In this document: one piece after another, positions 1 to 64,000 of the stretch
Position numbering within the stretch: position 1 is the stretch's first letter
How the letters are laid out: each line of letters opens with the position of its first letter
Origin: Halarcobacter anaerophilus
GTDB lineage: Bacteria > Campylobacterota > Campylobacteria > Campylobacterales > Arcobacteraceae
Direction: 5' to 3'
Length of the DNA: 64,000 nucleotides
NCBI RefSeq assembly: GCF_006459125.1
Contig: NZ_CP041070.1
Location: 186,001-250,000 of the forward strand
Notes under the pieces: generated by a model
Seen by the model: only the letters and a program-made list of their open reading frames with translations
What the model was told of the DNA's origin: nothing
The model's database searches: none
Translations under genes and position numbers: made by a program

Positions 1-738
1 TTTTTTTGCAATAGTTAAAAGTTTGATTGAGTAGTTAAACTCATTTGCAAAATCTATATCTTCATGGGAAATATTCTGGATTCCTTCTATTAAAATATCT
101 TCAGGTTTTGCATCTATTCCGTAAGCAATAGAACCCAAAATCAAAAGCTTATGAGCAGCATCAAAACCACCCACGTCAAAAGTAGGATCTGCTTCTGCGT
201 AACCTAACTCTTGCGCCTCTTTTAAAATAGTTTCGTAATCTACACCTTCATTTATCATTTTTGTAAGCATATAGTTACAAGTACCGTTCATAATTCCTCT
301 GATAGATTCAATATGATTTGCAGTAAGACCGTCTCTTAGTGCATTAATAATTGGAATACCTCCTGCAACAGCAGCTTCGTATTCAAAAGCGGTATCTCCT
401 GCAATTTCTTGAAGTTCGTATCTATGGTATGCAAGTAAAGCTTTGTTTGCCGTAACTACTGCTTTACCGTTTTTTAACGCTTTTTTTATAATCTCATAAG
501 GTTTTTCTATTCCGCCCATTAGTTCTACGATTACATCAATAGATTCGTCGTTTAAAACTTTTTCAACATCGTCTGTAAGTTCTATCTCAACATCTCTTTT
601 TTTGTTTAAATTGCTGACAACACCAATTGCAGGTATAATCTCACAACCAGCTCTTGCAGTAATAACATTTTTGTTATCTCTTAAAATATTTGCAACGCTA
701 GCTCCTACTGTTCCTACTCCAATTATTCCTATTCTCAT
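1..738 (-). CDS. hom: Homoserine dehydrogenase, N-terminal 246 residues (cut by window edge)
   Basis: Converts aspartate semialdehyde to homoserine with NAD(P)H, the branch point to threonine and methionine. The protein starts MRIGIIGVGTVGAS, a Rossmann GxGxxG nucleotide loop. It continues with typical family blocks: ELMGG, TANKALLA, AAVAGGIPII, GIMNGTCNYML and ADPTFDVGGFDAAHK. The frame stays open to base 1, so the C-terminal part, where the ACT domain usually lies, is outside the window. ATG at 738-736 lies 8 nt after the stop of the upstream aminotransferase gene, so the two are almost certainly cotranscribed. The two genes together suggest an aspartate-family amino acid unit. Confidence 0.95.
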   Translation of the reverse strand, partial: MRIGIIGVGTVGASVANILRDNKNVITARAGCEIIPAIGVVSNLNKKRDVEIELTDDVEKVLNDESIDVIVELMGGIEKPYEIIKKALKNGKAVVTANKALLAYHRYELQEIAGDTAFEYEAAVAGGIPIINALRDGLTANHIESIRGIMNGTCNYMLTKMINEGVDYETILKEAQELGYAEADPTFDVGGFDAAHKLLILGSIAYGIDAKPEDILIEGIQNISHEDIDFANEFNYSIKLLTIAKK

Positions 739-746
739 AAACTATC

Positions 747-1958
747 CTATAAACTATTTAAATATTTCTTTATATTTTTTGCAGCTTGTCTAATTCTTTT
801 TTCATTTTCAATTAATGCAATTCTTACGTATTGATCTCCGTAGTGACCGAATCCAATTCCCGGACTTACTGCAACTTTTGCTTCTGTTAAAAGCTGTTTA
901 GAAAACTCCATACTTCCAAGATGTCTTGCTTTTTCCGGAATTTTAGCCCAGATAAACATTGAAGCATTCGGTACACTCATTTCCCAACCCGCATCTTTAA
1001 AGACTTCAACCATAAGGTCTCTTCTTTTTCTATATTTTTCAATATGCTCTGCCACACACTCTTGAGGTCCGTCAAGAGCAACTGTAGCTGCAACTTGAAT
1101 CGGAGTAAACATTCCGTAATCAAGCCAAGATTTAATTCTTTTCAAAGCTCCGATTAGTTTTTCATTTCCAACTATAAAACCTACTCTCCAACCTGCCATA
1201 TTATATGATTTTGACAAAGTAAATGATTCTACTGCCACATCAATAGCACCTTTAGCTTGGAAAATTGAAGGTGTTTTATAACCGTCAAAAGTTATATCCG
1301 CATAAGCAATATCCGAGATAATATAAAATCTCTCTTTTTTTGCCATATCAACAAGTCTTTGATAAAACTCAGGTGTAACCGTCGCACAAGACGGGTTGTG
1401 TGGAAAGTTTACCAATACGTATTTTACTTTTGGAATAGATTCTCTTAATGTTTTAGTTAATCTTTCAAAAAACAAATCTTCATCAACTTTAAAGTTCTCT
1501 TCATCAAAAGGTAGCTCAAAATTGTGAATTGCACCACCTGCTAACATAAAAGCGTATGAGTGAATAGGATAAGTAGGATCCGGAACAACTGCAACATCTC
1601 CTACATTTACGATTGCTTGGATTAAGTGAACGTAACCCTCTTTTGAACCCATTGTCGCAACTGCGTGTTTATTCGGATCAAGATAATCAACTCCGAATTT
1701 TCTTTTATACCAGTTACAAACGGCAAGTCTTAATTTATAGATCCCCGCACTTACACTGTATCCGTGATTTTTCGGTTTATCTGCCGCCTCTTTTAATTTA
1801 TCCGTGATATGTTGAGGTGCAGGACCGTCAGGATTACCCATTGAAAAATCTATAATATCTTCACCTGCTCTTCTTGCTTCCATTTTAATAGCATTAACTT
1901 CTGCAAAGACATAGTTTGGAAGTCTCTTCATTCTCTCAAATTCAATTTCTGGAAACAT
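747..1958 (-). CDS. Class I/II PLP-dependent aminotransferase (aspartate / LL-DAP aminotransferase type)
   Basis: A fold-type I aminotransferase of 403 residues. Visible landmarks are FSMGNPDGPAP near 38-48, the DPTYPIHSYA block at 127-136, NFPHNPS at 184-190, the PLP-contacting Asp216 in ISDIAYAD, and the Schiff-base lysine K250 in SFTLSKSYNMAGWRVG. Start ATG 1958 has a good AAGGAGT site about 8 nt upstream. It sits directly before hom, which suggests a role in the aspartate pathway. Exact substrate (aspartate, LL-diaminopimelate or alanine) cannot be decided from motifs. Relatives are annotated variously as aspartate, LL-DAP or AlaC-like aminotransferase, so no symbol is given. Confidence 0.9.
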   Translation of the reverse strand: MFPEIEFERMKRLPNYVFAEVNAIKMEARRAGEDIIDFSMGNPDGPAPQHITDKLKEAADKPKNHGYSVSAGIYKLRLAVCNWYKRKFGVDYLDPNKHAVATMGSKEGYVHLIQAIVNVGDVAVVPDPTYPIHSYAFMLAGGAIHNFELPFDEENFKVDEDLFFERLTKTLRESIPKVKYVLVNFPHNPSCATVTPEFYQRLVDMAKKERFYIISDIAYADITFDGYKTPSIFQAKGAIDVAVESFTLSKSYNMAGWRVGFIVGNEKLIGALKRIKSWLDYGMFTPIQVAATVALDGPQECVAEHIEKYRKRRDLMVEVFKDAGWEMSVPNASMFIWAKIPEKARHLGSMEFSKQLLTEAKVAVSPGIGFGHYGDQYVRIALIENEKRIRQAAKNIKKYLNSL

Positions 1959-1965
1959 TTTAAAA

Positions 1966-2784
1966 TTACTCCTTAATTATTACACTTAGACCACGCTTTA
2001 TATTTGCAAGCGTGTAAATATCTTCTATTTTTATATAATTTGTCTCTTCAGGAATTTCTAACTGAAGAGAATCCTTTCTTTCATTCTCTTTTACGATATT
2101 TAAAATATTCAGATGTTTATCGTAAAAAACTATTTGAGGAAACCAATGATTACCGTATTTTGAATGAATTTCTATAATATTTGCATTATCAACTTTTATA
2201 AAATACGGTGTCAACGGTTTTCTAAAATCTACTCTTTCATTGTTTGTTATATTATAAGCATTTGAAAGAGTAGAGTTTGATGTATCTATTTTGTACATCC
2301 ACTTTGTATACCCCTCTTGTTTGATATCAACAAATCGGCAATTGTTTTTTGCTAACTCTTTTGATAACATAAGAGGGTCAATGGCGGCCTCTGTTTTCAG
2401 ATTTATAGTCCATGTTATCGTTTTATTGTCATCATAGATTAAATCTTTTGTAAAATAGTGGTAATAACCCAATGCTGTCAATGAGTCTGAAATGATTTTC
2501 ATAGATTTTATAGCATCATCAGAGATTTTAAAAGTTATTGAAATATCCTGAGGTTTATTTAAAACAACTTTTAAAAGCCCGTTATCTTTGAGTTTTTCAA
2601 TTACGGCAATATAGTTTATACTTCCATTTGCATAATATGCCGAATCATTTTGAAATAGATACTCTATTAAACTTCTATTTTCGTTAAACTCTTGATATCC
2701 AATAATGTTTTGAATCTTTTCATCAAGTGTAGAAGCGTTTAGAATAATTGCACTAATAAAAATCAAACTTAGTTTTTTTATCAT
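1966..2784 (-). CDS. Secreted protein of unknown function
   Basis: A 272-residue protein I do not recognise. It begins with a clear Sec signal peptide (MIKKLSLIFISAIILNA, then STLDEK), so the mature protein is probably periplasmic. The rest is a soluble mix of beta and alpha segments with no cysteine cluster or membrane segment. It lies between rlmB (9 nt upstream) and the aminotransferase (7 nt downstream) on the same strand, so it is part of the same transcript, but those neighbours give no functional hint. No frameshift or compositional oddity was seen. Confidence 0.75.
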   Translation of the reverse strand: MIKKLSLIFISAIILNASTLDEKIQNIIGYQEFNENRSLIEYLFQNDSAYYANGSINYIAVIEKLKDNGLLKVVLNKPQDISITFKISDDAIKSMKIISDSLTALGYYHYFTKDLIYDDNKTITWTINLKTEAAIDPLMLSKELAKNNCRFVDIKQEGYTKWMYKIDTSNSTLSNAYNITNNERVDFRKPLTPYFIKVDNANIIEIHSKYGNHWFPQIVFYDKHLNILNIVKENERKDSLQLEIPEETNYIKIEDIYTLANIKRGLSVIIKE

Positions 2785-2793
2785 TTTTCACTC

Positions 2794-3477
2794 TTATTTT
2801 TTTAAGTTATAAATCAATATTCCACCTGCAACAGAGACATTTAAAGAGTCAAAACTATTTGACATCTTAATTGAAATTTTCTGATCAAGTTTTTTTAACA
2901 TTTTATTTGAAAGTCCTTTCCCTTCACTTCCAAGAACCAATGCCGTTTTTTCACTGCTGTTTTTAAACTCTTTTAAGTCAACTCCGTCCATAGAAGCACC
3001 GTAAAGTTTAAATCCGTACTGTTTTAATTCATTGGCAACATCCAATGAGTTTTGGCTATGACAAAAAGGGATATCAAAAAGAGCACCGCTGCTTGTTCTT
3101 GCTATTCCTTCAAAGTTCAACTGTTTGATATTGCTTGCTATTATCGCATCAACATCCAGTGAATAAGCAGTTCTGCAAATAGCTCCGATATTCCCCACAT
3201 CTGTAAGTCCGTCTAAAACAACAACAAAACTTGAATCTTTTATATTTTTTAAAGTTTCAGTCTCAAATTCACGAAGTTTTAGAAAAAAACCTTGATGGTT
3301 TCCACCCTTTGCCAAACTTTGTGCTTTTTTATTATCTAACTTGATAATTTTTTTATTTAGACTAACAAATCTTTTAAATAGTTTGGGCTCAATATCTTTT
3401 GAGAACATCACTTCTTCAATAAGGTCTGAATGTCTATCTAGTACGTAGAGTACTACTTGTTTTCCATATATAATCAT
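2794..3477 (-). CDS. rlmB: TrmH/SpoU-family 23S rRNA 2'-O-methyltransferase (RlmB-like)
   Basis: SAM-dependent RNA ribose methyltransferase of the SPOUT superfamily. All three family motifs are present: NIGAICRTA at 96-104 (motif 1), LGSEGKG at 182-188 (motif 2) and SLNVSVAGGI at 211-220 (motif 3, with the knot). An N-terminal substrate-binding segment starts MIIYGKQVVLYVL. The 227-residue length is close to the family norm. It is 3 nt downstream of rsmI, another rRNA 2'-O-methyltransferase, and both lie behind rpmE, so this is a small ribosome-maturation cluster. RlmB (G2251 of 23S rRNA) is the likeliest identity, though other TrmH members share these motifs. Confidence 0.85.
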   Translation of the reverse strand: MIIYGKQVVLYVLDRHSDLIEEVMFSKDIEPKLFKRFVSLNKKIIKLDNKKAQSLAKGGNHQGFFLKLREFETETLKNIKDSSFVVVLDGLTDVGNIGAICRTAYSLDVDAIIASNIKQLNFEGIARTSSGALFDIPFCHSQNSLDVANELKQYGFKLYGASMDGVDLKEFKNSSEKTALVLGSEGKGLSNKMLKKLDQKISIKMSNSFDSLNVSVAGGILIYNLKK

Positions 3478-3480
3478 GGG

Positions 3481-4296
3481 CTAAATTTTATCTAAAAGTT
3501 GTTGATAAATCTCTTTTACATTTTTGCCTGTTATTTTGGCAATAAGTTTTGCTTTTGTTTTAGGCGGCAAATCAAGATTTTCAATATCTGAAACCTCAAG
3601 ATTTTCACCTTTTGTGGGGGTAGGCTCTACAATAATCACCCATTCACCTTTTATATTTTCATTTTTTAATATATCAAAAATATTTTTTGCACTCTCTTTA
3701 TAATATTTTTGATGCATTTTAGTAAGCTCTTTTATTAAAAAAAGAGTTCTGTTTTCATCTATGTTTTTTATCTCTTCTAATGTTTTTAAAAGTCTGTGGG
3801 GAGATTCATAAAGAATAGATAGAATGTTACTTTGCATAACTTGAGCCAATTTTTGATGTCTCTCTTTTCCTTTGTGGGCTAAAAAGCCGTAAAAAGTAAA
3901 CTCCGTATTTTCAAATCCGCTCATTGCAAAAGCTGTCAAAAGAGCATTTGCTCCCGGAATAACGTCATAATCTATTTTATTTTCTATACAAAATTGAACA
4001 AGTGAGGCTCCCGGATCCGAAACACAAGGCATTCCTGCATCACTTACGTAAACAACGTTTTTATCAAATTCATCTTTTGACAAGTTTTTTAATATCTGTT
4101 TTTCATTATGTAAATGAAAAGATCTGAAATCAGTACAGTTAAATTGGAGATTCTCTTTTTGAGATAAAAGTTGTAGAAGTTTTTTTGTAACTCTAGTATC
4201 TTCACAAAAAATTAGCTCAGCCTCCAATAGGGCTTTTATAGCACGTTTAGAGATATCCTCTAAATTTCCTATTGGAGTGGGAACTAAAGTTAACAC
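3481..4296 (-). CDS. rsmI: 16S rRNA (cytidine1402-2'-O)-methyltransferase
   Basis: Methylates the ribose of C1402 in the decoding centre of the 30S subunit. It belongs to the tetrapyrrole-methylase fold. Diagnostic blocks are LVPTPIGNLEDISKRA at the N-terminus, FCEDTRVTKKLL near 30, VSDAGMPCVSDPGASLV near 84-100, PGANALLTAFAMSGF near 119, FYGFLAHKG near 134 and YESPHRLLKTLEEI near 163. At 271 residues it is full length. It lies 13 nt after rpmE and 3 nt before rlmB, on the same strand, forming a ribosome-related run. Confidence 0.95.
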   Translation of the reverse strand: MLTLVPTPIGNLEDISKRAIKALLEAELIFCEDTRVTKKLLQLLSQKENLQFNCTDFRSFHLHNEKQILKNLSKDEFDKNVVYVSDAGMPCVSDPGASLVQFCIENKIDYDVIPGANALLTAFAMSGFENTEFTFYGFLAHKGKERHQKLAQVMQSNILSILYESPHRLLKTLEEIKNIDENRTLFLIKELTKMHQKYYKESAKNIFDILKNENIKGEWVIIVEPTPTKGENLEVSDIENLDLPPKTKAKLIAKITGKNVKEIYQQLLDKI

Positions 4297-4309
4297 TTTT
4301 GGCAGAAAG

Positions 4310-4510
4310 CTATTTTTTCGCGTATTTAGCTTTGAATTTCTCTACTCTACCAGCAGCATCAACGATTTTTTGCTCACCAGTGAAAAATGGGTGGCAAGCT
4401 GAACAAATGTCAATTCTCATTGATTCTACATTTGATTTTGTTTCAAATGTATTTCCACAAGCACAAGTAACTGTACAAGTTTTGTAATCTGGGTGAATAT
4501 CTTTTTTCAC
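4310..4510 (-). CDS. rpmE: 50S ribosomal protein L31 (zinc-binding type)
   Basis: Ribosomal protein of the large subunit at the subunit bridge. It has 66 residues, starts [12 protein letters not shown], and carries the zinc ligand cysteines C16, C18, C36 and C39 (CAC...CSAC) followed by HPFFTG. That places it in the zinc-containing 'C+' form rather than the zinc-free paralogue made under zinc starvation. It precedes rsmI and rlmB on the same strand. In this window there is no second L31 copy. Confidence 0.95.
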
Positions 4511-4598
4511 TTGATTTTCCTTAATTTGGCAAATGTCAAATAAAAGGTCGAATCTTTGTCGCCCTTTATTAAACTCTTTAAATGGATTGGGATTATAT

Positions 4599-5468
4599 CT
4601 AAAAAAACTTAAGTATATCTGAATTTAAGTTCTCTATAAAGTTTGAAGTTTTATCTTTAAACTGACTTTTATTAAAAGTATTTTGTCTTTTCGCAAGTTT
4701 TGCAGTGTTTGAACTAATTTTTTCTTCTAACTCTTTTTTATCCAATTTTCCGTCTAAATACTCCAAAGTCTCTATAATTCCAATAGAACTCATACAATTG
4801 GGTTCTCTTGTATATTTGCTTTCCAAGTGAATCACTTCATCTATAATTCCGTCTTTTATCATTTGATGTGTTCTTAAAGCAATCCGTTTTTTCAGCTCTT
4901 CCCTGTCCCAAAGTATTTCGAAAATTTTTAAATCTTTTGCTACGGGTTCTTTTGGATTTAATTCAAAATAGTCACTTGGAGCCATACCGCTTTGTTTATA
5001 TATAGAGAAGGCTTTTCTGATACGATAAGAATCATTTTTTGAAATTTTTTCCATATATTTTTTATCTAATTTATATAAAAGTTCATAGGTCTCTTCCAAA
5101 GAGCTTTCCAAAGGAACTTCTTTTTCTATACCTGTTGATAAACCTTCAACTAATGCTTTTAAATAAAATCCCGTACCGCCCACTATTATAAGGTTTTTAT
5201 TATGTTTTGTTGCATACTCTTTTGCTTTTTTGTAAATTTTTATAAACTCAATAACTCCAAATTTTTCATTGGGATAGACTTCATCTATTCCAAAATGAAC
5301 AATATCTCCTCTCTCTTCTTTTGTTGGTTTTGCCGAAGCTATATCAATCTCTTTGTAAACCGATAAAGAGTCAAGGGATAGAATTATAGAGTCTGTCTTT
5401 TTTGCGATATCAATAGATAAAGCAGTTTTTCCTGAGGCTGTTGAGCCTATAATTGCAATTTCTTTCAT
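4599..5468 (-). CDS. miaA: tRNA dimethylallyltransferase
   Basis: Transfers a dimethylallyl group to A37 of tRNAs that read UNN codons. It has the P-loop GSTASGKT at residues 8-15, [20 protein letters not shown] with the prenyl-transfer Asp region near 30-50, [13 protein letters not shown] near 97-109, and the C-terminal AKRQNTFNK block that binds tRNA. 289 residues is slightly short but complete for the family. It is divergent from mqnP, with under 60 nt between the two start codons, so the shared intergenic region probably holds both promoters. Confidence 0.95.
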
Positions 5469-5525
5469 AAAAAAATTGTATCAAAATAAGGGTAAATTTT
5501 ACTCTTGTTTGATATACTTTCGTCC

Positions 5526-6395
5526 ATGGAAAATATAAAAAGAATATTAAATAATTTTAGTGAACTAGTCATGTTCAAACACTCAGTCTTTGCTTTACCT
5601 TTTATTTTTATTGCAATGATAACCTCTTCTGTGGAGGTAAATGCAAGTGCCTGGTTTGGATTTAAACTTTTGATTTTGGGAGTTTTAGCCGCAGTTACGG
5701 CAAGAAACTTTGCAATGGGTTTTAATAGATATATGGATAGAGATATAGATGCTCTAAATCCAAGAACAATAAACCGTCCAAATGTAGACGGAAGAGTAAG
5801 TGCTACCCAAATGCTGGCTTTTGTGATTTTAAATGCTTTGGCTTTTATTGTTGTTGCGTATTTTATAAATGACTTGGCATTCTATCTATCTATACCTATT
5901 TTAATAGTAATAGGCTCATACTCATATTTTAAAAGGTTTTCATATTTTGCACATATAATTCTTGGAATCTCTTTAGGACTTGCTCCTATTGCGGGAGTTG
6001 TAGCAGTAAGTGAAACAATAACTTTATGGTCTGTTTTATTAAGTATCGGAGTGATGTTTTGGGTTGCAGGATTTGATCTTTTATACTCTTTGCAAGATAT
6101 TGAAGTAGATAAAAAGTTGGGACTTCATTCAATACCAAGCAGATTCGGTGCTAAAAAAACAATGCTAATCTCAAAAGTTTTTCATTTGTGTACGGTTGTA
6201 TTTTGGCTTCTATTTGTAATCACTTCAAATTCGGGATTATTTGCCTATTTAGCAGTAATAATAAGTGCAGTAATGCTCACTTATGAACATATTATAGTAC
6301 ATAGAGATTTTACGAAAATAGATAAAGCTTTCTTTACAGTAAACGGATACCTAGGAATAGTCTTCTTCTTTCTTATACTAATTGACGCATTTTAA
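5526..6395 (+). CDS. mqnP: UbiA-family prenyltransferase of menaquinone biosynthesis (MqnP type)
   Basis: Integral membrane prenyltransferase expected to attach the polyprenyl tail to the naphthoquinone precursor in the futalosine pathway, which Campylobacterota use for menaquinone. Two UbiA Asp-rich motifs are visible: NRYMDRDIDALNPRT and, later, DLLYSLQDIEVDKK. Eight or so hydrophobic helices follow the N-terminal NNFSELVMFKHSVFALPF segment. I place the start at ATG 5526 (MENIKRIL). The reading frame extends upstream to a TTG at 5505, but the extra seven residues are not typical. The stop codon lies in the loop of a hairpin (6377-6405). Confidence 0.9.
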   Translation: MENIKRILNNFSELVMFKHSVFALPFIFIAMITSSVEVNASAWFGFKLLILGVLAAVTARNFAMGFNRYMDRDIDALNPRTINRPNVDGRVSATQMLAFVILNALAFIVVAYFINDLAFYLSIPILIVIGSYSYFKRFSYFAHIILGISLGLAPIAGVVAVSETITLWSVLLSIGVMFWVAGFDLLYSLQDIEVDKKLGLHSIPSRFGAKKTMLISKVFHLCTVVFWLLFVITSNSGLFAYLAVIISAVMLTYEHIIVHRDFTKIDKAFFTVNGYLGIVFFFLILIDAF

Positions 6396-6405
6396 GTCAA
6401 TTAGT
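6377..6405 (+). terminator. Hairpin over the mqnP stop codon
   Basis: A 10-bp perfect inverted repeat, ACTAATTGAC / GTCAATTAGT, with a 9-nt loop that contains the mqnP stop codon. It is AT-rich and followed by A-rich, not T-rich, sequence, so it may be a weak or factor-assisted terminator or only an mRNA-protecting 3' hairpin. Confidence 0.45.
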
Positions 6406-6522
6406 AAAATAATAAAAAAAGATATTAAATAAAACTTAAACCTAAAACTACCTTCTCTTTTTTAAGATTAATTATTCAAAAAGGTATATACTAACCTTAA
6501 AATCGTAGCTATGACTAAACTC

Positions 6523-6551
6523 TTGACAAAAGTGAATAATTTCTTTATTAT
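6523..6551 (+). promoter_or_regulatory. Near-consensus sigma70 promoter for the 41-aa ORF
   Basis: TTGACA at 6523-6528, a spacer of exactly 17 nt, then TATTAT at 6546-6551. A consensus -35 is unusual in Campylobacterota, where -35 boxes are mostly degenerate. It lies 30 nt upstream of the ATG at 6582. Confidence 0.7.
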
Positions 6552-6581
6552 AGTAATAAAATATAGAGAAAGGATATAAAA

Positions 6582-6707
6582 ATGAGTATTTATAAAATCA
6601 AATTAGATGCAAATTTGCAAACAAGCAAAATAATTTCAGTGAAAACTATCGCAATATATACTTTAACAATATTCCTAATAAGTTGTTTGAGTATTTTATT
6701 ACAATAG
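6582..6707 (+). CDS. Small single-pass membrane peptide, 41 aa, unknown
   Basis: Short gene between mqnP and tRNA-Arg. It encodes MSIYKIKLDANLQTSKIISV followed by a hydrophobic helix (KTIAIYTLTIFLISCLSILLQ). The predicted product is one N-terminal charged/polar segment and one C-terminal membrane span of about 18 residues. Support comes from context rather than homology: a good AAAGGA ribosome binding site about 8 nt before the ATG, and a near-consensus promoter 30 nt upstream. No family is recognised. Candidates are a small membrane regulator or a type I toxin-like peptide, but I see no obvious antisense RNA promoter. Function is unknown. Confidence 0.6.
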   Translation: MSIYKIKLDANLQTSKIISVKTIAIYTLTIFLISCLSILLQ

Positions 6708-6813
6708 TCTAAAGCGAAAGTAATTCAGAGTATTTTAAACATAGAGTGTGTAGAATTCGCACTCTAATATAATAATCTAATGCAAAAATTTGGATTATCA
6801 ATAAAATACAAGC

Positions 6814-6890
6814 GCGTCTGTGGCTCAACTGGATAGAGCGCCGGGTTTCGGCCCCGGTGGTTGTGGGTTCGAATCCTACCAGGCGTGCCA
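6814..6890 (+). tRNA. tRNA-Arg (anticodon UCG)
   Basis: A 77-nt cloverleaf with encoded CCA. The acceptor arm GCGTCTG pairs with CAGGCGT (two G-U pairs). The D-arm reads GGCTCAACTGGATAGAGC. The anticodon stem CCGGG/CCCGG closes the loop TTTCGGC, giving anticodon TCG (reads CGA). The T-arm contains GGTTCGAATCC with its stem closed by GTGGG/CCTAC. The discriminator is G. Its 3' end is the left border of an AT-rich island and a degraded copy of it lies at 13404-13420. Confidence 0.95.
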
Positions 6891-6892
6891 TT
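6875..6892 (+). repeat. tRNA-Arg 3'-end copy of island direct repeat (attL-like)
   Basis: CCTACCAGGCGTGCCATT, the T-stem/acceptor end of the tRNA gene. It matches 13404-13420 in the same orientation, except for one missing C and one C/T change. Integrases that target tRNA genes normally reconstitute this part. Confidence 0.5.
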
Positions 6893-6959
6893 TTGCAGTA
6901 CAACTCATAAAATCAATACTTTTACCTAAATTTTTTTATTGTGCTAAAATTATATAATA

Positions 6960-8273
6960 TCAATATTTTGAATTAATATTTTGTAGTGTACTGAATGATT
7001 CAGAATTAAATTTTTTTTTAGTATCCATTTTGGAAAATAGAGAACTTATAGGTTTCCCATTAATTTTAATGTAATCATCCCATTGTATATTTGAGTAAAA
7101 AAGAAAAGAAAGAAATACAATGACGAAAATCATTGTATTTAATTTTATCGTCCAATTAAATCGATCTTTTATAGAAAAAGTTAATTTTTCAAGACTAGCT
7201 AAAGTTGATTCCACTGAATTATATAATTTATTTACTTCTTTACATTCCTCTTTTTTTGATTCAATTTCTTTTGATAATGCATTTAATATATCTCGTTGTA
7301 TAACGGAAAACTTATATAAGATAAGACAAAAAATAGACATACCAAGAAGTATAATGAAATTTTTTGCTTGAGTTTGTGAACTCATTTGACCTAAACTAAC
7401 AATAAATGCAATAGGAAGAAATATTATTTTACTATTTACATCACTTAAAAGTGTATTTAGTTTTGAAAAATATTCTTTTAATGCTTTATTTGCATCTTCT
7501 TTTAGCTTTGCAGGATCAAGTGAATTTATATAAGCTCTGTGATGAATTTGGTATTCATCATAAACTTTTGATAGCAAAGGAAAAATTTCATTAATATTGA
7601 TTTGTTTCTTATCCTTAGATAAAGTATCTTCTAACGCATTAATTAAAAAAATTTTATTTATTCTTTTTTCTGCATTTACTAAAATTTCATCAGTAAATGT
7701 GTTAATAAGTTCATCAATATTTTTTATATTTTGAAAAATTAAAATATCTTTCTTATTATATAATGAATGTATAAATATCTTTCGCTTATCAAAAATAGTA
7801 TATTTATAGTCTGATAGTCCTTCTTTATCTTTATCTATTGATATTTGATTAATAATATTAAATAGTTGAGATATTTTTTCATATTGCATAATAAAATCTA
7901 GTTTTTTTTCTGTTGATAATGAGCTATATTTAAACTCATGAATATAGTAAAACTCAGATATATTATTAACTCTATTAACATTTAAAAATTCATCAAAATC
8001 TTTAAAAATAAAATATTTGTATACTTTTCTTAAGTAGGAAATACTTAATTGAAGGCTATAAGTTTTATTTATTTCTATACTTGTAAGATTACAGTTAGTA
8101 TTATTAATTTTAATTTCTTTTAAAATAGAATTCTCATCAAAGTCTTGCAAAAGTGAAATATAATCAGATTTTTCAATTTTTATATCTATAGAAATGTCTT
8201 GTCCTTCATTAACAAAATCTATATTATTATCTTTGTTTATAATCAAATCATCAATTAATTTCATAATATTCAT
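6960..8273 (-). CDS. Coiled-coil membrane protein, partner of the NdpA-like gene; unknown function
   Basis: About 437 residues, not recognised. The first 280 residues are soluble, charged and rich in Asn/Lys/Ile. Two membrane spans follow close together (around IIFLPIAFIVSLGQ and FIILLGMSIFCLILY). A roughly 45-residue acidic coiled-coil (KEIESKKEECKEVNKLYNSVE) leads to a third span (MIFVIVFLSFLFY) and a short tail. I prefer ATG 8273, which follows the upstream stop by one base (TAAAATG) and has a GAAGAAG purine run ahead of it. A TTG at 8291 would overlap the upstream gene. The tight coupling to the NdpA-like gene implies a joint function. The topology (cytosolic sensor plus membrane effector) resembles membrane-acting defence effectors, but that is only inference. 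Confidence 0.7.
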   Translation of the reverse strand: MNIMKLIDDLIINKDNNIDFVNEGQDISIDIKIEKSDYISLLQDFDENSILKEIKINNTNCNLTSIEINKTYSLQLSISYLRKVYKYFIFKDFDEFLNVNRVNNISEFYYIHEFKYSSLSTEKKLDFIMQYEKISQLFNIINQISIDKDKEGLSDYKYTIFDKRKIFIHSLYNKKDILIFQNIKNIDELINTFTDEILVNAEKRINKIFLINALEDTLSKDKKQININEIFPLLSKVYDEYQIHHRAYINSLDPAKLKEDANKALKEYFSKLNTLLSDVNSKIIFLPIAFIVSLGQMSSQTQAKNFIILLGMSIFCLILYKFSVIQRDILNALSKEIESKKEECKEVNKLYNSVESTLASLEKLTFSIKDRFNWTIKLNTMIFVIVFLSFLFYSNIQWDDYIKINGKPISSLFSKMDTKKKFNSESFSTLQNINSKY

Positions 8274-8274
8274 T

Positions 8275-9291
8275 TTACAATTCTTCTTCAATCACTTGTT
8301 TTAATTTATCATCAATCTTTATAATCAATTTATCCTTATTTTCTGATAAATAAATATCTCCATCATCATATAGTTTTCTTTGAAAACTTAATTTTATTCC
8401 CTTTCCTGTATATTTGAACAGTTCAAGTTTTTTTATCTCTGATCGGTTAATGCTTTCAATTGTATTACTTAATTCAATTTGATTTTCATTGATATAATCA
8501 AAAAAACCTTTTGGATTGTCAGGATCTATAAAGTTTGATACAGATTCCATTGTTAAAGGCTCTTTATTTTTTATCTTTTCATCACATAAATTATATATTC
8601 TCATTTGCAAAGATTGAATCTTTTCTTCATCAAAAGTTTCTTTTAGATAATTATTTAATGTAGACACAAATAATTTTGTTGTCTCTTTTGAACTCTCTTT
8701 CTTTTCATCTGCACCCATAAAATCAACAAAGTATTCACTAACATCTTTAACTCCTTTCATAAAAGAAAGATATTTACGTTCTTCGTCACTTGAATATGAA
8801 TCAATGTTAATAAAACCTGCCATGGCTATTTGATCTGTATTTAGTTCATTTATCATTTTAATTACTAAACTTGAATCATTTGCAGTAAATCCAAATTTTT
8901 TATTTAGTAAAACAATCATTATAAATCTATCTCTCATTTTATAATCTGCTACAATTAAATAACCACCTGTTGACTGTGGTTTTTTATTCATTTCATCTGT
9001 TAAATGTTGTGCAGCTACTTGAGAAAAATCTAGAAAAGATTCATCACTAGGTAGTGTTATATATTTATCAATTAGTCTTTTAAATGTAGGCTCTGGTCGT
9101 TCTTTAAATTGTCCATATTCTTTAGTTGTTCTTTTGTGATAAGAAAAAGAAACTGTTTGTGCAAACTTCTCTATATCTTCATCTGATATGTCGAGTAAAG
9201 CTTTTCTTTCTTTAACTTCACCATCTTTTACACCTTGTGTTTTATTAATCCTATGTAATACAATTTTGTTTAGAATAAAACTTTTTTCCAT
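8275..9291 (-). CDS. NdpA/YejK-family nucleoid-associated protein
   Basis: A 338-residue protein with the signature of the 37-kDa nucleoid-associated family (YejK/NdpA). The key block is RKYLSFMKGVKDVSEYFVDFMGADE at about 171-195, closely like the YejK RYLSFxKG...FFMDFLGA motif. It is preceded by QVAAQHLTDEMNK and followed by helical segments. Housekeeping YejK binds the nucleoid, but this copy sits in an AT-rich island and is translationally linked to a membrane protein, so it is probably an accessory paralogue rather than a chromosomal architect. It has a strong AGGAGA site before ATG 9291 and is divergent from the Septu-like operon across 152 nt of very AT-rich DNA. The specific role is unknown. 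Confidence 0.8.
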   Translation of the reverse strand: MEKSFILNKIVLHRINKTQGVKDGEVKERKALLDISDEDIEKFAQTVSFSYHKRTTKEYGQFKERPEPTFKRLIDKYITLPSDESFLDFSQVAAQHLTDEMNKKPQSTGGYLIVADYKMRDRFIMIVLLNKKFGFTANDSSLVIKMINELNTDQIAMAGFINIDSYSSDEERKYLSFMKGVKDVSEYFVDFMGADEKKESSKETTKLFVSTLNNYLKETFDEEKIQSLQMRIYNLCDEKIKNKEPLTMESVSNFIDPDNPKGFFDYINENQIELSNTIESINRSEIKKLELFKYTGKGIKLSFQRKLYDDGDIYLSENKDKLIIKIDDKLKQVIEEEL

Positions 9292-9443
9292 ATAGTCTCC
9301 TGATTAATTATAATAACTGTATAGATTTATTATATTACAATTTTGATAAATTTAAAACTTCTAAAATATTATTTATATTTAAATAATTAATATTAATAAC
9401 GGTAAAATAAATTCTTTAAATAAGAAGAAAATAGAGAGTTACA

Positions 9444-12179
9444 TTGAGATTATTATTTATATATTTTTATGAGAATAAAGGACCTTTCCCAAAAGGTACA
9501 ATTATACAGTTTAGTAAAAAATATCATATATCACAGTCTAAAAAGAATGAATTTAATTTTAATATGAAGAAAAATCAAAATTTTGATGAGAATTTTTATT
9601 CAAATAATATAGATATTGGTGTAATAATTGGAGAAAATGGATCAGGAAAAAGTATTTTGGTTAATTCAATTAGAGATAAGAATAATAATTATTCTCTAAT
9701 CGTTTTTGAATCTAATGAAGGAAATTTTTATATTTCAAAAGATGAATTGAAAGTCCACATTAATGATAAATTACTAAAGAATAAACGAGACTTTGAATAT
9801 ATTTATTATTGTCCAATTATAGATATATTTGATGATGATTTAAATCCAAAATATAACATTTCAAATCGAAAATTAATGAAGGATGCAGAAGATAAAGGTT
9901 GTGATTTAAATTCAGCTTTAAAAGAAATAGAAAATGATGATTTAAAAAAATATTTTAAATATAATAGGAATAATAATGTTTCAATTAACTCATTAAAATT
10001 AAAGGCAAGTGATGTATTCTTTGATCAATTTTATTATGATATAGAGAAAAATGCAATTGAATTATTTAAAATTATGACTGCTGATTTTGATAAAAGAGTA
10101 TTTTTGAAAATAATAGATTGCAGTAATAGTAATTTTTTAAAGCATATAATTAATGAAGAAATATATAATAGTTATATGGAATTTGAAAAGTTATATGCCA
10201 TATTTGAAAATGATTTTAAATTATGTAAAAAATACTTTAAAAGCTTAGAATATTTAATTAATAAAAAGTTTTTTAGGCCTTCTTTATTTGAATATGAAGA
10301 TTTAATAAAAGAATCTTTTATTCTAATTACTAAAGAATTAAATGAGAATAAAATGGAAAGAGTAATTTCTCATGATGGTAGTTTTGATAAATATTATTTA
10401 GAAAAGTTTTTTAAAAATCAAGTTTCAGAAATTTTAGAATCTAGTACGCAAATATTTCTTGATTATTTAAAAAGTACCCCTCAAGGAAACTATGAGAAAG
10501 TTTTTTCTGAACTAGAAAATAACTCTGAATTTCTTTTATTTATAAAAATTATATATTTACTTGAATTGTTTAATTACATTTTGGGATATTTAGATAGAAA
10601 TTCTTTATTTGAAAGGAGGGGGTATAATTTTATAAATATTAGATTATTAAATCGTGAGAAGAGATCTTTTAAAGAATCAGTAGAAATGTTTCTTTTGCCA
10701 AGGTTATTTGTAAGAATTCACAATTTATTAAAATTAGAAAAAATACATTTTTATAATTTTAAATTAGAAGATTATAAAAAAATAGTTAATTCCTTAGTTG
10801 AAGATAACTTGATAGAGAATTACAATAATTTTTATAATATAAATGATAAGCAAATACAAACTGTAGTAAATTCTTTAATAGAGAATTATACGTATGAAGT
10901 AATAAATAATAAAAAAATAAATTTAGAATTAAAAAAGATTGTATTTGTTAATTCTTTTTATAAATTATTTGATAATCAAAATGAATATAAAAAATTAATT
11001 TTAGTTTTAAATTTATTAAAAGTATTTATGAAGGTAAATGATACAGAAGAATTAGTTGATTTCTTTGATAAAAATTCAAAAAAAAATATAGAAGAATATT
11101 TTATAATTGAGGAATTTGATAATGAGTTTATCAATAAAATTGATGAAAATTGTATTATTTATTTGGATGAAAATATAGATGTTTTTTTTAAATATAATAA
11201 AAAATTATTAGAGTACGAATTTGATTTTTTTGAATTAGAATTAAATCCTCCCCTCTCTTCAGGACAAAAAGCAATATTATTTATTTTTGCAAGAATAAAT
11301 GATGCGATACAAAATATTGATTCTAGTAAAGATATTATTATTATATTAGATGAAGCAGATTTAAAACTTCATTTAGAATGGCAAAGAAAATTAGTATATG
11401 ATTTGATAAATTTTTTGAATAGTTATAGTAATAATTTTTATATACTATATGCTACACATTCACCAATGATCTTATCTGATATAACAGATGATAGGGTAGT
11501 CTTTCTAAAAAAAGAAAAGAAAAGAATTATTGAAAATGATAAAGAAGTTGAAATAGAATATAGTGAAAATATTTCAACAAATATTAATAATAAAAAGAGA
11601 ACTTTTGGTGCAAATATTTATGATCTTTATCATGATAGTTTTTTTATGGAACAATTCATGGGAGAGTTTGCTCAAAATAAAATAAATGAGCTTATTGATA
11701 TTATCAATCTTTATAAGATCATAGAAGAGTTTGAAAAAACAAGAGCAAATAGTAAAATGATTCTAAAGTTTATTAAGCCAATTATTAATAAATATAATTT
11801 AAAGAAGATTATTTCAACTTATAGAAAAAGGTATTACAAAGAGAATCGTATAAAGTCTGATACATGGAAAGATATATCTTTTGAAATTTTTATAAAAGTA
11901 TATGATGATAAGAAGTATTTAGATAAAGTTAAAAACGATATTATAAAGAGTAAAGAAATAATTCAAAATACAATTGAATTTATTGGTGAACCTATATTAA
12001 GAAATGAATTGTTAGATCTTGTTAAGATAATTGGGGATGAAGATAATATTCAAGATATTATAGATAAGTTGAGAGATTTACCTTCTGAAGAAATTGAAAA
12101 TGAATTGATTAAATATGATAGAGAACAACAGATTGAAATATGGAAAAAACTTTATAAAATAAAAGATAGTCAATGGTAA
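9444..12179 (+). CDS. Septu-like (PtuA-type) SMC/ABC-class ATPase, unusually long
   Basis: A 911-residue ATPase of the RecF/SMC-like AAA_15/21 group. Walker A GENGSGKS is at 63-70, the ABC-signature-like LSSGQKA near 603, Walker B IIIILDEADLKLHLEWQ near 629-645 and the switch ATHSP near 670. A C-terminal GANIYDLYHDSFFMEQ segment follows, as seen in Septu PtuA-type ATPases. About 530 residues of Lys/Asn/Ile-rich helical sequence separate Walker A from the signature, longer than usual. The start is a TTG at 9444 (MRLLFIYFYENKG) with a GAGAG run upstream. It overlaps the HNH gene by 7 nt, so the two are translationally coupled. There is no TOPRIM domain, which argues against OLD nuclease. Confidence 0.8.
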   Translation: MRLLFIYFYENKGPFPKGTIIQFSKKYHISQSKKNEFNFNMKKNQNFDENFYSNNIDIGVIIGENGSGKSILVNSIRDKNNNYSLIVFESNEGNFYISKDELKVHINDKLLKNKRDFEYIYYCPIIDIFDDDLNPKYNISNRKLMKDAEDKGCDLNSALKEIENDDLKKYFKYNRNNNVSINSLKLKASDVFFDQFYYDIEKNAIELFKIMTADFDKRVFLKIIDCSNSNFLKHIINEEIYNSYMEFEKLYAIFENDFKLCKKYFKSLEYLINKKFFRPSLFEYEDLIKESFILITKELNENKMERVISHDGSFDKYYLEKFFKNQVSEILESSTQIFLDYLKSTPQGNYEKVFSELENNSEFLLFIKIIYLLELFNYILGYLDRNSLFERRGYNFINIRLLNREKRSFKESVEMFLLPRLFVRIHNLLKLEKIHFYNFKLEDYKKIVNSLVEDNLIENYNNFYNINDKQIQTVVNSLIENYTYEVINNKKINLELKKIVFVNSFYKLFDNQNEYKKLILVLNLLKVFMKVNDTEELVDFFDKNSKKNIEEYFIIEEFDNEFINKIDENCIIYLDENIDVFFKYNKKLLEYEFDFFELELNPPLSSGQKAILFIFARINDAIQNIDSSKDIIIILDEADLKLHLEWQRKLVYDLINFLNSYSNNFYILYATHSPMILSDITDDRVVFLKKEKKRIIENDKEVEIEYSENISTNINNKKRTFGANIYDLYHDSFFMEQFMGEFAQNKINELIDIINLYKIIEEFEKTRANSKMILKFIKPIINKYNLKKIISTYRKRYYKENRIKSDTWKDISFEIFIKVYDDKKYLDKVKNDIIKSKEIIQNTIEFIGEPILRNELLDLVKIIGDEDNIQDIIDKLRDLPSEEIENELIKYDREQQIEIWKKLYKIKDSQW

Positions 12180-13249
12180 ATGTAGATAATTCTTTCAAAA
12201 ATAGAATATTCATTGATGAATTTGATATAGATAATAGAGCTTTATTTGATAGTATATTTAATTTAAAAAAGCTAGTTGAATCAAAAATAGAAAAGGTTGA
12301 CCTTGAAAATGGCGATTATTCTATTTTGGATGAGTTTAGAGGTTATGATAATGCAAAGTATTTATCCATTTATAGATATAGAAACGTAGTTATAGATAAA
12401 ATTAATGAGTTATTGAGAGATAGATCTATACATCCAGATTTAAAAACAGAATTAAGAGATATTAAAGATAATATATATTTAATTTTAATTGGTAGTTTTG
12501 AAAGAATGAAGCTTTATTTAGATTCTAAAATTGAAACTTTACTGGTACATAGGACTGATGATGAAAAACATGACAGTTTTAAAAAATATCAAACTATATT
12601 TGAAGATTTATACAAAAATGAATTAAGTAGTTCAACTTTTAAAAAATCATTTTTTGAAATGTTTAAAAATGTACATGTATGTCCATATTGTAATAGAAAT
12701 TTTATTAATCCTATTTATAAAAAAAAACAGTTAGGAAAAGATTATAAAAAATGGTCACCGGATATAGAACATTTCTATCCTAAATCAATTTATCCTTTTC
12801 TATCTCTTAGTATTTCGAACTTGCTACCTTCATGTACTTTTTGTAATAAAATAAAAAGTAATTATGATACATACAATAAATGTAAAAGTCCTTATCAAAT
12901 AAAAAGTGATGATATAAAATTTAAGTTTGCTCCTTTAAGTAATGAAAAACATGTAATATTGTTAGAAAGTAAAGATAATATTAAAAATACAGAATTATTT
13001 AATTTAGATGGTTTGTATGATAAAGTTCATAGTCAATATGTAAATGATATTTTTTTAGAAATGAAAAAACATCCTATAGAAAATAGGAGATATTTAAAAA
13101 AATTTTTTTCGTTAAGTATTGATTCACAAGATAAAATATATAAACAAAAATTTTGTAATTATTATAAAGAAATAGATTTTAATAAACAACCATTGTCAAA
13201 AATGATTAAAGAATTGTTTTTTCATATTAAGGAAAATGAGCTTAAGTAA
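12173..13249 (+). CDS. Septu-like HNH endonuclease (PtuB type)
   Basis: A 358-residue protein with an HNH/zinc-finger nuclease core. C170-P-Y-C173 forms the first zinc half, DIEH (H200 as the general base, followed by FYPKS) the catalytic strand, and NLLPSC with C221-T-F-C224-N the second half plus the Asn. This spacing (CxYCN ... D-x-(D/E)HFYPKS ... NLLPSCxxCNxxK) is that of HNH proteins paired with ATPases in Septu and in some retron systems. Residues 1-160 are helical and probably contact the ATPase. ATG 12173 lies inside the end of the ATPase gene. In Septu the pair senses phage infection and degrades nucleic acid; that is family knowledge, not shown here. No reverse transcriptase or msr/msd RNA was seen nearby. 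Confidence 0.82.
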   Translation: MVNVDNSFKNRIFIDEFDIDNRALFDSIFNLKKLVESKIEKVDLENGDYSILDEFRGYDNAKYLSIYRYRNVVIDKINELLRDRSIHPDLKTELRDIKDNIYLILIGSFERMKLYLDSKIETLLVHRTDDEKHDSFKKYQTIFEDLYKNELSSSTFKKSFFEMFKNVHVCPYCNRNFINPIYKKKQLGKDYKKWSPDIEHFYPKSIYPFLSLSISNLLPSCTFCNKIKSNYDTYNKCKSPYQIKSDDIKFKFAPLSNEKHVILLESKDNIKNTELFNLDGLYDKVHSQYVNDIFLEMKKHPIENRRYLKKFFSLSIDSQDKIYKQKFCNYYKEIDFNKQPLSKMIKELFFHIKENELK

Positions 13250-13651
13250 AATTCTAATATAGTATTCTTTTAAATGAGTATTTTACTTTCTATAATTGGT
13301 TGTTCAAAATTTGTGCTAAAAACAGCTATAAATAATATTTATTTAAAGAAAGGAAATGCTTTTTTATGGCTACTTATGCTTTTTAAAACTACTTTATGAA
13401 TTTCCTACAGGCGTGCTATTCACCTATATTTAAGCTTTTACATCACATTATCTTACTCTTGTACCAATTTAGTGTCTATAAGTATCTCAATTTTTCCAAA
13501 GCAACTATCACTTTCCAAAATAATAATTAAAAATAAAAGAAATCCCACAAAATTAATAACAAGCAGAACTTCATTAAATAGCAAGTTCATACAATACTTT
13601 TTTATCCAAATAATATAAACTTCTCCAAAATTTATATTAAAAGGTAAAAAA
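13250..13651. other. Intergenic stretch at the right end of the island
   Basis: About 400 nt without a convincing gene. It holds the degraded tRNA 3'-end repeat (13404-13420) and AT-rich sequence. A 25-codon ORF from 13356 (MLFYGYLCFLKLLYEF...) and a hydrophobic minus-strand ORF ending at 13453 are both possible but unsupported: their initiation regions are poor and the latter's longest form runs into the racemase gene. The racemase promoter should lie in the last 100 nt. Confidence 0.5.
13404..13420 (+). repeat. Degraded copy of tRNA-Arg 3' end (attR-like)
   Basis: CCTACAGGCGTGCTATT repeats tRNA positions 6875-6892 with one deleted C and one C-to-T change. The four bases GAAT also precede both copies, with two extra T here. 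Same orientation and location at the far border of the AT-rich block fit the second attachment site of a tRNA-integrated element. Confidence 0.5.
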
Positions 13652-14374
13652 ATGCAAAGACCTATAAAAATGAAAACAATCGGTATTTTAGGTGGGATGA
13701 GCAATGAAGCTACGGCAGAGTATTATAAAATGATTAATGCAGAGGTAAATAAGTGTTTAGGCAATTGGGATATTGCGGAAATACTTCTTTATAGTGTTAA
13801 CTTTGGAAATATTGAATATTTTGTTCGTAATAAAAAATGGGATGATGCAAAAAAATATTTAATGCATAACGCAGCCAATGTTGAAAAAGGCGGAGCAGAT
13901 TTTCTTATCTGTGTTTCTAACACAATGCATAAGGTTTTGGATGATATTTCAGATACGATTAAAATTCCGTTTATTCATATTGTTGATCCTACGGCAGAAG
14001 CTATTAAAAAAGCAGGTTTAAAAAAAGTAGGTCTTCTAGGAACAAAAGCAACAATGGAATCTAGCTTTTTTAAAAATAGGTTTAAAAACAAACATAATAT
14101 CGAGCTTATAATTCCTAATGAAGAAGAGCAAAAGATAATTGATGAAATCATCTTTAACGAACTGGTTAAAGGAATTATTTCAGAAGATTCAAGAAGAAAA
14201 TATATTGAAATATCTAAAAAAATGAATCAACAAGGTGCCCAAGGGCTTATTTTGGGTTGTACTGAAATTTTTCTATTGTTAAGACAGTCGGATATTCCAA
14301 ACTTGCCTATGTTTAATACTACGGAACTTCATGTTAAAGCAGCCGTAAAATTTGCGTTAAGTAGTGATTCTTAA
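13652..14374 (+). CDS. Aspartate/glutamate racemase family protein (YgeA/RacX-like)
   Basis: A 240-residue racemase-fold protein with IGILGGMSNEATAEYY at the N-terminus, LICVSNTMHKV at 85-95 and LGCTEIFLLL at 201-210. Members use two opposed catalytic residues. The second is the normal cysteine (C203 in GCTE). At the first site the expected Cys, or the Thr of E. coli YgeA, is Ser89 in VSNTMH, so activity may be asymmetric as in YgeA. ATG 13652 is supported by an AAGG 7 nt upstream; an internal ATG at 13670 gives a form more like shorter homologues. It is convergent with the DUF4105 gene, ending in a 4-nt overlap. The likely role is making a D-amino acid. Confidence 0.85.
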   Translation: MQRPIKMKTIGILGGMSNEATAEYYKMINAEVNKCLGNWDIAEILLYSVNFGNIEYFVRNKKWDDAKKYLMHNAANVEKGGADFLICVSNTMHKVLDDISDTIKIPFIHIVDPTAEAIKKAGLKKVGLLGTKATMESSFFKNRFKNKHNIELIIPNEEEQKIIDEIIFNELVKGIISEDSRRKYIEISKKMNQQGAQGLILGCTEIFLLLRQSDIPNLPMFNTTELHVKAAVKFALSSDS

Positions 14375-16230
14375 AAGAAATAATTAAACTCAAGTCCTAT
14401 AACACTTTGATCGGTATAAAATTTTTCGATATATTTATATTTAAATTTTAAATCAATATTTTGTTTAGGAAAATAACTTTGTGTTAGATGAACCAAACTT
14501 TGGCTCTCTTTATTGTCAAAATATTTATATGTTAATTCTATATTTGTTTTATATTTTTTCCCTTCATAAAGTACGGCTCCGGCGGTAAAACCTAAACTGC
14601 TATGGGTATCTCCTTTGTCATAGATAAAGAGATCAGCCATAGTATAAGTATAATTATCTTCCATAAATTTCCAGGCACTTCCAACACTGACTCTTCCGTT
14701 AAAATCAAGTTTATCGTCTTTGCCTTCTCTGTCAAACTGCCAAGAGGTCATCCAAGATAAAGGGTTAAAAAACTTTGTTTGAGGGGCAATTGAGCTTATG
14801 GTAAGAAGTTTAAAATAATCAATCTTAAAGTTTGTATCTTCTACTTTTATTTGTGAATCAAAAAATTCAATCTGCGTTCCTTTTAAAAATCCAACATCAT
14901 TATTTGTTATATCATGATATGTAGGTCTTAATCCAAGGGTATAATAGTTATTCCCGTTTTGGGTATTAACATTGCTTCCTACTGATATTTTAAGTTGTCT
15001 ATGCCCTTGATCGGGATTATCAGGTGTTTTTAGTTTTAATTTTTCGCCTTTTCCTAAAAGTGCACGTGATTTAGATAGGTTATGAAATATCTTAAGATAG
15101 TTCTCTTTTTTTAGTTTTCTTTGTATGTAATTGTATTCAGAAAGTTCAAGGGAAGCATCAAAAATAAGTTGTTTATCTTTTTTGTCGATTCTGTTGTTAT
15201 TTAAAATTTCATCACTTTTTATCTCTCCTAAAGATAATCCTTCTACTATCTTTATATGGGAATCTTTTAGGCTCTTTTCATATGCCAGTAAAGTCGTTCT
15301 TTTTGAGGCTCTATATGTTTTATCTTTTACCAAATGCTCTTTCTCAATTGCAAAAATTGTTTCTGGCGGACTTACTTGATATATAAAATAATCTCTTAAA
15401 TTAACAGAAGGTCTTGCAACTTCAAGGAGCCAAAGCATATTATATGAACAGTTTTCATCAAAAAAATAATAGTTGGAATAAGTTTCAGAAAGTTCCCAAA
15501 TATGATCAACCATTCTTGCTACTTCATTTTTTGAAAGATTTAAATTATACTCCCAAATATCTCTTTGTTCCGTATCTCTATACTCTTTTAACTTATCATA
15601 ATAAGGCAAAAGAGAATATCTTCCGTAATAGCCTCCTAACAGACCTTTTATAGCAAAGATAAAACCGTTTTCCGTATCTTGGTTTGCACTTGCTGCATAA
15701 TTTATAGCATGGGAAAGAAGTCTTGATTTATAAGAAGAGTCAATTCGTATAAAGGTATGTCCGAACATTGAAGCAGGAGAATTGATATGTGCAGATGAAA
15801 AGATTAAAGAAGCGGTTGTCGCATCCATCTCTTTTATCCATTGAGTATATTTTTTACATTTTGTTTTCGGTAAATCTTTTAATTCTAATTTTTCTTTTAG
15901 CCATTTAATTCGTGCAGGAAATCTGCAAATAACGGCATCATCGTTTAAAACATCTTGATTATATAACTCCTTGATAGTTGCTAACAATTCATCTTTAGGA
16001 GAGATTTTTCCGTTTTTTGATAGAAAAAAGTTTTCTGAATCAATTTCGCTTTTATTTCCGTTTGCATGAAGCAAAAGTTTCCAGTATTTATCCTTCCAAA
16101 GTTCTTGACCAATTGCTTTTTTTTGATAGATTTGAAAATTATCCGCAAATAAAAAATTAATAAATATAAGAAAAAAGAGAAAGTGTTTTTTTATAGGATA
16201 TGCCTTAAAAGAACATAAGTGAAAAATCAC
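14371..16230 (-). CDS. DUF4105/Lnb-like periplasmic protein with C-terminal beta-barrel
   Basis: About 600 residues. A signal peptide (KKHFLFFLIFINFLFA, then DNFQ) leads into the Lnb/DUF4105 thiol-hydrolase-like domain. Its signature SSAHINSPASMFGHTFIRID lies near 140-160, and FDENCSYNMLWLLE near 250-265 carries the conserved Cys. From about residue 395 the sequence turns into amphipathic strands and ends in an aromatic residue (LEFNYFF), as outer-membrane barrels do. In the family, Lnb acts on lipoprotein N-termini; other DUF4105 proteins are uncharacterised. Start choice is odd: the open frame allows only GTG at 16230, inside a hairpin and without a ribosome site. The ideal position, after AAGG at 16206-16203, is an ATA codon (16194-16192). 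Confidence 0.8.
   Translation of the reverse strand: MIFHLCSFKAYPIKKHFLFFLIFINFLFADNFQIYQKKAIGQELWKDKYWKLLLHANGNKSEIDSENFFLSKNGKISPKDELLATIKELYNQDVLNDDAVICRFPARIKWLKEKLELKDLPKTKCKKYTQWIKEMDATTASLIFSSAHINSPASMFGHTFIRIDSSYKSRLLSHAINYAASANQDTENGFIFAIKGLLGGYYGRYSLLPYYDKLKEYRDTEQRDIWEYNLNLSKNEVARMVDHIWELSETYSNYYFFDENCSYNMLWLLEVARPSVNLRDYFIYQVSPPETIFAIEKEHLVKDKTYRASKRTTLLAYEKSLKDSHIKIVEGLSLGEIKSDEILNNNRIDKKDKQLIFDASLELSEYNYIQRKLKKENYLKIFHNLSKSRALLGKGEKLKLKTPDNPDQGHRQLKISVGSNVNTQNGNNYYTLGLRPTYHDITNNDVGFLKGTQIEFFDSQIKVEDTNFKIDYFKLLTISSIAPQTKFFNPLSWMTSWQFDREGKDDKLDFNGRVSVGSAWKFMEDNYTYTMADLFIYDKGDTHSSLGFTAGAVLYEGKKYKTNIELTYKYFDNKESQSLVHLTQSYFPKQNIDLKFKYKYIEKFYTDQSVIGLEFNYFF
16192..16206 (-). promoter_or_regulatory. 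Ribosome binding site followed by ATA at the best start position
   Basis: On the minus strand AAGG is followed after 8 nt by ATA-AAA-AAA-CAC, which would begin a textbook signal peptide (M-K-K-H-F-L-F-F-L). No ATG, GTG or TTG exists in frame between the GTG at 16230 and this point. Either ATA is used as a rare start, or an ATG has mutated, or the GTG is used. Confidence 0.4.
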
Positions 16231-16238
16231 TTATGTTT

Positions 16239-16682
16239 TTATAATTGAGATACATTATCTAATACGTCAGCCATTGATGAGTTAGATGATGTGTAAATTT
16301 TTGTATAGTTTTTTTGTAAAGATGCGATAAATTCTGCTTTATCTTGAACTTCTAATAGTTCAGCTAGTGTTTCTACTGCTTCTCCTTGACCCATTGCAAT
16401 CTCTTTTGAAAGTTGGTCCATATTTGATGCAACAAATTCTTCAGCTTTGTCATTCATTACAAGTTTTGTTTTTTTACATCCTGAAGTTCCAGAACTTATA
16501 CCGAATGTTTGGTTACCAGATGTTCCGTTTGTTGTAGCTTGAAGTGCAAGTAAAACTGCTGAAGAGTCATCTTTGATTATTTGTGATCCAAGTCCACAAC
16601 CTGTTTGAGAGTTTACTGCAGCAAATGCAGAAGACGTAGTTAAGATTATTGCAGTAACTGCACTAGTCAATACTTTTTTCAT
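16239..16682 (-). CDS. DUF3015 family secreted protein
   Basis: A 147-residue protein with a Sec signal peptide (MKKVLTSAVTAIILTTSSAFA) and a small mature domain. The mature part starts VNSQTGCGLGSQIIKDDSS and contains a second cysteine in GTSGCKK and a C-terminal helical region (EFVASNMDQLSKEIAMGQGE). That pattern, TGCGLG near the mature N-terminus plus a later Cys-Lys, is typical of DUF3015 proteins. Their function is not known; the two cysteines could form a disulfide. It lies 9 nt upstream of the DUF4105 gene on the same strand, which suggests a two-gene envelope operon. The short hairpin ATAAGTGA/TCACTTAT between them could partly stop transcription and raise the DUF3015 level. Confidence 0.8.
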   Translation of the reverse strand: MKKVLTSAVTAIILTTSSAFAAVNSQTGCGLGSQIIKDDSSAVLLALQATTNGTSGNQTFGISSGTSGCKKTKLVMNDKAEEFVASNMDQLSKEIAMGQGEAVETLAELLEVQDKAEFIASLQKNYTKIYTSSNSSMADVLDNVSQL

Positions 16683-16781
16683 ATAGTTCCTTTTTGATAA
16701 AAATTAATCTTAGTATATAAAATAGTTTCTTAAATTAAATATAAATATTTATTATTTTAGCTGGTTACTTGAGTTTTAGTA

Positions 16782-17420
16782 TTAATTTACCAGCTTATAC
16801 CCATAGTTTTCAGTCTGGATGAACTCTTTGCATATTTTTGAGCGAACTCTTTTTATCAAAGAGCGGATTCCCGAGATACCTACTATTTCACCTTCCCAAA
16901 CATATTGTTCTATTGTTTCTAAGGTAACTGTTTTATTTGGAGTTTTACATAGCAGAGTTAAGAGTCTTTTCTCTTTTTGAGTCAATTTTACAGAATCGTT
17001 TTTTTCATCAAAGAGCATCTCTTCTTCCAAGTTATAGCTAAAGCCGTTGCAAAAATCGATTTTCTTTTCATTTTTGCATAAAAGGTCAACCTTACGTTCC
17101 AATTCGTATATATAAAAAGGTTTTTTCAAAAAGTCGTTACAGCCGTGTACATATGCCTTTTGGATTGTTTCTAACTCTATATTTGAGCTTATTATTATTG
17201 TGGGAGTATTTTTATCTCGGTCTCTAATCTCTTCTAAAAGTTTTAATCCGCTTAATGTAGGTACGTTTATATCCAAAATAAAGCAGTCATAGCCGTTTAT
17301 AATTGCATATAAGGCTTCTTGTCCGTCTTGAAACCAGTCTACGCTAAGACCTTTTTCTTCGAACATCTCTTTTATTATTTCTGCTAAATTTACATTATCT
17401 TCCAATAGTAAAATTTTCAT
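16782..17420 (-). CDS. OmpR-family response regulator, likely control of the dms operon
   Basis: A 212-residue two-domain regulator. The receiver has acidic E7/D8, phosphoacceptor D50 in CFILDINVPTLSG, Ser78/79 at the usual Thr/Ser position and K100 in FLKKPF. The C-terminal winged helix runs from about 130, with LTQKEKRLLTLLCKTPNKTV and GIRSLIKRVRSKI as recognition helix, ending NYGYKLVN. Its start codon touches the stop of the histidine kinase gene (shared base 17420), so the pair is translationally coupled. Being divergent from dmsABC, it most plausibly activates that operon; the binding site was not identified. Confidence 0.9.
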   Translation of the reverse strand: MKILLLEDNVNLAEIIKEMFEEKGLSVDWFQDGQEALYAIINGYDCFILDINVPTLSGLKLLEEIRDRDKNTPTIIISSNIELETIQKAYVHGCNDFLKKPFYIYELERKVDLLCKNEKKIDFCNGFSYNLEEEMLFDEKNDSVKLTQKEKRLLTLLCKTPNKTVTLETIEQYVWEGEIVGISGIRSLIKRVRSKICKEFIQTENYGYKLVN

Positions 17421-19600
17421 TAATTAATACTTTCCGATATTGGTATTGAAATACAAAACTTTGTACACTTTTCAGAGGGTAAAATATTTATTTTTCCCTG
17501 CATTTTATTTTCAATAATTAATTTTGCCATATATAAGCCAAAACCATCTCCACTATTTTTTGTTGAGAAGAAAGGATTAAATATTTTATCTCTAATCTCA
17601 TCTTCTATGCCTTTACCGTTATCTTCGATAAAAAGTTCGATATTATCACTGTTTTTATAAAGGGTTAAAACAATTTTGCCTGTTAAAGAGGGGGTTGAAT
17701 CTTTTGCTTCGACAACAGCATCTCTTGCATTGTTTATAATACTGACTATAACTTGTTTGAACTCATTTGGATATCCGTATGCAAAACAATACTCTTTTGA
17801 ATTATTTACATAATCTAACTCAATATGAGAATATTTTAAAGAGTGTGATAAAAGCATCAAAACCTCTTTTAATCCTGTATCCACATTAAAAGTTTTCGGT
17901 TTATTTGAAGGTTTTATAAAATCCCTAAAACCATCTATAGTCTCGCTCATATAAATGGTTTGGGTCATAATATTATTGTAAAACTCTTTTATATTATCAC
18001 TTGTGAGTTTTTTCTTTTTGTCATAATACATCATTTTATGAGCAACAGCCGAGAGCTCAACTAAAGGATTTTTCCATTGATGTACTATTGCGGATAACAT
18101 CTCTCCTACTTCGGATAATTTTGATTGTTGAACAATAAACTGCATATTTGCTTCAAACTGTTTTTTCTCCGTTATATCCGTAATAATAGAGACTATACCT
18201 CCATTTTCTCCTTTATTGTCAAGAAAAATTTGACTTCTTAATCTATAAATTTTATCTTCATACGTAAACTCTGTCTCTTTTAACTGCTGCAAACTCTTTT
18301 TAATAGGTAAATTGCAAAGATCAAAAAATATTTTACAAATCTCTTTTCCTATTATCTCTTCTTGGGAGAGCTTTAACAAGTTGCAAAAAGAGCTGTTGCA
18401 GCCTTTTACTCTATCTTGGTTATCAATCCAGAAAATAGAGCTGTGTATATTATCAAGAAGTACTTCTTGTAACTCGCTTTGGGCTTTTAATTTTTGACTT
18501 AATCTGTATTTTTGATAGTTATTGATTACTGCAAAAATAAGTGAGATAAGTAAAAAAGGAAAAAGAATAAAAGCGTATTCGACAATTTTTCTATTTCTTT
18601 CAAAAAAACTTTTAGGTAAATTTATTATGATTGACTCTTTTGGTATTTTTGACATATTTATATGATATTTTTGAGCTATTTTATAGTCAAAAGCCCATTG
18701 AGAAGGAACTATAATAGGATTCTTAGAAGGTGTAGAATCTTTTTCTAAAATTTTAATAGTCTCTTTTGCTGCCGCTTCTCCTAATTCATAACCTCTTAAA
18801 AGATAACCTCCTATTACACCTTTGCCAAAATGAGAATCAGATACTGAAAAAAGAGGAACTTTTGAGGAAGTTAAGACTTTGTTTACTTCATAATAAGGAA
18901 TATAGTTTCCGTATTTATCCCTAAATAAACTTCCGAAAAGCACGGCACTGTTTTTGGGAAGATTTTTAATATCTTCTGTTATTTTTTCCAAATTCCCGTC
19001 AAAATTTAGTACGGTTTTTATTCCTTTTTTTTCTAACTCTTCTGCCTCTTTTTCATATGTATGATTTACAAGTACGGAAGCTCCCGTATAGTCATTGATT
19101 ATATAAAGCTCTTTTAAATTAGGTAAAATCTTGCTTATAAAATTCATATTTATTTTAATCTCTTTACTCTCTAAGATTAAAGGTATATTCTTTTTTAGTA
19201 TTATATTTATATCCAAACCGGGGTCTCTTTTATCTATACCGCAAAAAACCATAGGGGTATTTTTAAAAAGTGTTTTTTCATACTCTAAAGCAAACTCGAC
19301 AGCTTCGTTATCTGCAACTATAATTGCATCAAAAGTCTGCTTTTTCATCTTCATTGCAAAGAGTTGATATAAAGAGTCGATATACTCTTTACTGTTTATC
19401 TTTTTTGTATCCATATACTCAGTTGTCAATTCATAATGATTTTTTTGCAAAAGGAGTGTATCTTCAATACCTTTTGAGATATTATCAGTCCAGACCAATC
19501 CTTTATTATATGATTGTAAAATCAATATATGTTTACTTTTGGCATATAAATCTATTGAATAGATTGACAATATTAATAGAGTCGATAATAAAAATTTCAT
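17420..19600 (-). CDS. Sensor histidine kinase with periplasmic ABC-substrate-binding-like domain
   Basis: A 726-residue membrane sensor. A signal/anchor (1-20) leads into a periplasmic domain of the ABC_sub_bind type (KSKHILILQSYNKGLVWTD ... YYEVNKVLTSSKVPLFSVSDSHFGKGVIGGYLLRGYELG). A membrane span follows near 341-360, then a PAS domain near 375-480 (VLLDNIHSSIFWIDNQDRVKG). The HisKA H-box is H507 in SAIVHQWKNPL, with N-box NNARDA at 623-628, G1 EDNGKGI at 659-665 and GDGFGLYMAK for G2. The periplasmic domain suggests direct sensing of a small molecule, perhaps the substrate of the adjacent reductase. The gene is divergent from dmsA across 135 nt. Confidence 0.9.
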   Translation of the reverse strand: MKFLLSTLLILSIYSIDLYAKSKHILILQSYNKGLVWTDNISKGIEDTLLLQKNHYELTTEYMDTKKINSKEYIDSLYQLFAMKMKKQTFDAIIVADNEAVEFALEYEKTLFKNTPMVFCGIDKRDPGLDINIILKKNIPLILESKEIKINMNFISKILPNLKELYIINDYTGASVLVNHTYEKEAEELEKKGIKTVLNFDGNLEKITEDIKNLPKNSAVLFGSLFRDKYGNYIPYYEVNKVLTSSKVPLFSVSDSHFGKGVIGGYLLRGYELGEAAAKETIKILEKDSTPSKNPIIVPSQWAFDYKIAQKYHINMSKIPKESIIINLPKSFFERNRKIVEYAFILFPFLLISLIFAVINNYQKYRLSQKLKAQSELQEVLLDNIHSSIFWIDNQDRVKGCNSSFCNLLKLSQEEIIGKEICKIFFDLCNLPIKKSLQQLKETEFTYEDKIYRLRSQIFLDNKGENGGIVSIITDITEKKQFEANMQFIVQQSKLSEVGEMLSAIVHQWKNPLVELSAVAHKMMYYDKKKKLTSDNIKEFYNNIMTQTIYMSETIDGFRDFIKPSNKPKTFNVDTGLKEVLMLLSHSLKYSHIELDYVNNSKEYCFAYGYPNEFKQVIVSIINNARDAVVEAKDSTPSLTGKIVLTLYKNSDNIELFIEDNGKGIEDEIRDKIFNPFFSTKNSGDGFGLYMAKLIIENKMQGKINILPSEKCTKFCISIPISESIN

Positions 19601-19735
19601 TGCATATCCAATTTTTTCTCTATTATATCTATATCTTCTTATAAATATTTTACCACTTATTAAAAACTGACAACTTTTTGCTAACTTTTTTTTATAAGAT
19701 TAGTTTTATAAAAGATATAAAACAAAGGAGACATC

Positions 19736-22147
19736 ATGCATAAAGTTAGTCGACGACAATTCTTGCGATGGAGTGGAGTTTTAGGCGGTAGTGTTGCAGC
19801 TACTTCTATTTTGCCTATTCCAACTCTTGCAAGTAAAAACGAAAAAGTTAAAAAATTAGAGTATGACTCAGTAAAATGGGCTGGATGTACTATTAACTGC
19901 GGTAGTAAATGCCCTGTAAGAGTATTTGTTAACGACGGGAAAATAGATCATATCGAAACAGATAATACCCAAGGAGATGAATTCGGTTCTCATCAAGTAA
20001 GAGCCTGTCTAAGAGGAAGATCAAACAGATTTAGAGTCTATAATCCAAACAGATTAAGATATCCTTTAAAAAGAGTAGGAAAAAGAGGTGAGGGAAAATT
20101 TGTAAGAATCTCTTGGGATGAAGCTTTGGATACTATTGCCTCAAAACTTAAAGAGGTTAAAGCAAAATACGGAAATGAAGCAATCTTAATTCCTTATGCA
20201 ACAGGTACCACAGGTGCAATAATGAACAGATGTACAAAAGGTCCTTTTATGAGACTTATGGGTATGTTCGGTGGTTATATCAACTATCATAACTCATATT
20301 CGACAGGACAAATTTCAAATGCATTAAAATATTTCTACGGTACCCATAGAGGAAGTGATATTATGCAAATCCAAAATGCAAAACTTGTTGTTATGTTTGG
20401 GAATAACCCCGTTGAAACTAGAATGAGCGGAGGTGGAACAGGATATGCCTATAAAAATGTTTTAGAAGAGAATAGAGTAAAAATTATTCATATTGATCCT
20501 AGATATTCTGATAGTCTAGTCGGTTCTTGTGACCAATGGATTCCCATTGAACCTGGGACAGATGCAGCTTTAGTTGCAGCTTTGGCTTATGTAATGATTA
20601 GCGAAGATTTACATGATAAAGAGTTTTTGGATAAATATTGCGTAGGTTTTTCTTCCGATACTTTACCTGAAAATGCACCTGCAAACGGTTCATATGAAGA
20701 TTATGTTATGGGAAGAGGAGATGATAAAACAGAAAAAACTCCTCAATGGGCTGAAAGAATCACAAAAATTCCTGCTGAAACAATTATAAAACTTGCAAGG
20801 GAAATGGCAACTACAAAACCTTGTTTTATTGCCCAAGGTTGGGGTGCGCAAAGACACTCAAACGGAGAACAATCTGCAAGAGCTATTGCTACTTTATCTG
20901 TAATGACAGGAAATCTCGGTTTACCCGGAACAAATTGCGGAGGAAGAGAACATACGACAGGCTGGATTGAACCGGCACATTTACCTTTTAAAAATCCGAT
21001 TAAAGACTCTATTCCATGTTTCTTATGGACTGATGCAGTCGTAAGAGGAAAAGAGATGAGAGATATAACTGACGGTATTAGAAATACTAAACAGTTAAAA
21101 CAAAATATAAAATTTATATTAAATACAGGAGGTAACTGTCTTATAAATCAACATAGTGATACAAATAAAACTGCAAAAATATTAGAAGATGAAAGTTTAT
21201 GTGAATTTATAGTCGATATAAATGTAACAAGAACTTCAAGTAATAAATTTGCAGATATTATTTTACCTGATGCAACTCCGTTGGAACAAGAAGATTTTGT
21301 ACGTTCAAGTGCAGGTTATTCAAATGACAGACCGTATATTATCTACTCTCAAAAAGCTATTGAACCTCTTGGCGAATGTATGACAAATTATGATATGTGT
21401 ACGAAATTAGCAGAAAAACTAGGAGGAGAAGAGCTAAAAGATAGATTTACCGAAGGAAGAACACAAGTTCAATGGTTAGAACATTTGTGGAATATCAAAT
21501 TTGAAAACAATCCTTCAATGCCGACTTTTGAACAGATGAAAAAAATGGGGATTTTAAAACTTCCTAGATATAAAAAACCTTTTATTATCCATGAAGAGTT
21601 TGTAAATGATCCCGTAAAAAATCCTTTGAAAACTCCAACGGGAAAAGTTGAAATATATAGTACAGAGCTTGATAAAATGTCAAAAACGTGGATTTTGAAA
21701 GAGGGGCAAAAAATAACTCCGCTTCCTGAATTTGTAGAATCAAAATACGGACCTTTGGATCCTCTTAGAAAAAAATATCCTTTACAAATCTTTGGATATC
21801 ACTATAAAGGAAGAACCCACTCAAGTTTCTGGGAAAGTGCACCTATTAGAGAAATAAATCCGAATGAACTTTGGATAAATCCTCTTGATGCCAAAAAAAG
21901 AGAGTTGGAAACAGGAGACAAAGCTTTTGTTTACAATAATCACGGACGAATTATCCTAACTGTAAAAGTTACACCGAAAATTATGCCGGGTGTTACTGCT
22001 TGTCCTCAAGGAGGATGGTATAAAAAAGAGAATGGAATTGATGTTGGAGGTTGTATTAATACTTTGACAGATCAAGAAGGAACTGCAATCTCAAAAGCAA
22101 ACCCTCAACATTCAGCATTAGTTGAAATAGAGAAATATAGAGCTTAA
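19736..22147 (+). CDS. dmsA: DMSO reductase catalytic subunit (Tat-exported molybdoenzyme)
   Basis: Reduces DMSO or related S- and N-oxides as terminal electron acceptors. It has 803 residues. The twin-arginine signal is SRRQFLRW at 5-12, then a hydrophobic stretch. The [4Fe-4S] ligands are C51, C55, C59 and C91 (CTINCGSKC ... RACLRGR). Ser189 in HNSYSTGQ is at the molybdenum-ligand position, which marks the DMSO reductase class over formate/nitrate types. Long blocks match E. coli DmsA as I remember it: GNNPVETRMSGGG, WIPIEPGTDAALV, EFLDKYCVG and GWGAQRHSNGE. An AAAGGAGAC site precedes ATG 19736. It is first gene of a four-gene operon. Confidence 0.93.
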   Translation: MHKVSRRQFLRWSGVLGGSVAATSILPIPTLASKNEKVKKLEYDSVKWAGCTINCGSKCPVRVFVNDGKIDHIETDNTQGDEFGSHQVRACLRGRSNRFRVYNPNRLRYPLKRVGKRGEGKFVRISWDEALDTIASKLKEVKAKYGNEAILIPYATGTTGAIMNRCTKGPFMRLMGMFGGYINYHNSYSTGQISNALKYFYGTHRGSDIMQIQNAKLVVMFGNNPVETRMSGGGTGYAYKNVLEENRVKIIHIDPRYSDSLVGSCDQWIPIEPGTDAALVAALAYVMISEDLHDKEFLDKYCVGFSSDTLPENAPANGSYEDYVMGRGDDKTEKTPQWAERITKIPAETIIKLAREMATTKPCFIAQGWGAQRHSNGEQSARAIATLSVMTGNLGLPGTNCGGREHTTGWIEPAHLPFKNPIKDSIPCFLWTDAVVRGKEMRDITDGIRNTKQLKQNIKFILNTGGNCLINQHSDTNKTAKILEDESLCEFIVDINVTRTSSNKFADIILPDATPLEQEDFVRSSAGYSNDRPYIIYSQKAIEPLGECMTNYDMCTKLAEKLGGEELKDRFTEGRTQVQWLEHLWNIKFENNPSMPTFEQMKKMGILKLPRYKKPFIIHEEFVNDPVKNPLKTPTGKVEIYSTELDKMSKTWILKEGQKITPLPEFVESKYGPLDPLRKKYPLQIFGYHYKGRTHSSFWESAPIREINPNELWINPLDAKKRELETGDKAFVYNNHGRIILTVKVTPKIMPGVTACPQGGWYKKENGIDVGGCINTLTDQEGTAISKANPQHSALVEIEKYRA

Positions 22148-22158
22148 AAGGAGATATT

Positions 22159-22812
22159 ATGGAAAAAAATAAACAATTTGGTTTTTATATTGACCAAACA
22201 AGATGTGTGGGATGCAGAACTTGCCAATTGGCATGTAAAGATTATAAAAAATCTCCTGTAGGCATAAGTTTTAGAAGAGTAGTTGAATATGAAGGCGGAA
22301 AATGGCTTCAAAAAGAGAGCGGAGCATTTGAACAAACAAATGTATTTACATATTATACCTCTTTGTCTTGCAACCATTGTGATGATCCTGCTTGTATAAA
22401 AGCTTGTCCTACAGGTGCAATGCATAAAGATAAATACGGAATAGTTAGTGTCGATGCCGATAAATGTATCGGTTGTAAATCATGTGCAATGGCTTGTCCT
22501 TACGGGGCTCCTCAATTTGATGAACGTGCAGGACATATGTCAAAATGTAACGGGTGCAGCGAAAGACTTGATGAAGGGCTTGAACCTGTATGTGTAGAAG
22601 CTTGTCCTTATAGAGCAATAGAAGCCGGACCTATTAGTGAATTAAGGGAAAAACACGGACATATTGCAGGGGTTGCTCCACTTCCCGAATATGAAAAAAC
22701 AAGACCTAATTTATGTATTAAACCTGAAAAAAATGCGCAACCTTCTCAAAACGGTTCGGGAGAAGCGCATATTCCTCAAAGTTATCAGGAGGTGACTTAT
22801 GACATTATATAA
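22159..22812 (+). CDS. dmsB: DMSO reductase iron-sulfur subunit
   Basis: Electron-transfer subunit with four [4Fe-4S] clusters, visible as four cysteine groups: CVGCRTCQLAC, CNHCDDPACIKAC, CIGCKSCAMAC and CNGC...CVEAC. The middle part (ISFRRVVEYEGGKW ... YYTSLSCNHC ... GAMHKDKYGIVSVD) follows DmsB, and the C-terminus APLPEYEKTRPNLCIKP is also DmsB-like. It lies 11 nt after dmsA and overlaps dmsC by 14 nt, so translation of the electron-transfer subunit and anchor is coupled. It carries no own export signal and would be moved with DmsA through Tat. Confidence 0.93.
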   Translation: MEKNKQFGFYIDQTRCVGCRTCQLACKDYKKSPVGISFRRVVEYEGGKWLQKESGAFEQTNVFTYYTSLSCNHCDDPACIKACPTGAMHKDKYGIVSVDADKCIGCKSCAMACPYGAPQFDERAGHMSKCNGCSERLDEGLEPVCVEACPYRAIEAGPISELREKHGHIAGVAPLPEYEKTRPNLCIKPEKNAQPSQNGSGEAHIPQSYQEVTYDII

Positions 22813-23644
22813 TTCATTTATAGAGGAATTGCCTCTAATTTTGTTTACGGTAATTGCACAAAGTGCAGTAGGTTTTTCTCTTATCTATGCATATAGCAAC
22901 GGTGCAGCAGCACAAAAAGATGAAAGATATAAAAAATTTGCAATTGTTTTTTTATCTCTTGTAATTTTAGGAATGTTTTCTTCTGTTTTTCACTTGGGAG
23001 ATCCTTTTCATGCACCTTATATGATAACTAGAATTTTTGGTTTTACGCAAAACGGCAGTTTTGTTATTTCATGGCTTCCTTTGGAAATCTTAGGTTTAGG
23101 ACTTATGGTACTTGTAGGACTTCTTGTTCTTTTAAAAGGGAATAAAATCGTGATTTATAGTTTGCCTGTCGTAGGATTTGCTATGCTTTATGCAATGGGA
23201 AATATTTACGGATCTATGTCAAATACTATTCCAACTTGGAATCTATCTTTGACTCTTTTACTCTTTTTTGCCTCGGCTTTATTATTAGGTGCAGTAACAT
23301 ATGCCGCATTTATTGCAAAAAACAGTATAGAACATAAAATCTCGGTTACGGCTACGGCTGTCGGATTTATTCTTTTTGTTCTTGCTTTGGTTCTTTATAC
23401 TTATCACTTAGGAAGTCTTAGATTAGATGTAATAGAAAATGTGTTTGATCTAACAAACGGCAACTATCCTCTTTTGGTTAGTCTTGGAATAATTTTTTGC
23501 GGAATAAGTTTAGTTCTTCTTTTTATGCAAGAAAAAGAAGACTCTTTATTGCCGAAATTTGCATTTGTTTTATCGTTAGTGGGAGTATTTTTAACAAGGA
23601 TTTTATTTTATGGGATGATTACTTCTCATATTTTTTTAGGATAA
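22799..23644 (+). CDS. dmsC: DMSO reductase membrane anchor subunit
   Basis: A 281-residue polytopic membrane protein with about eight hydrophobic helices. It starts ELPLILFTVIAQSAVGFSLI and has a conserved VFHLGDPFHAPYMITRIFGFTQNGSFVISWLPLEI block after helix 2. In the DmsC family this subunit anchors DmsAB and oxidises menaquinol, which fits the menaquinone gene mqnP in this window. The start overlaps dmsB by 14 nt, with an AGGAGG-like site just upstream inside dmsB. It is followed after 10 nt by the chaperone gene. Confidence 0.9.
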   Translation: MTLYNSFIEELPLILFTVIAQSAVGFSLIYAYSNGAAAQKDERYKKFAIVFLSLVILGMFSSVFHLGDPFHAPYMITRIFGFTQNGSFVISWLPLEILGLGLMVLVGLLVLLKGNKIVIYSLPVVGFAMLYAMGNIYGSMSNTIPTWNLSLTLLLFFASALLLGAVTYAAFIAKNSIEHKISVTATAVGFILFVLALVLYTYHLGSLRLDVIENVFDLTNGNYPLLVSLGIIFCGISLVLLFMQEKEDSLLPKFAFVLSLVGVFLTRILFYGMITSHIFLG

Positions 23645-23654
23645 GGAGATTATT

Positions 23655-24293
23655 ATGAATGATTATAAAGTCTTAGGTTATATGGCATCACTATTTTCAC
23701 AATTTTTATATAACCCTTTAAAAGAAGAGGAATGGGAAAAAATAAAAAAAGAGGAAATTTTATTGGAGTGGTTTATCCACTCCGATGATTCAAATAGTTT
23801 ACAAGGAAATAAATTCTGGAAAAATTCTCATTTTCAAGAAAATTATTTAGATTTGGCTACTGATTACGTAGATCTATTTATTTGCGATGAGATTAGCTTA
23901 AAAGCACCGCCGTACGGTTCATTTTATTTAGATGTAACAGGGGAATTATACTCAGAAGAGTCTGACAGGGTAAAAGAGTTTTATACCAGATGTTCTTTTT
24001 TTACAAAAGTATTATTGGAACAACCTGCGGATTTTATTGCAATTGAGTTAGAATTTCTAAGTATGCTTCTTTATAATGCAAATAAAGATGAGGTATATAA
24101 AGAAGTATTAAAAAATTTTTTAGAAGAGAATTTTTTATCTTGGGTTAATGTATGGGCTGAAGATACCAAAAACAATGCAAAAAGCAATTTTTATAAAGGT
24201 TTAGGTGCACATATGAAAAATTTTTGCGATCTTTTGTCAAAAGAGTTTTGTATTAATAATATTGAGAAAAAAGTTTTTAGGAAAGCTTCATAA
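23655..24293 (+). CDS. TorD/DmsD-family molybdoenzyme maturation chaperone
   Basis: A 212-residue all-helical protein of the TorD/DmsD type. The block DLATDYVDLFICDEISLKAPPYGSFYLDVTGELYSEES corresponds to the family's (D)Y..LF.....PPYESVYLD...L motif, which binds the Tat signal peptide and guides cofactor loading of the catalytic subunit. It is the last gene of the dms operon, 10 nt after dmsC, with a rho-independent terminator directly behind it. DmsD and TorD homologues cannot be separated reliably by eye, so no symbol is given. Confidence 0.85.
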   Translation: MNDYKVLGYMASLFSQFLYNPLKEEEWEKIKKEEILLEWFIHSDDSNSLQGNKFWKNSHFQENYLDLATDYVDLFICDEISLKAPPYGSFYLDVTGELYSEESDRVKEFYTRCSFFTKVLLEQPADFIAIELEFLSMLLYNANKDEVYKEVLKNFLEENFLSWVNVWAEDTKNNAKSNFYKGLGAHMKNFCDLLSKEFCINNIEKKVFRKAS

Positions 24294-24318
24294 AAAAGGC
24301 ATTTTCTGCCTTTTTTAT
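24290..24318. terminator. Bidirectional rho-independent terminator between dms operon and sulP
   Basis: A 12-bp inverted repeat, ATAAAAAAGGCA / TGCCTTTTTTAT, with a 5-nt loop. The A-run and T-run ends let it work on both strands. It sits between two convergent genes, ending 2 nt before the sulP stop. Confidence 0.9.
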
Positions 24319-24319
24319 A

Positions 24320-25954
24320 TTATTCTTTTATTATATTTAAATGCTCAATGGCACTATTTATATCTTTAAAGTTATAGATATTTTTATTGTCAAACACTAT
24401 TTTTGCTTTCTCAAATTTTCTTTTTATTCTATCGTTTAATCCGCATACAATTAATTTTTTTTCATTATCCAAAAGGTTTTGAATAATTGAATTAAAAGCA
24501 ACCAAGCCCGTCATATCTATCATAGGAACATTTTTCATATCTATTATAAGCGTGTCTATATCGTTATTTGTAGAAACAAGAGTTCTAAGAGCGCTTTGTG
24601 CCGCACCAAAAAACATTGGTCCGTTTATACTATATACGGAGACATTTTGGGGAATTGTCAAATCTATAGAGTTATAACTATCATTTAAAAGATCAATTGA
24701 ATATAAATCAATAGTTCTTTTAATAAAAAGAATTGAAGCTAATCCCATACCCACTCCGATAGCTATTTGCATATCTAAGAATACTGTTAATATAAAGCAG
24801 GTTAAAAGTACGTAAATATCATGTCTAGGCGCTATTTTTATTATATTTATAAAGTGTTTAATCTCAGACATATTCCATGCCACAACTAAAAGCAGAGCAG
24901 ATAAAGATGCCATTGGAAGATATGATAAATAAGGAGCAAACAGTAAAATTGAGAGTAATACGAAGATTGCATGAACAATTGATGATAATTTACCTGTTGC
25001 TCCTGATCTTATATTTGCCGCACTTCTTGCAATTGCTGCAGTTGCAGGAATTCCTCCGAAAAAAGGAACGGCAATATTTGCCAACCCTTGTCCTATAAGC
25101 TCTTTATTCGGATTAGTATTGTTTTTTGTCATACCGTCTGTTATAACAGCACAAAGCAAAGATTCTAAAGCTCCTAAAATAGCAATAGCTACACTGTGAG
25201 GAAGAAGTTTATAAACAGTATCTAAATTAAAAAGGTCAAAATTTATATTTTCCCAAGGAAGAGAAAACTGTAAAGCAATAGGAGGAATACCTTCTCCTTT
25301 TAAACCGTTTATATCATAAGAAAAAGTTGATTTGATTGTTGAAATATCAAAACCGTAATTATTGTTTAAAATATAAACCAAAACAGTACAAATTGATAAA
25401 GCAATAAGTGCAGGAGGAATTTTACTTTTTGTTTTTGACCAAGAAATAAGGATAAAAAGTGTTAAAAGACCTATTATCGTTTCACTAAAACTTATGGTAT
25501 GAAAAGAATTAAAAAGAGTTAAAACTTTTTCATGAAAATGACCGTCGAATTTTTCAATTTTTAAGCCAAAAAAATCTTTTATCTGAAAAATTGCAATTAC
25601 TACCGCAATTCCCGTGGTAAAACCGACAGTTACTGGATAAGGTATTAATTCTATTAATTTCCCGAATTTAAACAGACCTATTAAAATAAGAATAAAACCC
25701 GAACCCAATCCGCAAATTAAAAGTCCCGCTAAGCCGAATTCTTGAACTATAGGAATTAAAATTACGACAAAAGCTGCCGTAGGACCTGAAATATTAACTT
25801 TGCTGCTTCCGAAAATAGAGGCTATTATTCCTGCAATAATTGCCGTATAAAGTCCGTTTTGCGGCGGAACACCTACTGCAATTGCCAAAGCCATAGATAA
25901 AGGAAGTGCTATAATCCCTACTGTAATCCCCGCAAAAATATTTTTATAAATCAT
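24320..25954 (-). CDS. SulP-family anion transporter with STAS domain
   Basis: A 544-residue inner-membrane transporter. The N-terminal two thirds hold 12-14 hydrophobic helices with the SulP signature GLYTAIIAGIIASIFGSSKVNISGPTAAFVVIL near 34-66 and GLANIAVPFFGGIPATAAIARSAANIRSGATGKLS in the second half. A C-terminal STAS domain (VSVYSINGPMFFGAAQSALRTL ... LIIDMKNVPMIDMTGLVAF) spans about 430-540. Substrate could be sulfate, bicarbonate or an organic anion and cannot be told from sequence. The ATG overlaps the preceding gene's stop (ATGA), so it is coupled to the helical unknown protein upstream. Confidence 0.92.
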   Translation of the reverse strand: MIYKNIFAGITVGIIALPLSMALAIAVGVPPQNGLYTAIIAGIIASIFGSSKVNISGPTAAFVVILIPIVQEFGLAGLLICGLGSGFILILIGLFKFGKLIELIPYPVTVGFTTGIAVVIAIFQIKDFFGLKIEKFDGHFHEKVLTLFNSFHTISFSETIIGLLTLFILISWSKTKSKIPPALIALSICTVLVYILNNNYGFDISTIKSTFSYDINGLKGEGIPPIALQFSLPWENINFDLFNLDTVYKLLPHSVAIAILGALESLLCAVITDGMTKNNTNPNKELIGQGLANIAVPFFGGIPATAAIARSAANIRSGATGKLSSIVHAIFVLLSILLFAPYLSYLPMASLSALLLVVAWNMSEIKHFINIIKIAPRHDIYVLLTCFILTVFLDMQIAIGVGMGLASILFIKRTIDLYSIDLLNDSYNSIDLTIPQNVSVYSINGPMFFGAAQSALRTLVSTNNDIDTLIIDMKNVPMIDMTGLVAFNSIIQNLLDNEKKLIVCGLNDRIKRKFEKAKIVFDNKNIYNFKDINSAIEHLNIIKE

Positions 25955-26517
25955 TTCACTTTACTTTTTTTAGGTTTATTATTTTTAAACTTTGAATCTT
26001 TTAATTTTTCTATCATTGAACTAGATATTTTATACATTTTTAAAAGATTTTTTCTATACTCTTTTGTGGATTTGGGTTCTTCATAAAATGAGAGCAGTTT
26101 TATATAATCAACATCATTTAAAAAAGTAAAACTTGAAATTGGCTTCTCTTCTTCAATAACCCATTCACAAAGCAGTGAAAAAACTATATGTTCGGGAATC
26201 CAATGATTTCCCTCTTTTAAAGAGGCTTGTATCTCTTGTAAAAGGGTATTATAATAAAAAGCGAGGGCTTTATATCTGTTTTTTTCGTCTTTTGTTGAGA
26301 TAAGTTTGCGGGCAAGTTCTTTTTGGGTTAAGACAGACTTCTCTAAATTGTTATGCAAAAAGTAGATGTTTTTTTTAATTTCTGCACTGATTTCGGGATT
26401 TTTTAAGTCTATTTTATACTTGTTATTCTCTAATTGATTAGTTAAATCTTCTAATACGCTTCTAACATATATTAGAAGAGACTCTGTTTTGATATCTTTT
26501 AATATTTTGATTTGCAT
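25951..26517 (-). CDS. Unknown helical cytoplasmic protein coupled to sulP
   Basis: A 188-residue, almost wholly helical protein without signal peptide, membrane span or known motif. The C-terminus is very basic (KLKDSKFKNNKPKKSKVK). It precedes sulP with a 4-nt ATGA overlap, so it is probably made together with the transporter. Start ATG 26517 is supported by a GGAG about 5 nt upstream. It is divergent from the TetR-type gene at 26652, whose product is a candidate regulator of this two-gene unit. No function can be assigned. Confidence 0.7.
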   Translation of the reverse strand: MQIKILKDIKTESLLIYVRSVLEDLTNQLENNKYKIDLKNPEISAEIKKNIYFLHNNLEKSVLTQKELARKLISTKDEKNRYKALAFYYNTLLQEIQASLKEGNHWIPEHIVFSLLCEWVIEEEKPISSFTFLNDVDYIKLLSFYEEPKSTKEYRKNLLKMYKISSSMIEKLKDSKFKNNKPKKSKVK

Positions 26518-26531
26518 AAAACTCCAATGAG

Positions 26532-26604
26532 TTTGGAATAGCGTAGTTTATTGAAAATTAAATTAATAGTGAATTAAGTTCAAAATAATAAATTATATTC
26601 CAAA
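26532..26604. promoter_or_regulatory. Divergent intergenic region with spaced inverted half-sites
   Basis: TTTGGAATA at 26532-26540 and its exact reverse complement TATTCCAAA at 26596-26604, 55 nt apart, lie between the sulP operon and the tetR gene. They could be two half-sites or two operators of the TetR-type protein; this is a weak prediction. Confidence 0.25.
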
Positions 26605-26651
26605 TATATTTTAAATAAAAAATAAATATAATAAAAATAAAAAGTCTGGTC

Positions 26652-27230
26652 TTGAAACGAAAAATTACAAAAAAAATAAATAAAATAAAAAAAGAATTAT
26701 ATTTAAAAGAGATTGTCAAATATATAGATTCAAAAGGGTATAAAAATTTTAAGATTTCCGAACTAGCTGTTATTTTAGAGACTTCAATAGGTACGATTTA
26801 TAATCTTTTTAATTCAAAAGATGAACTCTATTTAGAATATCTATTGCTGAAATTTGAAAATTTTTTAAATAAACTCAATGAAAATAAAGGCGATGATCCT
26901 ATGGAAAATCTAAGACTCTATTTAAAATACAAATATGAAATTTTTATACATATTGATGAGAGTAAAGATGAACCTATTACAAACGATCCTTTCTTTTTTC
27001 ATAAATTAGATGTTGCAAATCACCCTGTGGTTATAAAACTTTATGAGTTTTTACAAGAGCAGTTTAAAGTGATATTCAATGACGGAAGTATAAATCATAT
27101 TCATCTTCCTATGCTTTTTAAAAAGCTCTCCGACGGTTATATTGAAAGTTATCTATTTAAAAAATACGATACTTCCAATATCGTAGAAGATACGCTTAAT
27201 CATTTTTTCTACGGCTTAAAAAAAGTCTAA
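26652..27230 (+). CDS. TetR/AcrR-family transcriptional regulator
   Basis: A 192-residue regulator. The N-terminal helix-turn-helix reads KEIVKYIDSKGYKNFKISELAVILETSIGTIYNLFNSKDELYLEYL (about 17-62), the normal TetR layout ending with the Y-x-[HYN]-F-x-[SN]-K-[ED]-x-L motif. The C-terminal half is the helical ligand/dimer domain. The only start in reach is a TTG at 26652 with a poor ribosome site, and the first 16 residues are extremely lysine-rich, so expression may be low or the start may lie slightly downstream. It is divergent from the sulP unit and convergent with a lipoprotein gene, overlapping its 3' end by 15 nt. Confidence 0.85.
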   Translation: MKRKITKKINKIKKELYLKEIVKYIDSKGYKNFKISELAVILETSIGTIYNLFNSKDELYLEYLLLKFENFLNKLNENKGDDPMENLRLYLKYKYEIFIHIDESKDEPITNDPFFFHKLDVANHPVVIKLYEFLQEQFKVIFNDGSINHIHLPMLFKKLSDGYIESYLFKKYDTSNIVEDTLNHFFYGLKKV

Positions 27231-27827
27231 GAAACCCTCTTCTTTCTCTTCTAGTTTTTTTATAAGTTCAGCTTCTGCTCTGTTTGAAAGTATACTTTCA
27301 TATAGTTTTACGTCAACTTTAAAAAGTTTTTTGCTGTTTAATTGAATTTGTTCTGCAACAATTTTCGTATCTACTTTAATTCTTGCAAAAAGTTTTTTAT
27401 TTGAATTTTCCCAAAAACCTTTTACCTTTGCCAAATCAAGAGATTTTAGGGCAACTTGTTTTGCCGCCTCTTTTATATCATTTTCAAAAACTTTATTTTC
27501 AGGAGCTTTTTCTAAATAAGCTTTGTATATCAATACTGTTTTTATAAAAATTTTTCTTGTTAAATTGTGTCCTGCATTTATTAATGCTTTTTGCTGATAG
27601 AATTTTATATTATCTATATTTACGTTTTTTGTAACTCCAATAGCAAAAAGAGCATCTTTCTCTTTTTCGTCTTTTAACCATTGAGGTGCTTCTTCGGGTA
27701 TCTCTATTGCTGTTTTATTTAAATCCTCTTTTTCTTCTGAATCGGAAAAAGGGTTTAAAGAAGAGAATGAAAAACATCCGCTGAATAAAAATACCGTAAG
27801 AATAAGTAGTAAAAGATTTTTTTTCAT
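27216..27827 (-). CDS. LPP20-like lipoprotein
   Basis: About 203 residues with a lipoprotein signal peptide (MKKNLLLLILTVFLFSGC; Cys is the lipidation site). The mature part contains APQWLKDEKEKDALFAIGVTKN, resembling the LPP20 family's P-x-W ... ya-x-G-x-a pattern, then KALINAGHNLTRKI and a C-terminal acidic helix. LPP20 proteins are envelope lipoproteins of Helicobacter and relatives. I prefer ATG 27827 to an upstream ATG at 27836, because the shorter form gives a normal signal peptide. The gene starts 2 nt after the purT stop. Confidence 0.65.
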   Translation of the reverse strand: MKKNLLLLILTVFLFSGCFSFSSLNPFSDSEEKEDLNKTAIEIPEEAPQWLKDEKEKDALFAIGVTKNVNIDNIKFYQQKALINAGHNLTRKIFIKTVLIYKAYLEKAPENKVFENDIKEAAKQVALKSLDLAKVKGFWENSNKKLFARIKVDTKIVAEQIQLNSKKLFKVDVKLYESILSNRAEAELIKKLEEKEEGFLDFF

Positions 27828-27829
27828 AA

Positions 27830-28999
27830 TTAACAATCGGTAAATTTTGAGATAATCTCTTTTGATTTATCCAAAGCATTTTGGCTTGAATCTTTGTCAA
27901 ATACCAAAGCTACTGCCATTCTTCTGCCTTCATGAGACTGAGGTTTCCCGAAAACTCTTACAAAACTGTTTTTTGTAAAAGCACTATCTTCTATATCTAT
28001 TGTAGGAGTAAAAGTATCTTCTTGTGCTTTATATGCCGCACTAGCTCCGCATCCGTAGTCAATATAATCTAAAGGTAATCCAAGTACCGCTCTTACATGA
28101 AGTGCAAACTCACTTTGAGATTGGGTAATCATAGTAACCATTCCCGTATCATGAGGTCTTGGACTAACTTCACTAAAATAGACTTCATCCCCTTTTATAA
28201 ATAGTTCAACTCCGAAAATACCTCTTCCGCCTAAACCGTCGGTTACCGTTTTTGCAATTTCTTGAGCTTTTTGTTTTGCTTCTTCACTCATTTCCATAGG
28301 TTGCCATGAAAATACATAGTCACCGTTTTTTTGAATATGTCCTATTGGCTCACAAAATACTGTTTGGTTTTCATTTCTTGCCGTTAGCATTGTAATTTCA
28401 TAATCAAAAGTGATAAACTCTTCAACTATTAGTTCACTAGCATCTCCTCTTGCTTCTTTTGCCAATTCCCAAGATTCTACCAGATTTGAGCTGTTTCTTG
28501 CAATACTTTGCCCATGTCCCGATGAACTCATTACGGGTTTAATTACGCAAGGGTATCCAATCTCTTTAGCTGCTTCTTCCAAACCTTCGAAAGTAGTAAC
28601 AAATCTATAATCGCTTGTAGGAAGATTTAATCTCTCTGCTGCAAACTCTCTTATATTTTTTCTATTCATTGTTTTATTTACAGCTTCTGCATTAGGAATT
28701 ACGTGAAAACCTTCGTTTTCTGCATCAAATAGTGCTTGAATACTGATGGCTTCAACTTCAGGCAGTATATATGTAGGTTTTTCTCTTCTTATCACATCTA
28801 AAACTTCATCTTTGTTTTTCATATTTATTGTATAAGCTTTATTTGCTACAAGTTGAGCAGGTGCGTTGTTATACGAATCTACCGCAACTGTTTCGATTCC
28901 TAATCTTTGTGCTTCTATTATTACTTCTTTTCCTAACTCTCCGCTTCCTAAAAGCATAATTTTTGTTGAGTTAGATTTAAGTGGTGCTGTAAATTTCAT
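27830..28999 (-). CDS. purT: Formate-dependent phosphoribosylglycinamide formyltransferase
   Basis: An ATP-grasp enzyme that formylates GAR using formate and ATP in purine synthesis, replacing the folate-dependent PurN step. In its 389 residues, [22 protein letters not shown] is at the N-terminus, [16 protein letters not shown] at about 155-170 is the ATP-grasp lysine loop, and [34 protein letters not shown] near 255-290 carries the Mg-binding Glu residues. The C-terminal block is [21 protein letters not shown]. It is followed immediately by the lipoprotein gene. purM, purA and carA elsewhere in the window belong to nucleotide synthesis too but are not linked to it. Confidence 0.95.
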
Positions 29000-29011
29000 T
29001 TTTAACCTCTC

Positions 29012-29749
29012 TTAATCTAAATTTTTAATTTTTTCGTAAAATTTTATATCATAATTTATTAACTGGCTTTTTCTGATTATTGATTGCAATATTTTAACGT
29101 AATCATGACCTATACCTGAGTATTTTGTCATTGTTGCACTTAATACCAAGCCATTTATAAATATTTTTGTAGATCTCATTTTTTCTCTTAAATCTCTAAA
29201 CTTTTTATAAGCAGGTGTCCTGTTTAAATTTAGCATATAAGCCGCAATTGAGTCTTCAAGGGTTGAAAAAACCCTTACTAAATGTTTTGCTCCCTCTTTT
29301 CTTTCCAAAGGAACCATTCCTATTTTCGGATTATAAGTCCAGTGTCCGAAGATATTGTTTGCTTTTTTAAAAAATCTGCTTTTCCCCCAGCCACTCTCTG
29401 TTGCTGCTTGGGCAAGAGCCATCGAAGGAGGAATTATATCTATTCTTCTTAAAAACTTAGAATAATCGAACATATTTTGAACTTTGTATTTCTTTTGCAA
29501 AAGTTCAAGTTTTTTGTATTCTAAAGAGTCTTTTTTAGGAAGAGGGGAGTTTAATAAAGATTTTACAAAAAGCCTGTCTGCCAAGATTTTTATATTTTCA
29601 ATTTCAATTCTTTTTTCAAAATAGTTAAAAAAGAACTCTTTAGCCTTCTTTGAAGACATCTTATAATATTTATCAGGGAAACCGATGCTTGCAAAAGCAG
29701 AACCGCCGACAAGAGAAGAGAGAAATAAAATTTTTATGAAAAATTTCAT
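29012..29749 (-). CDS. Bax-like glucosaminidase-domain protein
   Basis: A 245-residue secreted protein with signal peptide MKFFIKILFLSSLVGGSAFA and a glucosaminidase-type domain. SMALAQAATESGWGKSRFFKKANNIFGHWTYNPKIGMVP at about 109-148 contains the catalytic Glu of the ATESGWG motif. AYMLNLNRTPAYKKFRDLR follows, as in the E. coli Bax protein. It probably cuts peptidoglycan glycan strands in the periplasm. It is 4 nt downstream of dapF (a peptidoglycan precursor gene) and 12 nt upstream of purT. Bax versus FlgJ-like hydrolase: the W-T-Y-N block favours Bax, and no flagellar genes are close. Confidence 0.85.
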   Translation of the reverse strand: MKFFIKILFLSSLVGGSAFASIGFPDKYYKMSSKKAKEFFFNYFEKRIEIENIKILADRLFVKSLLNSPLPKKDSLEYKKLELLQKKYKVQNMFDYSKFLRRIDIIPPSMALAQAATESGWGKSRFFKKANNIFGHWTYNPKIGMVPLERKEGAKHLVRVFSTLEDSIAAYMLNLNRTPAYKKFRDLREKMRSTKIFINGLVLSATMTKYSGIGHDYVKILQSIIRKSQLINYDIKFYEKIKNLD

Positions 29750-29753
29750 ATGC

Positions 29754-30497
29754 TTACTCTATTGTTGCAGTAAAAACTTTTTTTACCGCACCTTGAAAAT
29801 AGATTTTTTCTCCCACTTTTGAAACTGTTAATTCTTCATTGCTTTTTGGATAAATAAGAGCAGTATCTTTTACCAAATTCAAATCTTGGGCTCTTAAAAA
29901 ACAAGCAACCATTCCTGTTCCGCAAGCAAGAGTCTCTCCTTCTACTCCTCTTTCATATGTTCTGACTTTTATTTTCCCGTTTTGCATTTTTGCAAAATTT
30001 ACGTTTGCATTATGTTCATATCTCATTTTTGCACATAACTCATGGTCATATTTTTCTAAATCGTCGACAAAAGTTACTAAATGAGGTACTCCAGTATCAA
30101 TTAAATACCAAATAAAACCCTCTTGTTCAAACTGCTCTTTTATAACTTTTGGCTCGGTCATTTGTGTTTTTACTATGTTATTATTCATAACTTCAGATTC
30201 TATAATTCCCGCATCAGTCAAGAATTTCATTTTTGAAGAAGCTAGATTATTATTAAAAGCATAGTGGGCAACTGCTCTTGTTGCATTTCCGCACATAGCA
30301 GCTGCACTTCCGTCGCTATTATAAAATTTCCATTTAAAATCTGCTTCTTTAGAAGGGAGTAAAACAACGAATCCATCGGCTCCGATCCCTTCCGTTCTAT
30401 TGCAAAGTTTTATTGCTTCTTGTGTAAAATCTTTTTCTACAAAGCAGTGTAAAATCACAAAGTCGTTTCCACTTGCAGAATATTTCGCATAAGTCAT
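29754..30497 (-). CDS. dapF: Diaminopimelate epimerase
   Basis: Interconverts LL- and meso-diaminopimelate for lysine and peptidoglycan synthesis. In its 247 residues, the two catalytic cysteines are in AAMCGNATRAVAHYAF (first half) and LACGTGMVACFL (second half). YSASGNDFVIL at the N-terminus and VPHLVTFVDD in the middle are also family blocks. It overlaps the stop of coaE by 4 nt (ATGA-type), so the two are coupled, and it precedes the Bax-like gene by 4 nt. Confidence 0.95.
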   Translation of the reverse strand: MTYAKYSASGNDFVILHCFVEKDFTQEAIKLCNRTEGIGADGFVVLLPSKEADFKWKFYNSDGSAAAMCGNATRAVAHYAFNNNLASSKMKFLTDAGIIESEVMNNNIVKTQMTEPKVIKEQFEQEGFIWYLIDTGVPHLVTFVDDLEKYDHELCAKMRYEHNANVNFAKMQNGKIKVRTYERGVEGETLACGTGMVACFLRAQDLNLVKDTALIYPKSNEELTVSKVGEKIYFQGAVKKVFTATIE

Positions 30498-31084
30498 AAA
30501 ATCTCCTTAATAACTCTTTCAACCTCATTTTGTAAATTTTTTAAATTTGAAGAGTTGTCTATTATTAAATCTGCCATAGATTTTTTTTCTTCAATATCCA
30601 TTTGATTTGATATCTTAAGAAGGGCTTCTTCTTCTGTTATATTATCTCTTTGCATTAACCTTTGTATTTGTATCTCTTTTGGAGTATAGACTACAAGAGA
30701 TTTAGAAATAGGATAATTCATCTTTTCAAAAAAAAGAGGAATATCTATAAAATAAGGTTTTTTTTGTTCCTCAAAAACCCTTGACTCTTTTTCTATCTCA
30801 TCTTTTATCAAAGGGTGAAGCAAAGCTTCAAGTTTTAGTTTGTTTTCTTCATTTGAAAAGATGATTTTACCTAGTTTTTTTCTTAAAACTTTACCATCTT
30901 CTACATACTCGTCTCCAAACATTAAAGCGATCTTTGAACTATTTTGATCAAGTAGTTTATGGGCTATTTTATCTGCATCAATCGTCAGAAAGCCATGGAG
31001 TTTGAGTAGATTACAAACTGTGCTTTTACCTGTTGCTATTCCACCTGTTAATGCAATTGCATATTTAAATAAATCATTATTCAT
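30494..31084 (-). CDS. coaE: Dephospho-CoA kinase
   Basis: The last step of coenzyme A synthesis, phosphorylating the 3'-OH of dephospho-CoA. The 196 residues carry the P-loop GGIATGKST near 14-22, FLTIDADKIAHKLL, LLHPLIKDEI and the PYFIDIPLFFEKM block of the family. The final stretch is helical. It is coupled to dapF by a 4-nt overlap and separated by 59 nt from the speE-like gene upstream, so an operon speE-coaE-dapF-bax-purT is possible. Confidence 0.93.
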   Translation of the reverse strand: MNNDLFKYAIALTGGIATGKSTVCNLLKLHGFLTIDADKIAHKLLDQNSSKIALMFGDEYVEDGKVLRKKLGKIIFSNEENKLKLEALLHPLIKDEIEKESRVFEEQKKPYFIDIPLFFEKMNYPISKSLVVYTPKEIQIQRLMQRDNITEEEALLKISNQMDIEEKKSMADLIIDNSSNLKNLQNEVERVIKEIL

Positions 31085-31143
31085 AATGATAGTTTACTAA
31101 AATAATGATTTATTTTTTATTATTAAGATTTTTTTAATAATAT

Positions 31144-31695
31144 TTATCTTTTTGCTATACCTGTCAAGGCTTTGTGTTGAGCTGCCGGAAATACAAACGA
31201 AGCTGTATGAATCTCTGTTGAATAATACTCTAAATCGTTTAATAAATCAGATCTTTGCAAAATTATATCTGCTGTAGGATGATATTTTTTTGAAGCTAAA
31301 ATTGCTGTTTCATGACCGAATCTAAAAGGCATTGCAATCCAGAAACTTTGACCGACTAGTTGTAAATCTGCTTTTAATTTATCTTCATTTTTGTGAAAAC
31401 TTTCAGTTGAAAATGTGATTAACCCGTCATCTTTCAAAACTCTTCGAATATTTGCTAAAACAATTTCATCTATGTTTATATCCGTTAAAATTACTATATC
31501 GACATCTTTTTCATTTTTTGCATTAAAAGTTGCTAAATCTATAAATTCAATATTTCCATTATGCTTTGCAGCCTCTTTTTTAAGCCCTTGGCTAGCTGTT
31601 CCCACGATTGAAACATTTTGGGGCTCTTTATGAGTACATAATGGCGTATGTACCATCATTTCATTAAAAGCTTGATTTTCTTTCATTGTCTTCAA
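31144..31695 (-). CDS. Short SpeE-like protein (putative spermidine synthase)
   Basis: A 183-residue protein resembling spermidine synthase at both ends: FNEMMVHTPLCTHKEPQNVSIVG matches the (Y)HEMLVHPPL....NPKRVLIIG block, and LEYYSTEIHTASFVFPAAQHKAL matches the LKYYN...H.AAF..P C-terminus. It is far shorter than a normal SpeE (about 260-290). The GGDGG loop that binds decarboxylated SAM is replaced by GTASQGLKKE, and the YD-containing active-site region is shortened. It may be a divergent enzyme or a non-catalytic remnant. Related short forms in Campylobacterota are annotated as spermidine synthase, to my knowledge. Confidence 0.6.
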   Translation of the reverse strand: MKTMKENQAFNEMMVHTPLCTHKEPQNVSIVGTASQGLKKEAAKHNGNIEFIDLATFNAKNEKDVDIVILTDINIDEIVLANIRRVLKDDGLITFSTESFHKNEDKLKADLQLVGQSFWIAMPFRFGHETAILASKKYHPTADIILQRSDLLNDLEYYSTEIHTASFVFPAAQHKALTGIAKR

Positions 31696-31837
31696 GTCCT
31701 TATTTTATAAAAATTTCGATATAATACCACAAGTTTTTTAAATTACAAAGATATATTATTGAAGCTAAAAAAATTAAGTTAGATTTTACTTATGAGGCTT
31801 AGAAAATGTATCAATTTCATTAATAATAAGGAAAATA

Positions 31838-32833
31838 ATGTCAACAGTAAGTTACAAAGATGCCGGTGTAGATATTGATGCCGGAAATCAGTTTGTAGAA
31901 AATATTAAACCCCACGTAAAATCAACTCTAATCCCGGGAGTTTTAGGTGGTATCGGATCTTTTGCAGGTGCTTTTGAGTTACCGACCGGTTATAAAGAAC
32001 CTGTTTTATTATCAGGAACAGACGGAGTTGGAACAAAATTAAAATTGGCAATTGATTCTAAAAAGTTTGATACTGTTGGAATTGATTTAGTGGCAATGTG
32101 TACAAATGATCTTCTATGTAACTTTGGGGAACCGCTATTTTTCTTGGATTATTACGCAACTGCAAAGCTTGAAGTAGATGAAGCAACCGATGTTGTAAAA
32201 GGTATAGCTGAAGGTTGTATTAGAAGCCAGTGTGCTTTAGTAGGCGGTGAAACGGCAGAAATGCCAGGAATGTACAAAGAGGGTGATTTTGATTTGGCAG
32301 GTTTTTGTGTAGGTATTGCAGAAAAATCTGAACTAAATAGAATTGAAAAAATAGAAGAGGGTGACACTTTGATTGCTTTACCCTCTTCGGGTATCCACTC
32401 AAACGGTTTTTCCCTTGTTAGAAAACTTCTTTTGGAAAAACTGGGAATGACTCTTGAAGATGAGTTTGACGGTAAATTATTAAAAGATGTACTTCTTGAA
32501 CCTACTAGAATTTACGTAAAAGAGTTCAAAGCCAATAAAGATAAAATAAATGCATTAGCTCATATTACAGGCGGTGGAATTACTGAAAATCTTCCAAGAG
32601 TTCTTCCTGATAACTTAAAAGCCCTTGTAGATAGAAGTAAAATAAAAGTACTTCCTATTTTTGAATATATGGGACAATTCGTTGAAACCGAAGAGATGTA
32701 CAGAACGTTTAATATGGGTGTAGGGATGATTTTAGTCGTAAATCCTAAAAATGTTGATTCTGTTTTAGCAAATACGGACGGTTATGTAATCGGTGAAATA
32801 GCAAAAGGTGAAAAATGTGTTGAGTTTATCTAA
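31838..32833 (+). CDS. purM: Phosphoribosylformylglycinamidine cyclo-ligase (AIR synthetase)
   Basis: ATP-dependent ring closure giving 5-aminoimidazole ribonucleotide in purine synthesis. In its 331 residues, VSYKDAGVDIDAGNQFVENIK opens the protein, LLSGTDGVGTKLKLA near 47-61 and DLVAMCTNDLLCNFGEPLFFLDYYA near 76-100 are family blocks, ALVGGETAEMPGMY follows, and AHITGGGITENLPRVLP is in the C-terminal half. ATG 31838 has an AAGGA site. A TATAAT box lies at 31720-31725, leaving a leader of about 110 nt. It is monocistronic and convergent with the pirin gene. Confidence 0.95.
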   Translation: MSTVSYKDAGVDIDAGNQFVENIKPHVKSTLIPGVLGGIGSFAGAFELPTGYKEPVLLSGTDGVGTKLKLAIDSKKFDTVGIDLVAMCTNDLLCNFGEPLFFLDYYATAKLEVDEATDVVKGIAEGCIRSQCALVGGETAEMPGMYKEGDFDLAGFCVGIAEKSELNRIEKIEEGDTLIALPSSGIHSNGFSLVRKLLLEKLGMTLEDEFDGKLLKDVLLEPTRIYVKEFKANKDKINALAHITGGGITENLPRVLPDNLKALVDRSKIKVLPIFEYMGQFVETEEMYRTFNMGVGMILVVNPKNVDSVLANTDGYVIGEIAKGEKCVEFI

Positions 32834-32839
32834 ACTCAA
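32820..32839. terminator. Hairpin over the purM stop codon, between convergent genes
   Basis: Perfect inverted repeat TTGAGTTTA / TAAACTCAA around the purM stop, with a T-run about 10 nt further on. It probably serves as a terminator for purM, possibly also for the pirin gene from the other side. AT-rich, so moderate strength at best. Confidence 0.45.
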
Positions 32840-32843
32840 TACA

Positions 32844-33548
32844 TTAGGATTTTTTCATCTCAATAAAAAGAAAATGAGATTTTTCTAAAGCTTCAATTTC
32901 TAAAACTTCTTCATCTACAATCTCTAAAGCTTCCGCAAAATTTAGTTCAATATTATTGATTCTACTTGAACCTTCAATCTGAACAAAATATATTTGTCTG
33001 TTTTTTTCTATATTAAAAGATGTTTTCATATTTTTATCAAATTCTGCTACATATATATTTATATCTTGATAAATCTTTACTTTTGCATTATCTTTTATGG
33101 AAGATACTATTTTTAGAAGTCTGTTTTTTCTCTCTTCTTCTTTGAAACGATAAGAGCCGTAAAGTTTTTCTAAGCCTTTTTTAGGAGGAATTATCCAAAT
33201 TTGAAGAAGTCTTAACTCTTCGCTTTTATGAAGATTATATTCACTGTGAAAAATTCCGTCTCCTGCACTTAAATATTGAACTTCTCCTCTTTTTAAACTC
33301 TCTTGATTTTCCATTGAATCTTTATGGCTTATCTCTCCTTTTACAATATAAGAGATAATTTCCATGTTAGAGTGGGGATGAGTGTCAAAGCCGGTGTTTG
33401 GTTTGATTATATCATCGTTTAAGACTCTTAAAACTCCGAAGTTCATACGGTTTGCATTGAAATAATCAGCAAAAGAGAAATGGAATCTACTCTTTAGCCA
33501 ACCGTGGTCTGCTTTACCCATTTGCTCTTTGTTGATTTTTTTTAACAT
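32844..33548 (-). CDS. Pirin-family protein (quercetinase-like cupin)
   Basis: A 234-residue bicupin. The N-terminal cupin carries the metal ligands in FDTHPHSNMEIISYIVKGEISHKDS (two His and a Glu) and GDGIFHSEYN (His). It follows the pirin signature FHFSFADYFN...FGVLRVLNDD. The C-terminal cupin lacks ligands, as usual for YhhW-type pirins, some of which oxidise quercetin. It is last gene of a four-gene minus-strand cluster (yceI, dioxygenase, FMN reductase, pirin), and starts at the stop of the FMN reductase gene (shared base). This suggests a role in handling aromatic or quinone compounds under MarR-type control. Confidence 0.9.
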   Translation of the reverse strand: MLKKINKEQMGKADHGWLKSRFHFSFADYFNANRMNFGVLRVLNDDIIKPNTGFDTHPHSNMEIISYIVKGEISHKDSMENQESLKRGEVQYLSAGDGIFHSEYNLHKSEELRLLQIWIIPPKKGLEKLYGSYRFKEEERKNRLLKIVSSIKDNAKVKIYQDINIYVAEFDKNMKTSFNIEKNRQIYFVQIEGSSRINNIELNFAEALEIVDEEVLEIEALEKSHFLFIEMKKS

Positions 33549-34054
33549 TATTTATCTTTTATAAAAGTTGTAAATTGTTTTAAAATCTCTTTTGAACTGT
33601 CTTCTCTTAAAGCGGAAGTATATGAAGTTATAATCTCTCTTGGCATAACAATAGAACCCAATTTTGTAAACTGATTTCTCATTGAATTTAATAAATCAAT
33701 TCCGTTGCTTCCCGAGTGGGTTGCCAGTTGAATTATTTTAGAAGAGAACAGTTCTCTGAAATCATCTCCTATTCTTGAAACCCAAGCTATCATATTTACT
33801 AACACAGGAGGAACATTAAAGTTATATTCAGGAGCTACAAAAACATATCCTGCAGCACTTTTCATCTCTTCTCCCAAATCTAAAGCTTTTTGGGGAATAC
33901 CGTCATTTTGTTCTTTATTCGTATCATACATAGGAAGGTTCATCTCTACTAAATTTACTATTTTACTTTCTATACTATTTTCTTTTAATTGTATTTGTAT
34001 TTTATTTGCTAATTTTACATTTTCATTTAAGCTTGATACAAAAATTAATACCAT
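33548..34054 (-). CDS. NADPH-dependent FMN reductase-type oxidoreductase
   Basis: A 168-residue flavodoxin-fold protein with VLIFVSSLNENVKLANKI at the flavin phosphate loop, GYVFVAPEYNFNVPPVLVNMIAWVSR near 92-117, and THSGSNGIDLLNSMRNQFTKLGSIV near 131-155. Such enzymes reduce FMN or quinones/azo compounds by two electrons. It lies 3 nt after the dioxygenase gene and shares a base with the pirin gene, so it is embedded in the yceI cluster. Together they look like a detoxification set for quinones or catechols; the substrate is unknown. Confidence 0.85.
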   Translation of the reverse strand: MVLIFVSSLNENVKLANKIQIQLKENSIESKIVNLVEMNLPMYDTNKEQNDGIPQKALDLGEEMKSAAGYVFVAPEYNFNVPPVLVNMIAWVSRIGDDFRELFSSKIIQLATHSGSNGIDLLNSMRNQFTKLGSIVMPREIITSYTSALREDSSKEILKQFTTFIKDK

Positions 34055-34057
34055 AAT

Positions 34058-34828
34058 TTACTCCTTAAATATTATTGTATCCATTGATTGATTTCCATAC
34101 ATAAAAACATTATGTAAACTTTTGCCGATTTTTGATTTTGAGCTTCCCAAGGCTATAAAAAGAGGTAATAAATGTTCAAGAGTCGGATGGTTGTGTTGCA
34201 CAAAAGGAGCTTCTTGACTGAAGTTTAAAAGTTGTCGGTATTTACCGTTTTCTAATTTTTCAACCATCCAATCTCTAAAATCTTTTGCATATCTTTTTAT
34301 CTCATTTGGCTCTTCCCATGATATATCTCTTAGATTATGAGTCATGGCTCCGCTTGCAATAATAAGAGTATCTTCTCTTAAACCTTGCAAAGCGTTGCCG
34401 ATATTATATAAGTCGGATACGTTTGTATATGGCAGAGAAAGTTGAATAACAGGTATCTCTGCTTTTGGATACATAAATCTAAGAGGTAGCCATACACCAT
34501 GGTCAAACCCGTTTCTACTCATATCCTTTTCAATCTCAATATTATGTGAGTTTAACAATTCTATTATTTTGTCACTCATTTCTAAACTTCCGGCGGCATC
34601 ATAAGTTAGTTCATATAACTCTTTTGGAAAATTATAGAAATCATAAATCAATGAAGGGTTTTGTTTATATAAAATTTTTAAATTATTTGTTACCCAATGG
34701 GCTGATATTACCAAGATGAATTTAGGTTTTTCAAATTTTGACGATAACTCTTCTAAAAATTTCGTTGTTTCATTTTTCATCAACATCAAATACGGCGAAC
34801 CGTGTGAAATATATAAACTCGGTAACAT
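34058..34828 (-). CDS. DODA-type extradiol aromatic ring-opening dioxygenase (YgiD-like)
   Basis: A 256-residue member of the LigB/DODA superfamily. LYISHGSPYLMLMKNETTKFLEEL opens the protein with the first metal His. VISAHWV near 41 supplies a second His, FDHGVWLPLRFMYPKAEIPVIQLSLP near 127-152 the next, and SGAMTHNLRD near 176 another conserved His. FVQHNHPTLEHLLPLFIALG closes the fold. YgiD of E. coli opens L-DOPA; the substrate here is open. The gene lies 10 nt after yceI and 3 nt before the FMN reductase gene. Confidence 0.9.
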   Translation of the reverse strand: MLPSLYISHGSPYLMLMKNETTKFLEELSSKFEKPKFILVISAHWVTNNLKILYKQNPSLIYDFYNFPKELYELTYDAAGSLEMSDKIIELLNSHNIEIEKDMSRNGFDHGVWLPLRFMYPKAEIPVIQLSLPYTNVSDLYNIGNALQGLREDTLIIASGAMTHNLRDISWEEPNEIKRYAKDFRDWMVEKLENGKYRQLLNFSQEAPFVQHNHPTLEHLLPLFIALGSSKSKIGKSLHNVFMYGNQSMDTIIFKE

Positions 34829-34838
34829 CTTTCTGCCT

Positions 34839-35405
34839 TTATTTCGCTAGAATACCTTCTAGTTCAACATTGATTTTTACTTCTTCACCTACTACTACAC
34901 CGCCTGCTTCAAGAGCTTTATTCCAGTTAAGTCCGTAATCTTTTCTGTTAATTTCACCTTCAATTTCCAAACCTACTCTTTTATTTCCCCAAGGATCGGT
35001 AACTGCACCTGTTTTTTCAATATCAAAAACAACATCTTTTGTAACACCTTTTATAGTGAATTTACCGTAAGCTTTGTTGTTTTCTATTTTATTAACTTTA
35101 AAAGTGATATTAGGATATTTCTTTTCATCAAAAAAATCTGCCGATTTTAAGTGACCGTCCCTTTTTACATTGTCTGTATTAATTGAATCAACAACGACTG
35201 TACCGTCTACCGATTCGATTTTTCCGCTTTTTTCGTCATAAACAAAAGAGCCTTTAAAATTGTCAAAGTTTCCTCTAACATTTGAGATCATTAAATGTTT
35301 TACTTTAAATCCGACATTTGAATGACTTGCATCTACATTATACGTTCCTGCGTAAAGTGCACTTGCTGCTATAAGTGAAGCTACACCTATTTTGATTAAT
35401 TTCAT
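34839..35405 (-). CDS. YceI-family periplasmic lipocalin-like protein
   Basis: A 188-residue secreted protein with signal peptide MKLIKIGVASLIAASALYA. The mature part starts GTYNVDASHSNVGFKVKHLMISNVRGNFDNFKGSFVYD, which is the YceI signature. NRKDYGLNWNKALEAGGVVVGEEVKI near the end is equally typical. YceI proteins form a long barrel that binds isoprenoid or quinone-like molecules. Here yceI is first gene of the cluster with dioxygenase, reductase and pirin. A perfect palindrome (35421-35434), also found before marR, sits 16 nt upstream of its start codon. This points to repression by the MarR protein. Confidence 0.93.
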   Translation of the reverse strand: MKLIKIGVASLIAASALYAGTYNVDASHSNVGFKVKHLMISNVRGNFDNFKGSFVYDEKSGKIESVDGTVVVDSINTDNVKRDGHLKSADFFDEKKYPNITFKVNKIENNKAYGKFTIKGVTKDVVFDIEKTGAVTDPWGNKRVGLEIEGEINRKDYGLNWNKALEAGGVVVGEEVKINVELEGILAK

Positions 35406-35420
35406 GTTTTTCTCCCGTAG

Positions 35421-35434
35421 TTACTAATTAGTAA
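35421..35434. promoter_or_regulatory. MarR operator copy 1, upstream of yceI
   Basis: Perfect 14-bp palindrome TTACTAATTAGTAA, 16 nt before the yceI ATG. The identical sequence lies upstream of marR at 35927-35940. Size and symmetry fit a MarR dimer site. Confidence 0.75.
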
Positions 35435-35452
35435 TATAAATTAAAAAAAAGT

Positions 35453-35902
35453 TTATGTTTTATAAACTTTTCTCAACAAAGTATAAAGAGTATCAATTTC
35501 TTCTTCATCTAATATATCCATATAATCATGGATATTTTTTGCGTGTTGAGGGAAAAGTGATTGCATTTTATCTTTTCCTTTTTGCGTAATTGAAAGAATA
35601 TTTGCTCTTTTATCGTCCGGATTAACAATAGAAGTAATCCACCCGTCTCTTTTTAAATTTTTTACCACAACAGTAATATTCCCGGGAGTACTAAGGGTTA
35701 ATTTAGTAATTGCACCGATTGTTAAATCTCCTCTGTGGTAAAGAACTTCCAAAACTTTAAATTGAATAAAAGTTAAATCATGTTCAGAAAAATATTTAAG
35801 TTCTTGTGTAAAGAAACGATTATAGGTTTTTGAAATTTGTACCCAAGTTTTCATTGCTTTATCGGTTTTTCTACCGTAACTAATCAGACTTTTTCTGTTC
35901 AT
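35453..35902 (-). CDS. MarR-family transcriptional regulator
   Basis: A 149-residue winged-helix regulator. The core is LTFIQFKVLEVLYHRGDLTIGAITKLTLSTPGNITVVVKNLKRDGWITSIVNPDDKRANILSITQKG at about 43-109, with recognition helix TPGNITVVVKNLKRDG and the wing DDKRANI. It contains no cysteine, so it cannot be a thiol-based sensor like OhrR or QsrR; ligand binding is more likely. It lies 47 nt upstream of yceI on the same strand. Two copies of the palindrome lie in its own promoter region, so autorepression and control of the yceI cluster are expected. Confidence 0.93.
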   Translation of the reverse strand: MNRKSLISYGRKTDKAMKTWVQISKTYNRFFTQELKYFSEHDLTFIQFKVLEVLYHRGDLTIGAITKLTLSTPGNITVVVKNLKRDGWITSIVNPDDKRANILSITQKGKDKMQSLFPQHAKNIHDYMDILDEEEIDTLYTLLRKVYKT

Positions 35903-35926
35903 ATTAACTCCTTGGATGAAATTATA

Positions 35927-35940
35927 TTACTAATTAGTAA
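35927..35940. promoter_or_regulatory. MarR operator copy 2, upstream of marR
   Basis: TTACTAATTAGTAA, identical to the site before yceI, 25 nt upstream of the marR start codon. Confidence 0.75.
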
Positions 35941-35971
35941 TAAAAGTCAAGGGTAAATAAAATTTTATATA

Positions 35972-35985
35972 CTACTAACTAGTAA
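35972..35985. promoter_or_regulatory. MarR operator copy 3 (two mismatches)
   Basis: CTACTAACTAGTAA, 12 of 14 bases identical to copies 1 and 2. Its start is 45 nt (about four helical turns) from the start of copy 2, compatible with cooperative binding on one face of the DNA. Confidence 0.6.
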
Positions 35986-36105
35986 TAAAACTATTTCAAA
36001 GAGCGAATTTATGGGCTTTTGAAAAATTTTAAAATTTATATTTTTTTAGGGAAGATAGTGTTTAAATCGGTGCCGAAAGTAGAAAAACTACTTCCGACAA
36101 ATAAA

Positions 36106-36291
36106 TTATGCAGCTTTTTTTGCCGCTTTTTTTGCCGCTGCTTTTGCTTTTTTAGGTTTAGATAGTTTTAGTTTTACAACTTTTTTTGTAACTTTTTTAG
36201 CTACTTTTTTAACATCTTTTTTCTTTGCTACTTTTTTTGCCGCTTTTTTTGCAATTTTTGCAACTTTTTTTTCTTTTAACTCTTTCGCCAC
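36106..36291 (-). CDS. Lysine/alanine-rich histone H1-like basic protein
   Basis: A 61-residue protein made almost only of Lys, Ala and Val (MAKELKEKKVAKIAKKAAKK, then repeated KKVAKK/KKAAKK units), closely resembling the C-terminal tail of histone H1 and bacterial HC1/AlgP-type proteins. It should be disordered, strongly basic and bind DNA or RNA non-specifically. Expression seems high: a perfect sigma70 consensus promoter lies upstream, and an AAGGA site is 5 nt before the ATG. The coding repeat (GCTTTTTTT-type units) might vary in copy number between strains. Ribosome-associated or nucleoid roles are both possible. Confidence 0.7.
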   Translation of the reverse strand: MAKELKEKKVAKIAKKAAKKVAKKKDVKKVAKKVTKKVVKLKLSKPKKAKAAAKKAAKKAA

Positions 36292-36353
36292 ATTATGTCC
36301 TTTTAAATAGTTTTTATCTATTACTTATGTAAAAAAGTAATAAATTATAGTGG

Positions 36354-36382
36354 ATTATAACAATTATTATTTTTTTTGTCAA
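36354..36382 (-). promoter_or_regulatory. Perfect-consensus sigma70 promoter of the histone-like gene
   Basis: On the minus strand TTGACA (36382-36377), 17-nt spacer, TATAAT (36359-36354). The transcript would start near 36347, giving a leader of about 55 nt to the ATG at 36291. Both hexamers are exact, which is rare in this AT-rich genome. Confidence 0.75.
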
Positions 36383-36501
36383 TAATTCTTGTAAATACTT
36401 TATAAAAATTCCAAACTTTATACTTAACCTCTTCGTAATTTTTATTTGGATAAAATATTCCGCTTTACTAAAAAAAGAATTTTTATTTTGAGGATTTACA
36501 A

Positions 36502-37610
36502 ATGCTATTAACACCAGGACCAACTCCTGTACCAGAATTTGTTAGAAAAGCTATGGCGGATGTTACCATTCATCATAGAACACCAGAGTTTGAAAAAATA
36601 TTTGAAGAAACAAGAGAATTATTATTTGAATTATATGGCATGGATGAAGTAGTTATGCTCGCTTCTAGCGGCTCAGGAGCAATGGAAGCTTGCGTTACTA
36701 ATCTAACGCATAAAAAAGCACTAACAATAAATTCGGGAAAATTTGGTGATAGATTTGGAAAAATTTGCAAAGCTTTTGATATAGAATATAGTGAAATCAA
36801 AAATGAGTGGAATACTCCTGTAGACGTAGATGCAGTTGTGGATATTGTTAAAAATGATAAAGATATCGATGCAATATTTATTCAATTGTGCGAAAGTGCA
36901 GGTGGATTACGTCATCCGGTTGAACAAATGGCAAAAGCTGTAAAAGAGATTAATCCAGATATTACAATTGTTGCAGACGGTATTACTGCAATTGGAGTTG
37001 AAAAAATCGATACGACAAATTTAGATGCAGTAATTACGGGGAGTCAAAAAGCTTTAATGCTTCCTCCGGGACTTGCAATTATCGGATTATCAAATAAAGC
37101 TGTTGAAAAAATAGAAAAAAACCCGAAAGGTTTCTATTTTAATCTTGCAACTGAAATAAAAAAACAAAAAACAAATACTACTGCTTGGACAGCTGCAACG
37201 ACACTTATTATAGGATTAAAAGAGGTTTTAGCTTATATAAAAGCTAATGGTGGATTTGAAGAACTTTATAAGCAGACGGCAATAAGAGCAAATGCTACAA
37301 GAGAGTCGTTAAAAGCTATTGGATGTGAAATTTATCCAAAAGTTCCTGCAGATGCGATGACGACTATATATACGGAGCATGCACCTGAAATTAGAAAAAT
37401 ATTAAAAACTAAATATGATGTAAATATTGCAGGTGGACAAGATCATATTAAAAGTTTGATTTTTAGAATAAATCATATGGGATTGGTTGAAAACTTTGAA
37501 GCCGCTTGGGTTGTAAATGCAATTGAATTGGCTATGGATGAATTGAATCTAAGAACATTTGACGGAACTGCAAACAAAGTTTTTCTTGAAAATATGTTTA
37601 AAGGTAATTA

Positions 37611-37611
<1 letters not shown>
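36502..37611 (+). CDS. Class V PLP aminotransferase (alanine/serine-glyoxylate type)
   Basis: A 369-residue fold-type I enzyme. MLLTPGPTPVPEFVRKAM opens the protein, HHRTPEFEKIFEETRELL follows, SSGSGAMEACVTNL near 55-68 holds the PLP phosphate, VADGITAIGVEKID near 157-170 carries the PLP-pairing Asp, and TGSQKALMLPPGLA has the Schiff-base K183. The C-terminus includes AGGQDHIKSLIFRINHMG. Substrates in this family include alanine, serine and phosphoserine; which applies is unclear. It shares its last base with the ATG of the hisZ-like gene, so it belongs to the hisZ-purA-DUF507-carA run. Confidence 0.9.
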
Positions 37612-39709
<2,098 letters not shown>

Positions 39710-39713
39710 ACTC

Positions 39714-40265
39714 ATGAGAATGAAATTACATCATACGCCTTATATTGCAAGAAGAATTTCAAGAGATTTGGTAAATTGCAAATTTGTAGAGATTAGAAAA
39801 ACAAAAGATGAAATTACTGATGAAATTGAAAAAATTTTAGACGCAGATATTGAAAAAGAGTTTGAGTTAGATGAAAAAGTTGCTGAAATCTTGGAGCAAC
39901 AAGAGGATAATATAGAGTTTTATAACGCTGATTACAGACAACTTTTTTGGTTAACAAAAAAAAGGTTGGCTAATGATTTTGGTGTAATTTTAAACAATGA
40001 AGATAGATTTTCCGATATGGCTCATAAAATATTGGATTTCTTATGGGAAGAGGATTATATTCATTATACTTGTACGGATAATCAAATAAAAAATATAATA
40101 TTCTCTTCTATTGATGAGTTTTTAAAAGGTTTTGAAAAAGCCGATGATGTTGTAATGGAAAAAATAAAACATTACAAAAGAAAACTTATTCCCGGTACGG
40201 AAGAGTATGATGTGGTTTATCATAGACTTTATGAAGAAGAACTAATTAAACGAGGGTTGATGTAA
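39714..40265 (+). CDS. DUF507 family protein
   Basis: A 183-residue helical cytoplasmic protein starting MRMKLHHTPYIARRISRDLVN, with two DUF507-like halves. The domain is found in Aquificae and Campylobacterota and has no known function. Many Glu/Lys residues and a C-terminal segment (LIPGTEEYDVVYHRLYEEELIKRG) are typical. It is tightly packed between purA (4 nt) and carA (1 nt between its stop and the carA start), so it is cotranscribed with nucleotide-biosynthesis genes, but there is no direct evidence for a role there. Confidence 0.8.
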   Translation: MRMKLHHTPYIARRISRDLVNCKFVEIRKTKDEITDEIEKILDADIEKEFELDEKVAEILEQQEDNIEFYNADYRQLFWLTKKRLANDFGVILNNEDRFSDMAHKILDFLWEEDYIHYTCTDNQIKNIIFSSIDEFLKGFEKADDVVMEKIKHYKRKLIPGTEEYDVVYHRLYEEELIKRGLM

Positions 40266-40266
40266 A

Positions 40267-41391
40267 ATGCAGAAAGTATGGATTTATATAGAAAACGGTA
40301 CATTTTTAGAAGCTGATTCTTTTGGTGCAACAGGTACGGCTGTTGGAGAAATTGTTTTTAATACTTCAATGACGGGATACCAAGAAATAATTACAGATCC
40401 AAGTTATGCAGGTCAATTTGTAACTTTTACAATGCCTGAAATTGGAAATGTCGGAGTAAATGAAGATGATATGGAGAGCTTCCTTGCACACTGTAAAGGA
40501 GTATTAGTTAGAAGTTATCATCATGAATATTCAAATTTTAGAGCACAAGGTGATTTAGACTCTCTTTTAAAAGAGCATAATGTCCTTGGAATTTGTAATA
40601 TTGATACAAGATATTTAACAAAAATGCTAAGAGATGAAGGAGCTATGATGATGATAGCTTCAACCGAAATCTCAGACAAAGAAGAACTTGCAAAAACTCT
40701 TAAACAAAGTCCTAGAATAGAAGATATAAACTATATTAAAGAAGTAACTACAAAAGAGCCGTATATTCATAAATACGGTACATGGAATCATGAAAAACTA
40801 AGATATAACAAAGCTGTGATGAGTGATAAAAAAATTGTTGCTATTGATTATGGTATAAAAAGAAATATCTTAAATGAGTTAGTTGAATCAGGCTTAGAGG
40901 TGGAAGTAGTACCTGCAACTTTCAAAGCTGAGGATTTAATTGCAAAATTTGAAGCGGCAGAAATAGGCGGTATTTTCCTATCAAACGGACCTGGTGATCC
41001 TTTAACTTTAACTGAAGAAAAACAAGAACTACAAAAATTAATTGATAAAAACATTCCTATTTTTGCAATTTGTTTAGGACATCAAATGTTGTCAATTGCT
41101 CACGGATATGATACGTATAAACTTAAATTCGGGCAACACGGAGGAAATCACCCTGTTGCAAATTTACAAACTAGCGTAGTTGAAATTACGGCACAAAATC
41201 ATAACTATAATGTACCTGATAATATTATTGAGATTGCGGAAGTAACACACAAAAATCTTTTTGATAATACAATTGAAGGTGTTAAATATAAAAATAAAGA
41301 GATTTTCTCTGTACAACATCACCCGGAAGCTAGTCCCGGACCTCATGAATCAAAATATATTTTTAAACAGTTCGCAGAAATAGTGAAATAA
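40267..41391 (+). CDS. carA: Carbamoyl-phosphate synthase small (glutaminase) subunit
   Basis: Hydrolyses glutamine and channels ammonia to CarB for arginine and pyrimidine synthesis. It has 374 residues. The N-terminal domain contains GEIVFNTSMTGYQEIITDPSYAGQFVTFTMPEIGNVGVN and CNIDTRYLTKMLRDEGAM. The class I glutaminase follows: IFLSNGPGDP, AICLGHQMLSIA with the nucleophile Cys, LKFGQHGGNHPV and FSVQHHPEASPGPHE with the His-Glu pair. carB is not in the window. A terminator hairpin begins at the stop codon. Confidence 0.97.
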   Translation: MQKVWIYIENGTFLEADSFGATGTAVGEIVFNTSMTGYQEIITDPSYAGQFVTFTMPEIGNVGVNEDDMESFLAHCKGVLVRSYHHEYSNFRAQGDLDSLLKEHNVLGICNIDTRYLTKMLRDEGAMMMIASTEISDKEELAKTLKQSPRIEDINYIKEVTTKEPYIHKYGTWNHEKLRYNKAVMSDKKIVAIDYGIKRNILNELVESGLEVEVVPATFKAEDLIAKFEAAEIGGIFLSNGPGDPLTLTEEKQELQKLIDKNIPIFAICLGHQMLSIAHGYDTYKLKFGQHGGNHPVANLQTSVVEITAQNHNYNVPDNIIEIAEVTHKNLFDNTIEGVKYKNKEIFSVQHHPEASPGPHESKYIFKQFAEIVK

Positions 41392-41402
41392 TTCACTTTT
41401 TC
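41382..41402 (+). terminator. Short rho-independent terminator after carA
   Basis: AGTGAA / TTCACT stem of 6 bp with the carA stop codon in the loop, followed by a run of T. It separates the purine/carA operon from the convergent pgpA. Confidence 0.6.
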
Positions 41403-41431
41403 TGTAGATTTAAAGAAGTAGTTGTTTAGCT

Positions 41432-41902
41432 TTAAAATACAAATCTTGTAAGCAGTTGGTAAACAGCCGAGGCAAGGATTCCTCCGGCAATTCCAGCGAC
41501 AATATCATCACCCATTACACCCCAACCGCCTTTTACATCTTTATCAATTTTTCCGATAATTGAAGGTTTCCAAATATCAAAAAGTCGAAAAGAGAGAAAA
41601 GCTAAAATAGATAAAATATAAAAATTTTGTTCATTTATTCCACATATAGAAAGAGCTATCCACATACCTGCAAGTTCATCTATTACAATCTCTTTACTAT
41701 CATGCTCGCCAACCTCTTTTTCGTAAATATCTATCTGTTTTGCCGCAATCACGGAGATTAGAAAAGCAAGCAGAAAAAGTGTAGAATGGGGAATATATTT
41801 TATAAGAAGCATGCCTAAAATTAAAGCAACAAAAGAACCTACAGTTCCCGGTGCTTTTGGACTTAAACCGCTGTAAAACAGTGTTAAAAATAGTTTTCTC
41901 AT
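41432..41902 (-). CDS. pgpA: Phosphatidylglycerophosphatase A
   Basis: A 156-residue inner-membrane phosphatase that makes phosphatidylglycerol from its phosphate. The N-terminal FYSGLSPKAPGTVGSFVAL is the characteristic loop. IVIDELAGMWIALS near 77-90 carries the acidic residues, and FRLFDIWKPSIIGKIDKDVKGGWGVMGDDIVAGIAGG near 112-148 is the second motif. Four or so membrane helices are visible. It follows the HP1021-type regulator by 1 nt, an arrangement (ispDF, regulator, pgpA) close to the one I recall in Campylobacter jejuni. Confidence 0.93.
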   Translation of the reverse strand: MRKLFLTLFYSGLSPKAPGTVGSFVALILGMLLIKYIPHSTLFLLAFLISVIAAKQIDIYEKEVGEHDSKEIVIDELAGMWIALSICGINEQNFYILSILAFLSFRLFDIWKPSIIGKIDKDVKGGWGVMGDDIVAGIAGGILASAVYQLLTRFVF

Positions 41903-41903
41903 A

Positions 41904-42788
41904 TTATTTCTTTTTCTCTATACCTAATTTTTTTCTTTTTTCCCATAATGATTTTCTTGAAATTCCAAGTTTTTTGCTAAGTTCAGTATCGGGATATTTT
42001 GACTGGTAAGATAAAACCATCATTTTTACGTAATCATTTATAGTCATTATGCTATTTGTAAACATAAGTTCGTCATCTTTGTGAAAATTAACTTTTGAAT
42101 AAGGAAAATCATCTTCTGCTTCTAAAGAGACCAAAATAACTTTTTTCTCTTCAATCATTCTATTTAGGTTCTCTTTTGCACTTTTTTTCAAAGTGTGATA
42201 ATCCGTTAAATATAAAATACCGTTGAATCTTTCATTTACGAGTTTTTGCCAGTTTTCACTGTTTAAAGAGATAAATTTCATTTGATAGTCAAGTTTCCTG
42301 CAAAGCTCAAAAGCCAATTTATCGGCACTAATTTGTGAATTAGTCTCAATAAGAATAGGAAAACTAGTAGGTAAAACAGAACCTGAGGTATCCACATTTG
42401 CAAATTGAAAATTTAGATATTCTCTTAATGTTTCTAACTCTTTTCTTAAAGATCTGCACTCTCTGTAGTGATATATTTTTCTAAGCAGCTCATCCATAAT
42501 AAAAGGTTTCATAATATAATCTTTTGCACCCTCTTTGATTGGATCTGTTACTGTCTCATCTGAAATATAAGATACAAGTAAAAGAATAATTGAATCATTG
42601 TATCTTCTGATAATAGTTTTACAAAGAGGAGCAGGAAGAGAGGTAGACAATAAAATAATATCATAATCCTTCGTCAAGTTGTCAATATTCGGAGACTCGA
42701 CAAAATCACAATTATGTCCATCATCAAGCAGTCTTGAAACTACTTTTTGTGCTAAATAGATCTCGCTTTCAATTATTAATATATTCAT
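41904..42788 (-). CDS. HP1021/Cj1608-type orphan response regulator with atypical receiver
   Basis: About 294 residues. The N-terminal receiver-like domain (MNILIIESEIYLAQKV) lacks the phosphoacceptor: the position normally Asp is Ser48 in IILLSTSLPAP. K94 in DYIMKPF remains. A middle region near 130-240 is unusual, and the C-terminus holds a Fis-like helix-turn-helix (TELSKKLGISRKSLWEKRKKLGI). HP1021 of Helicobacter is an essential-type redox-responsive regulator that also binds the replication origin; this protein's place next to ispDF and pgpA supports orthology. Start: ATG 42788 overlaps the ispDF stop (ATGA) and has GGAAAAG just upstream. The TTG at 42800 would destroy that site. Confidence 0.85.
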   Translation of the reverse strand: MNILIIESEIYLAQKVVSRLLDDGHNCDFVESPNIDNLTKDYDIILLSTSLPAPLCKTIIRRYNDSIILLLVSYISDETVTDPIKEGAKDYIMKPFIMDELLRKIYHYRECRSLRKELETLREYLNFQFANVDTSGSVLPTSFPILIETNSQISADKLAFELCRKLDYQMKFISLNSENWQKLVNERFNGILYLTDYHTLKKSAKENLNRMIEEKKVILVSLEAEDDFPYSKVNFHKDDELMFTNSIMTINDYVKMMVLSYQSKYPDTELSKKLGISRKSLWEKRKKLGIEKKK

Positions 42789-43912
42789 TTTCTTTTCCAA
42801 TTATAGTATTTAAGTGTTGCTATACTTTGTACCGCTACTCCTTCAGCTCTTCCTATAAATCCAAGTTTCTCTGCTGTAGTAGCTTTTATATTGACAAACT
42901 GTTTTTCAATATTTAGAAGTTCCGTAATTGTAGTTTTTATAGCATTTTTATAAGGGTTTATTTTAGGTTTTTGTGCAATTATCGTTAAATCTACATTTAC
43001 AATCTCATATCCTACATTGTAAATAAATTCAACAATCTTTTTTAGTAATATTTTTGAATCAATATTTTTATACTCTAAATCGGTATCTGGGAAAAATTCT
43101 CCGATATCACCTGCACCTGCGGCACCTAAAAGAGCATCAATTAATGAATGAATTAAAACATCACCGTCACTATGTGCTTTAAATCCATAAGGTACATCAA
43201 TATTAACTCCGCCAAGATACATTGGTTTATTATCTTCAAAAGGATGAATATCAAACCCTGTTCCTGTAAAAAAGTTTTTCGAAGGTTCTTTTAGACAAGG
43301 TATATCATTGATATCATCTTCAAAAGTAATTTTTTTACTTTGTAAAGCACCTTGGACAAATTTAATACTTCCACTTATACTTTTTATAGCAGAACTGTCA
43401 TCGGTGAACTCCTCTTTTGTCTCTAAAGCTTTTTTTAAAACCGTAGTTTTTGAGAGTTGAGGAGTTTGAATCAATTTTACTTCATCTCTGTTTATAGTCT
43501 CACTTTTAAATGTCACCGTATCACTGACATTTAAAACAGGAACTATACAATCTGCCTCATTTTTTGAGGAGATTAAATTTTCTATTACTTCTTTTGGTAT
43601 ACAAGCTCGTGCCACATCAGTTACCATTACATATTCTGTTGATACTTCTTTTAAGGCATTTTTCATTGATTCTTGTCTTGTATCTCCACCTTCGACAAAA
43701 ATAAAATCATCAGAAAAGTTTTTCATATAATTTAGCTCATCTTTATGAGATGCGATAATTATTTTTTTGAAATCTGAAAAGTTTTTAATCCTATTTGTAA
43801 CAAATAACCACAATGGTGAATTATCTATTCGTAACCACTGTTTTTTTGCTGTGAGATCGAATCTAGAAGAATTACCGGCACATAAAACTATTAATGTAAT
43901 CTCTGACACCAA
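42785..43912 (-). CDS. ispDF: Bifunctional IspD/IspF enzyme of the MEP isoprenoid pathway
   Basis: A 375-residue fusion. Residues 1 to about 205 are the IspD cytidylyltransferase (LIVLCAGNSSRFDLTAKKQWLRI, EGGDTRQESMKNAL, VMVTDVARACI, VKLIQTPQLSK). Residues from about 215 are the IspF cyclodiphosphate synthase (GTGFDIHPFEDNKPMYLGGVNID with the zinc His, AHSDGDVLIHSLIDALLGAAGAGDIGEFFPDTD and EKLGFIGRAEGVAVQSIATL). The fusion is normal in Campylobacterota and supplies precursors for the menaquinone tail and tRNA prenylation by MiaA. It overlaps the following regulator gene by 4 nt. Confidence 0.96.
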   Translation of the reverse strand: MVSEITLIVLCAGNSSRFDLTAKKQWLRIDNSPLWLFVTNRIKNFSDFKKIIIASHKDELNYMKNFSDDFIFVEGGDTRQESMKNALKEVSTEYVMVTDVARACIPKEVIENLISSKNEADCIVPVLNVSDTVTFKSETINRDEVKLIQTPQLSKTTVLKKALETKEEFTDDSSAIKSISGSIKFVQGALQSKKITFEDDINDIPCLKEPSKNFFTGTGFDIHPFEDNKPMYLGGVNIDVPYGFKAHSDGDVLIHSLIDALLGAAGAGDIGEFFPDTDLEYKNIDSKILLKKIVEFIYNVGYEIVNVDLTIIAQKPKINPYKNAIKTTITELLNIEKQFVNIKATTAEKLGFIGRAEGVAVQSIATLKYYNWKRK

Positions 43913-43965
43913 GCTCCTTTGAGTAAAAAAGTTACAAATTATACTTTAATGTAACTTATGAAAGC

Positions 43966-44787
43966 TTAAAGGTCATTATCTAATTTAAATTTAATAGATT
44001 CGATTGATTGAATTAGCGGTTTAGTATCCATCGCAAATTCAGTCGCTTTATTTAAAGCTCTTTGTATATTTTGTTCTGAAAAAGGGTTTCTTAAATCACA
44101 TAAAATCTTTATTATTTCTAATATTTGAACTTTTTGGAGATACTCTTTCGGGCAGTTTTCCAAATCTTCTACAAAACCTATGGTGAAAATCAGATTATGG
44201 CTTAAATTCCAGTGTTTAAACATATTTGCGGTAATTCTTGCACAAGAGTAACCCAAAAACTCTTTTTCTACACTTGATACGTTTTTATTAATTTGTAGTC
44301 TGCTTAGAAAATCCTCTTTTTTTCCGCTGTCAATAATAACTTCCGAAATAACGAATTTCCCCACTTCTTGTAAAAAAGCAGGTAAAAGCAGCTGTTCTTT
44401 TAAATCCAGACTTATTTTAGATACCCAATTTGTAACCAATGAAGTAGCAAGATTTGAAGAAAAGATAAAATCTTCCGTTGATACGTCATAAGCGCTTAAA
44501 TTTGTATTTATAAGATTTTGAATTACGGTTCCCAAAGCAATAGATATCGTAAAATTAACGCCTAAAAGCGAGATAGCTCTTCTAGGTGTTTCTACTTCAC
44601 TTACAAAACCAAACATTGCCGAATTTGCAACTCTGAGAACAGTTGTGATAATCAGAGGATCTTTCTCTATAATTTTGAGTAAATCTAAAGGCTCTTGATG
44701 AGGCATTTTTCTGAACTCTTCTAGTTCAAGTACACTCTTAGGCAGAGCCGGCAATGAATCAATCTTTTCAATAATAAGTTTCTTCAT
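43966..44787 (-). CDS. HDOD-domain protein
   Basis: A 273-residue protein consisting of one HDOD domain: IDSLPALPKSVLELEEFRKM at 7-26, PLIITTVLRVANSAMFGFVSEVETPRRAISLLGVNFTISIALGTVI near 45-90, and a helical C-terminal half. HDOD domains are catalytically empty relatives of HD phosphohydrolases and usually work in signalling, often together with response regulators or c-di-GMP proteins. No partner output domain is fused. It is monocistronic, divergent from thiC across about 200 nt. The upstream region shows a possible decayed receiver fragment (see findings). Confidence 0.88.
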   Translation of the reverse strand: MKKLIIEKIDSLPALPKSVLELEEFRKMPHQEPLDLLKIIEKDPLIITTVLRVANSAMFGFVSEVETPRRAISLLGVNFTISIALGTVIQNLINTNLSAYDVSTEDFIFSSNLATSLVTNWVSKISLDLKEQLLLPAFLQEVGKFVISEVIIDSGKKEDFLSRLQINKNVSSVEKEFLGYSCARITANMFKHWNLSHNLIFTIGFVEDLENCPKEYLQKVQILEIIKILCDLRNPFSEQNIQRALNKATEFAMDTKPLIQSIESIKFKLDNDL

Positions 44788-44984
44788 CTTTGTTTATCCT
44801 ATTGTATTAAGTAAAACTACTTTGATTCTTTTATAATATCAATTAATTCTTTATACTCATCTGTAACAACTTCTTAAGGTAACCATTTGTATTAATATCG
44901 ATTATAAAAGAAAATTAGTGTTAATAATTAAGTTTATATAAACTAAATTTGATATAATCAAAAAAAATTTATTAGGGATATTAT

Positions 44985-46337
44985 ATGAGAGATTGGCTAG
45001 ATAATCATAAAGATGACCAAGTACGAACACAGATGCATTATGCAAAAAAAGGTATTATAACGCCGGATATGGAATATATAGCAGAGGTTGAGAACCTTGA
45101 TCCTGAACTTGTGAGAAGTGAAGTAGCAAAAGGAAGATTGATTATTCCCGCAAATGTAAATCATAAACATTTGAAACCAATGGCTATAGGTATGGCAAGT
45201 TCTTGTAAAATTAATGCGAATATCGGTTCTTCTTCTTTGGCTTCTGATATTCAAGGTGAAATTGAAAAAGTTGATGTTTGTCTAAAACATGGAGCAGATA
45301 CGATTATGGATCTAAGTACGGGCGGAGATTTGGATTCTATTAGAAGAGCCGTAATTGAACACTCAAGTGTTCCCATAGGAACAGTGCCGATGTACCAAAT
45401 TTTACATGATTGTAAAGATAAAATCGAAGATTTGACGATTGAAAGTATGTTGGCTGTTTTAGAAAAACAGGCTCAACAAGGAGTATCTTATTTTACCATT
45501 CATGCAGGATTTTTATTACGATTTATGCCTCATGTTGCAAAAAGAAAAATGGGAATAGTAAGCCGTGGCGGATCTTTAATGGCTGCTTGGATGATGCATT
45601 ATCACAAAGAAAATCCATTTTACGATGCATATGATGATATCTTGGACATTTGTAGAAAATATGACGTATCTCTTTCTTTAGGAGATTCTTTAAGACCCGG
45701 TTGTTTAGCAGACGCTTCAGACGAGGCACAACTGTCTGAACTGAAAGTTTTAGGAGAACTTACTTTAAGAGCTTGGGAAAAAGATGTTCAGGTTATGATT
45801 GAAGGTCCAGGACATGTGCCTTTAAATCAAATTGAAAGAAATATGAAACTTGAACGTGAATATTGCCATGAAGCTCCTTTTTATATTTTAGGACCTCTAA
45901 CAACAGATATTGCGGCAGGTTATGATCATATCTCTTCTGCAATAGGTGCAGCAGTAGGCGGTTGGCATGGAGCATCAATGCTTTGTTACGTAACACCTAA
46001 AGAGCATTTAGGATTACCTAATGCAAAAGATGTAAGAGAAGGAATTATTGCATATAAAATAGCTGCCCATAGTGCTGATATTGCAAGAGGAAGAAAAGGT
46101 GCAAGGGATATTGACGATGAAATGAGTGATGCACGGTATGCTTTTGACTGGAATAAACAATTTGAACTTTGTCTGGATCCTGATCGGGCAAAAGAGTATC
46201 ATGATGAAACACTTCCTCAGGATGTATTTAAAGAAGCTGAATTTTGTTCAATGTGCGGACCTAAATTTTGCTCATATAAAATCACTCAAAAAATTGTAGA
46301 TAAGCATGGAGAGGAGATGACAGCAGACGCTGTCTAA
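44985..46337 (+). CDS. thiC: Phosphomethylpyrimidine synthase
   Basis: A radical-SAM enzyme that rearranges AIR (the PurM product) into the HMP pyrimidine of thiamine. Its 450 residues include the short N-terminal form [99 protein letters not shown] and the C-terminal cluster motif CSMCGPKFC (CxxCxxxxC) are all present. A TATAAT box lies at 44953-44958, giving a very short leader. No TPP riboswitch is visible, unlike many thiC genes. Confidence 0.96.
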
Positions 46338-46449
46338 AAGTTTACAGCTAAGATTTTATTTTGGCTGTAAAAGTTTATAGGCTAAATTAAGACAAAGATT
46401 ATCCTATTTAAAATATAATACGTGAAAACTACAGAAGTAAGGAAATTAT

Positions 46450-47604
46450 ATGGCAAATGTAGCTGATATTAAAGAAGAACTAAATAAAGTTCTATATCCG
46501 GGATTTCAAAAATCTATAATAGAATTCGGATTCGTAAAAGATATTCAAGAAGATAACGGTACCTGTACAATAACTCTTGATATTACTTCAAGTGCGGCAG
46601 AAGTTGAAGAACAGTTAAAAAAAGATATAAGTGCAGTTTTAAAAAATATAGGAATAAATAGTGTGAAACTTAATATTTCTAAACCTGAAGCTCCTAAACA
46701 ACAAAGCAATAGCGTAAGCGGACAAAATATTGCCCCTCAAATTAAAAACTTTGTAATGGTTAGTTCAGGAAAAGGCGGGGTCGGAAAATCAACAACAACT
46801 GTTAATTTAGCCGTAGCAGCAGCAATGCAAGGTAAAAAAGTAGGTATTTTAGATGCCGATATTTACGGTCCTAATATTCCAAGAATGATGGGATTAATAG
46901 GAAAAGAGGTTGAAGTTGTAGGAAATAAGGCAAAACCTTTCAATGCTTACGGGGTAGATGTAATGTCAATGGGATCTTTAATGGATGAAGGTCATGCCTT
47001 AATCTGGAGAGGTGCTATGATTATGAAAGCTGTACAACAACTTCTAAGAGATATTCTTTGGGAAGAGTTGGATATTTTATTTATTGATATGCCTCCAGGA
47101 ACAGGGGATGCTCAATTAACTCTAGCTCAAAGTGTTCCCGTAACATGCGGTGTAAATGTAACAACTCCTCAACATGTAGCTCTTGATGATTCAAGAAGAT
47201 CTCTTGATATGTTTAGCAAGCTTCATATACCTATTGCAGGAATTATAGAAAATATGAGTGGTTTTATTTGTCCAAACTGTAAAACAGAATCAGATATTTT
47301 TGGAATGGGTACATGTGAGCCTTTAGCTGAGCAATATAATACTCAGGTTTTAGGTAACCTTCCTATTGAACCTGCAATTAGAGAGGGGGGAGATGAAGGT
47401 AAACCAATCGTTTACTGTAATCCTGAAACAGAATCGGCGAAAAGATATATGAGCACAACTGCAAAACTTATTGAATTTATTGATAAAGTTAGCGATACTG
47501 CTTCAAATGCCGAAATCCAACCTACAACACCTCCTGGTGTTTCAGCTTGTTCAAGTTCACAAAACAGTTCACATTCAGGTGACAGCTGCGGATGCAGCAA
47601 CTAA
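46450..47604 (+). CDS. Mrp/ApbC-type iron-sulfur cluster carrier ATPase
   Basis: A 384-residue P-loop ATPase of the Mrp/NBP35 family that carries and inserts [4Fe-4S] clusters. The N-terminal 90 residues are the DUF59/MIP18-like domain. Walker A is SSGKGGVGKSTTTVNLA near 106-122 (deviant KGGVGKS form), IYGPNIPRMMG follows, and IDMPPGTGDAQLTLAQ near 215-230 is Walker B. CPNC near 275 is the bridging cluster CxxC. The C-terminal tail is Ser/Cys-rich (CSSSQNSSHSGDSCGCSN), an extra metal-binding-like tail. It ends in a strong terminator. Confidence 0.93.
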   Translation: MANVADIKEELNKVLYPGFQKSIIEFGFVKDIQEDNGTCTITLDITSSAAEVEEQLKKDISAVLKNIGINSVKLNISKPEAPKQQSNSVSGQNIAPQIKNFVMVSSGKGGVGKSTTTVNLAVAAAMQGKKVGILDADIYGPNIPRMMGLIGKEVEVVGNKAKPFNAYGVDVMSMGSLMDEGHALIWRGAMIMKAVQQLLRDILWEELDILFIDMPPGTGDAQLTLAQSVPVTCGVNVTTPQHVALDDSRRSLDMFSKLHIPIAGIIENMSGFICPNCKTESDIFGMGTCEPLAEQYNTQVLGNLPIEPAIREGGDEGKPIVYCNPETESAKRYMSTTAKLIEFIDKVSDTASNAEIQPTTPPGVSACSSSQNSSHSGDSCGCSN

Positions 47605-47632
47605 ATAAAAAGAGAAATTTCTCTTTTTATTT
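47603..47632. terminator. Rho-independent terminator after mrp
   Basis: Perfect 30-bp palindrome centred on the AGAGAAA/TTTCTCT core, with flanking A-run and T-run; the mrp stop codon overlaps its first bases. Symmetric, so it can act in both directions. Confidence 0.85.
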
Positions 47633-47714
47633 AACTTTTCTTTCAACTCTTTATTTATCTTTTTTCAACTTTTCAAAACAAAAAAACACTTAAAAAAACT
47701 CTTTTTAATAAATA

Positions 47715-47729
47715 TGATAATAATTATCA
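47715..47729. promoter_or_regulatory. Fur box 1, upstream of the 46-aa ORF and fur-family gene
   Basis: TGATAATAATTATCA, an exact match to the classical 7-1-7 Fur box TGATAATNATTATCA. A TATAAT box follows at 47757-47762, so the box lies about 30 nt ahead of the -10, overlapping or abutting the -35. Confidence 0.85.
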
Positions 47730-47790
47730 TTCAATCTTTATTAAGTTTAAGATGAGTATAATTTTGATATTCATTATTAAGGGAAATGTT

Positions 47791-47931
47791 ATGGTTCTTA
47801 AAAAAGAGAAGAATAGTTTTGAATCTTCAATGTTTTATAAAATAAATATGAAGATTAATAAAAACTTGCCGAAAGTATATGCAATAACGCTGCTGATTTC
47901 TATGCTTACACTTTTAACGGGAATAAAATAA
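47791..47931 (+). CDS. Small membrane-type protein upstream of fur, 46 aa
   Basis: A short gene reading MVLKKEKNSFESSMFYKINM, then a basic stretch and one hydrophobic helix (VYAITLLISMLTLLTGIK). It has a GGGAAATG-type ribosome site (AAGGGA 5-10 nt upstream of the ATG). Its stop overlaps the fur start (TAATG), so the two are translationally coupled. It lies downstream of an exact Fur box, hence probably made under iron limitation together with the regulator. No family is recognised. Function is unknown; a small membrane protein linked to iron uptake is plausible only from context. Confidence 0.6.
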   Translation: MVLKKEKNSFESSMFYKINMKINKNLPKVYAITLLISMLTLLTGIK

Positions 47932-48389
47932 TGTCTAGCTTGGAGAATAAAAAGTTTGATATTTTTATGAAAAATTTCAGAACACAAATCAGTAAACTTG
48001 GATTTAAAAATACGATTCAAAAAGATTATATTCTAAAAATTCTGTTTTTTAGTAAAAAACATTTAAGTGCAGAAGAGATCACGAAAGAGATACAAAAAGA
48101 GTTTAATCTAGATATCGGAATAGCAACGGTTTACAGAGGACTTAGTTTTTTTGAGCAAATGGGGATAATAAACTCATTGGACATAGGAGACGGGATAAAA
48201 AGATTTGAGTTTAAAGTGGATAAAACTCATCATGACCATTTGGTTTGTATCAAATGCAATAAAATTATAGAATTTAATGATGATTTTATAGAGTTAAATC
48301 AGATAAAAATTGCCGAAAAAAACGGTTTTATTCTAAAAGATCATATTATGACTATATACGGTATATGCACCGAATGCGATAAAAATTAG
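47931..48389 (+). CDS. Fur-family metalloregulator
   Basis: A 152-residue regulator. The N-terminal winged helix includes KNTIQKDYILKILFFSKKHLSAEEITKEIQ and IGIATVYRGLSFFEQMGII (recognition helix near 62-80). HHDH is at 100-103. The structural zinc cysteines are two CxxC pairs, C106/C109 and C146/C149. These are standard Fur/PerR features. The C-terminal half has the dimer fold. An exact Fur box precedes the operon, so autoregulation is likely; Fur, PerR or Zur cannot be separated with certainty, but the Fur-box sites on both sides support an iron role. Confidence 0.88.
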   Translation: MSSLENKKFDIFMKNFRTQISKLGFKNTIQKDYILKILFFSKKHLSAEEITKEIQKEFNLDIGIATVYRGLSFFEQMGIINSLDIGDGIKRFEFKVDKTHHDHLVCIKCNKIIEFNDDFIELNQIKIAEKNGFILKDHIMTIYGICTECDKN

Positions 48390-48415
48390 ATAAATTCTTT
48401 TTGATTTATATAAAA

Positions 48416-48430
48416 TGATACTTATTATCA
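48416..48430. promoter_or_regulatory. Fur box 2, upstream of the 41-aa ORF
   Basis: TGATACTTATTATCA, one base from the 7-1-7 consensus. It lies immediately before the expected -35 of a promoter with TATAAT at 48454-48459. Confidence 0.75.
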
Positions 48431-48489
48431 GTTTTAATTTAGATTACTTTATGTATAATTTTAATAATTAATATCATAAAGGAACAAAA

Positions 48490-48615
48490 ATGCCATTTTT
48501 ATTACCTCTTGCAGCAGTTATTACTACAGCACTTACAGTACAAACCGTAAACGGAACAATGAAAAAAATCGAGAGAAAAAGAGCAAGAAGAGAAAAAAAA
48601 CTAAATAAAGCTTAA
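48490..48615 (+). CDS. Fur-box-controlled small basic protein, 41 aa
   Basis: A short gene with AAAGGA upstream of ATG 48490. The product has a hydrophobic N-terminal half (MPFLLPLAAVITTALTVQTV) and a highly basic tail (KKIERKRARREKKLNK), like a small membrane anchor with a positively charged cytosolic tail. A near-perfect Fur box and a TATAAT lie 60 and 30 nt upstream. It is monocistronic between the fur gene and the ABC exporter. No homologue is recognised by eye. Its probable iron repression makes it a candidate small protein of the iron-starvation response. Confidence 0.6.
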   Translation: MPFLLPLAAVITTALTVQTVNGTMKKIERKRARREKKLNKA

Positions 48616-48751
48616 AATCCCTTAATAAAAAAGCAAATATCATTTTAGATATTTGCAAAAATCAAAAGAAAAATCAGTATAATACTTTGATAATATTCTT
48701 AGAAAAAATAATAATCTTCAATTAATAATCTATATGATAAAATTATTTATT

Positions 48752-48765
48752 TAACCAAACGGTTA
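48752..48765. promoter_or_regulatory. TetR-type operator upstream of the ABC exporter
   Basis: Inverted repeat TAACC-AAAC-GGTTA, extended on the right by GTTAG. This is the shape of TetR/AcrR-family operators, 20 nt before the hlyD-type start codon. No tetR gene adjoins the exporter; the only one in the window is at 26652. Confidence 0.5.
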
Positions 48766-48784
48766 GTTAGATCTAGGAGATAAT

Positions 48785-49783
48785 ATGGGCAATAAATTCA
48801 AAATCTTTTTCCTCTTTATTTTACTATTAATAGTTGCAGGAACAATTTACATTGGATATAAAAGAGTAAATTCATCTTCTTTACCTAAAGAGTTTGCTTT
48901 AGGAAATGGAAGACTTGAAACTACGCAAGTTGATATCACTTCAAAATTATCCGGACGACTTCTTAATATAGAGGTTGAAGAAGGAGATATTGTAGAAAAA
49001 GGGCAGGTTCTTGCAAGACTTGATACAAATGAACTACAAGCTAAATTAAGAGAAGCAAAAGCTTATGTAGAACAGGCAAAACAAGAAGAGAATTATGCCA
49101 ATGCTATAGTTGAAGAAAGAGAGAGTGAATTAAAATTAGCAAAAACTAATTATAACAGAACATTAAAGCTGTATAAAAAAAGAAGTGTTCCTTTGTCTAA
49201 TCTACAAAATGACGAAACAAAATTAAAAACTGCCCAAGCAGCTTTACTTGCGGCAAAAGCACAGGTAATCAACGCAAAAGCTGTTATAAAAGCGGCACAG
49301 GCAAAAGTAGAAACAGTGCAGGTAAATATAGATGAGAGTACATTATATTCTCCTATAAAAGGTAGAGTTTTATATAAAATTGCCCAAAACGGAGAGATGA
49401 TCTCAAATGGAGGGAAAGTTTTAGTCGTACTTGATTTAAAAGATACTTATATGACAATCTTCCTTCCGACCTCACAAGCAGGGTTGGTAAATATCGGTTC
49501 GGACGCAAGAATTGTTTTAGATGCTATTCCTCATATAGCAATTCCATCTTACGTAACTTTTGTTTCCCCTTTAGCTCAATTTACACCAAAAGAGATAGAG
49601 ACGCAAACAGAGAGAGAAAAACTTATGTTTAGAATAAAAGTCAGAATCGAGCCTAAATTATTAGAAAAATATTTTGAAAAAATAAAAACAGGTCTACCCG
49701 GAGTTGCTTATGTTAGATTAAATTCAAATACTCCTTGGCCTAAAGAGTTAAATAATCTGCCAAAAAGTGTAGATGAGAAATAG
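48785..49783 (+). CDS. HlyD/EmrA-type membrane fusion protein (YhiI-like)
   Basis: A 332-residue periplasmic adaptor. One N-terminal membrane anchor (FKIFFLFILLLIVAGTIYIGY) is followed by a biotinyl-lipoyl-like half (GRLLNIEVEEGDIVEKGQVLARLDTNELQAKL) and a long coiled-coil hairpin near 95-180 (KAYVEQAKQEENYANA ... AAKAQVINAKAVIKAAQAKVE). The second lipoyl half is STLYSPIKGRVLYKIAQNGEMI, then a beta-barrel domain. It links an inner-membrane ABC exporter to an outer-membrane channel; no TolC-like gene is adjacent. It is first gene of a three-gene operon, 2 nt ahead of the ATPase/permease gene. Confidence 0.92.
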   Translation: MGNKFKIFFLFILLLIVAGTIYIGYKRVNSSSLPKEFALGNGRLETTQVDITSKLSGRLLNIEVEEGDIVEKGQVLARLDTNELQAKLREAKAYVEQAKQEENYANAIVEERESELKLAKTNYNRTLKLYKKRSVPLSNLQNDETKLKTAQAALLAAKAQVINAKAVIKAAQAKVETVQVNIDESTLYSPIKGRVLYKIAQNGEMISNGGKVLVVLDLKDTYMTIFLPTSQAGLVNIGSDARIVLDAIPHIAIPSYVTFVSPLAQFTPKEIETQTEREKLMFRIKVRIEPKLLEKYFEKIKTGLPGVAYVRLNSNTPWPKELNNLPKSVDEK

Positions 49784-49785
49784 AT

Positions 49786-52521
49786 ATGCACGATTATGTT
49801 GCAAAAATAGAGGAACTCTCGCACAAATACGGGGATGTAGTCTCCTTAGACAATATCTCTTTAACTATTCCAAAAGGCAAAATGATTGGATTTATAGGTC
49901 CTGACGGAGTAGGAAAATCAACCCTTTTGGGAATTATTTCAGGCGTTAAAAAAATTCAAGAAGGTAAAGTCGAGGTTTTAGACGGAGATATAAACAATAA
50001 AAAATATAGAAATAAAATTTGTCCGGATATAGCTTATATGCCTCAAGGTTTGGGTAAAAATCTTTATATGTTATTGTCTGTATATGAAAATGTAGAGTTT
50101 TTTGCAAGATTATTCGGTCAGGAAAAAAAAGAGAGAAAAATAAGAATAGAAGAACTTCTTAAAAGTACAGGGCTTTTAAAGTTCAAAGATAGACCCGCAG
50201 GAAAACTTTCAGGTGGAATGAAACAAAAACTAGGACTTTGCTGTGCTTTGATACATGATCCTAAATTATTGATTTTAGATGAACCCACAACAGGAGTTGA
50301 CCCTTTATCAAGACGCCAATTTTGGGATTTAATAGATAATATCAGATTAAGAAACAAAAATATGAGTGTTTTAGTGGCAACTGCATATATGGAAGAGGCA
50401 CAAGCTTATGATGAAATTATTGCAATGGATGAGGGAAAAATTCTTATTCAATGCTCTCCGAAAGAACTTTTACAAAAAACTAATTGCGATAATATAGATG
50501 AAGCTTTTATTGAACTTCTTCCTGAAAAGAAAAGAAAAGGGCACAAAAAACTAATTGTGCCTCCTATTGATATTTCAAATAACGAGTTTGCGATTCAAGC
50601 AAAAAATCTTGTAATGAAATTCGGAGATTTCACTGCTGTTTCAAATGTAAGTTTTGAAATAAAAGAGGGAGAAATTTTTGGTTTTTTAGGTTCAAACGGA
50701 TGTGGAAAAACAACAACTATGAAGATGTTAACAGGCTTATTAGTCCCAACAAGCGGAGATGCCAAACTCTTTGGCGAATTTGTAAAAGATAACTCTTTGC
50801 AGATGAGAAAAAAAGTGGGATATATGACACAAGCTTTCTCTTTATATAAAGAGTTGACTGTTTTCCAAAATTTAGAACTTCATGCGAAACTTTTTCATAT
50901 CAATAAATCTGAAATCAATAATAGACTACAAGAGATGTTTGAACGTTTTAATCTTGAAAAATATAAAGATGCTATAACAGAGGATTTACCTTTGGGAATA
51001 AAACAGAGGTTATCTTTAGCTGCTGCTGTTATTCATAAACCCAAAATGTTGATTCTTGATGAACCTACTTCCGGAGTTGATCCTGTTTCAAGGGATAACT
51101 TCTGGGAGCTTCTTATCTCTCTTTCAAGAGAAGATAAAGTTACGATTTTTGTATCTACACACTTTATGAATGAAGGTGAAAGATGTGATAGAATCTCTTT
51201 AATGCACCAAGGAAAAGTATTGGCAAGTGCTTCTCCCAAAGAGCTGGTTAAAGCAAAAAATAAAGATAATCTAGAAGAGGCTTTTATAGAGTATTTGCAA
51301 GAGGCTGTAAAATCAGATGAAGAACCTTCTTTGGAGCAGATAAAAGAAGAAGAGAAGAGTTTGCAAGAGTTTTCAAAAAGAAAAGAACAAAATAGTTTTT
51401 TTAGTTTTTTAAGACTTTTCGGCTACTCTTACAGAGAGTCTCTGGAACTTGTAAGAGACCCTATACGATTGGTTTTTGCTTCATTTGGTATGATTATTTT
51501 AATGTTTGTAATGGGATACGGAATTACAATGGATGTAGAGGATTTGAATTTTGCCGTTTTAGATCAAGATAAATCTTTGCAAAGCAGAAATTATATACAA
51601 AATGTTTCGGGTTCGAGATATTTCTTAGAAAAATCGGAACTGAGCTCCCAAAACGATTTAGATGAACAAATGAGAAAAGGTTCAATCAGTGTTGCTTTTG
51701 TAATTCCTCCAAATTTCGGCAAAAATTTAAATAAAGGGTATGAAGAAGAGATTGCTGTCTGGATTGACGGTGTTTTGCCTTTTAGAGCTGAAACGATAAA
51801 AGGATATGTTCAAGGATTAAACTCAAGTTATTTAAAACAAATTGCAGAAGAGTCTTTAGGTATATCTACGGCTTCAAATGTGGATATTCAATTACGGTAT
51901 CGGTATAATCAAGATTTTAAGAGTATATATTCAATGGTACCTGCGGTAATTCCTATGCTTTTGATTTTTATTCCCGCAATCTTGATGGCTTTGAGTATTG
52001 TAAGAGAGAAAGAGTTAGGTTCTATTACAAATTTTTATGCTACTCCCGTAACAAGATTTGAATTCTTAATCGGAAAACAGATTCCTTATATTTTTGTTAG
52101 TATGATAAGTTTTTTAGGTTTAATTCTTTTTGCAATTTTTATTTTCGGTGTTCCTTTAAAAGGAAGTATAATAACTCTTTCTATGGGAGCTTTATTATTT
52201 GTGATTGTTACGACGGGATTAGGAATGTTAGTCTCCTCTTTTGCAAAAACCCAAATAGCGGCACTTGCAGCAACCGCTATTTTTACTCTTCTTCCTACTG
52301 TTAATTTTTCAGGATTAAAAGAGCCTGTTAGTTCACTAGAAGGAGCAGGTTCTTTTATAGGAAGCATTTTCCCTGCAAGTTATTTTATCAATATAAGCAG
52401 AGGTGTTTTTTCAAAGGCTGTAGAGTTTAAAGAGCTTCATTTTGATTTTTTTGTTTTGGCAATTACTATAATTATAATTACAATTTTAAGTATTTTAGTT
52501 CTAAAAAAACAGGAAGTTTGA
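49786..52521 (+). CDS. RbbA-like ABC transporter: two ATPase domains fused to a permease
   Basis: A 911-residue fusion. The first ATPase domain (1-240) has Walker A GPDGVGKSTLL, signature LSGGMKQKLGL and Walker B LLILDEPTTGVDP. The second (about 265-505) has Walker A GSNGCGKTTTM, the degenerate signature LPLGIKQRLSL and LILDEPTSGVDP. From about 535 comes an ABC-2 permease half with six membrane helices (LVFASFGMIILMFVMGYGIT ... VPAVIPMLLIFIPAILMALSIVREKELG). This is the RbbA/YhiH layout paired with YhiI and YhhJ. It overlaps the next permease gene by 4 nt. The cargo is unknown, probably small molecules or lipids. Confidence 0.9.
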   Translation: MHDYVAKIEELSHKYGDVVSLDNISLTIPKGKMIGFIGPDGVGKSTLLGIISGVKKIQEGKVEVLDGDINNKKYRNKICPDIAYMPQGLGKNLYMLLSVYENVEFFARLFGQEKKERKIRIEELLKSTGLLKFKDRPAGKLSGGMKQKLGLCCALIHDPKLLILDEPTTGVDPLSRRQFWDLIDNIRLRNKNMSVLVATAYMEEAQAYDEIIAMDEGKILIQCSPKELLQKTNCDNIDEAFIELLPEKKRKGHKKLIVPPIDISNNEFAIQAKNLVMKFGDFTAVSNVSFEIKEGEIFGFLGSNGCGKTTTMKMLTGLLVPTSGDAKLFGEFVKDNSLQMRKKVGYMTQAFSLYKELTVFQNLELHAKLFHINKSEINNRLQEMFERFNLEKYKDAITEDLPLGIKQRLSLAAAVIHKPKMLILDEPTSGVDPVSRDNFWELLISLSREDKVTIFVSTHFMNEGERCDRISLMHQGKVLASASPKELVKAKNKDNLEEAFIEYLQEAVKSDEEPSLEQIKEEEKSLQEFSKRKEQNSFFSFLRLFGYSYRESLELVRDPIRLVFASFGMIILMFVMGYGITMDVEDLNFAVLDQDKSLQSRNYIQNVSGSRYFLEKSELSSQNDLDEQMRKGSISVAFVIPPNFGKNLNKGYEEEIAVWIDGVLPFRAETIKGYVQGLNSSYLKQIAEESLGISTASNVDIQLRYRYNQDFKSIYSMVPAVIPMLLIFIPAILMALSIVREKELGSITNFYATPVTRFEFLIGKQIPYIFVSMISFLGLILFAIFIFGVPLKGSIITLSMGALLFVIVTTGLGMLVSSFAKTQIAALAATAIFTLLPTVNFSGLKEPVSSLEGAGSFIGSIFPASYFINISRGVFSKAVEFKELHFDFFVLAITIIIITILSILVLKKQEV

Positions 52522-53639
52522 TGAAAAATTCTATTTTAAATATTTATAATCTAGGTATAAAAGAGCTGAAAACACTCTTTAGAGATAAAGTTATGGCTGT
52601 ATTAATAGTTTACTCTTTTACTTTTGCTATTTATATAGGAGCCACTTCTCAGTCTACAGAGCTGCATAATGCTTCTATTGCTTTTGTAGACGAAGATCGT
52701 TCTACTCTCTCTTATCGTATAATTGAAGCTTTTTATAAACCAAGATTTAATACTCCTGATACTATAAAATTAGAACAAATTGATGCAAATATGGATAACG
52801 GATATTATACTTTTGTTATTGTTCTTCCTTCAGGTTTTGAAGAAGACGTATTATCGGGAAAAGATGTGGATATTCAGGTAAATATTGATGCTACAAGGAT
52901 GACTCAGGCAGGAATCGGAGCAGGATATATTCAAAATATAATTATGCAAGAATTATCGACTTTTTTAAATAGTTCTAGTTCTAGTAAAATAAAAGTTATA
53001 AACAGATACAAATATAATCCAAATTTGACAAGTAGCTGGTTTGGAAGTATAAATGAAGTTATAAACAATATTGTAATGCTTTCAATTCTATTATCGGCTG
53101 CTGCTTTGATCAGAGAAAGAGAGTACGGAACGATAGAACACCTACTTGTAATGCCTTTAAGCCCAATAGAGATAATGCTTTCAAAAATATGGTCTGTATG
53201 TATTATCGTTTTAGTTTGTGTAGCCTTTTCTCTGGTTTTTGTTGTGCAGATGCTTTTGCATGTACCTTTAAGCGGCTCGATTCTTTTATTTCTATTTGCT
53301 ACTTTACTTGTTTTGTTTGCAACTACGTCAATGGGAATATTTATGGGAACTATTGTTAAAAATATGCCTCAGCTGGGGATGATTTTCATTATAACCATTT
53401 TGCCGTTGATTATGCTTTCAGGTGGAATCTCACCTTTTGAAAGTATGCCTAAAATTATACAAATAATTATGAGTTTTATGCCTACAAGTTATTTTGTAGA
53501 TATCTCACAGGAGATTTTGTTTAAAGGAGCAGGTATAAAAATTGTCTGGAGTGAAATGTTAAAGATTTTCTTAATAGGAGTTGTATTTTTTATATTGACT
53601 TTTATTTTCTTTAGAAAAAGTTTAGAGTCTCAGATGTAA
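52518..53639 (+). CDS. ABC-2 type permease (YhhJ-like)
   Basis: A 373-residue permease. A first membrane span (VMAVLIVYSFTFAIYIGA) is followed by a long extracytoplasmic domain (about 45-170) and five spans from about 180 to the end, with the family loop SAAALIREREYGTIEHLLVMPLSPIEIMLSKIW. It overlaps the fused ATPase gene by 4 nt (ATGA type) and is last of the operon. Together with the permease half of its neighbour it should form the transmembrane dimer of the exporter. Confidence 0.9.
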   Translation: MMKNSILNIYNLGIKELKTLFRDKVMAVLIVYSFTFAIYIGATSQSTELHNASIAFVDEDRSTLSYRIIEAFYKPRFNTPDTIKLEQIDANMDNGYYTFVIVLPSGFEEDVLSGKDVDIQVNIDATRMTQAGIGAGYIQNIIMQELSTFLNSSSSSKIKVINRYKYNPNLTSSWFGSINEVINNIVMLSILLSAAALIREREYGTIEHLLVMPLSPIEIMLSKIWSVCIIVLVCVAFSLVFVVQMLLHVPLSGSILLFLFATLLVLFATTSMGIFMGTIVKNMPQLGMIFIITILPLIMLSGGISPFESMPKIIQIIMSFMPTSYFVDISQEILFKGAGIKIVWSEMLKIFLIGVVFFILTFIFFRKSLESQM

Positions 53640-53641
53640 AT

Positions 53642-53660
53642 AGAAGAGTTTTACTCTTCT
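53642..53660. terminator. Hairpin between the convergent yhhJ-like and hisIE genes
   Basis: AGAAGAGT / ACTCTTCT, 8-bp perfect stem with a 3-nt loop, spanning the hisIE stop codon. No strong T-run follows on either strand, so terminator function is only likely, not clear. Confidence 0.4.
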
Positions 53661-54334
53661 ACTCTTGAATTTTTCTCTTCAATTCCAGACATTCCGAATC
53701 TTCTAGCTAATTCTTGTTTGATTCTATCCGGACTTATATTTTTTGAAGCAAGGGCAACTAATACATGATAAGTTACATCGGCAGCTTCATAAATAATTTC
53801 ATCTGTATCATCATCTTTCACGGCAAAAGTGAGCTCTCCAGCCTCTTCAACAATTTTTTTAAGCATTGAATTTTGTTTGCCTTTTAAAAGTTTTGCCGTA
53901 TAAGATTTTTTCGGATCTTCATTTTTTCTTTCTTGAATTACATGATATAAAGTATCGATTACTCCATAAGCTGCTGTTGTATCAACTTCAACTTTAGATA
54001 TCTCTTCTTTAGTCTCTAGATTTGTGAAAAAGCAAGATTTTCTTCCTGTATGGCAAGCAACACCGTTTTGTTTTACTTTTAATAAAACCGTATCATTATC
54101 GCAATCTACCAAAATTTCTTGAACTTCTTGCGTATGCCCTGAACTTTCGCCTTTTTGCCAAATTCTTTGTTTGCTTCGGCTATAGTAATGAGCTTTTTTT
54201 GTTTTTAATGTTAAATCTAATGCTTCTTTATCCATATATGCCAGCATTAATACTTCATTTGTTCCTGCTTCTTGCGTTATAACAGGAATTAATCCATTCA
54301 TCTTTTCCCAATCTATTAATTCTATATTTTCCAT
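53651..54334 (-). CDS. hisIE: Bifunctional phosphoribosyl-AMP cyclohydrolase / phosphoribosyl-ATP pyrophosphatase
   Basis: Steps two and three of histidine biosynthesis in one 227-residue chain. The N-terminal HisI part reads PVITQEAGTNEVLMLAYMDKEALDLTLKTKKAHYYSRSKQRIWQKGESSGHTQEVQEILVDCDNDTVLLKVKQNGVACHTGRKSCFF, with the zinc cysteines in DCDND and CHTG...SC. The C-terminal HisE part is YTAKLLKGKQNSMLKKIVEEAGELTFAVKDDDTDEIIYEAADVTYHVLVAL, with the EExxE metal site. It is followed upstream by a small secreted protein and the SPFH gene, all on the minus strand. Confidence 0.96.
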   Translation of the reverse strand: MENIELIDWEKMNGLIPVITQEAGTNEVLMLAYMDKEALDLTLKTKKAHYYSRSKQRIWQKGESSGHTQEVQEILVDCDNDTVLLKVKQNGVACHTGRKSCFFTNLETKEEISKVEVDTTAAYGVIDTLYHVIQERKNEDPKKSYTAKLLKGKQNSMLKKIVEEAGELTFAVKDDDTDEIIYEAADVTYHVLVALASKNISPDRIKQELARRFGMSGIEEKNSRVEE

Positions 54335-54342
54335 TTTAAACC

Positions 54343-54639
54343 TTAAAATTTTGTTCCTATATTTACATTTACACCTTCAATGGTTTTGGTATCTTTGTTA
54401 ATATCGACATTTCCACTGAATTCTAAATCATTCTCTTTGTCTTCTTCACTCTTTTTTAAAGGTACAGCCTCTTTTTTTAGAGGTGTATCCTCTTTTTTTT
54501 CATAATCTTTTTTTGTTTTTTCTATAGTCTGTTTAGGTTCGACAAGTTTGATATCTAAATCTTTGTTTTCTAAATTTACATCATCTGCAAAAAGAAGAGA
54601 AAAGAGCAAAGGAATAAATAAAATAGCAACTTTATACAT
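54343..54639 (-). CDS. Small secreted protein, unknown
   Basis: A 98-residue protein with a signal peptide (MYKVAILFIPLLFSLLFA, then DDVNLENK). The mature part is highly charged, with alternating Lys/Glu/Asp and no globular motif, probably disordered (EKTKKDYEKKEDTPLKKEAV). It ends KTIEGVNVNIGTKF, a short strand-like tail. It lies 8 nt before hisIE and 35 nt after the SPFH gene. It could be a small periplasmic or surface protein; nothing more can be said. Confidence 0.6.
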   Translation of the reverse strand: MYKVAILFIPLLFSLLFADDVNLENKDLDIKLVEPKQTIEKTKKDYEKKEDTPLKKEAVPLKKSEEDKENDLEFSGNVDINKDTKTIEGVNVNIGTKF

Positions 54640-54674
54640 ATTAAAAGGCTATTTTCAATAAGAGTTTAAAACTC

Positions 54675-55760
54675 TTATTGATTTATAGCTGTATCTCTTG
54701 ATTTGTTTTTTGTATCAACCCAAATATTTGGAGTAGAACCGCCAGGAGTTAAGAAAATTTTAGCATCTTTGTTTTCTTTAAGTGCTTCATTAAATTTACC
54801 TTGAACTTGAATTTGTTGCATTTGAAGAAGTTTAGGTGTTAAAGAGTTTGCAATCTCTTTATTTGCTTGTGCTTGTGCTTTTGCTTCGATAGTTACGGCA
54901 TCCGCTCTACCTTTCGCTTCAATTCTGTTTTTATCAGCTTCCCCTTTTGCTAAGGCAGCTTTTTTCTCAGCTTCTTGTTTTGCTCTTTCAACTTCATATC
55001 TAACTCTTTGAGCCTCTTGATTTGCTATTTGAACTCTCTCAATTTGATCTTTGATTTTTTGAGGAAGAACAATCTCTCTTAATTGAACTGATTCAACAGA
55101 AACAGGTTTTCCTTCAAGTGATTCAATCTGTGTTCGGATTCCATTTTCAATTTTTGTAGCAATTTCATTTCTTCTTGTGGGTAACTCTTCCGCATTAAAT
55201 CCACCGACAACGTTTCTTACGATATTTCTTACAACCGGGTTTACGATTTTATCTTCCCATGCAGGTCCCCATGTAGCAATTGTTAACGGAGCCCCGTCAG
55301 CTGTAAGTCTGTATTGAACGGTAAGTTCAATAGAAACAGGTAAACCTCTGGCATCAAGAATATTAATTGCAGGATTACTTCTAATACTTTGATCAAATCC
55401 TGTACTTGTTTCAATAGAAGCATAGTTCATTAACCTAACTTTTGTATCTACAACCGTAACTTTTTGGTATCCCGGAATTATAAAGTGAAATCCAGGTCTT
55501 AAAGGAGTCTCTTCATATTTACCTAAAGTTTGTTTAATCCCTACATTCCCCGATTCGATTGTCATGAACGGTTTTGTAATAAATAAAATAGCAATAACTA
55601 TAATTATTCCATAAATAATTCCCGCTTTTTTCCCGAAATTTTTGAAAAATTCAGGCGGTTCAAAAGGCGGTTGGTATCCTCCTCCGCCTCCTCCATTAGA
55701 GTTTCCGCTGTTCTTGTTCTGCTGTTGTCTGTTTTTAAAATAGTCGTTATCTATTGGCAT
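54675..55760 (-). CDS. SPFH/prohibitin-like membrane protein
   Basis: A 361-residue Band-7 protein. A Gly/Asn-rich cytosolic N-terminus (NSGNSNGGGGGGYQPPFEPPEFF) leads to one membrane span near 48-66 (AGIIYGIIIVIAILFITKPF). The SPFH domain (MTIESGNVGIKQTLGKYEETPLRPGFHFIIPGYQKVTVVDTKVRLM) follows, then a long charged coiled-coil (EAQRVRYEVERAKQEAEKKAALAKGEADKNRIEAKG) and a C-terminal ... NEALKENKDAKIFLTPGG segment. Such proteins scaffold membrane microdomains or hold FtsH in HflKC-type complexes. It is single, without hflC beside it. It lies 12 nt downstream of ilvE. Confidence 0.9.
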   Translation of the reverse strand: MPIDNDYFKNRQQQNKNSGNSNGGGGGGYQPPFEPPEFFKNFGKKAGIIYGIIIVIAILFITKPFMTIESGNVGIKQTLGKYEETPLRPGFHFIIPGYQKVTVVDTKVRLMNYASIETSTGFDQSIRSNPAINILDARGLPVSIELTVQYRLTADGAPLTIATWGPAWEDKIVNPVVRNIVRNVVGGFNAEELPTRRNEIATKIENGIRTQIESLEGKPVSVESVQLREIVLPQKIKDQIERVQIANQEAQRVRYEVERAKQEAEKKAALAKGEADKNRIEAKGRADAVTIEAKAQAQANKEIANSLTPKLLQMQQIQVQGKFNEALKENKDAKIFLTPGGSTPNIWVDTKNKSRDTAINQ

Positions 55761-55772
55761 AAATTTCCTTTT

Positions 55773-56693
55773 TTAGTTTATATATGTCAGATATTTCAAG
55801 TATTTTTCATTTTTCCCTGTTACTACATCAAAATATGCACTTTGAAGTTTTTCCGTAATAGGACCTCTTGATCCGCAACCTATTGTTCTACTATCTACAT
55901 CTCTAATCGGCGTAACTTCTGCTGCTGTTCCCGTAAAGAATGCTTCATCAGCTACATAAATCTCTTCTCTTGTAATTCTTCTTCTTTGAACTTCATATCC
56001 TAAATCTTTTGCAAGTTCTATAACGGTTGCTTGTGTTATAGACTCTAAAGAGTTATCGTTTGGCGGAGTAATTATAACACCGTCTCTTACAATAAAAATA
56101 CACTCACCGCTGGCTTCTGCTATATAACCGTCATCATCTTTTAATAAAGCTTCATCATATCCCGCTTCAACAGCTTCATATTTTGCCATTTGTGAGTTTA
56201 AATAGTTTGAAGCAGATTTTGCTTTACCCATTGTAGAGTTATTTGAAGGTTTGTTAAAAGAGCTGATTTTTACTCTTACACCTTTTTTCATTCCTTCTTC
56301 ACCTAAATATGCTCCCCATTCCCAAGCGGCAACACTAACATTTACGGGGCACTCTTTGTGATAAATTCCCATAACACCGTAACCTAAATAAACAAGCGGT
56401 CTGATATATGCACCGTTAAATAATTCATTTTTTTGTAATAATTCAATTTGAGCATTTTTCAGCTCTTCAAAACTAAAAGACATATCCAAAAGTAACATTT
56501 TTGCAGAATCAAAAAGTCTTTTAGTATGTTCGTCTAATCTAAATATCGCACATCTTCCATCAGCTGTTTTATAAGCTTTTACACCTTCAAATACTGCATT
56601 TCCATAATGTAGTGTATGAGTTAAAATATGAACTTTCGCATCTTTCCAATCAACAAATTTACCATCCATCCAGATGTATTTTGCTTCATTCAT
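55773..56693 (-). CDS. ilvE: Branched-chain amino acid aminotransferase
   Basis: A fold-type IV PLP enzyme of about 306 residues that makes leucine, isoleucine and valine. It starts MNEAKYIWMDGKFVDWKDAKVHILTHTLHYGNAVFEGVKAY. The Schiff-base lysine is in STMGKAKSASNYLNSQMA, and EASGECIFIVRDGVIITPP and ITREEIYVADEAFFTGTAAEVTPI follow as the class signature. I place the start at ATG 56693: an AGGA lies 8 nt before it, whereas the ATG at 56702 would put this site directly against itself. A TATAAT-like promoter should lie in the 140-nt gap to the methyltransferase gene. Confidence 0.95.
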   Translation of the reverse strand: MNEAKYIWMDGKFVDWKDAKVHILTHTLHYGNAVFEGVKAYKTADGRCAIFRLDEHTKRLFDSAKMLLLDMSFSFEELKNAQIELLQKNELFNGAYIRPLVYLGYGVMGIYHKECPVNVSVAAWEWGAYLGEEGMKKGVRVKISSFNKPSNNSTMGKAKSASNYLNSQMAKYEAVEAGYDEALLKDDDGYIAEASGECIFIVRDGVIITPPNDNSLESITQATVIELAKDLGYEVQRRRITREEIYVADEAFFTGTAAEVTPIRDVDSRTIGCGSRGPITEKLQSAYFDVVTGKNEKYLKYLTYIN

Positions 56694-56834
56694 TATAAAC
56701 ATCCTATCTAATTTTTAGGTAATATGGTATCTAAAGAAATATTAAACTAAAGTGAGATATTTATTATAACTATAAAAGCAATATAAAACTTATGTTTTTT
56801 TGTTAAAATTCAAAGAAAATTATAAGAGGAAGTA

Positions 56835-57437
56835 ATGAGTCAACAACATTTTTGGAATGAAAAATTTGAAAGAGAAGAGTTTTTTTACGGGAAAAAACCA
56901 AATGCTTTCATAGAATCTTGTAAAAACTATTTTGATAGAAGTAAAAAATTTTTATGTTTAGGTGAAGGTGAAGGACGAAACGCTATCTTTTTTGCAAAAA
57001 AAGGGTTTGATGTAACTGCTTTGGATGCTTCAAATATAGGGCTTAAAAAACTTGAAGAGTTTGCAAAATTTGAAGGAGTTCATGTTTTAACAAAATGTGT
57101 GGACTTAAACGAATGGCAACCAAGTAAAAAGTACGGATCTATAGTTGCTTCATATTTACATATGCACAAAGATGAAAGACCAGATCTTTTTAAGAAGATT
57201 GAAGATACTTTAGAAAAAGACGGTTATTTCGTAGGAGAGTTTTTTTCGACAAAACAGTTAAATTATAACAGCGGCGGACCTAAAGCTGTGGATTTTCTCT
57301 ATGCAGTGGAAGATTTTACAAGCTTTTTTGAAAATTGTAGAAAAGTAAGTGTTGAAGAAGTTATTACTCATCTTGATGAAGGATTGGGGCACCAAGGAGA
57401 AGCTAGCGTTATAAGAGTTGTTTTGCAAAAAAAATAA
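56835..57437 (+). CDS. SAM-dependent methyltransferase (TehB-like)
   Basis: A 200-residue class I methyltransferase. WNEKFEREEFFYGKKPNAFIESC at the N-terminus is the TehB-type substrate block. Motif I is FLCLGEGEGRNAIFFAKKGFDVTALDASNIGLKKL near 39-73. Further blocks are KYGSIVASYLHMHKDERPDLFKKI near 98-121 and GEFFSTKQL. Relatives in proteobacteria are annotated as tellurite-resistance TehB or thiol methyltransferases, which volatilise toxic oxyanions or thiols. The substrate is open. It stands alone, 80 nt ahead of metH, possibly cotranscribed with it. Confidence 0.85.
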   Translation: MSQQHFWNEKFEREEFFYGKKPNAFIESCKNYFDRSKKFLCLGEGEGRNAIFFAKKGFDVTALDASNIGLKKLEEFAKFEGVHVLTKCVDLNEWQPSKKYGSIVASYLHMHKDERPDLFKKIEDTLEKDGYFVGEFFSTKQLNYNSGGPKAVDFLYAVEDFTSFFENCRKVSVEEVITHLDEGLGHQGEASVIRVVLQKK

Positions 57438-57518
57438 ACTCTTTTTAAAGCACTTTTTTTATATACTATTTACTTAAAATTATAATAAATATGACTTATT
57501 TTATAAAGATTAAGAAGA

Positions 57519-60500
57519 ATGATAAACAAAATAAAAGAGATAATAGAAAACAGAGTTTTAGTTATTGACGGAGCAATGGGAACGCAGCTTCAAATAGCTG
57601 ATATCAAAAAAGAGAGTTGGCAATATGAAGGAGAAGACTTAGAAGGGTGTAATGAACTTCTAAATTTAACCGCTCCTCATATTTTAGAAAATATCCATGA
57701 TGCTTATGCAAAATCGGGAGCCGATTTTATTACTACGAATACTTTCGGTTCTATGCCTTGGGTTTTAGATGAGTATGGAATAGCTCAAACCTCATATGAA
57801 CTTTCAAAATTAGGAGCGCAACTTGTAAAAAAAAGTTGTGAAAAATATAGCACTAAAGAGAAGCCAAGATTTGTTTTAGGTTCAATAGGTCCCGGAACAA
57901 AACTTCCGAGTTTGGGTCATATCTCTTATGATGAGATGTTTGAAGGGTATAAAACTATGGCACAAGGTTTGGCTGACGGAGGAGCTGATGTTTTTCTTCT
58001 TGAGACTTGCCAAGATCCGCTTCAAATTAAAGCTGCACTTCATGCTCTAAAAGATGCAGCTCCTCAAATTCCCGTTATGGTATCTGTAACTATTGAATTA
58101 AGCGGAACAATGCTTATAGGAACAGATGCAATGACAATTGCGGCTATTATGAGTCCTTTTAATATTTTGTCTTTAGGCTTTAACTGCGGAACGGGACCTA
58201 AACAGGTACATAAACATGTAAAAGCTTTAAGTGAAGTTTGCAGATTTCCAATTTCCGTTCACTCAAATGCGGGACTTCCTCAAAACAGAGGCGGCGTAAC
58301 ATATTATCCAATGCAGCCAGAAGAGTTTACAAAACTGACTTTAGAGTTTTTAGAGTTTAATGGAGTATCTTTTTTAGGAGGTTGCTGCGGTACAACTCCT
58401 GAACATATAGAGGCTTTAAGTAAAGCTTTAAAAGGAAAAATTCCTAAAAAACCAAGCGGATTTTTAAAAGCCTCTTTATCCTCTTTATTTAATGTAGTTC
58501 CTTTAAAGCAAGACCCCGCTCCTCTTTTAATAGGAGAAAGAAGTAATGCAACAGGAAGTAAAGCCTTTAGAGAATTGCTTAAGGCAAATGATTATGAAGG
58601 AACTTTATCCGTAGGACAACAGCAAGTAAGAGCAGGGGCTCATGTAATTGATGTTTCCGTAGGTTTTGCAGGAAGAGATGAGAGAGAAGATATGGATAAA
58701 GTCGTATCTTTATATTCTCAAAAAGTTGCACTTCCTCTTATGCCTGATTCTACACAGATTCCTGCACTTGAAGCGGCACTTAAACAAATAGGAGGAAGAC
58801 CTATTATTAACTCCGTTAACCTAGAAGACGGAGAAGAAAAGTTTGATACTATTTGTAAATTGGCAAAAAAATTCGGAGCTGCACTTGTTTGTTTGGTAAT
58901 TGATGAAGTAGGGATGGCAAAAACAAAAGAACGTAAGCTTGAAATAGCCGAAAGAATCTATGATTTATGTGTAAACAGACACGGGTTTAATCCTGAAGAT
59001 TTGGTCTTTGATATGCTTACTTTTACAATAGGTTCGGGAGATGATGAGTATAGAACGGCAGGAATTGAGACCTTAGAAGCAATTAAAGAGTTTCAAATCA
59101 GACATCCTGAAGTGGGTACCACATTGGGACTTTCAAATATCTCTTTTGGACTCTCAATAAATGCAAGAATCTATTTAAACTCAATCTATCTTGACCATTG
59201 TGTAAAAGCAGGGCTTACAAGTGCTATTGTAAATGTAAAACATATTCTGCCTTTGAATAAAATAAGTGATGAAGATAGAAAAGCCTGCGATGATCTGATT
59301 TTTAACAATCAAGAAAAAGGTGATCCTCTTTTTGCTTTTATCGAACACTTTTCAAATGTTGAGTCTCAAGAAGATACCAGCGATGAAGAGTTTCAAAAAT
59401 TAGAACCGATAGAGAAAGTTAAAAAACTTCTTTTAGACGGGGATAAAGAGAGAATGCTTCCTTTGGTTGAAGAGTTAAGACATAGTGTAAATCCTGAAAT
59501 CATAGTAAATGAGTGGCTTATTGACGGAATGAAAGTTATAGGAGAGCTTTTTGGAAGCGGACAAATGCAGCTGCCGTTTGTACTTCAAAGTGCCGAAACT
59601 ATGAAAGCAACGGTTGATGCTTTAAATCCATATTTGCCAAAAGAGGAAAAAGCCAGTGAAACGGTACTTGTATTAGGAACTGTTAAAGGCGATGTTCACG
59701 ATGTGGGTAAAAATCTTGTGGATATTATTCTTTCAAACAACGGTTTTAAAGTAATAAATATAGGAATTAAAGCAGATATAAATGAGTTTATAATTGCAGT
59801 GCGAGAACATAAAGCACAAGCAATAGGAATGAGCGGGTTACTTGTAAAATCAACTGCCGTTATGAAAGAAAACCTTGAAGAACTTCAAAAGCAGGGCATT
59901 GATATTCCTGTTCTTTTAGGCGGAGCAGCACTTACAAAAGGCTTTGTAAATGATTATTGCAGACCTTTATATGATGGACCGATTTTCTATTGTAGAGATG
60001 CTTTTGACGGTGTTGTTTCTATGCAAAGAATAGAAGAGGGCGATTTAAGTAATACTGCACTTGCAGCTGATTTAATGGATGAAGATGCAATTACAAAACC
60101 AAAAGAAGAAGAGGTGATAGTAAAAGAAGAGGAGGTAGAACTTCCTGTTGAAGCACCTTTTACTTTTCCTCCTTTATGGGGAAGAGTAGCTCAAAATAGA
60201 AATATGGTAAATAAAGATTTAGCTTTTAAATGGATAAATCATAGAGTTCTTTTTAGACAAAGATGGGGATATAAAAGAGCTAAACAAAGTTCCGAAGAGT
60301 TTTTAAAACATGAAAAAGAGGTTGTAGAACCTCTTTACGAAGAGTTAAAAGAAGAGTTTATTTCAAAAGGACTTTTTGAGCCGATTGCAATTTATGCTTA
60401 TTATCCTTGTATTGCAAAAGAGAATAAACTTTATGTTTTTGATAAAGAGTATGGTTTTAATTCCCAAGAGGAAGCAAAAAAAGTACCTCCTCTTGAAAAA

Positions 60501-60989
60501 GCGATAAAAGTTTTTGAGTTTCCAAGACAAAAAAGAAAACCTCATAGATGTATTGCCGATTTTTTTGCCCATGATAGATTGGATGTGGTTGCCTTTTCAC
60601 TTGCAAGTGCGGGACTTAAACTAAGCCCGTATGAAGCTGAACTTTATAAACAAAGCAAGTTTTCACAGTACTATCAAGTGCATGGATTAGGAGTGGAGTT
60701 AGCGGAAGCTTTAGCTGAGGTAATTCATAAGCAAGTTAGACTTGATTTGGATATAGTTCCACATGAAGGGCATACTTTAAATGATGTACAAATGAAACAA
60801 TACGTAGGTTGCAGATACTCTCCTGGATATGCAGCTTGTCCAGATTTGGAGCTTAGCCGTGAGATTTTTGATTTGTTAAACCCTGAAGAGTTCGGTGTAA
60901 CTTTAAGTGAGACTTTCCAAATAGATCCTGAACAATCAACTTGTGCTATTATCGTGCCCCATTTTAAAGCCAATTATTACAATATCTAA
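57519..60989 (+). CDS. metH: Cobalamin-dependent methionine synthase
   Basis: A 1156-residue multidomain enzyme transferring the methyl of 5-methyl-THF to homocysteine. The homocysteine domain (1 to about 310) has VIDGAMGTQLQ and GGCCGTTPEHI with the zinc cysteines. The pterin domain (about 335-600) contains IGERSNATGSKAFRELL. A B12-binding cap and Rossmann region (about 640-870) follow with DVHDVGKNLVDIILSNNGF, the His ligand of cobalt, and VLLGGAALTKGFVNDYC. The activation domain (about 900 to the end) ends with CRYSPGYAACPDLE. It is full length and all modules are intact. hom (partial, at the start of the window) belongs to the same pathway. Confidence 0.96.
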   Translation: MINKIKEIIENRVLVIDGAMGTQLQIADIKKESWQYEGEDLEGCNELLNLTAPHILENIHDAYAKSGADFITTNTFGSMPWVLDEYGIAQTSYELSKLGAQLVKKSCEKYSTKEKPRFVLGSIGPGTKLPSLGHISYDEMFEGYKTMAQGLADGGADVFLLETCQDPLQIKAALHALKDAAPQIPVMVSVTIELSGTMLIGTDAMTIAAIMSPFNILSLGFNCGTGPKQVHKHVKALSEVCRFPISVHSNAGLPQNRGGVTYYPMQPEEFTKLTLEFLEFNGVSFLGGCCGTTPEHIEALSKALKGKIPKKPSGFLKASLSSLFNVVPLKQDPAPLLIGERSNATGSKAFRELLKANDYEGTLSVGQQQVRAGAHVIDVSVGFAGRDEREDMDKVVSLYSQKVALPLMPDSTQIPALEAALKQIGGRPIINSVNLEDGEEKFDTICKLAKKFGAALVCLVIDEVGMAKTKERKLEIAERIYDLCVNRHGFNPEDLVFDMLTFTIGSGDDEYRTAGIETLEAIKEFQIRHPEVGTTLGLSNISFGLSINARIYLNSIYLDHCVKAGLTSAIVNVKHILPLNKISDEDRKACDDLIFNNQEKGDPLFAFIEHFSNVESQEDTSDEEFQKLEPIEKVKKLLLDGDKERMLPLVEELRHSVNPEIIVNEWLIDGMKVIGELFGSGQMQLPFVLQSAETMKATVDALNPYLPKEEKASETVLVLGTVKGDVHDVGKNLVDIILSNNGFKVINIGIKADINEFIIAVREHKAQAIGMSGLLVKSTAVMKENLEELQKQGIDIPVLLGGAALTKGFVNDYCRPLYDGPIFYCRDAFDGVVSMQRIEEGDLSNTALAADLMDEDAITKPKEEEVIVKEEEVELPVEAPFTFPPLWGRVAQNRNMVNKDLAFKWINHRVLFRQRWGYKRAKQSSEEFLKHEKEVVEPLYEELKEEFISKGLFEPIAIYAYYPCIAKENKLYVFDKEYGFNSQEEAKKVPPLEKAIKVFEFPRQKRKPHRCIADFFAHDRLDVVAFSLASAGLKLSPYEAELYKQSKFSQYYQVHGLGVELAEALAEVIHKQVRLDLDIVPHEGHTLNDVQMKQYVGCRYSPGYAACPDLELSREIFDLLNPEEFGVTLSETFQIDPEQSTCAIIVPHFKANYYNI

Positions 60990-61009
60990 AAAAATATTAG
61001 AGAGAAAAT

Positions 61010-61861
61010 ATGAATAATAATACAAAAGGTATTTTAATAACCGCTTTGGGTGTTTTTATAATGAGTTTAGAATCTTTATTTATAAAACTGACTTCCGTCT
61101 CGGCTTTTACTTTCTCTTTTTATCTTGGAATATTTATGTTTGTTTCAATGTTTTTCTTCCTTATTCTAAAACAAAGAGATATTATAAGAGATATTACGAA
61201 AACATCTTTTTATATTTTTCTTTTATCTGCTATATTGATGGGTAGTGCAAATATTTTCTTTATTTGGGCAATAAAAAGTACGACTGCCGCAAATGTTGTA
61301 CTTATTATAGGAACAGGAGCTTTGTTTACCTCTCTTTTCTCATATCTATTTTATAAAGAGAAAATAAAAATAAATGTTCTTATTGCTTCATTTTTTATGA
61401 TTCTAGGACTTCTTATAATCTTTAACGATAAGCTTGGATTAGGTAATCTAAAAGGTAATCTTTTAGCACTTTTATGCACGATTACTTTTTCTTTGTCTTT
61501 TGTTTTTATGTCAAAATACACAAATATAAATCGTGTGGCACTAACAGGAATGACGGGAATATCATTAGCTCTAATAGCTTTTTTTGTAAGTGATACAATA
61601 AATATTGATTTATATAATCTTGGCGTTGTAGCTTTAATGGGATTAATCATTACACCGTATTCAAGAGTTTTGATATTTAACGGAACAAAATTTATAAATG
61701 CAAGTGAAGTTAGTCTTTTAATGATTATTGAAACAGTTATGGCACCTGTCTGGGTTTGGATGGTTTTAAAAGAAGTTCCCAGCACCTATACTTTTATGGG
61801 TGGAAGTATTATTTTGTTGACACTAATAGCCAATTCAATTTACATTATGAAAAAAGAGTAG
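61010..61861 (+). CDS. DMT-superfamily transporter (EamA type)
   Basis: A 283-residue membrane protein with ten predicted helices in two EamA repeats. The first begins GILITALGVFIMSLESLFIKLTSVSAFTFSFYLGI. The helix-4/5 loop has SANIFFIWAIKSTTAANVVLIIGTGALFTSLFSYLFYKEKI. The second repeat ends LLMIIETVMAPVWVWMVLKEVPSTYTFMGGSIILLTLIAN, with the family's conserved Glu-Pro-like end. Such carriers export or import metabolites, for example amino acids. It lies 20 nt after metH on the same strand and could be its operon partner. Substrate is unknown. Confidence 0.88.
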   Translation: MNNNTKGILITALGVFIMSLESLFIKLTSVSAFTFSFYLGIFMFVSMFFFLILKQRDIIRDITKTSFYIFLLSAILMGSANIFFIWAIKSTTAANVVLIIGTGALFTSLFSYLFYKEKIKINVLIASFFMILGLLIIFNDKLGLGNLKGNLLALLCTITFSLSFVFMSKYTNINRVALTGMTGISLALIAFFVSDTINIDLYNLGVVALMGLIITPYSRVLIFNGTKFINASEVSLLMIIETVMAPVWVWMVLKEVPSTYTFMGGSIILLTLIANSIYIMKKE

Positions 61862-61899
61862 TTCTTTTGGTCAATTTTAGGCTGGGTAATATTTTATAT

Positions 61900-62496
61900 T
61901 CATTCAAAAAATTTTTTCAATTGTTTATCGTGATATTTACCTAAAGTTAGTAAAGCAAGAATACTTCCTAAAAGTGCAAATGCCATATCACTTTGGGTAT
62001 CCCAGATATAACCTTGCGTTCCTAAAAAAGCTTCGGCTTGTGTTCCCGTACATACTGCGACCAGCCACTCAATAACTTCATAAAGTGCCGCAAGAGAGAA
62101 GCAGAAACAGACTATAAAAAAGTTTCTCCAAGCGGGATAAGGGATTATCTCTTTTCTAATTAATATCTCCCTTGCAATCATAGCAGGAATAAATCCTTGT
62201 GCCAAATGCCCCAATTTATCATAATTGTTTCTTGTTTGATGAAAAAGCTCTTTTATAGTATCAAAAAGAGGTACCTCTGCATAAGTATAGTGACCGCCGA
62301 TCATTAAAATTATACAATGAATTAAAATAAGAGTATAAAGAAGAGATGTAAGTCTAAAAGTCTCATATGTTAAAGATAATACAACAAATCCTGCAAGGGC
62401 AGGTAAAACTTCCAAAAACCAAGTGAAATAATCATGAGGATTAACTGCCGACCAGATTAAAACTCCAAAAAAAACAAATAACCATAAATACTTCAT
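61900..62496 (-). CDS. DUF2238 (YjdF-like) membrane protein
   Basis: A 198-residue membrane protein with about six hydrophobic helices. The signature is MIGGHYTYAEVPLFDTIKELFHQTRNNYDKLGHLAQGFIPAMIAREILIRKEII near 66-119 and AALYEVIEWLVAVCTGTQAEAFLGTQGYIWDTQSDMAFALLGSILALLTL near 136-185, both typical of the DUF2238/YjdF family. The conserved His, Tyr, Glu and Asp residues in the membrane suggest an enzyme-like core, but no function is established. It is convergent with the DMT gene and divergent from the small membrane-protein gene at 62585. Confidence 0.88.
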   Translation of the reverse strand: MKYLWLFVFFGVLIWSAVNPHDYFTWFLEVLPALAGFVVLSLTYETFRLTSLLYTLILIHCIILMIGGHYTYAEVPLFDTIKELFHQTRNNYDKLGHLAQGFIPAMIAREILIRKEIIPYPAWRNFFIVCFCFSLAALYEVIEWLVAVCTGTQAEAFLGTQGYIWDTQSDMAFALLGSILALLTLGKYHDKQLKKFFE

Positions 62497-62584
62497 ATCT
62501 CATCTTACTAACAAATTTTTAACAATTTCAAATAATTTTACTATTAATTTGATAAAATAACCTTCATAAAAAAAGGAATTAGCT

Positions 62585-63085
62585 ATGACAAAAGAAAAAA
62601 GCTTAAAAGAGAAAATTTTAGACTATATTTATATCTTATCAAAACAACCTTTACTTCTAAGAGATTTGTTAGAAGCAAACAGACAGTTTAATGAAGGAAT
62701 GCATGCAGACCCTTCAAAATTGGGTTTTAGATTAAATCTTGCAAGAGCTTATTTAGTATATATTTTAATTGTATTGGCTATTTTAATTCCCCTTTCTGCA
62801 ATCTTACACCAACCTTTGGCAAATATTGATCCTCATATCTCTATTTTAGGTGCAATGATTATAACAGCAGTTATTTTTATAGGTTTTAATTTTTTCCTTG
62901 CAAAAATGAGAGATGAAATTACATATAAACAGATAAAAAGATCTTGGGCACTTAGATTCCCATATTTTCCTTATGATGAATATAATAAAAAAATAGAAGA
63001 GATATATTTAAAAGCTATCAAAGAAGAGATTTCAAAAAAAGATTTAGAAAAATATATTTTAGATAATCTTGTTGAAGAGGAGTAA
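62585..63085 (+). CDS. Two-helix membrane protein, unknown
   Basis: A 166-residue protein. A charged N-terminus (MTKEKSLKEKILDYIYILSK) is followed by two closely spaced membrane spans (YLVYILIVLAILIPLSAIL near 54-72 and ISILGAMIITAVIFIGFNFFLA near 85-105). The 55-residue C-terminal cytoplasmic tail is highly charged (KRSWALRFPYFPYDEYNKKIEEI). Such architecture appears in small regulatory membrane proteins, but nothing specific is recognised. It has an AAAGGA site before ATG 62585. It stands alone; the RhuM-type gene starts about 125 nt downstream. Confidence 0.7.
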   Translation: MTKEKSLKEKILDYIYILSKQPLLLRDLLEANRQFNEGMHADPSKLGFRLNLARAYLVYILIVLAILIPLSAILHQPLANIDPHISILGAMIITAVIFIGFNFFLAKMRDEITYKQIKRSWALRFPYFPYDEYNKKIEEIYLKAIKEEISKKDLEKYILDNLVEEE

Positions 63086-63210
63086 TTAAGAGTTTTGATA
63101 TAAAACTAATTATCTTCAATCTTTTATAAATATATAACAAACTGCAATATTTTTTAGTCAAAATTTATTTTTATGTTAAAGTTTGAAATTACTAAATAAA
63201 AGGTAATTTA

Positions 63211-64000
63211 ATGAATAATATATCAAATATTGTAATTTATAATGATGGAGAATTAGAATTAAATGTTTCAATGGATAGTGAAACAGTTTGGCTTACACAA
63301 GCACAAATAAGTTGTATTTTTGAAAAAGATCAAAGTGTTATTAGTAGACATATTAATAATATTTTTAAAGATAAAGAAGTTGATAAAAAAAGCAATATGC
63401 AAAAAATGCATATTGCAAATTCTGATAAACCGGTAAACTTTTATAGTTTAGATATTATCCTTGCAGTTGGCTATAGAGTAAATTCTGTTAAGGCTATTAA
63501 ATTCCGACAATGGGCAACCTTGGTTTTAAAAAGTTATATTTTAAATGGTTACACTATAAATAGTGAAAAGATTACGAATGAAAGGTTTGTAAACTTAGAA
63601 AATGATGTAAATATTTTAAAATCTCAATTAGATGAGATTAAAACACTTGTAAAAAATAATAAGTTAGAAACTGATCAAGGTATTTTTTACGATGGACAGA
63701 TCTATGATGCTTACTCTTTTATAAATGATTTGTTAAAACTTGCTAAAGATGAAATTATTTTAATAGACAATTATATAGATGATTCTGTTTTGACTTTATT
63801 TAGTAAATTTCCCAATATCAATACAATTATTTATACAAAGAGTATCTCCCCGCAATTAAAATTAGATTTTGAAAAATATGAGAAACAATATAAAAATGTA
63901 ACTATAAAAACTTTTAAAAATTCTCATGATAGATTTTTAATTTTTGATAAAAAAGAGATTTATCTTATAGGAGCAAGTTTAAAAGATTTAGGTAAAAAAT
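63211..64000 (+). CDS. RhuM-family protein with C-terminal PLD-like domain (incomplete at window edge)
   Basis: The open frame runs to the last base without a stop. The N-terminal domain (about 1-130) is the RhuM/virulence-protein type (VWLTQAQISCIFEKDQSVISRHINNIFKDKEV ... SLDIILAVGYRVNSVKAIKFRQWATLVLKSYILNGYTI). A coiled-coil near 125-150 precedes the C-terminal part DGQIYDAYSFINDLLKLAKDEIILIDNYIDD, ending in FKNSHDRFLIFDKKEIYLIGASLKD. The HDRFLIFD block is of the PLD-like H-x-(K/R)-x4-D kind with one partner Lys changed. RhuM genes often lie in mobile or defence islands. The AAAGG site about 8 nt before ATG 63211 supports the start. Confidence 0.75.
   Translation, partial: MNNISNIVIYNDGELELNVSMDSETVWLTQAQISCIFEKDQSVISRHINNIFKDKEVDKKSNMQKMHIANSDKPVNFYSLDIILAVGYRVNSVKAIKFRQWATLVLKSYILNGYTINSEKITNERFVNLENDVNILKSQLDEIKTLVKNNKLETDQGIFYDGQIYDAYSFINDLLKLAKDEIILIDNYIDDSVLTLFSKFPNINTIIYTKSISPQLKLDFEKYEKQYKNVTIKTFKNSHDRFLIFDKKEIYLIGASLKDLGKK

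What the first reader, a model, noticed from the sequence alone, without database searches (positions are those of the whole stretch)
9444..13249. Septu-like ATPase-HNH pair with an unusually long ATPase
Seen: Walker A (63-70), LSSGQKA, Walker B and ATHSP in a 911-residue protein, followed with a 7-nt overlap by an HNH protein with CxxC...DIEH...CxxC. Known: this pairing defines Septu (PtuA/PtuB). Unusual: about 530 residues lie between Walker A and the signature. This insert could be a sensor or oligomerisation module not present in described Septu ATPases. Start codon is TTG, so expression may be kept low.
Basis: partly seen in the sequence, partly recalled or inferred. Interest (0 to 1): 0.75.

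Follow-up and report, generated by a model that had tools for sequence, protein, structure and literature searches.

The report
Septu-like defence pair, stretched ATPase
A two-gene bacterial module, an ATPase and a nuclease that very probably stop phages by the same broad principle as the known Septu system, belongs to a catalogued but untested sister family (PDC-M62) and carries an unusually long, fast-changing stretch in its ATPase.

Summary
Both genes score best as PADLOC's candidate system PDC-M62 (3e-45, 2e-32), far above Septu PtuA/PtuB (3e-14, 3e-11), and trees separate PDC-M62-type pairs from neighbouring PtuAB. Yet the HNH model folds like PtuB (Z 11.6), so the pair is Septu-like, and one survey found DefenseFinder calling such pairs Septu. 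The long insert is no lone oddity: the window protein, five intact relatives and one interrupted one form a fully supported clade in Campylobacterota (6 of 104 family genomes). Walker A-signature spacing is 232-396 residues in ordinary relatives, 522-552 here. The insert is predicted helical (low confidence), has no detectable relatives and changes fastest, but shorter inserts in the family do too, so a special sensor role is unproven. The pair has 20-21% GC against 30% around it and lies downstream of a tRNA-Arg gene that is an integration hotspot in the genus. Verdict: a long-insert variant of a known kind; modest interest.

The parts
9444..12179 (+). PDC-M62A-type ABC ATPase, 911 aa, TTG start
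   Evidence: PADLOC PDC-M62A 3e-45; long-type clade 100/100
9630..9653 (+). Walker A GENGSGKS, residues 63-70
9924..11213 (+). long variable insert, about residues 161-590; mostly helical in a low-confidence model; no CxxC zinc hook
   Evidence: (pLDDT mostly 30-60)
11253..11273 (+). ABC signature LSSGQKA, residues 604-610
11334..11360 (+). Walker B IIIILDEAD, residues 631-639
11451..11465 (+). ATHSP switch-histidine motif, residues 670-674
12173..13249 (+). PDC-M62B-type HNH nuclease, 358 aa, PtuB-like fold, 7-nt overlap with the ATPase gene
   Evidence: PDC-M62B 1.9e-32; model pLDDT 82; Z 11.6 to E. coli Septu PtuB 8eea_G
12680..12847 (+). HNH core C170xxC173 ... DIEH200 ... N216 ... C221xxC224-N225
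   Evidence: invariant in the alignment of 32
6814..6890 (+). tRNA-Arg(TCG), integration hotspot of the genus, at the left edge of the low-GC stretch
13403..13421 (+). imperfect 19-bp copy of the tRNA-Arg 3' end, possible right boundary of the island
   Evidence: as good in 3 of 200 shuffles, so only suggestive

Best explanation
A horizontally moving two-gene anti-phage module of the PDC-M62 family, the Septu-like sister group of PtuAB. Shown here: an ABC/SMC-type ATPase gene overlapping that of a PtuB-fold HNH protein with all metal- and catalysis-type residues conserved, kept together as a pair in scattered genomic contexts without a shared third gene. Inferred from Septu and retron Ec78/Eco7: the ATPase oligomerises through its heads, binds the HNH protein and holds it inactive in the healthy cell; a phage-caused signal (altered nucleotide state or a phage product) activates the HNH, which cleaves a vital nucleic acid (tRNA or nicked DNA in the studied relatives) and aborts infection. 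The long helical insert between the two halves of the head is most likely an arm that reads the signal or shapes the oligomer; it is an enlarged version of a region that varies throughout the family.
For: PADLOC profiles for both genes; PtuB fold, with the nine best solved matches all from Septu or retron I-A complexes and the next at Z 5.1; ATPase head matches led by retron I-A and Septu PtuA; an HNH gene of the same family beside the ATPase in all 15 short and all long relatives first checked; gene overlaps of 4-26 nt in the intact long-type pairs; scattered distribution, 6 of 104 family genomes, with no shared third gene; GC 20-21% against about 30%; a GajB-like helicase beside one relative. 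Walker A/B and HNH mutations abolish immunity by Septu EcB88, which cleaves tRNA-Tyr (PMC13096335); retron-Eco7 PtuAB degrades tRNA-Tyr (PMC11555353).
Against: No member of PDC-M62 is known to me to have been tested against phage, and the one paper found calls the PDC systems unpublished candidates. The long type scores only 139-172 bits on PDC-M62A profiles against 325-440 for five short relatives, so it sits at the family's edge. The ATPase model is poor (pLDDT 55), so nothing firm can be said about the insert's fold. The insert's raised dN/dS (0.5-0.9) is matched by short inserts of the family (0.7-1.1), so it does not single out a sensor.
Confidence: 0.75

Rival explanations
1. A true Septu (PtuA1/PtuB1) system with an enlarged PtuA.
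For: PtuB fold; significant PtuA1/PtuB1 profile hits; DefenseFinder counted PDC-M62 pairs as Septu in one survey.
Against: PDC-M62 profiles beat PtuA1 by about 100 bits and PtuB1 by about 70 bits; neighbouring PtuA and PtuB proteins fall outside with 100/100 and 100/97 support (though the PtuB branches are long).
Confidence: 0.12
2. The long insert is a scaffold or spacer for oligomerisation, drifting under weak constraint, and carries no sensing function (a rival for the insert's role, compatible with the rest of the best explanation).
For: Low identity (12-26% to the intact long relatives) with few conserved positions; dN/dS below 1 overall and similar to shorter inserts; predicted all-helical; spacing varies widely in the family.
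Against: A 388-434 aa insert is kept in all six intact long-type members, which pure drift would not favour.
Confidence: 0.4
3. A non-defence DNA-repair or stress module, or a decaying gene pair.
For: No functional test exists; one relative (Sulfurimonas MAG) has an interrupted ATPase frame.
Against: Both frames intact in six genomes; purifying selection on head and HNH core (dN/dS about 0.18-0.34); scattered presence and island context.
Confidence: 0.08
4. An orphan retron I-A effector pair that lost its reverse transcriptase.
For: Retron Ec78/Ec83 PtuAB are among the best structural matches.
Against: No reverse transcriptase was recognised among the neighbouring proteins scanned; no third gene is shared by the long-type loci; retron PtuA model NF041760 scores 37.7 against a cut-off of 500.
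Confidence: 0.03

Closest known systems
PDC-M62 (PADLOC candidate system, PDC-M62A + PDC-M62B)
   Same: Both genes hit these models best; same order, close spacing and motifs.
   Different: Lower profile scores than ordinary relatives; Walker A-signature spacing 522-552 against 232-396; HNH with an extra helical N-terminal part.
Septu (PtuA/PtuB; E. coli complex 8eea, PtuA 8ee4/8sux)
   Same: ABC ATPase plus HNH; PtuB fold at Z 11.6 over 201 residues; head matches to PtuA.
   Different: Separate in profile scores and trees; neighbouring PtuA proteins are 420-549 aa, PtuB 210-240 aa.
Retron I-A effectors PtuA/PtuB (Ec78/Eco7, Ec83)
   Same: Same two-protein effector architecture and fold.
   Different: No reverse transcriptase recognised nearby.
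PARIS AriA (and Gabija GajA) ABC ATPases
   Same: Related ABC heads among the matches; AriA is titled a sensory subunit in entry 8v49.
   Different: The partner here is an HNH protein, not AriB or GajB; profile scores are lower.

Membership tests
PDC-M62 | ATPase hits a PDC-M62A profile best | tested here: met
   PDLC04734 3e-45, 153 bits; PtuA1 at most 51 bits; same for four long-type relatives
PDC-M62 | Adjacent HNH hits a PDC-M62B profile best | tested here: met
   PDLC04743 1.9e-32, 111 bits; PtuB1 at most 42 bits
PDC-M62 | Passes PADLOC's own coverage and score thresholds | not testable with these tools
   Thresholds are not part of the library output; best stretch covers profile 211-564 of 597
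Septu (PtuAB) | ABC ATPase gene next to an HNH gene | tested here: met
Septu (PtuAB) | Pair groups with PtuA/PtuB rather than with another ATPase-HNH family | tested here: not met
   scores; five PtuA of the same order fall outside with 100/100 support
Septu (PtuAB) | HNH protein has the PtuB fold | tested here: met
   8eea_G Z 11.6, rmsd 3.8, 201 aligned; next non-PtuB match Z 5.1
Septu (PtuAB) | ATPase has the PtuA fold and hexamer interfaces | tested here: inconclusive
   PtuA chains lead (Z about 10) but the model has pLDDT 55
Septu (PtuAB) | Anti-phage activity needing Walker and HNH residues | not testable with these tools
   needs an experiment
Retron I-A | Reverse transcriptase and ncRNA beside the effectors | tested here: not met
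   no reverse transcriptase among the neighbouring proteins scanned; ncRNA not searched

The most novel reading that the evidence does not exclude
The 390-430 aa helical insert is a new, fast-evolving phage-recognition domain set into the ATPase head of a PDC-M62 system, so that this clade detects a phage product directly instead of responding to nucleotide state.
Probability: 0.2. Interest if true: 0.55.

Novelty: new variant of a known kind. Interest (0 to 1): 0.32.

Why it matters
How Septu-like ATPases sense infection is, as far as I know, open. This family offers natural size variants of one region (232 to 552 residues between Walker A and signature) on an otherwise conserved ATPase-HNH pair, which makes insert-swap experiments straightforward. 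It also warns that Septu counts in surveys mix at least two separable families.

Tried and rejected
Partner swapping: relative G363 has a long-type-like HNH (45% identity) but a different-looking ATPase (969 aa, an extra N-terminal region of about 290 aa, shorter insert). I suspected that the ATPase had been exchanged, but the tree does not reject G363 grouping with the long type (p-AU 0.51), so the claim is dropped. Positive selection on the insert: dN/dS 0.52-0.89 against 0.22-0.33 in the head, but short inserts behave alike (0.71-1.07 against 0.33-0.39), and dS is high in some pairs. Zinc-hook (RloC-like) insert: no CxxC. Insert homology: no profile match to short PDC-M62 or PtuA ATPases. 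Phage carriage: none in phages or viral contigs; plasmids hold only distant relatives. Exact att repeat: only a degenerate 19-bp copy, reached by 3 of 200 shuffles. Papers on the neighbouring NA37 pair were not found, and the NSMB paper on the PtuAB complex is not held.

Full report
Observation. The distance from Walker A to the signature is 533 residues. The TTG start is plausible, since the N-terminal sequence is shared by the relatives; one of them (G026) also starts with TTG and the other five with ATG. Nothing shows that the start codon lowers expression.

Family. PADLOC's candidate system PDC-M62 is the best match for both genes: ATPase 3e-45 (153 bits) against at most 51 bits for PtuA1; HNH 1.9e-32 (111 bits) against at most 42 bits for PtuB1. 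The ATPases and HNH proteins of the long relatives give the same ranking. A published survey of the Bacillus cereus group reports that PADLOC's PDC-M62 calls coincided with DefenseFinder's Septu in 203 cases and calls the PDC systems unpublished candidates (PMC11811056). I built trees with five PtuA/PtuB pairs from the same order. The PDC-M62-type ATPases and the PtuA proteins are separated with 100/100 support; the HNH tree says the same (100/97), though the PtuB branches are long. So by membership the pair belongs to PDC-M62, beside Septu on this sampling; by working parts it is Septu-like.

Structure. The HNH model (pLDDT 82) matches PtuB of the E. coli Septu complex (8eea_G, Z 11.6, rmsd 3.8, 201 residues). 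The next eight matches are HNH chains of retron I-A complexes, and the first other HNH enzyme comes at Z 5.1. The ATPase model is poor (pLDDT 55; the head partly 70-87, the insert mostly 30-60). Even so, its matches are led by retron I-A and Septu PtuA chains (Z about 10; the top Foldseek rows). In the model the insert is almost wholly helical, which I treat as a weak prediction.

The insert. Searching whole genomes gave five further intact long-type ATPases (823-888 aa), and the genome-contig scan added an interrupted one in a Sulfurimonas metagenome genome; all have the HNH gene beside them. Six of 104 genomes of the window's family carry the long-type HNH (492-618 bits; the rest at most about 140). 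The long-type ATPases form a clade with 100/100 support, on columns filled in at least 70% of rows. In shorter relatives the Walker A-signature spacing is 232-396 residues; in the long type it is 522-552. PDC-M62A profiles in PADLOC reach 746 positions and one PtuA profile 726. Length variation of this region is therefore a family habit, and the long type lies at its upper end.

Evolution of the insert. Identity to the intact long-type relatives is 39-50% in the first 160 residues, 12-26% in the insert and 60-67% in residues 591-760. dN/dS (simple counting method) over the insert is 0.52-0.89 in four pairs against 0.22-0.33 in residues 591-760. A control with short relatives gives 0.71-1.07 for their inserts and 0.33-0.39 for the same part of the head. 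The fast change is thus a property of the family's insert in general. It fits a surface facing phage partners but also a weakly constrained scaffold. Synonymous distances are high in some pairs and the genes are very AT-rich, so these ratios are rough.

Relative G363 has an HNH close to the long type, while its ATPase is 969 aa with an extra N-terminal region and a spacing of 374. I considered partner exchange, but the test does not reject a common clade.

Context. The pair has 20-21% GC, the divergent neighbours 21-26%, and genes to either side about 30%. To the left lies tRNA-Arg(TCG). In five genomes of the genus an exact or near-exact 46-50 bp copy of this tRNA's 3' end lies 12-48 kb downstream, and what follows the tRNA differs from genome to genome, so this is an integration hotspot. 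In the window only a degenerate 19-bp copy is found at 13403-13421, just beyond the HNH gene. The other long-type pairs sit in different surroundings with no third gene common to them; one lies beside a GajB-like helicase. No phage record or viral contig searched carries the long type.

Mechanism. Shown: conserved ATP-binding and HNH motifs, PtuB fold, overlapping genes, scattered distribution, purifying selection on head and HNH core. Inferred: an ATPase oligomer that restrains the HNH enzyme until infection, followed by cleavage of tRNA or DNA and abortive infection. The relatives for which this is known are Septu EcB88, which cleaves the variable loop of tRNA-Tyr and needs Walker and HNH residues (PMC13096335), and retron-Eco7 PtuAB, which degrades tRNA-Tyr; an E. 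coli Septu was reported to act on nicked DNA (PMC11555353). The target here is unknown.

Verdict. A sound observation, with a largely right but imprecise reading: a long-insert clade of the PDC-M62 (Septu-like) family. Moderately useful for studying how these ATPases sense infection; not a new kind of system.

Noticed in passing
window 6960-9291 (-): A second, divergently oriented candidate defence pair: a NA37/YejK-like protein (8e-51) and a 443-aa protein with two hydrophobic segments that weakly matches NCBIfam 'DS1_2 anti-phage protein' (5e-9). Distant relatives of the same two genes sit together in G043 (L129).
   Followed up: partly
window 6814-6890 and downstream: tRNA-Arg(TCG) is an integration hotspot in the genus: five relatives have an exact or near-exact 46-50 bp copy of its 3' end 12-48 kb downstream.
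   Followed up: partly
L127 6447-9356: A 969-aa ATPase of the same wider family with an extra N-terminal region of about 290 aa without a Pfam match, next to a long-type-like HNH.
   Followed up: partly
window 13652-14374: Asp/Glu racemase family gene that is an extra copy relative to the other genomes of the genus; normal GC.
   Followed up: no
L021 6001-9939: Sulfurimonas MAG copy of the pair with a 78% identical HNH but an interrupted ATPase frame; assembly error or decay not decided.
   Followed up: no
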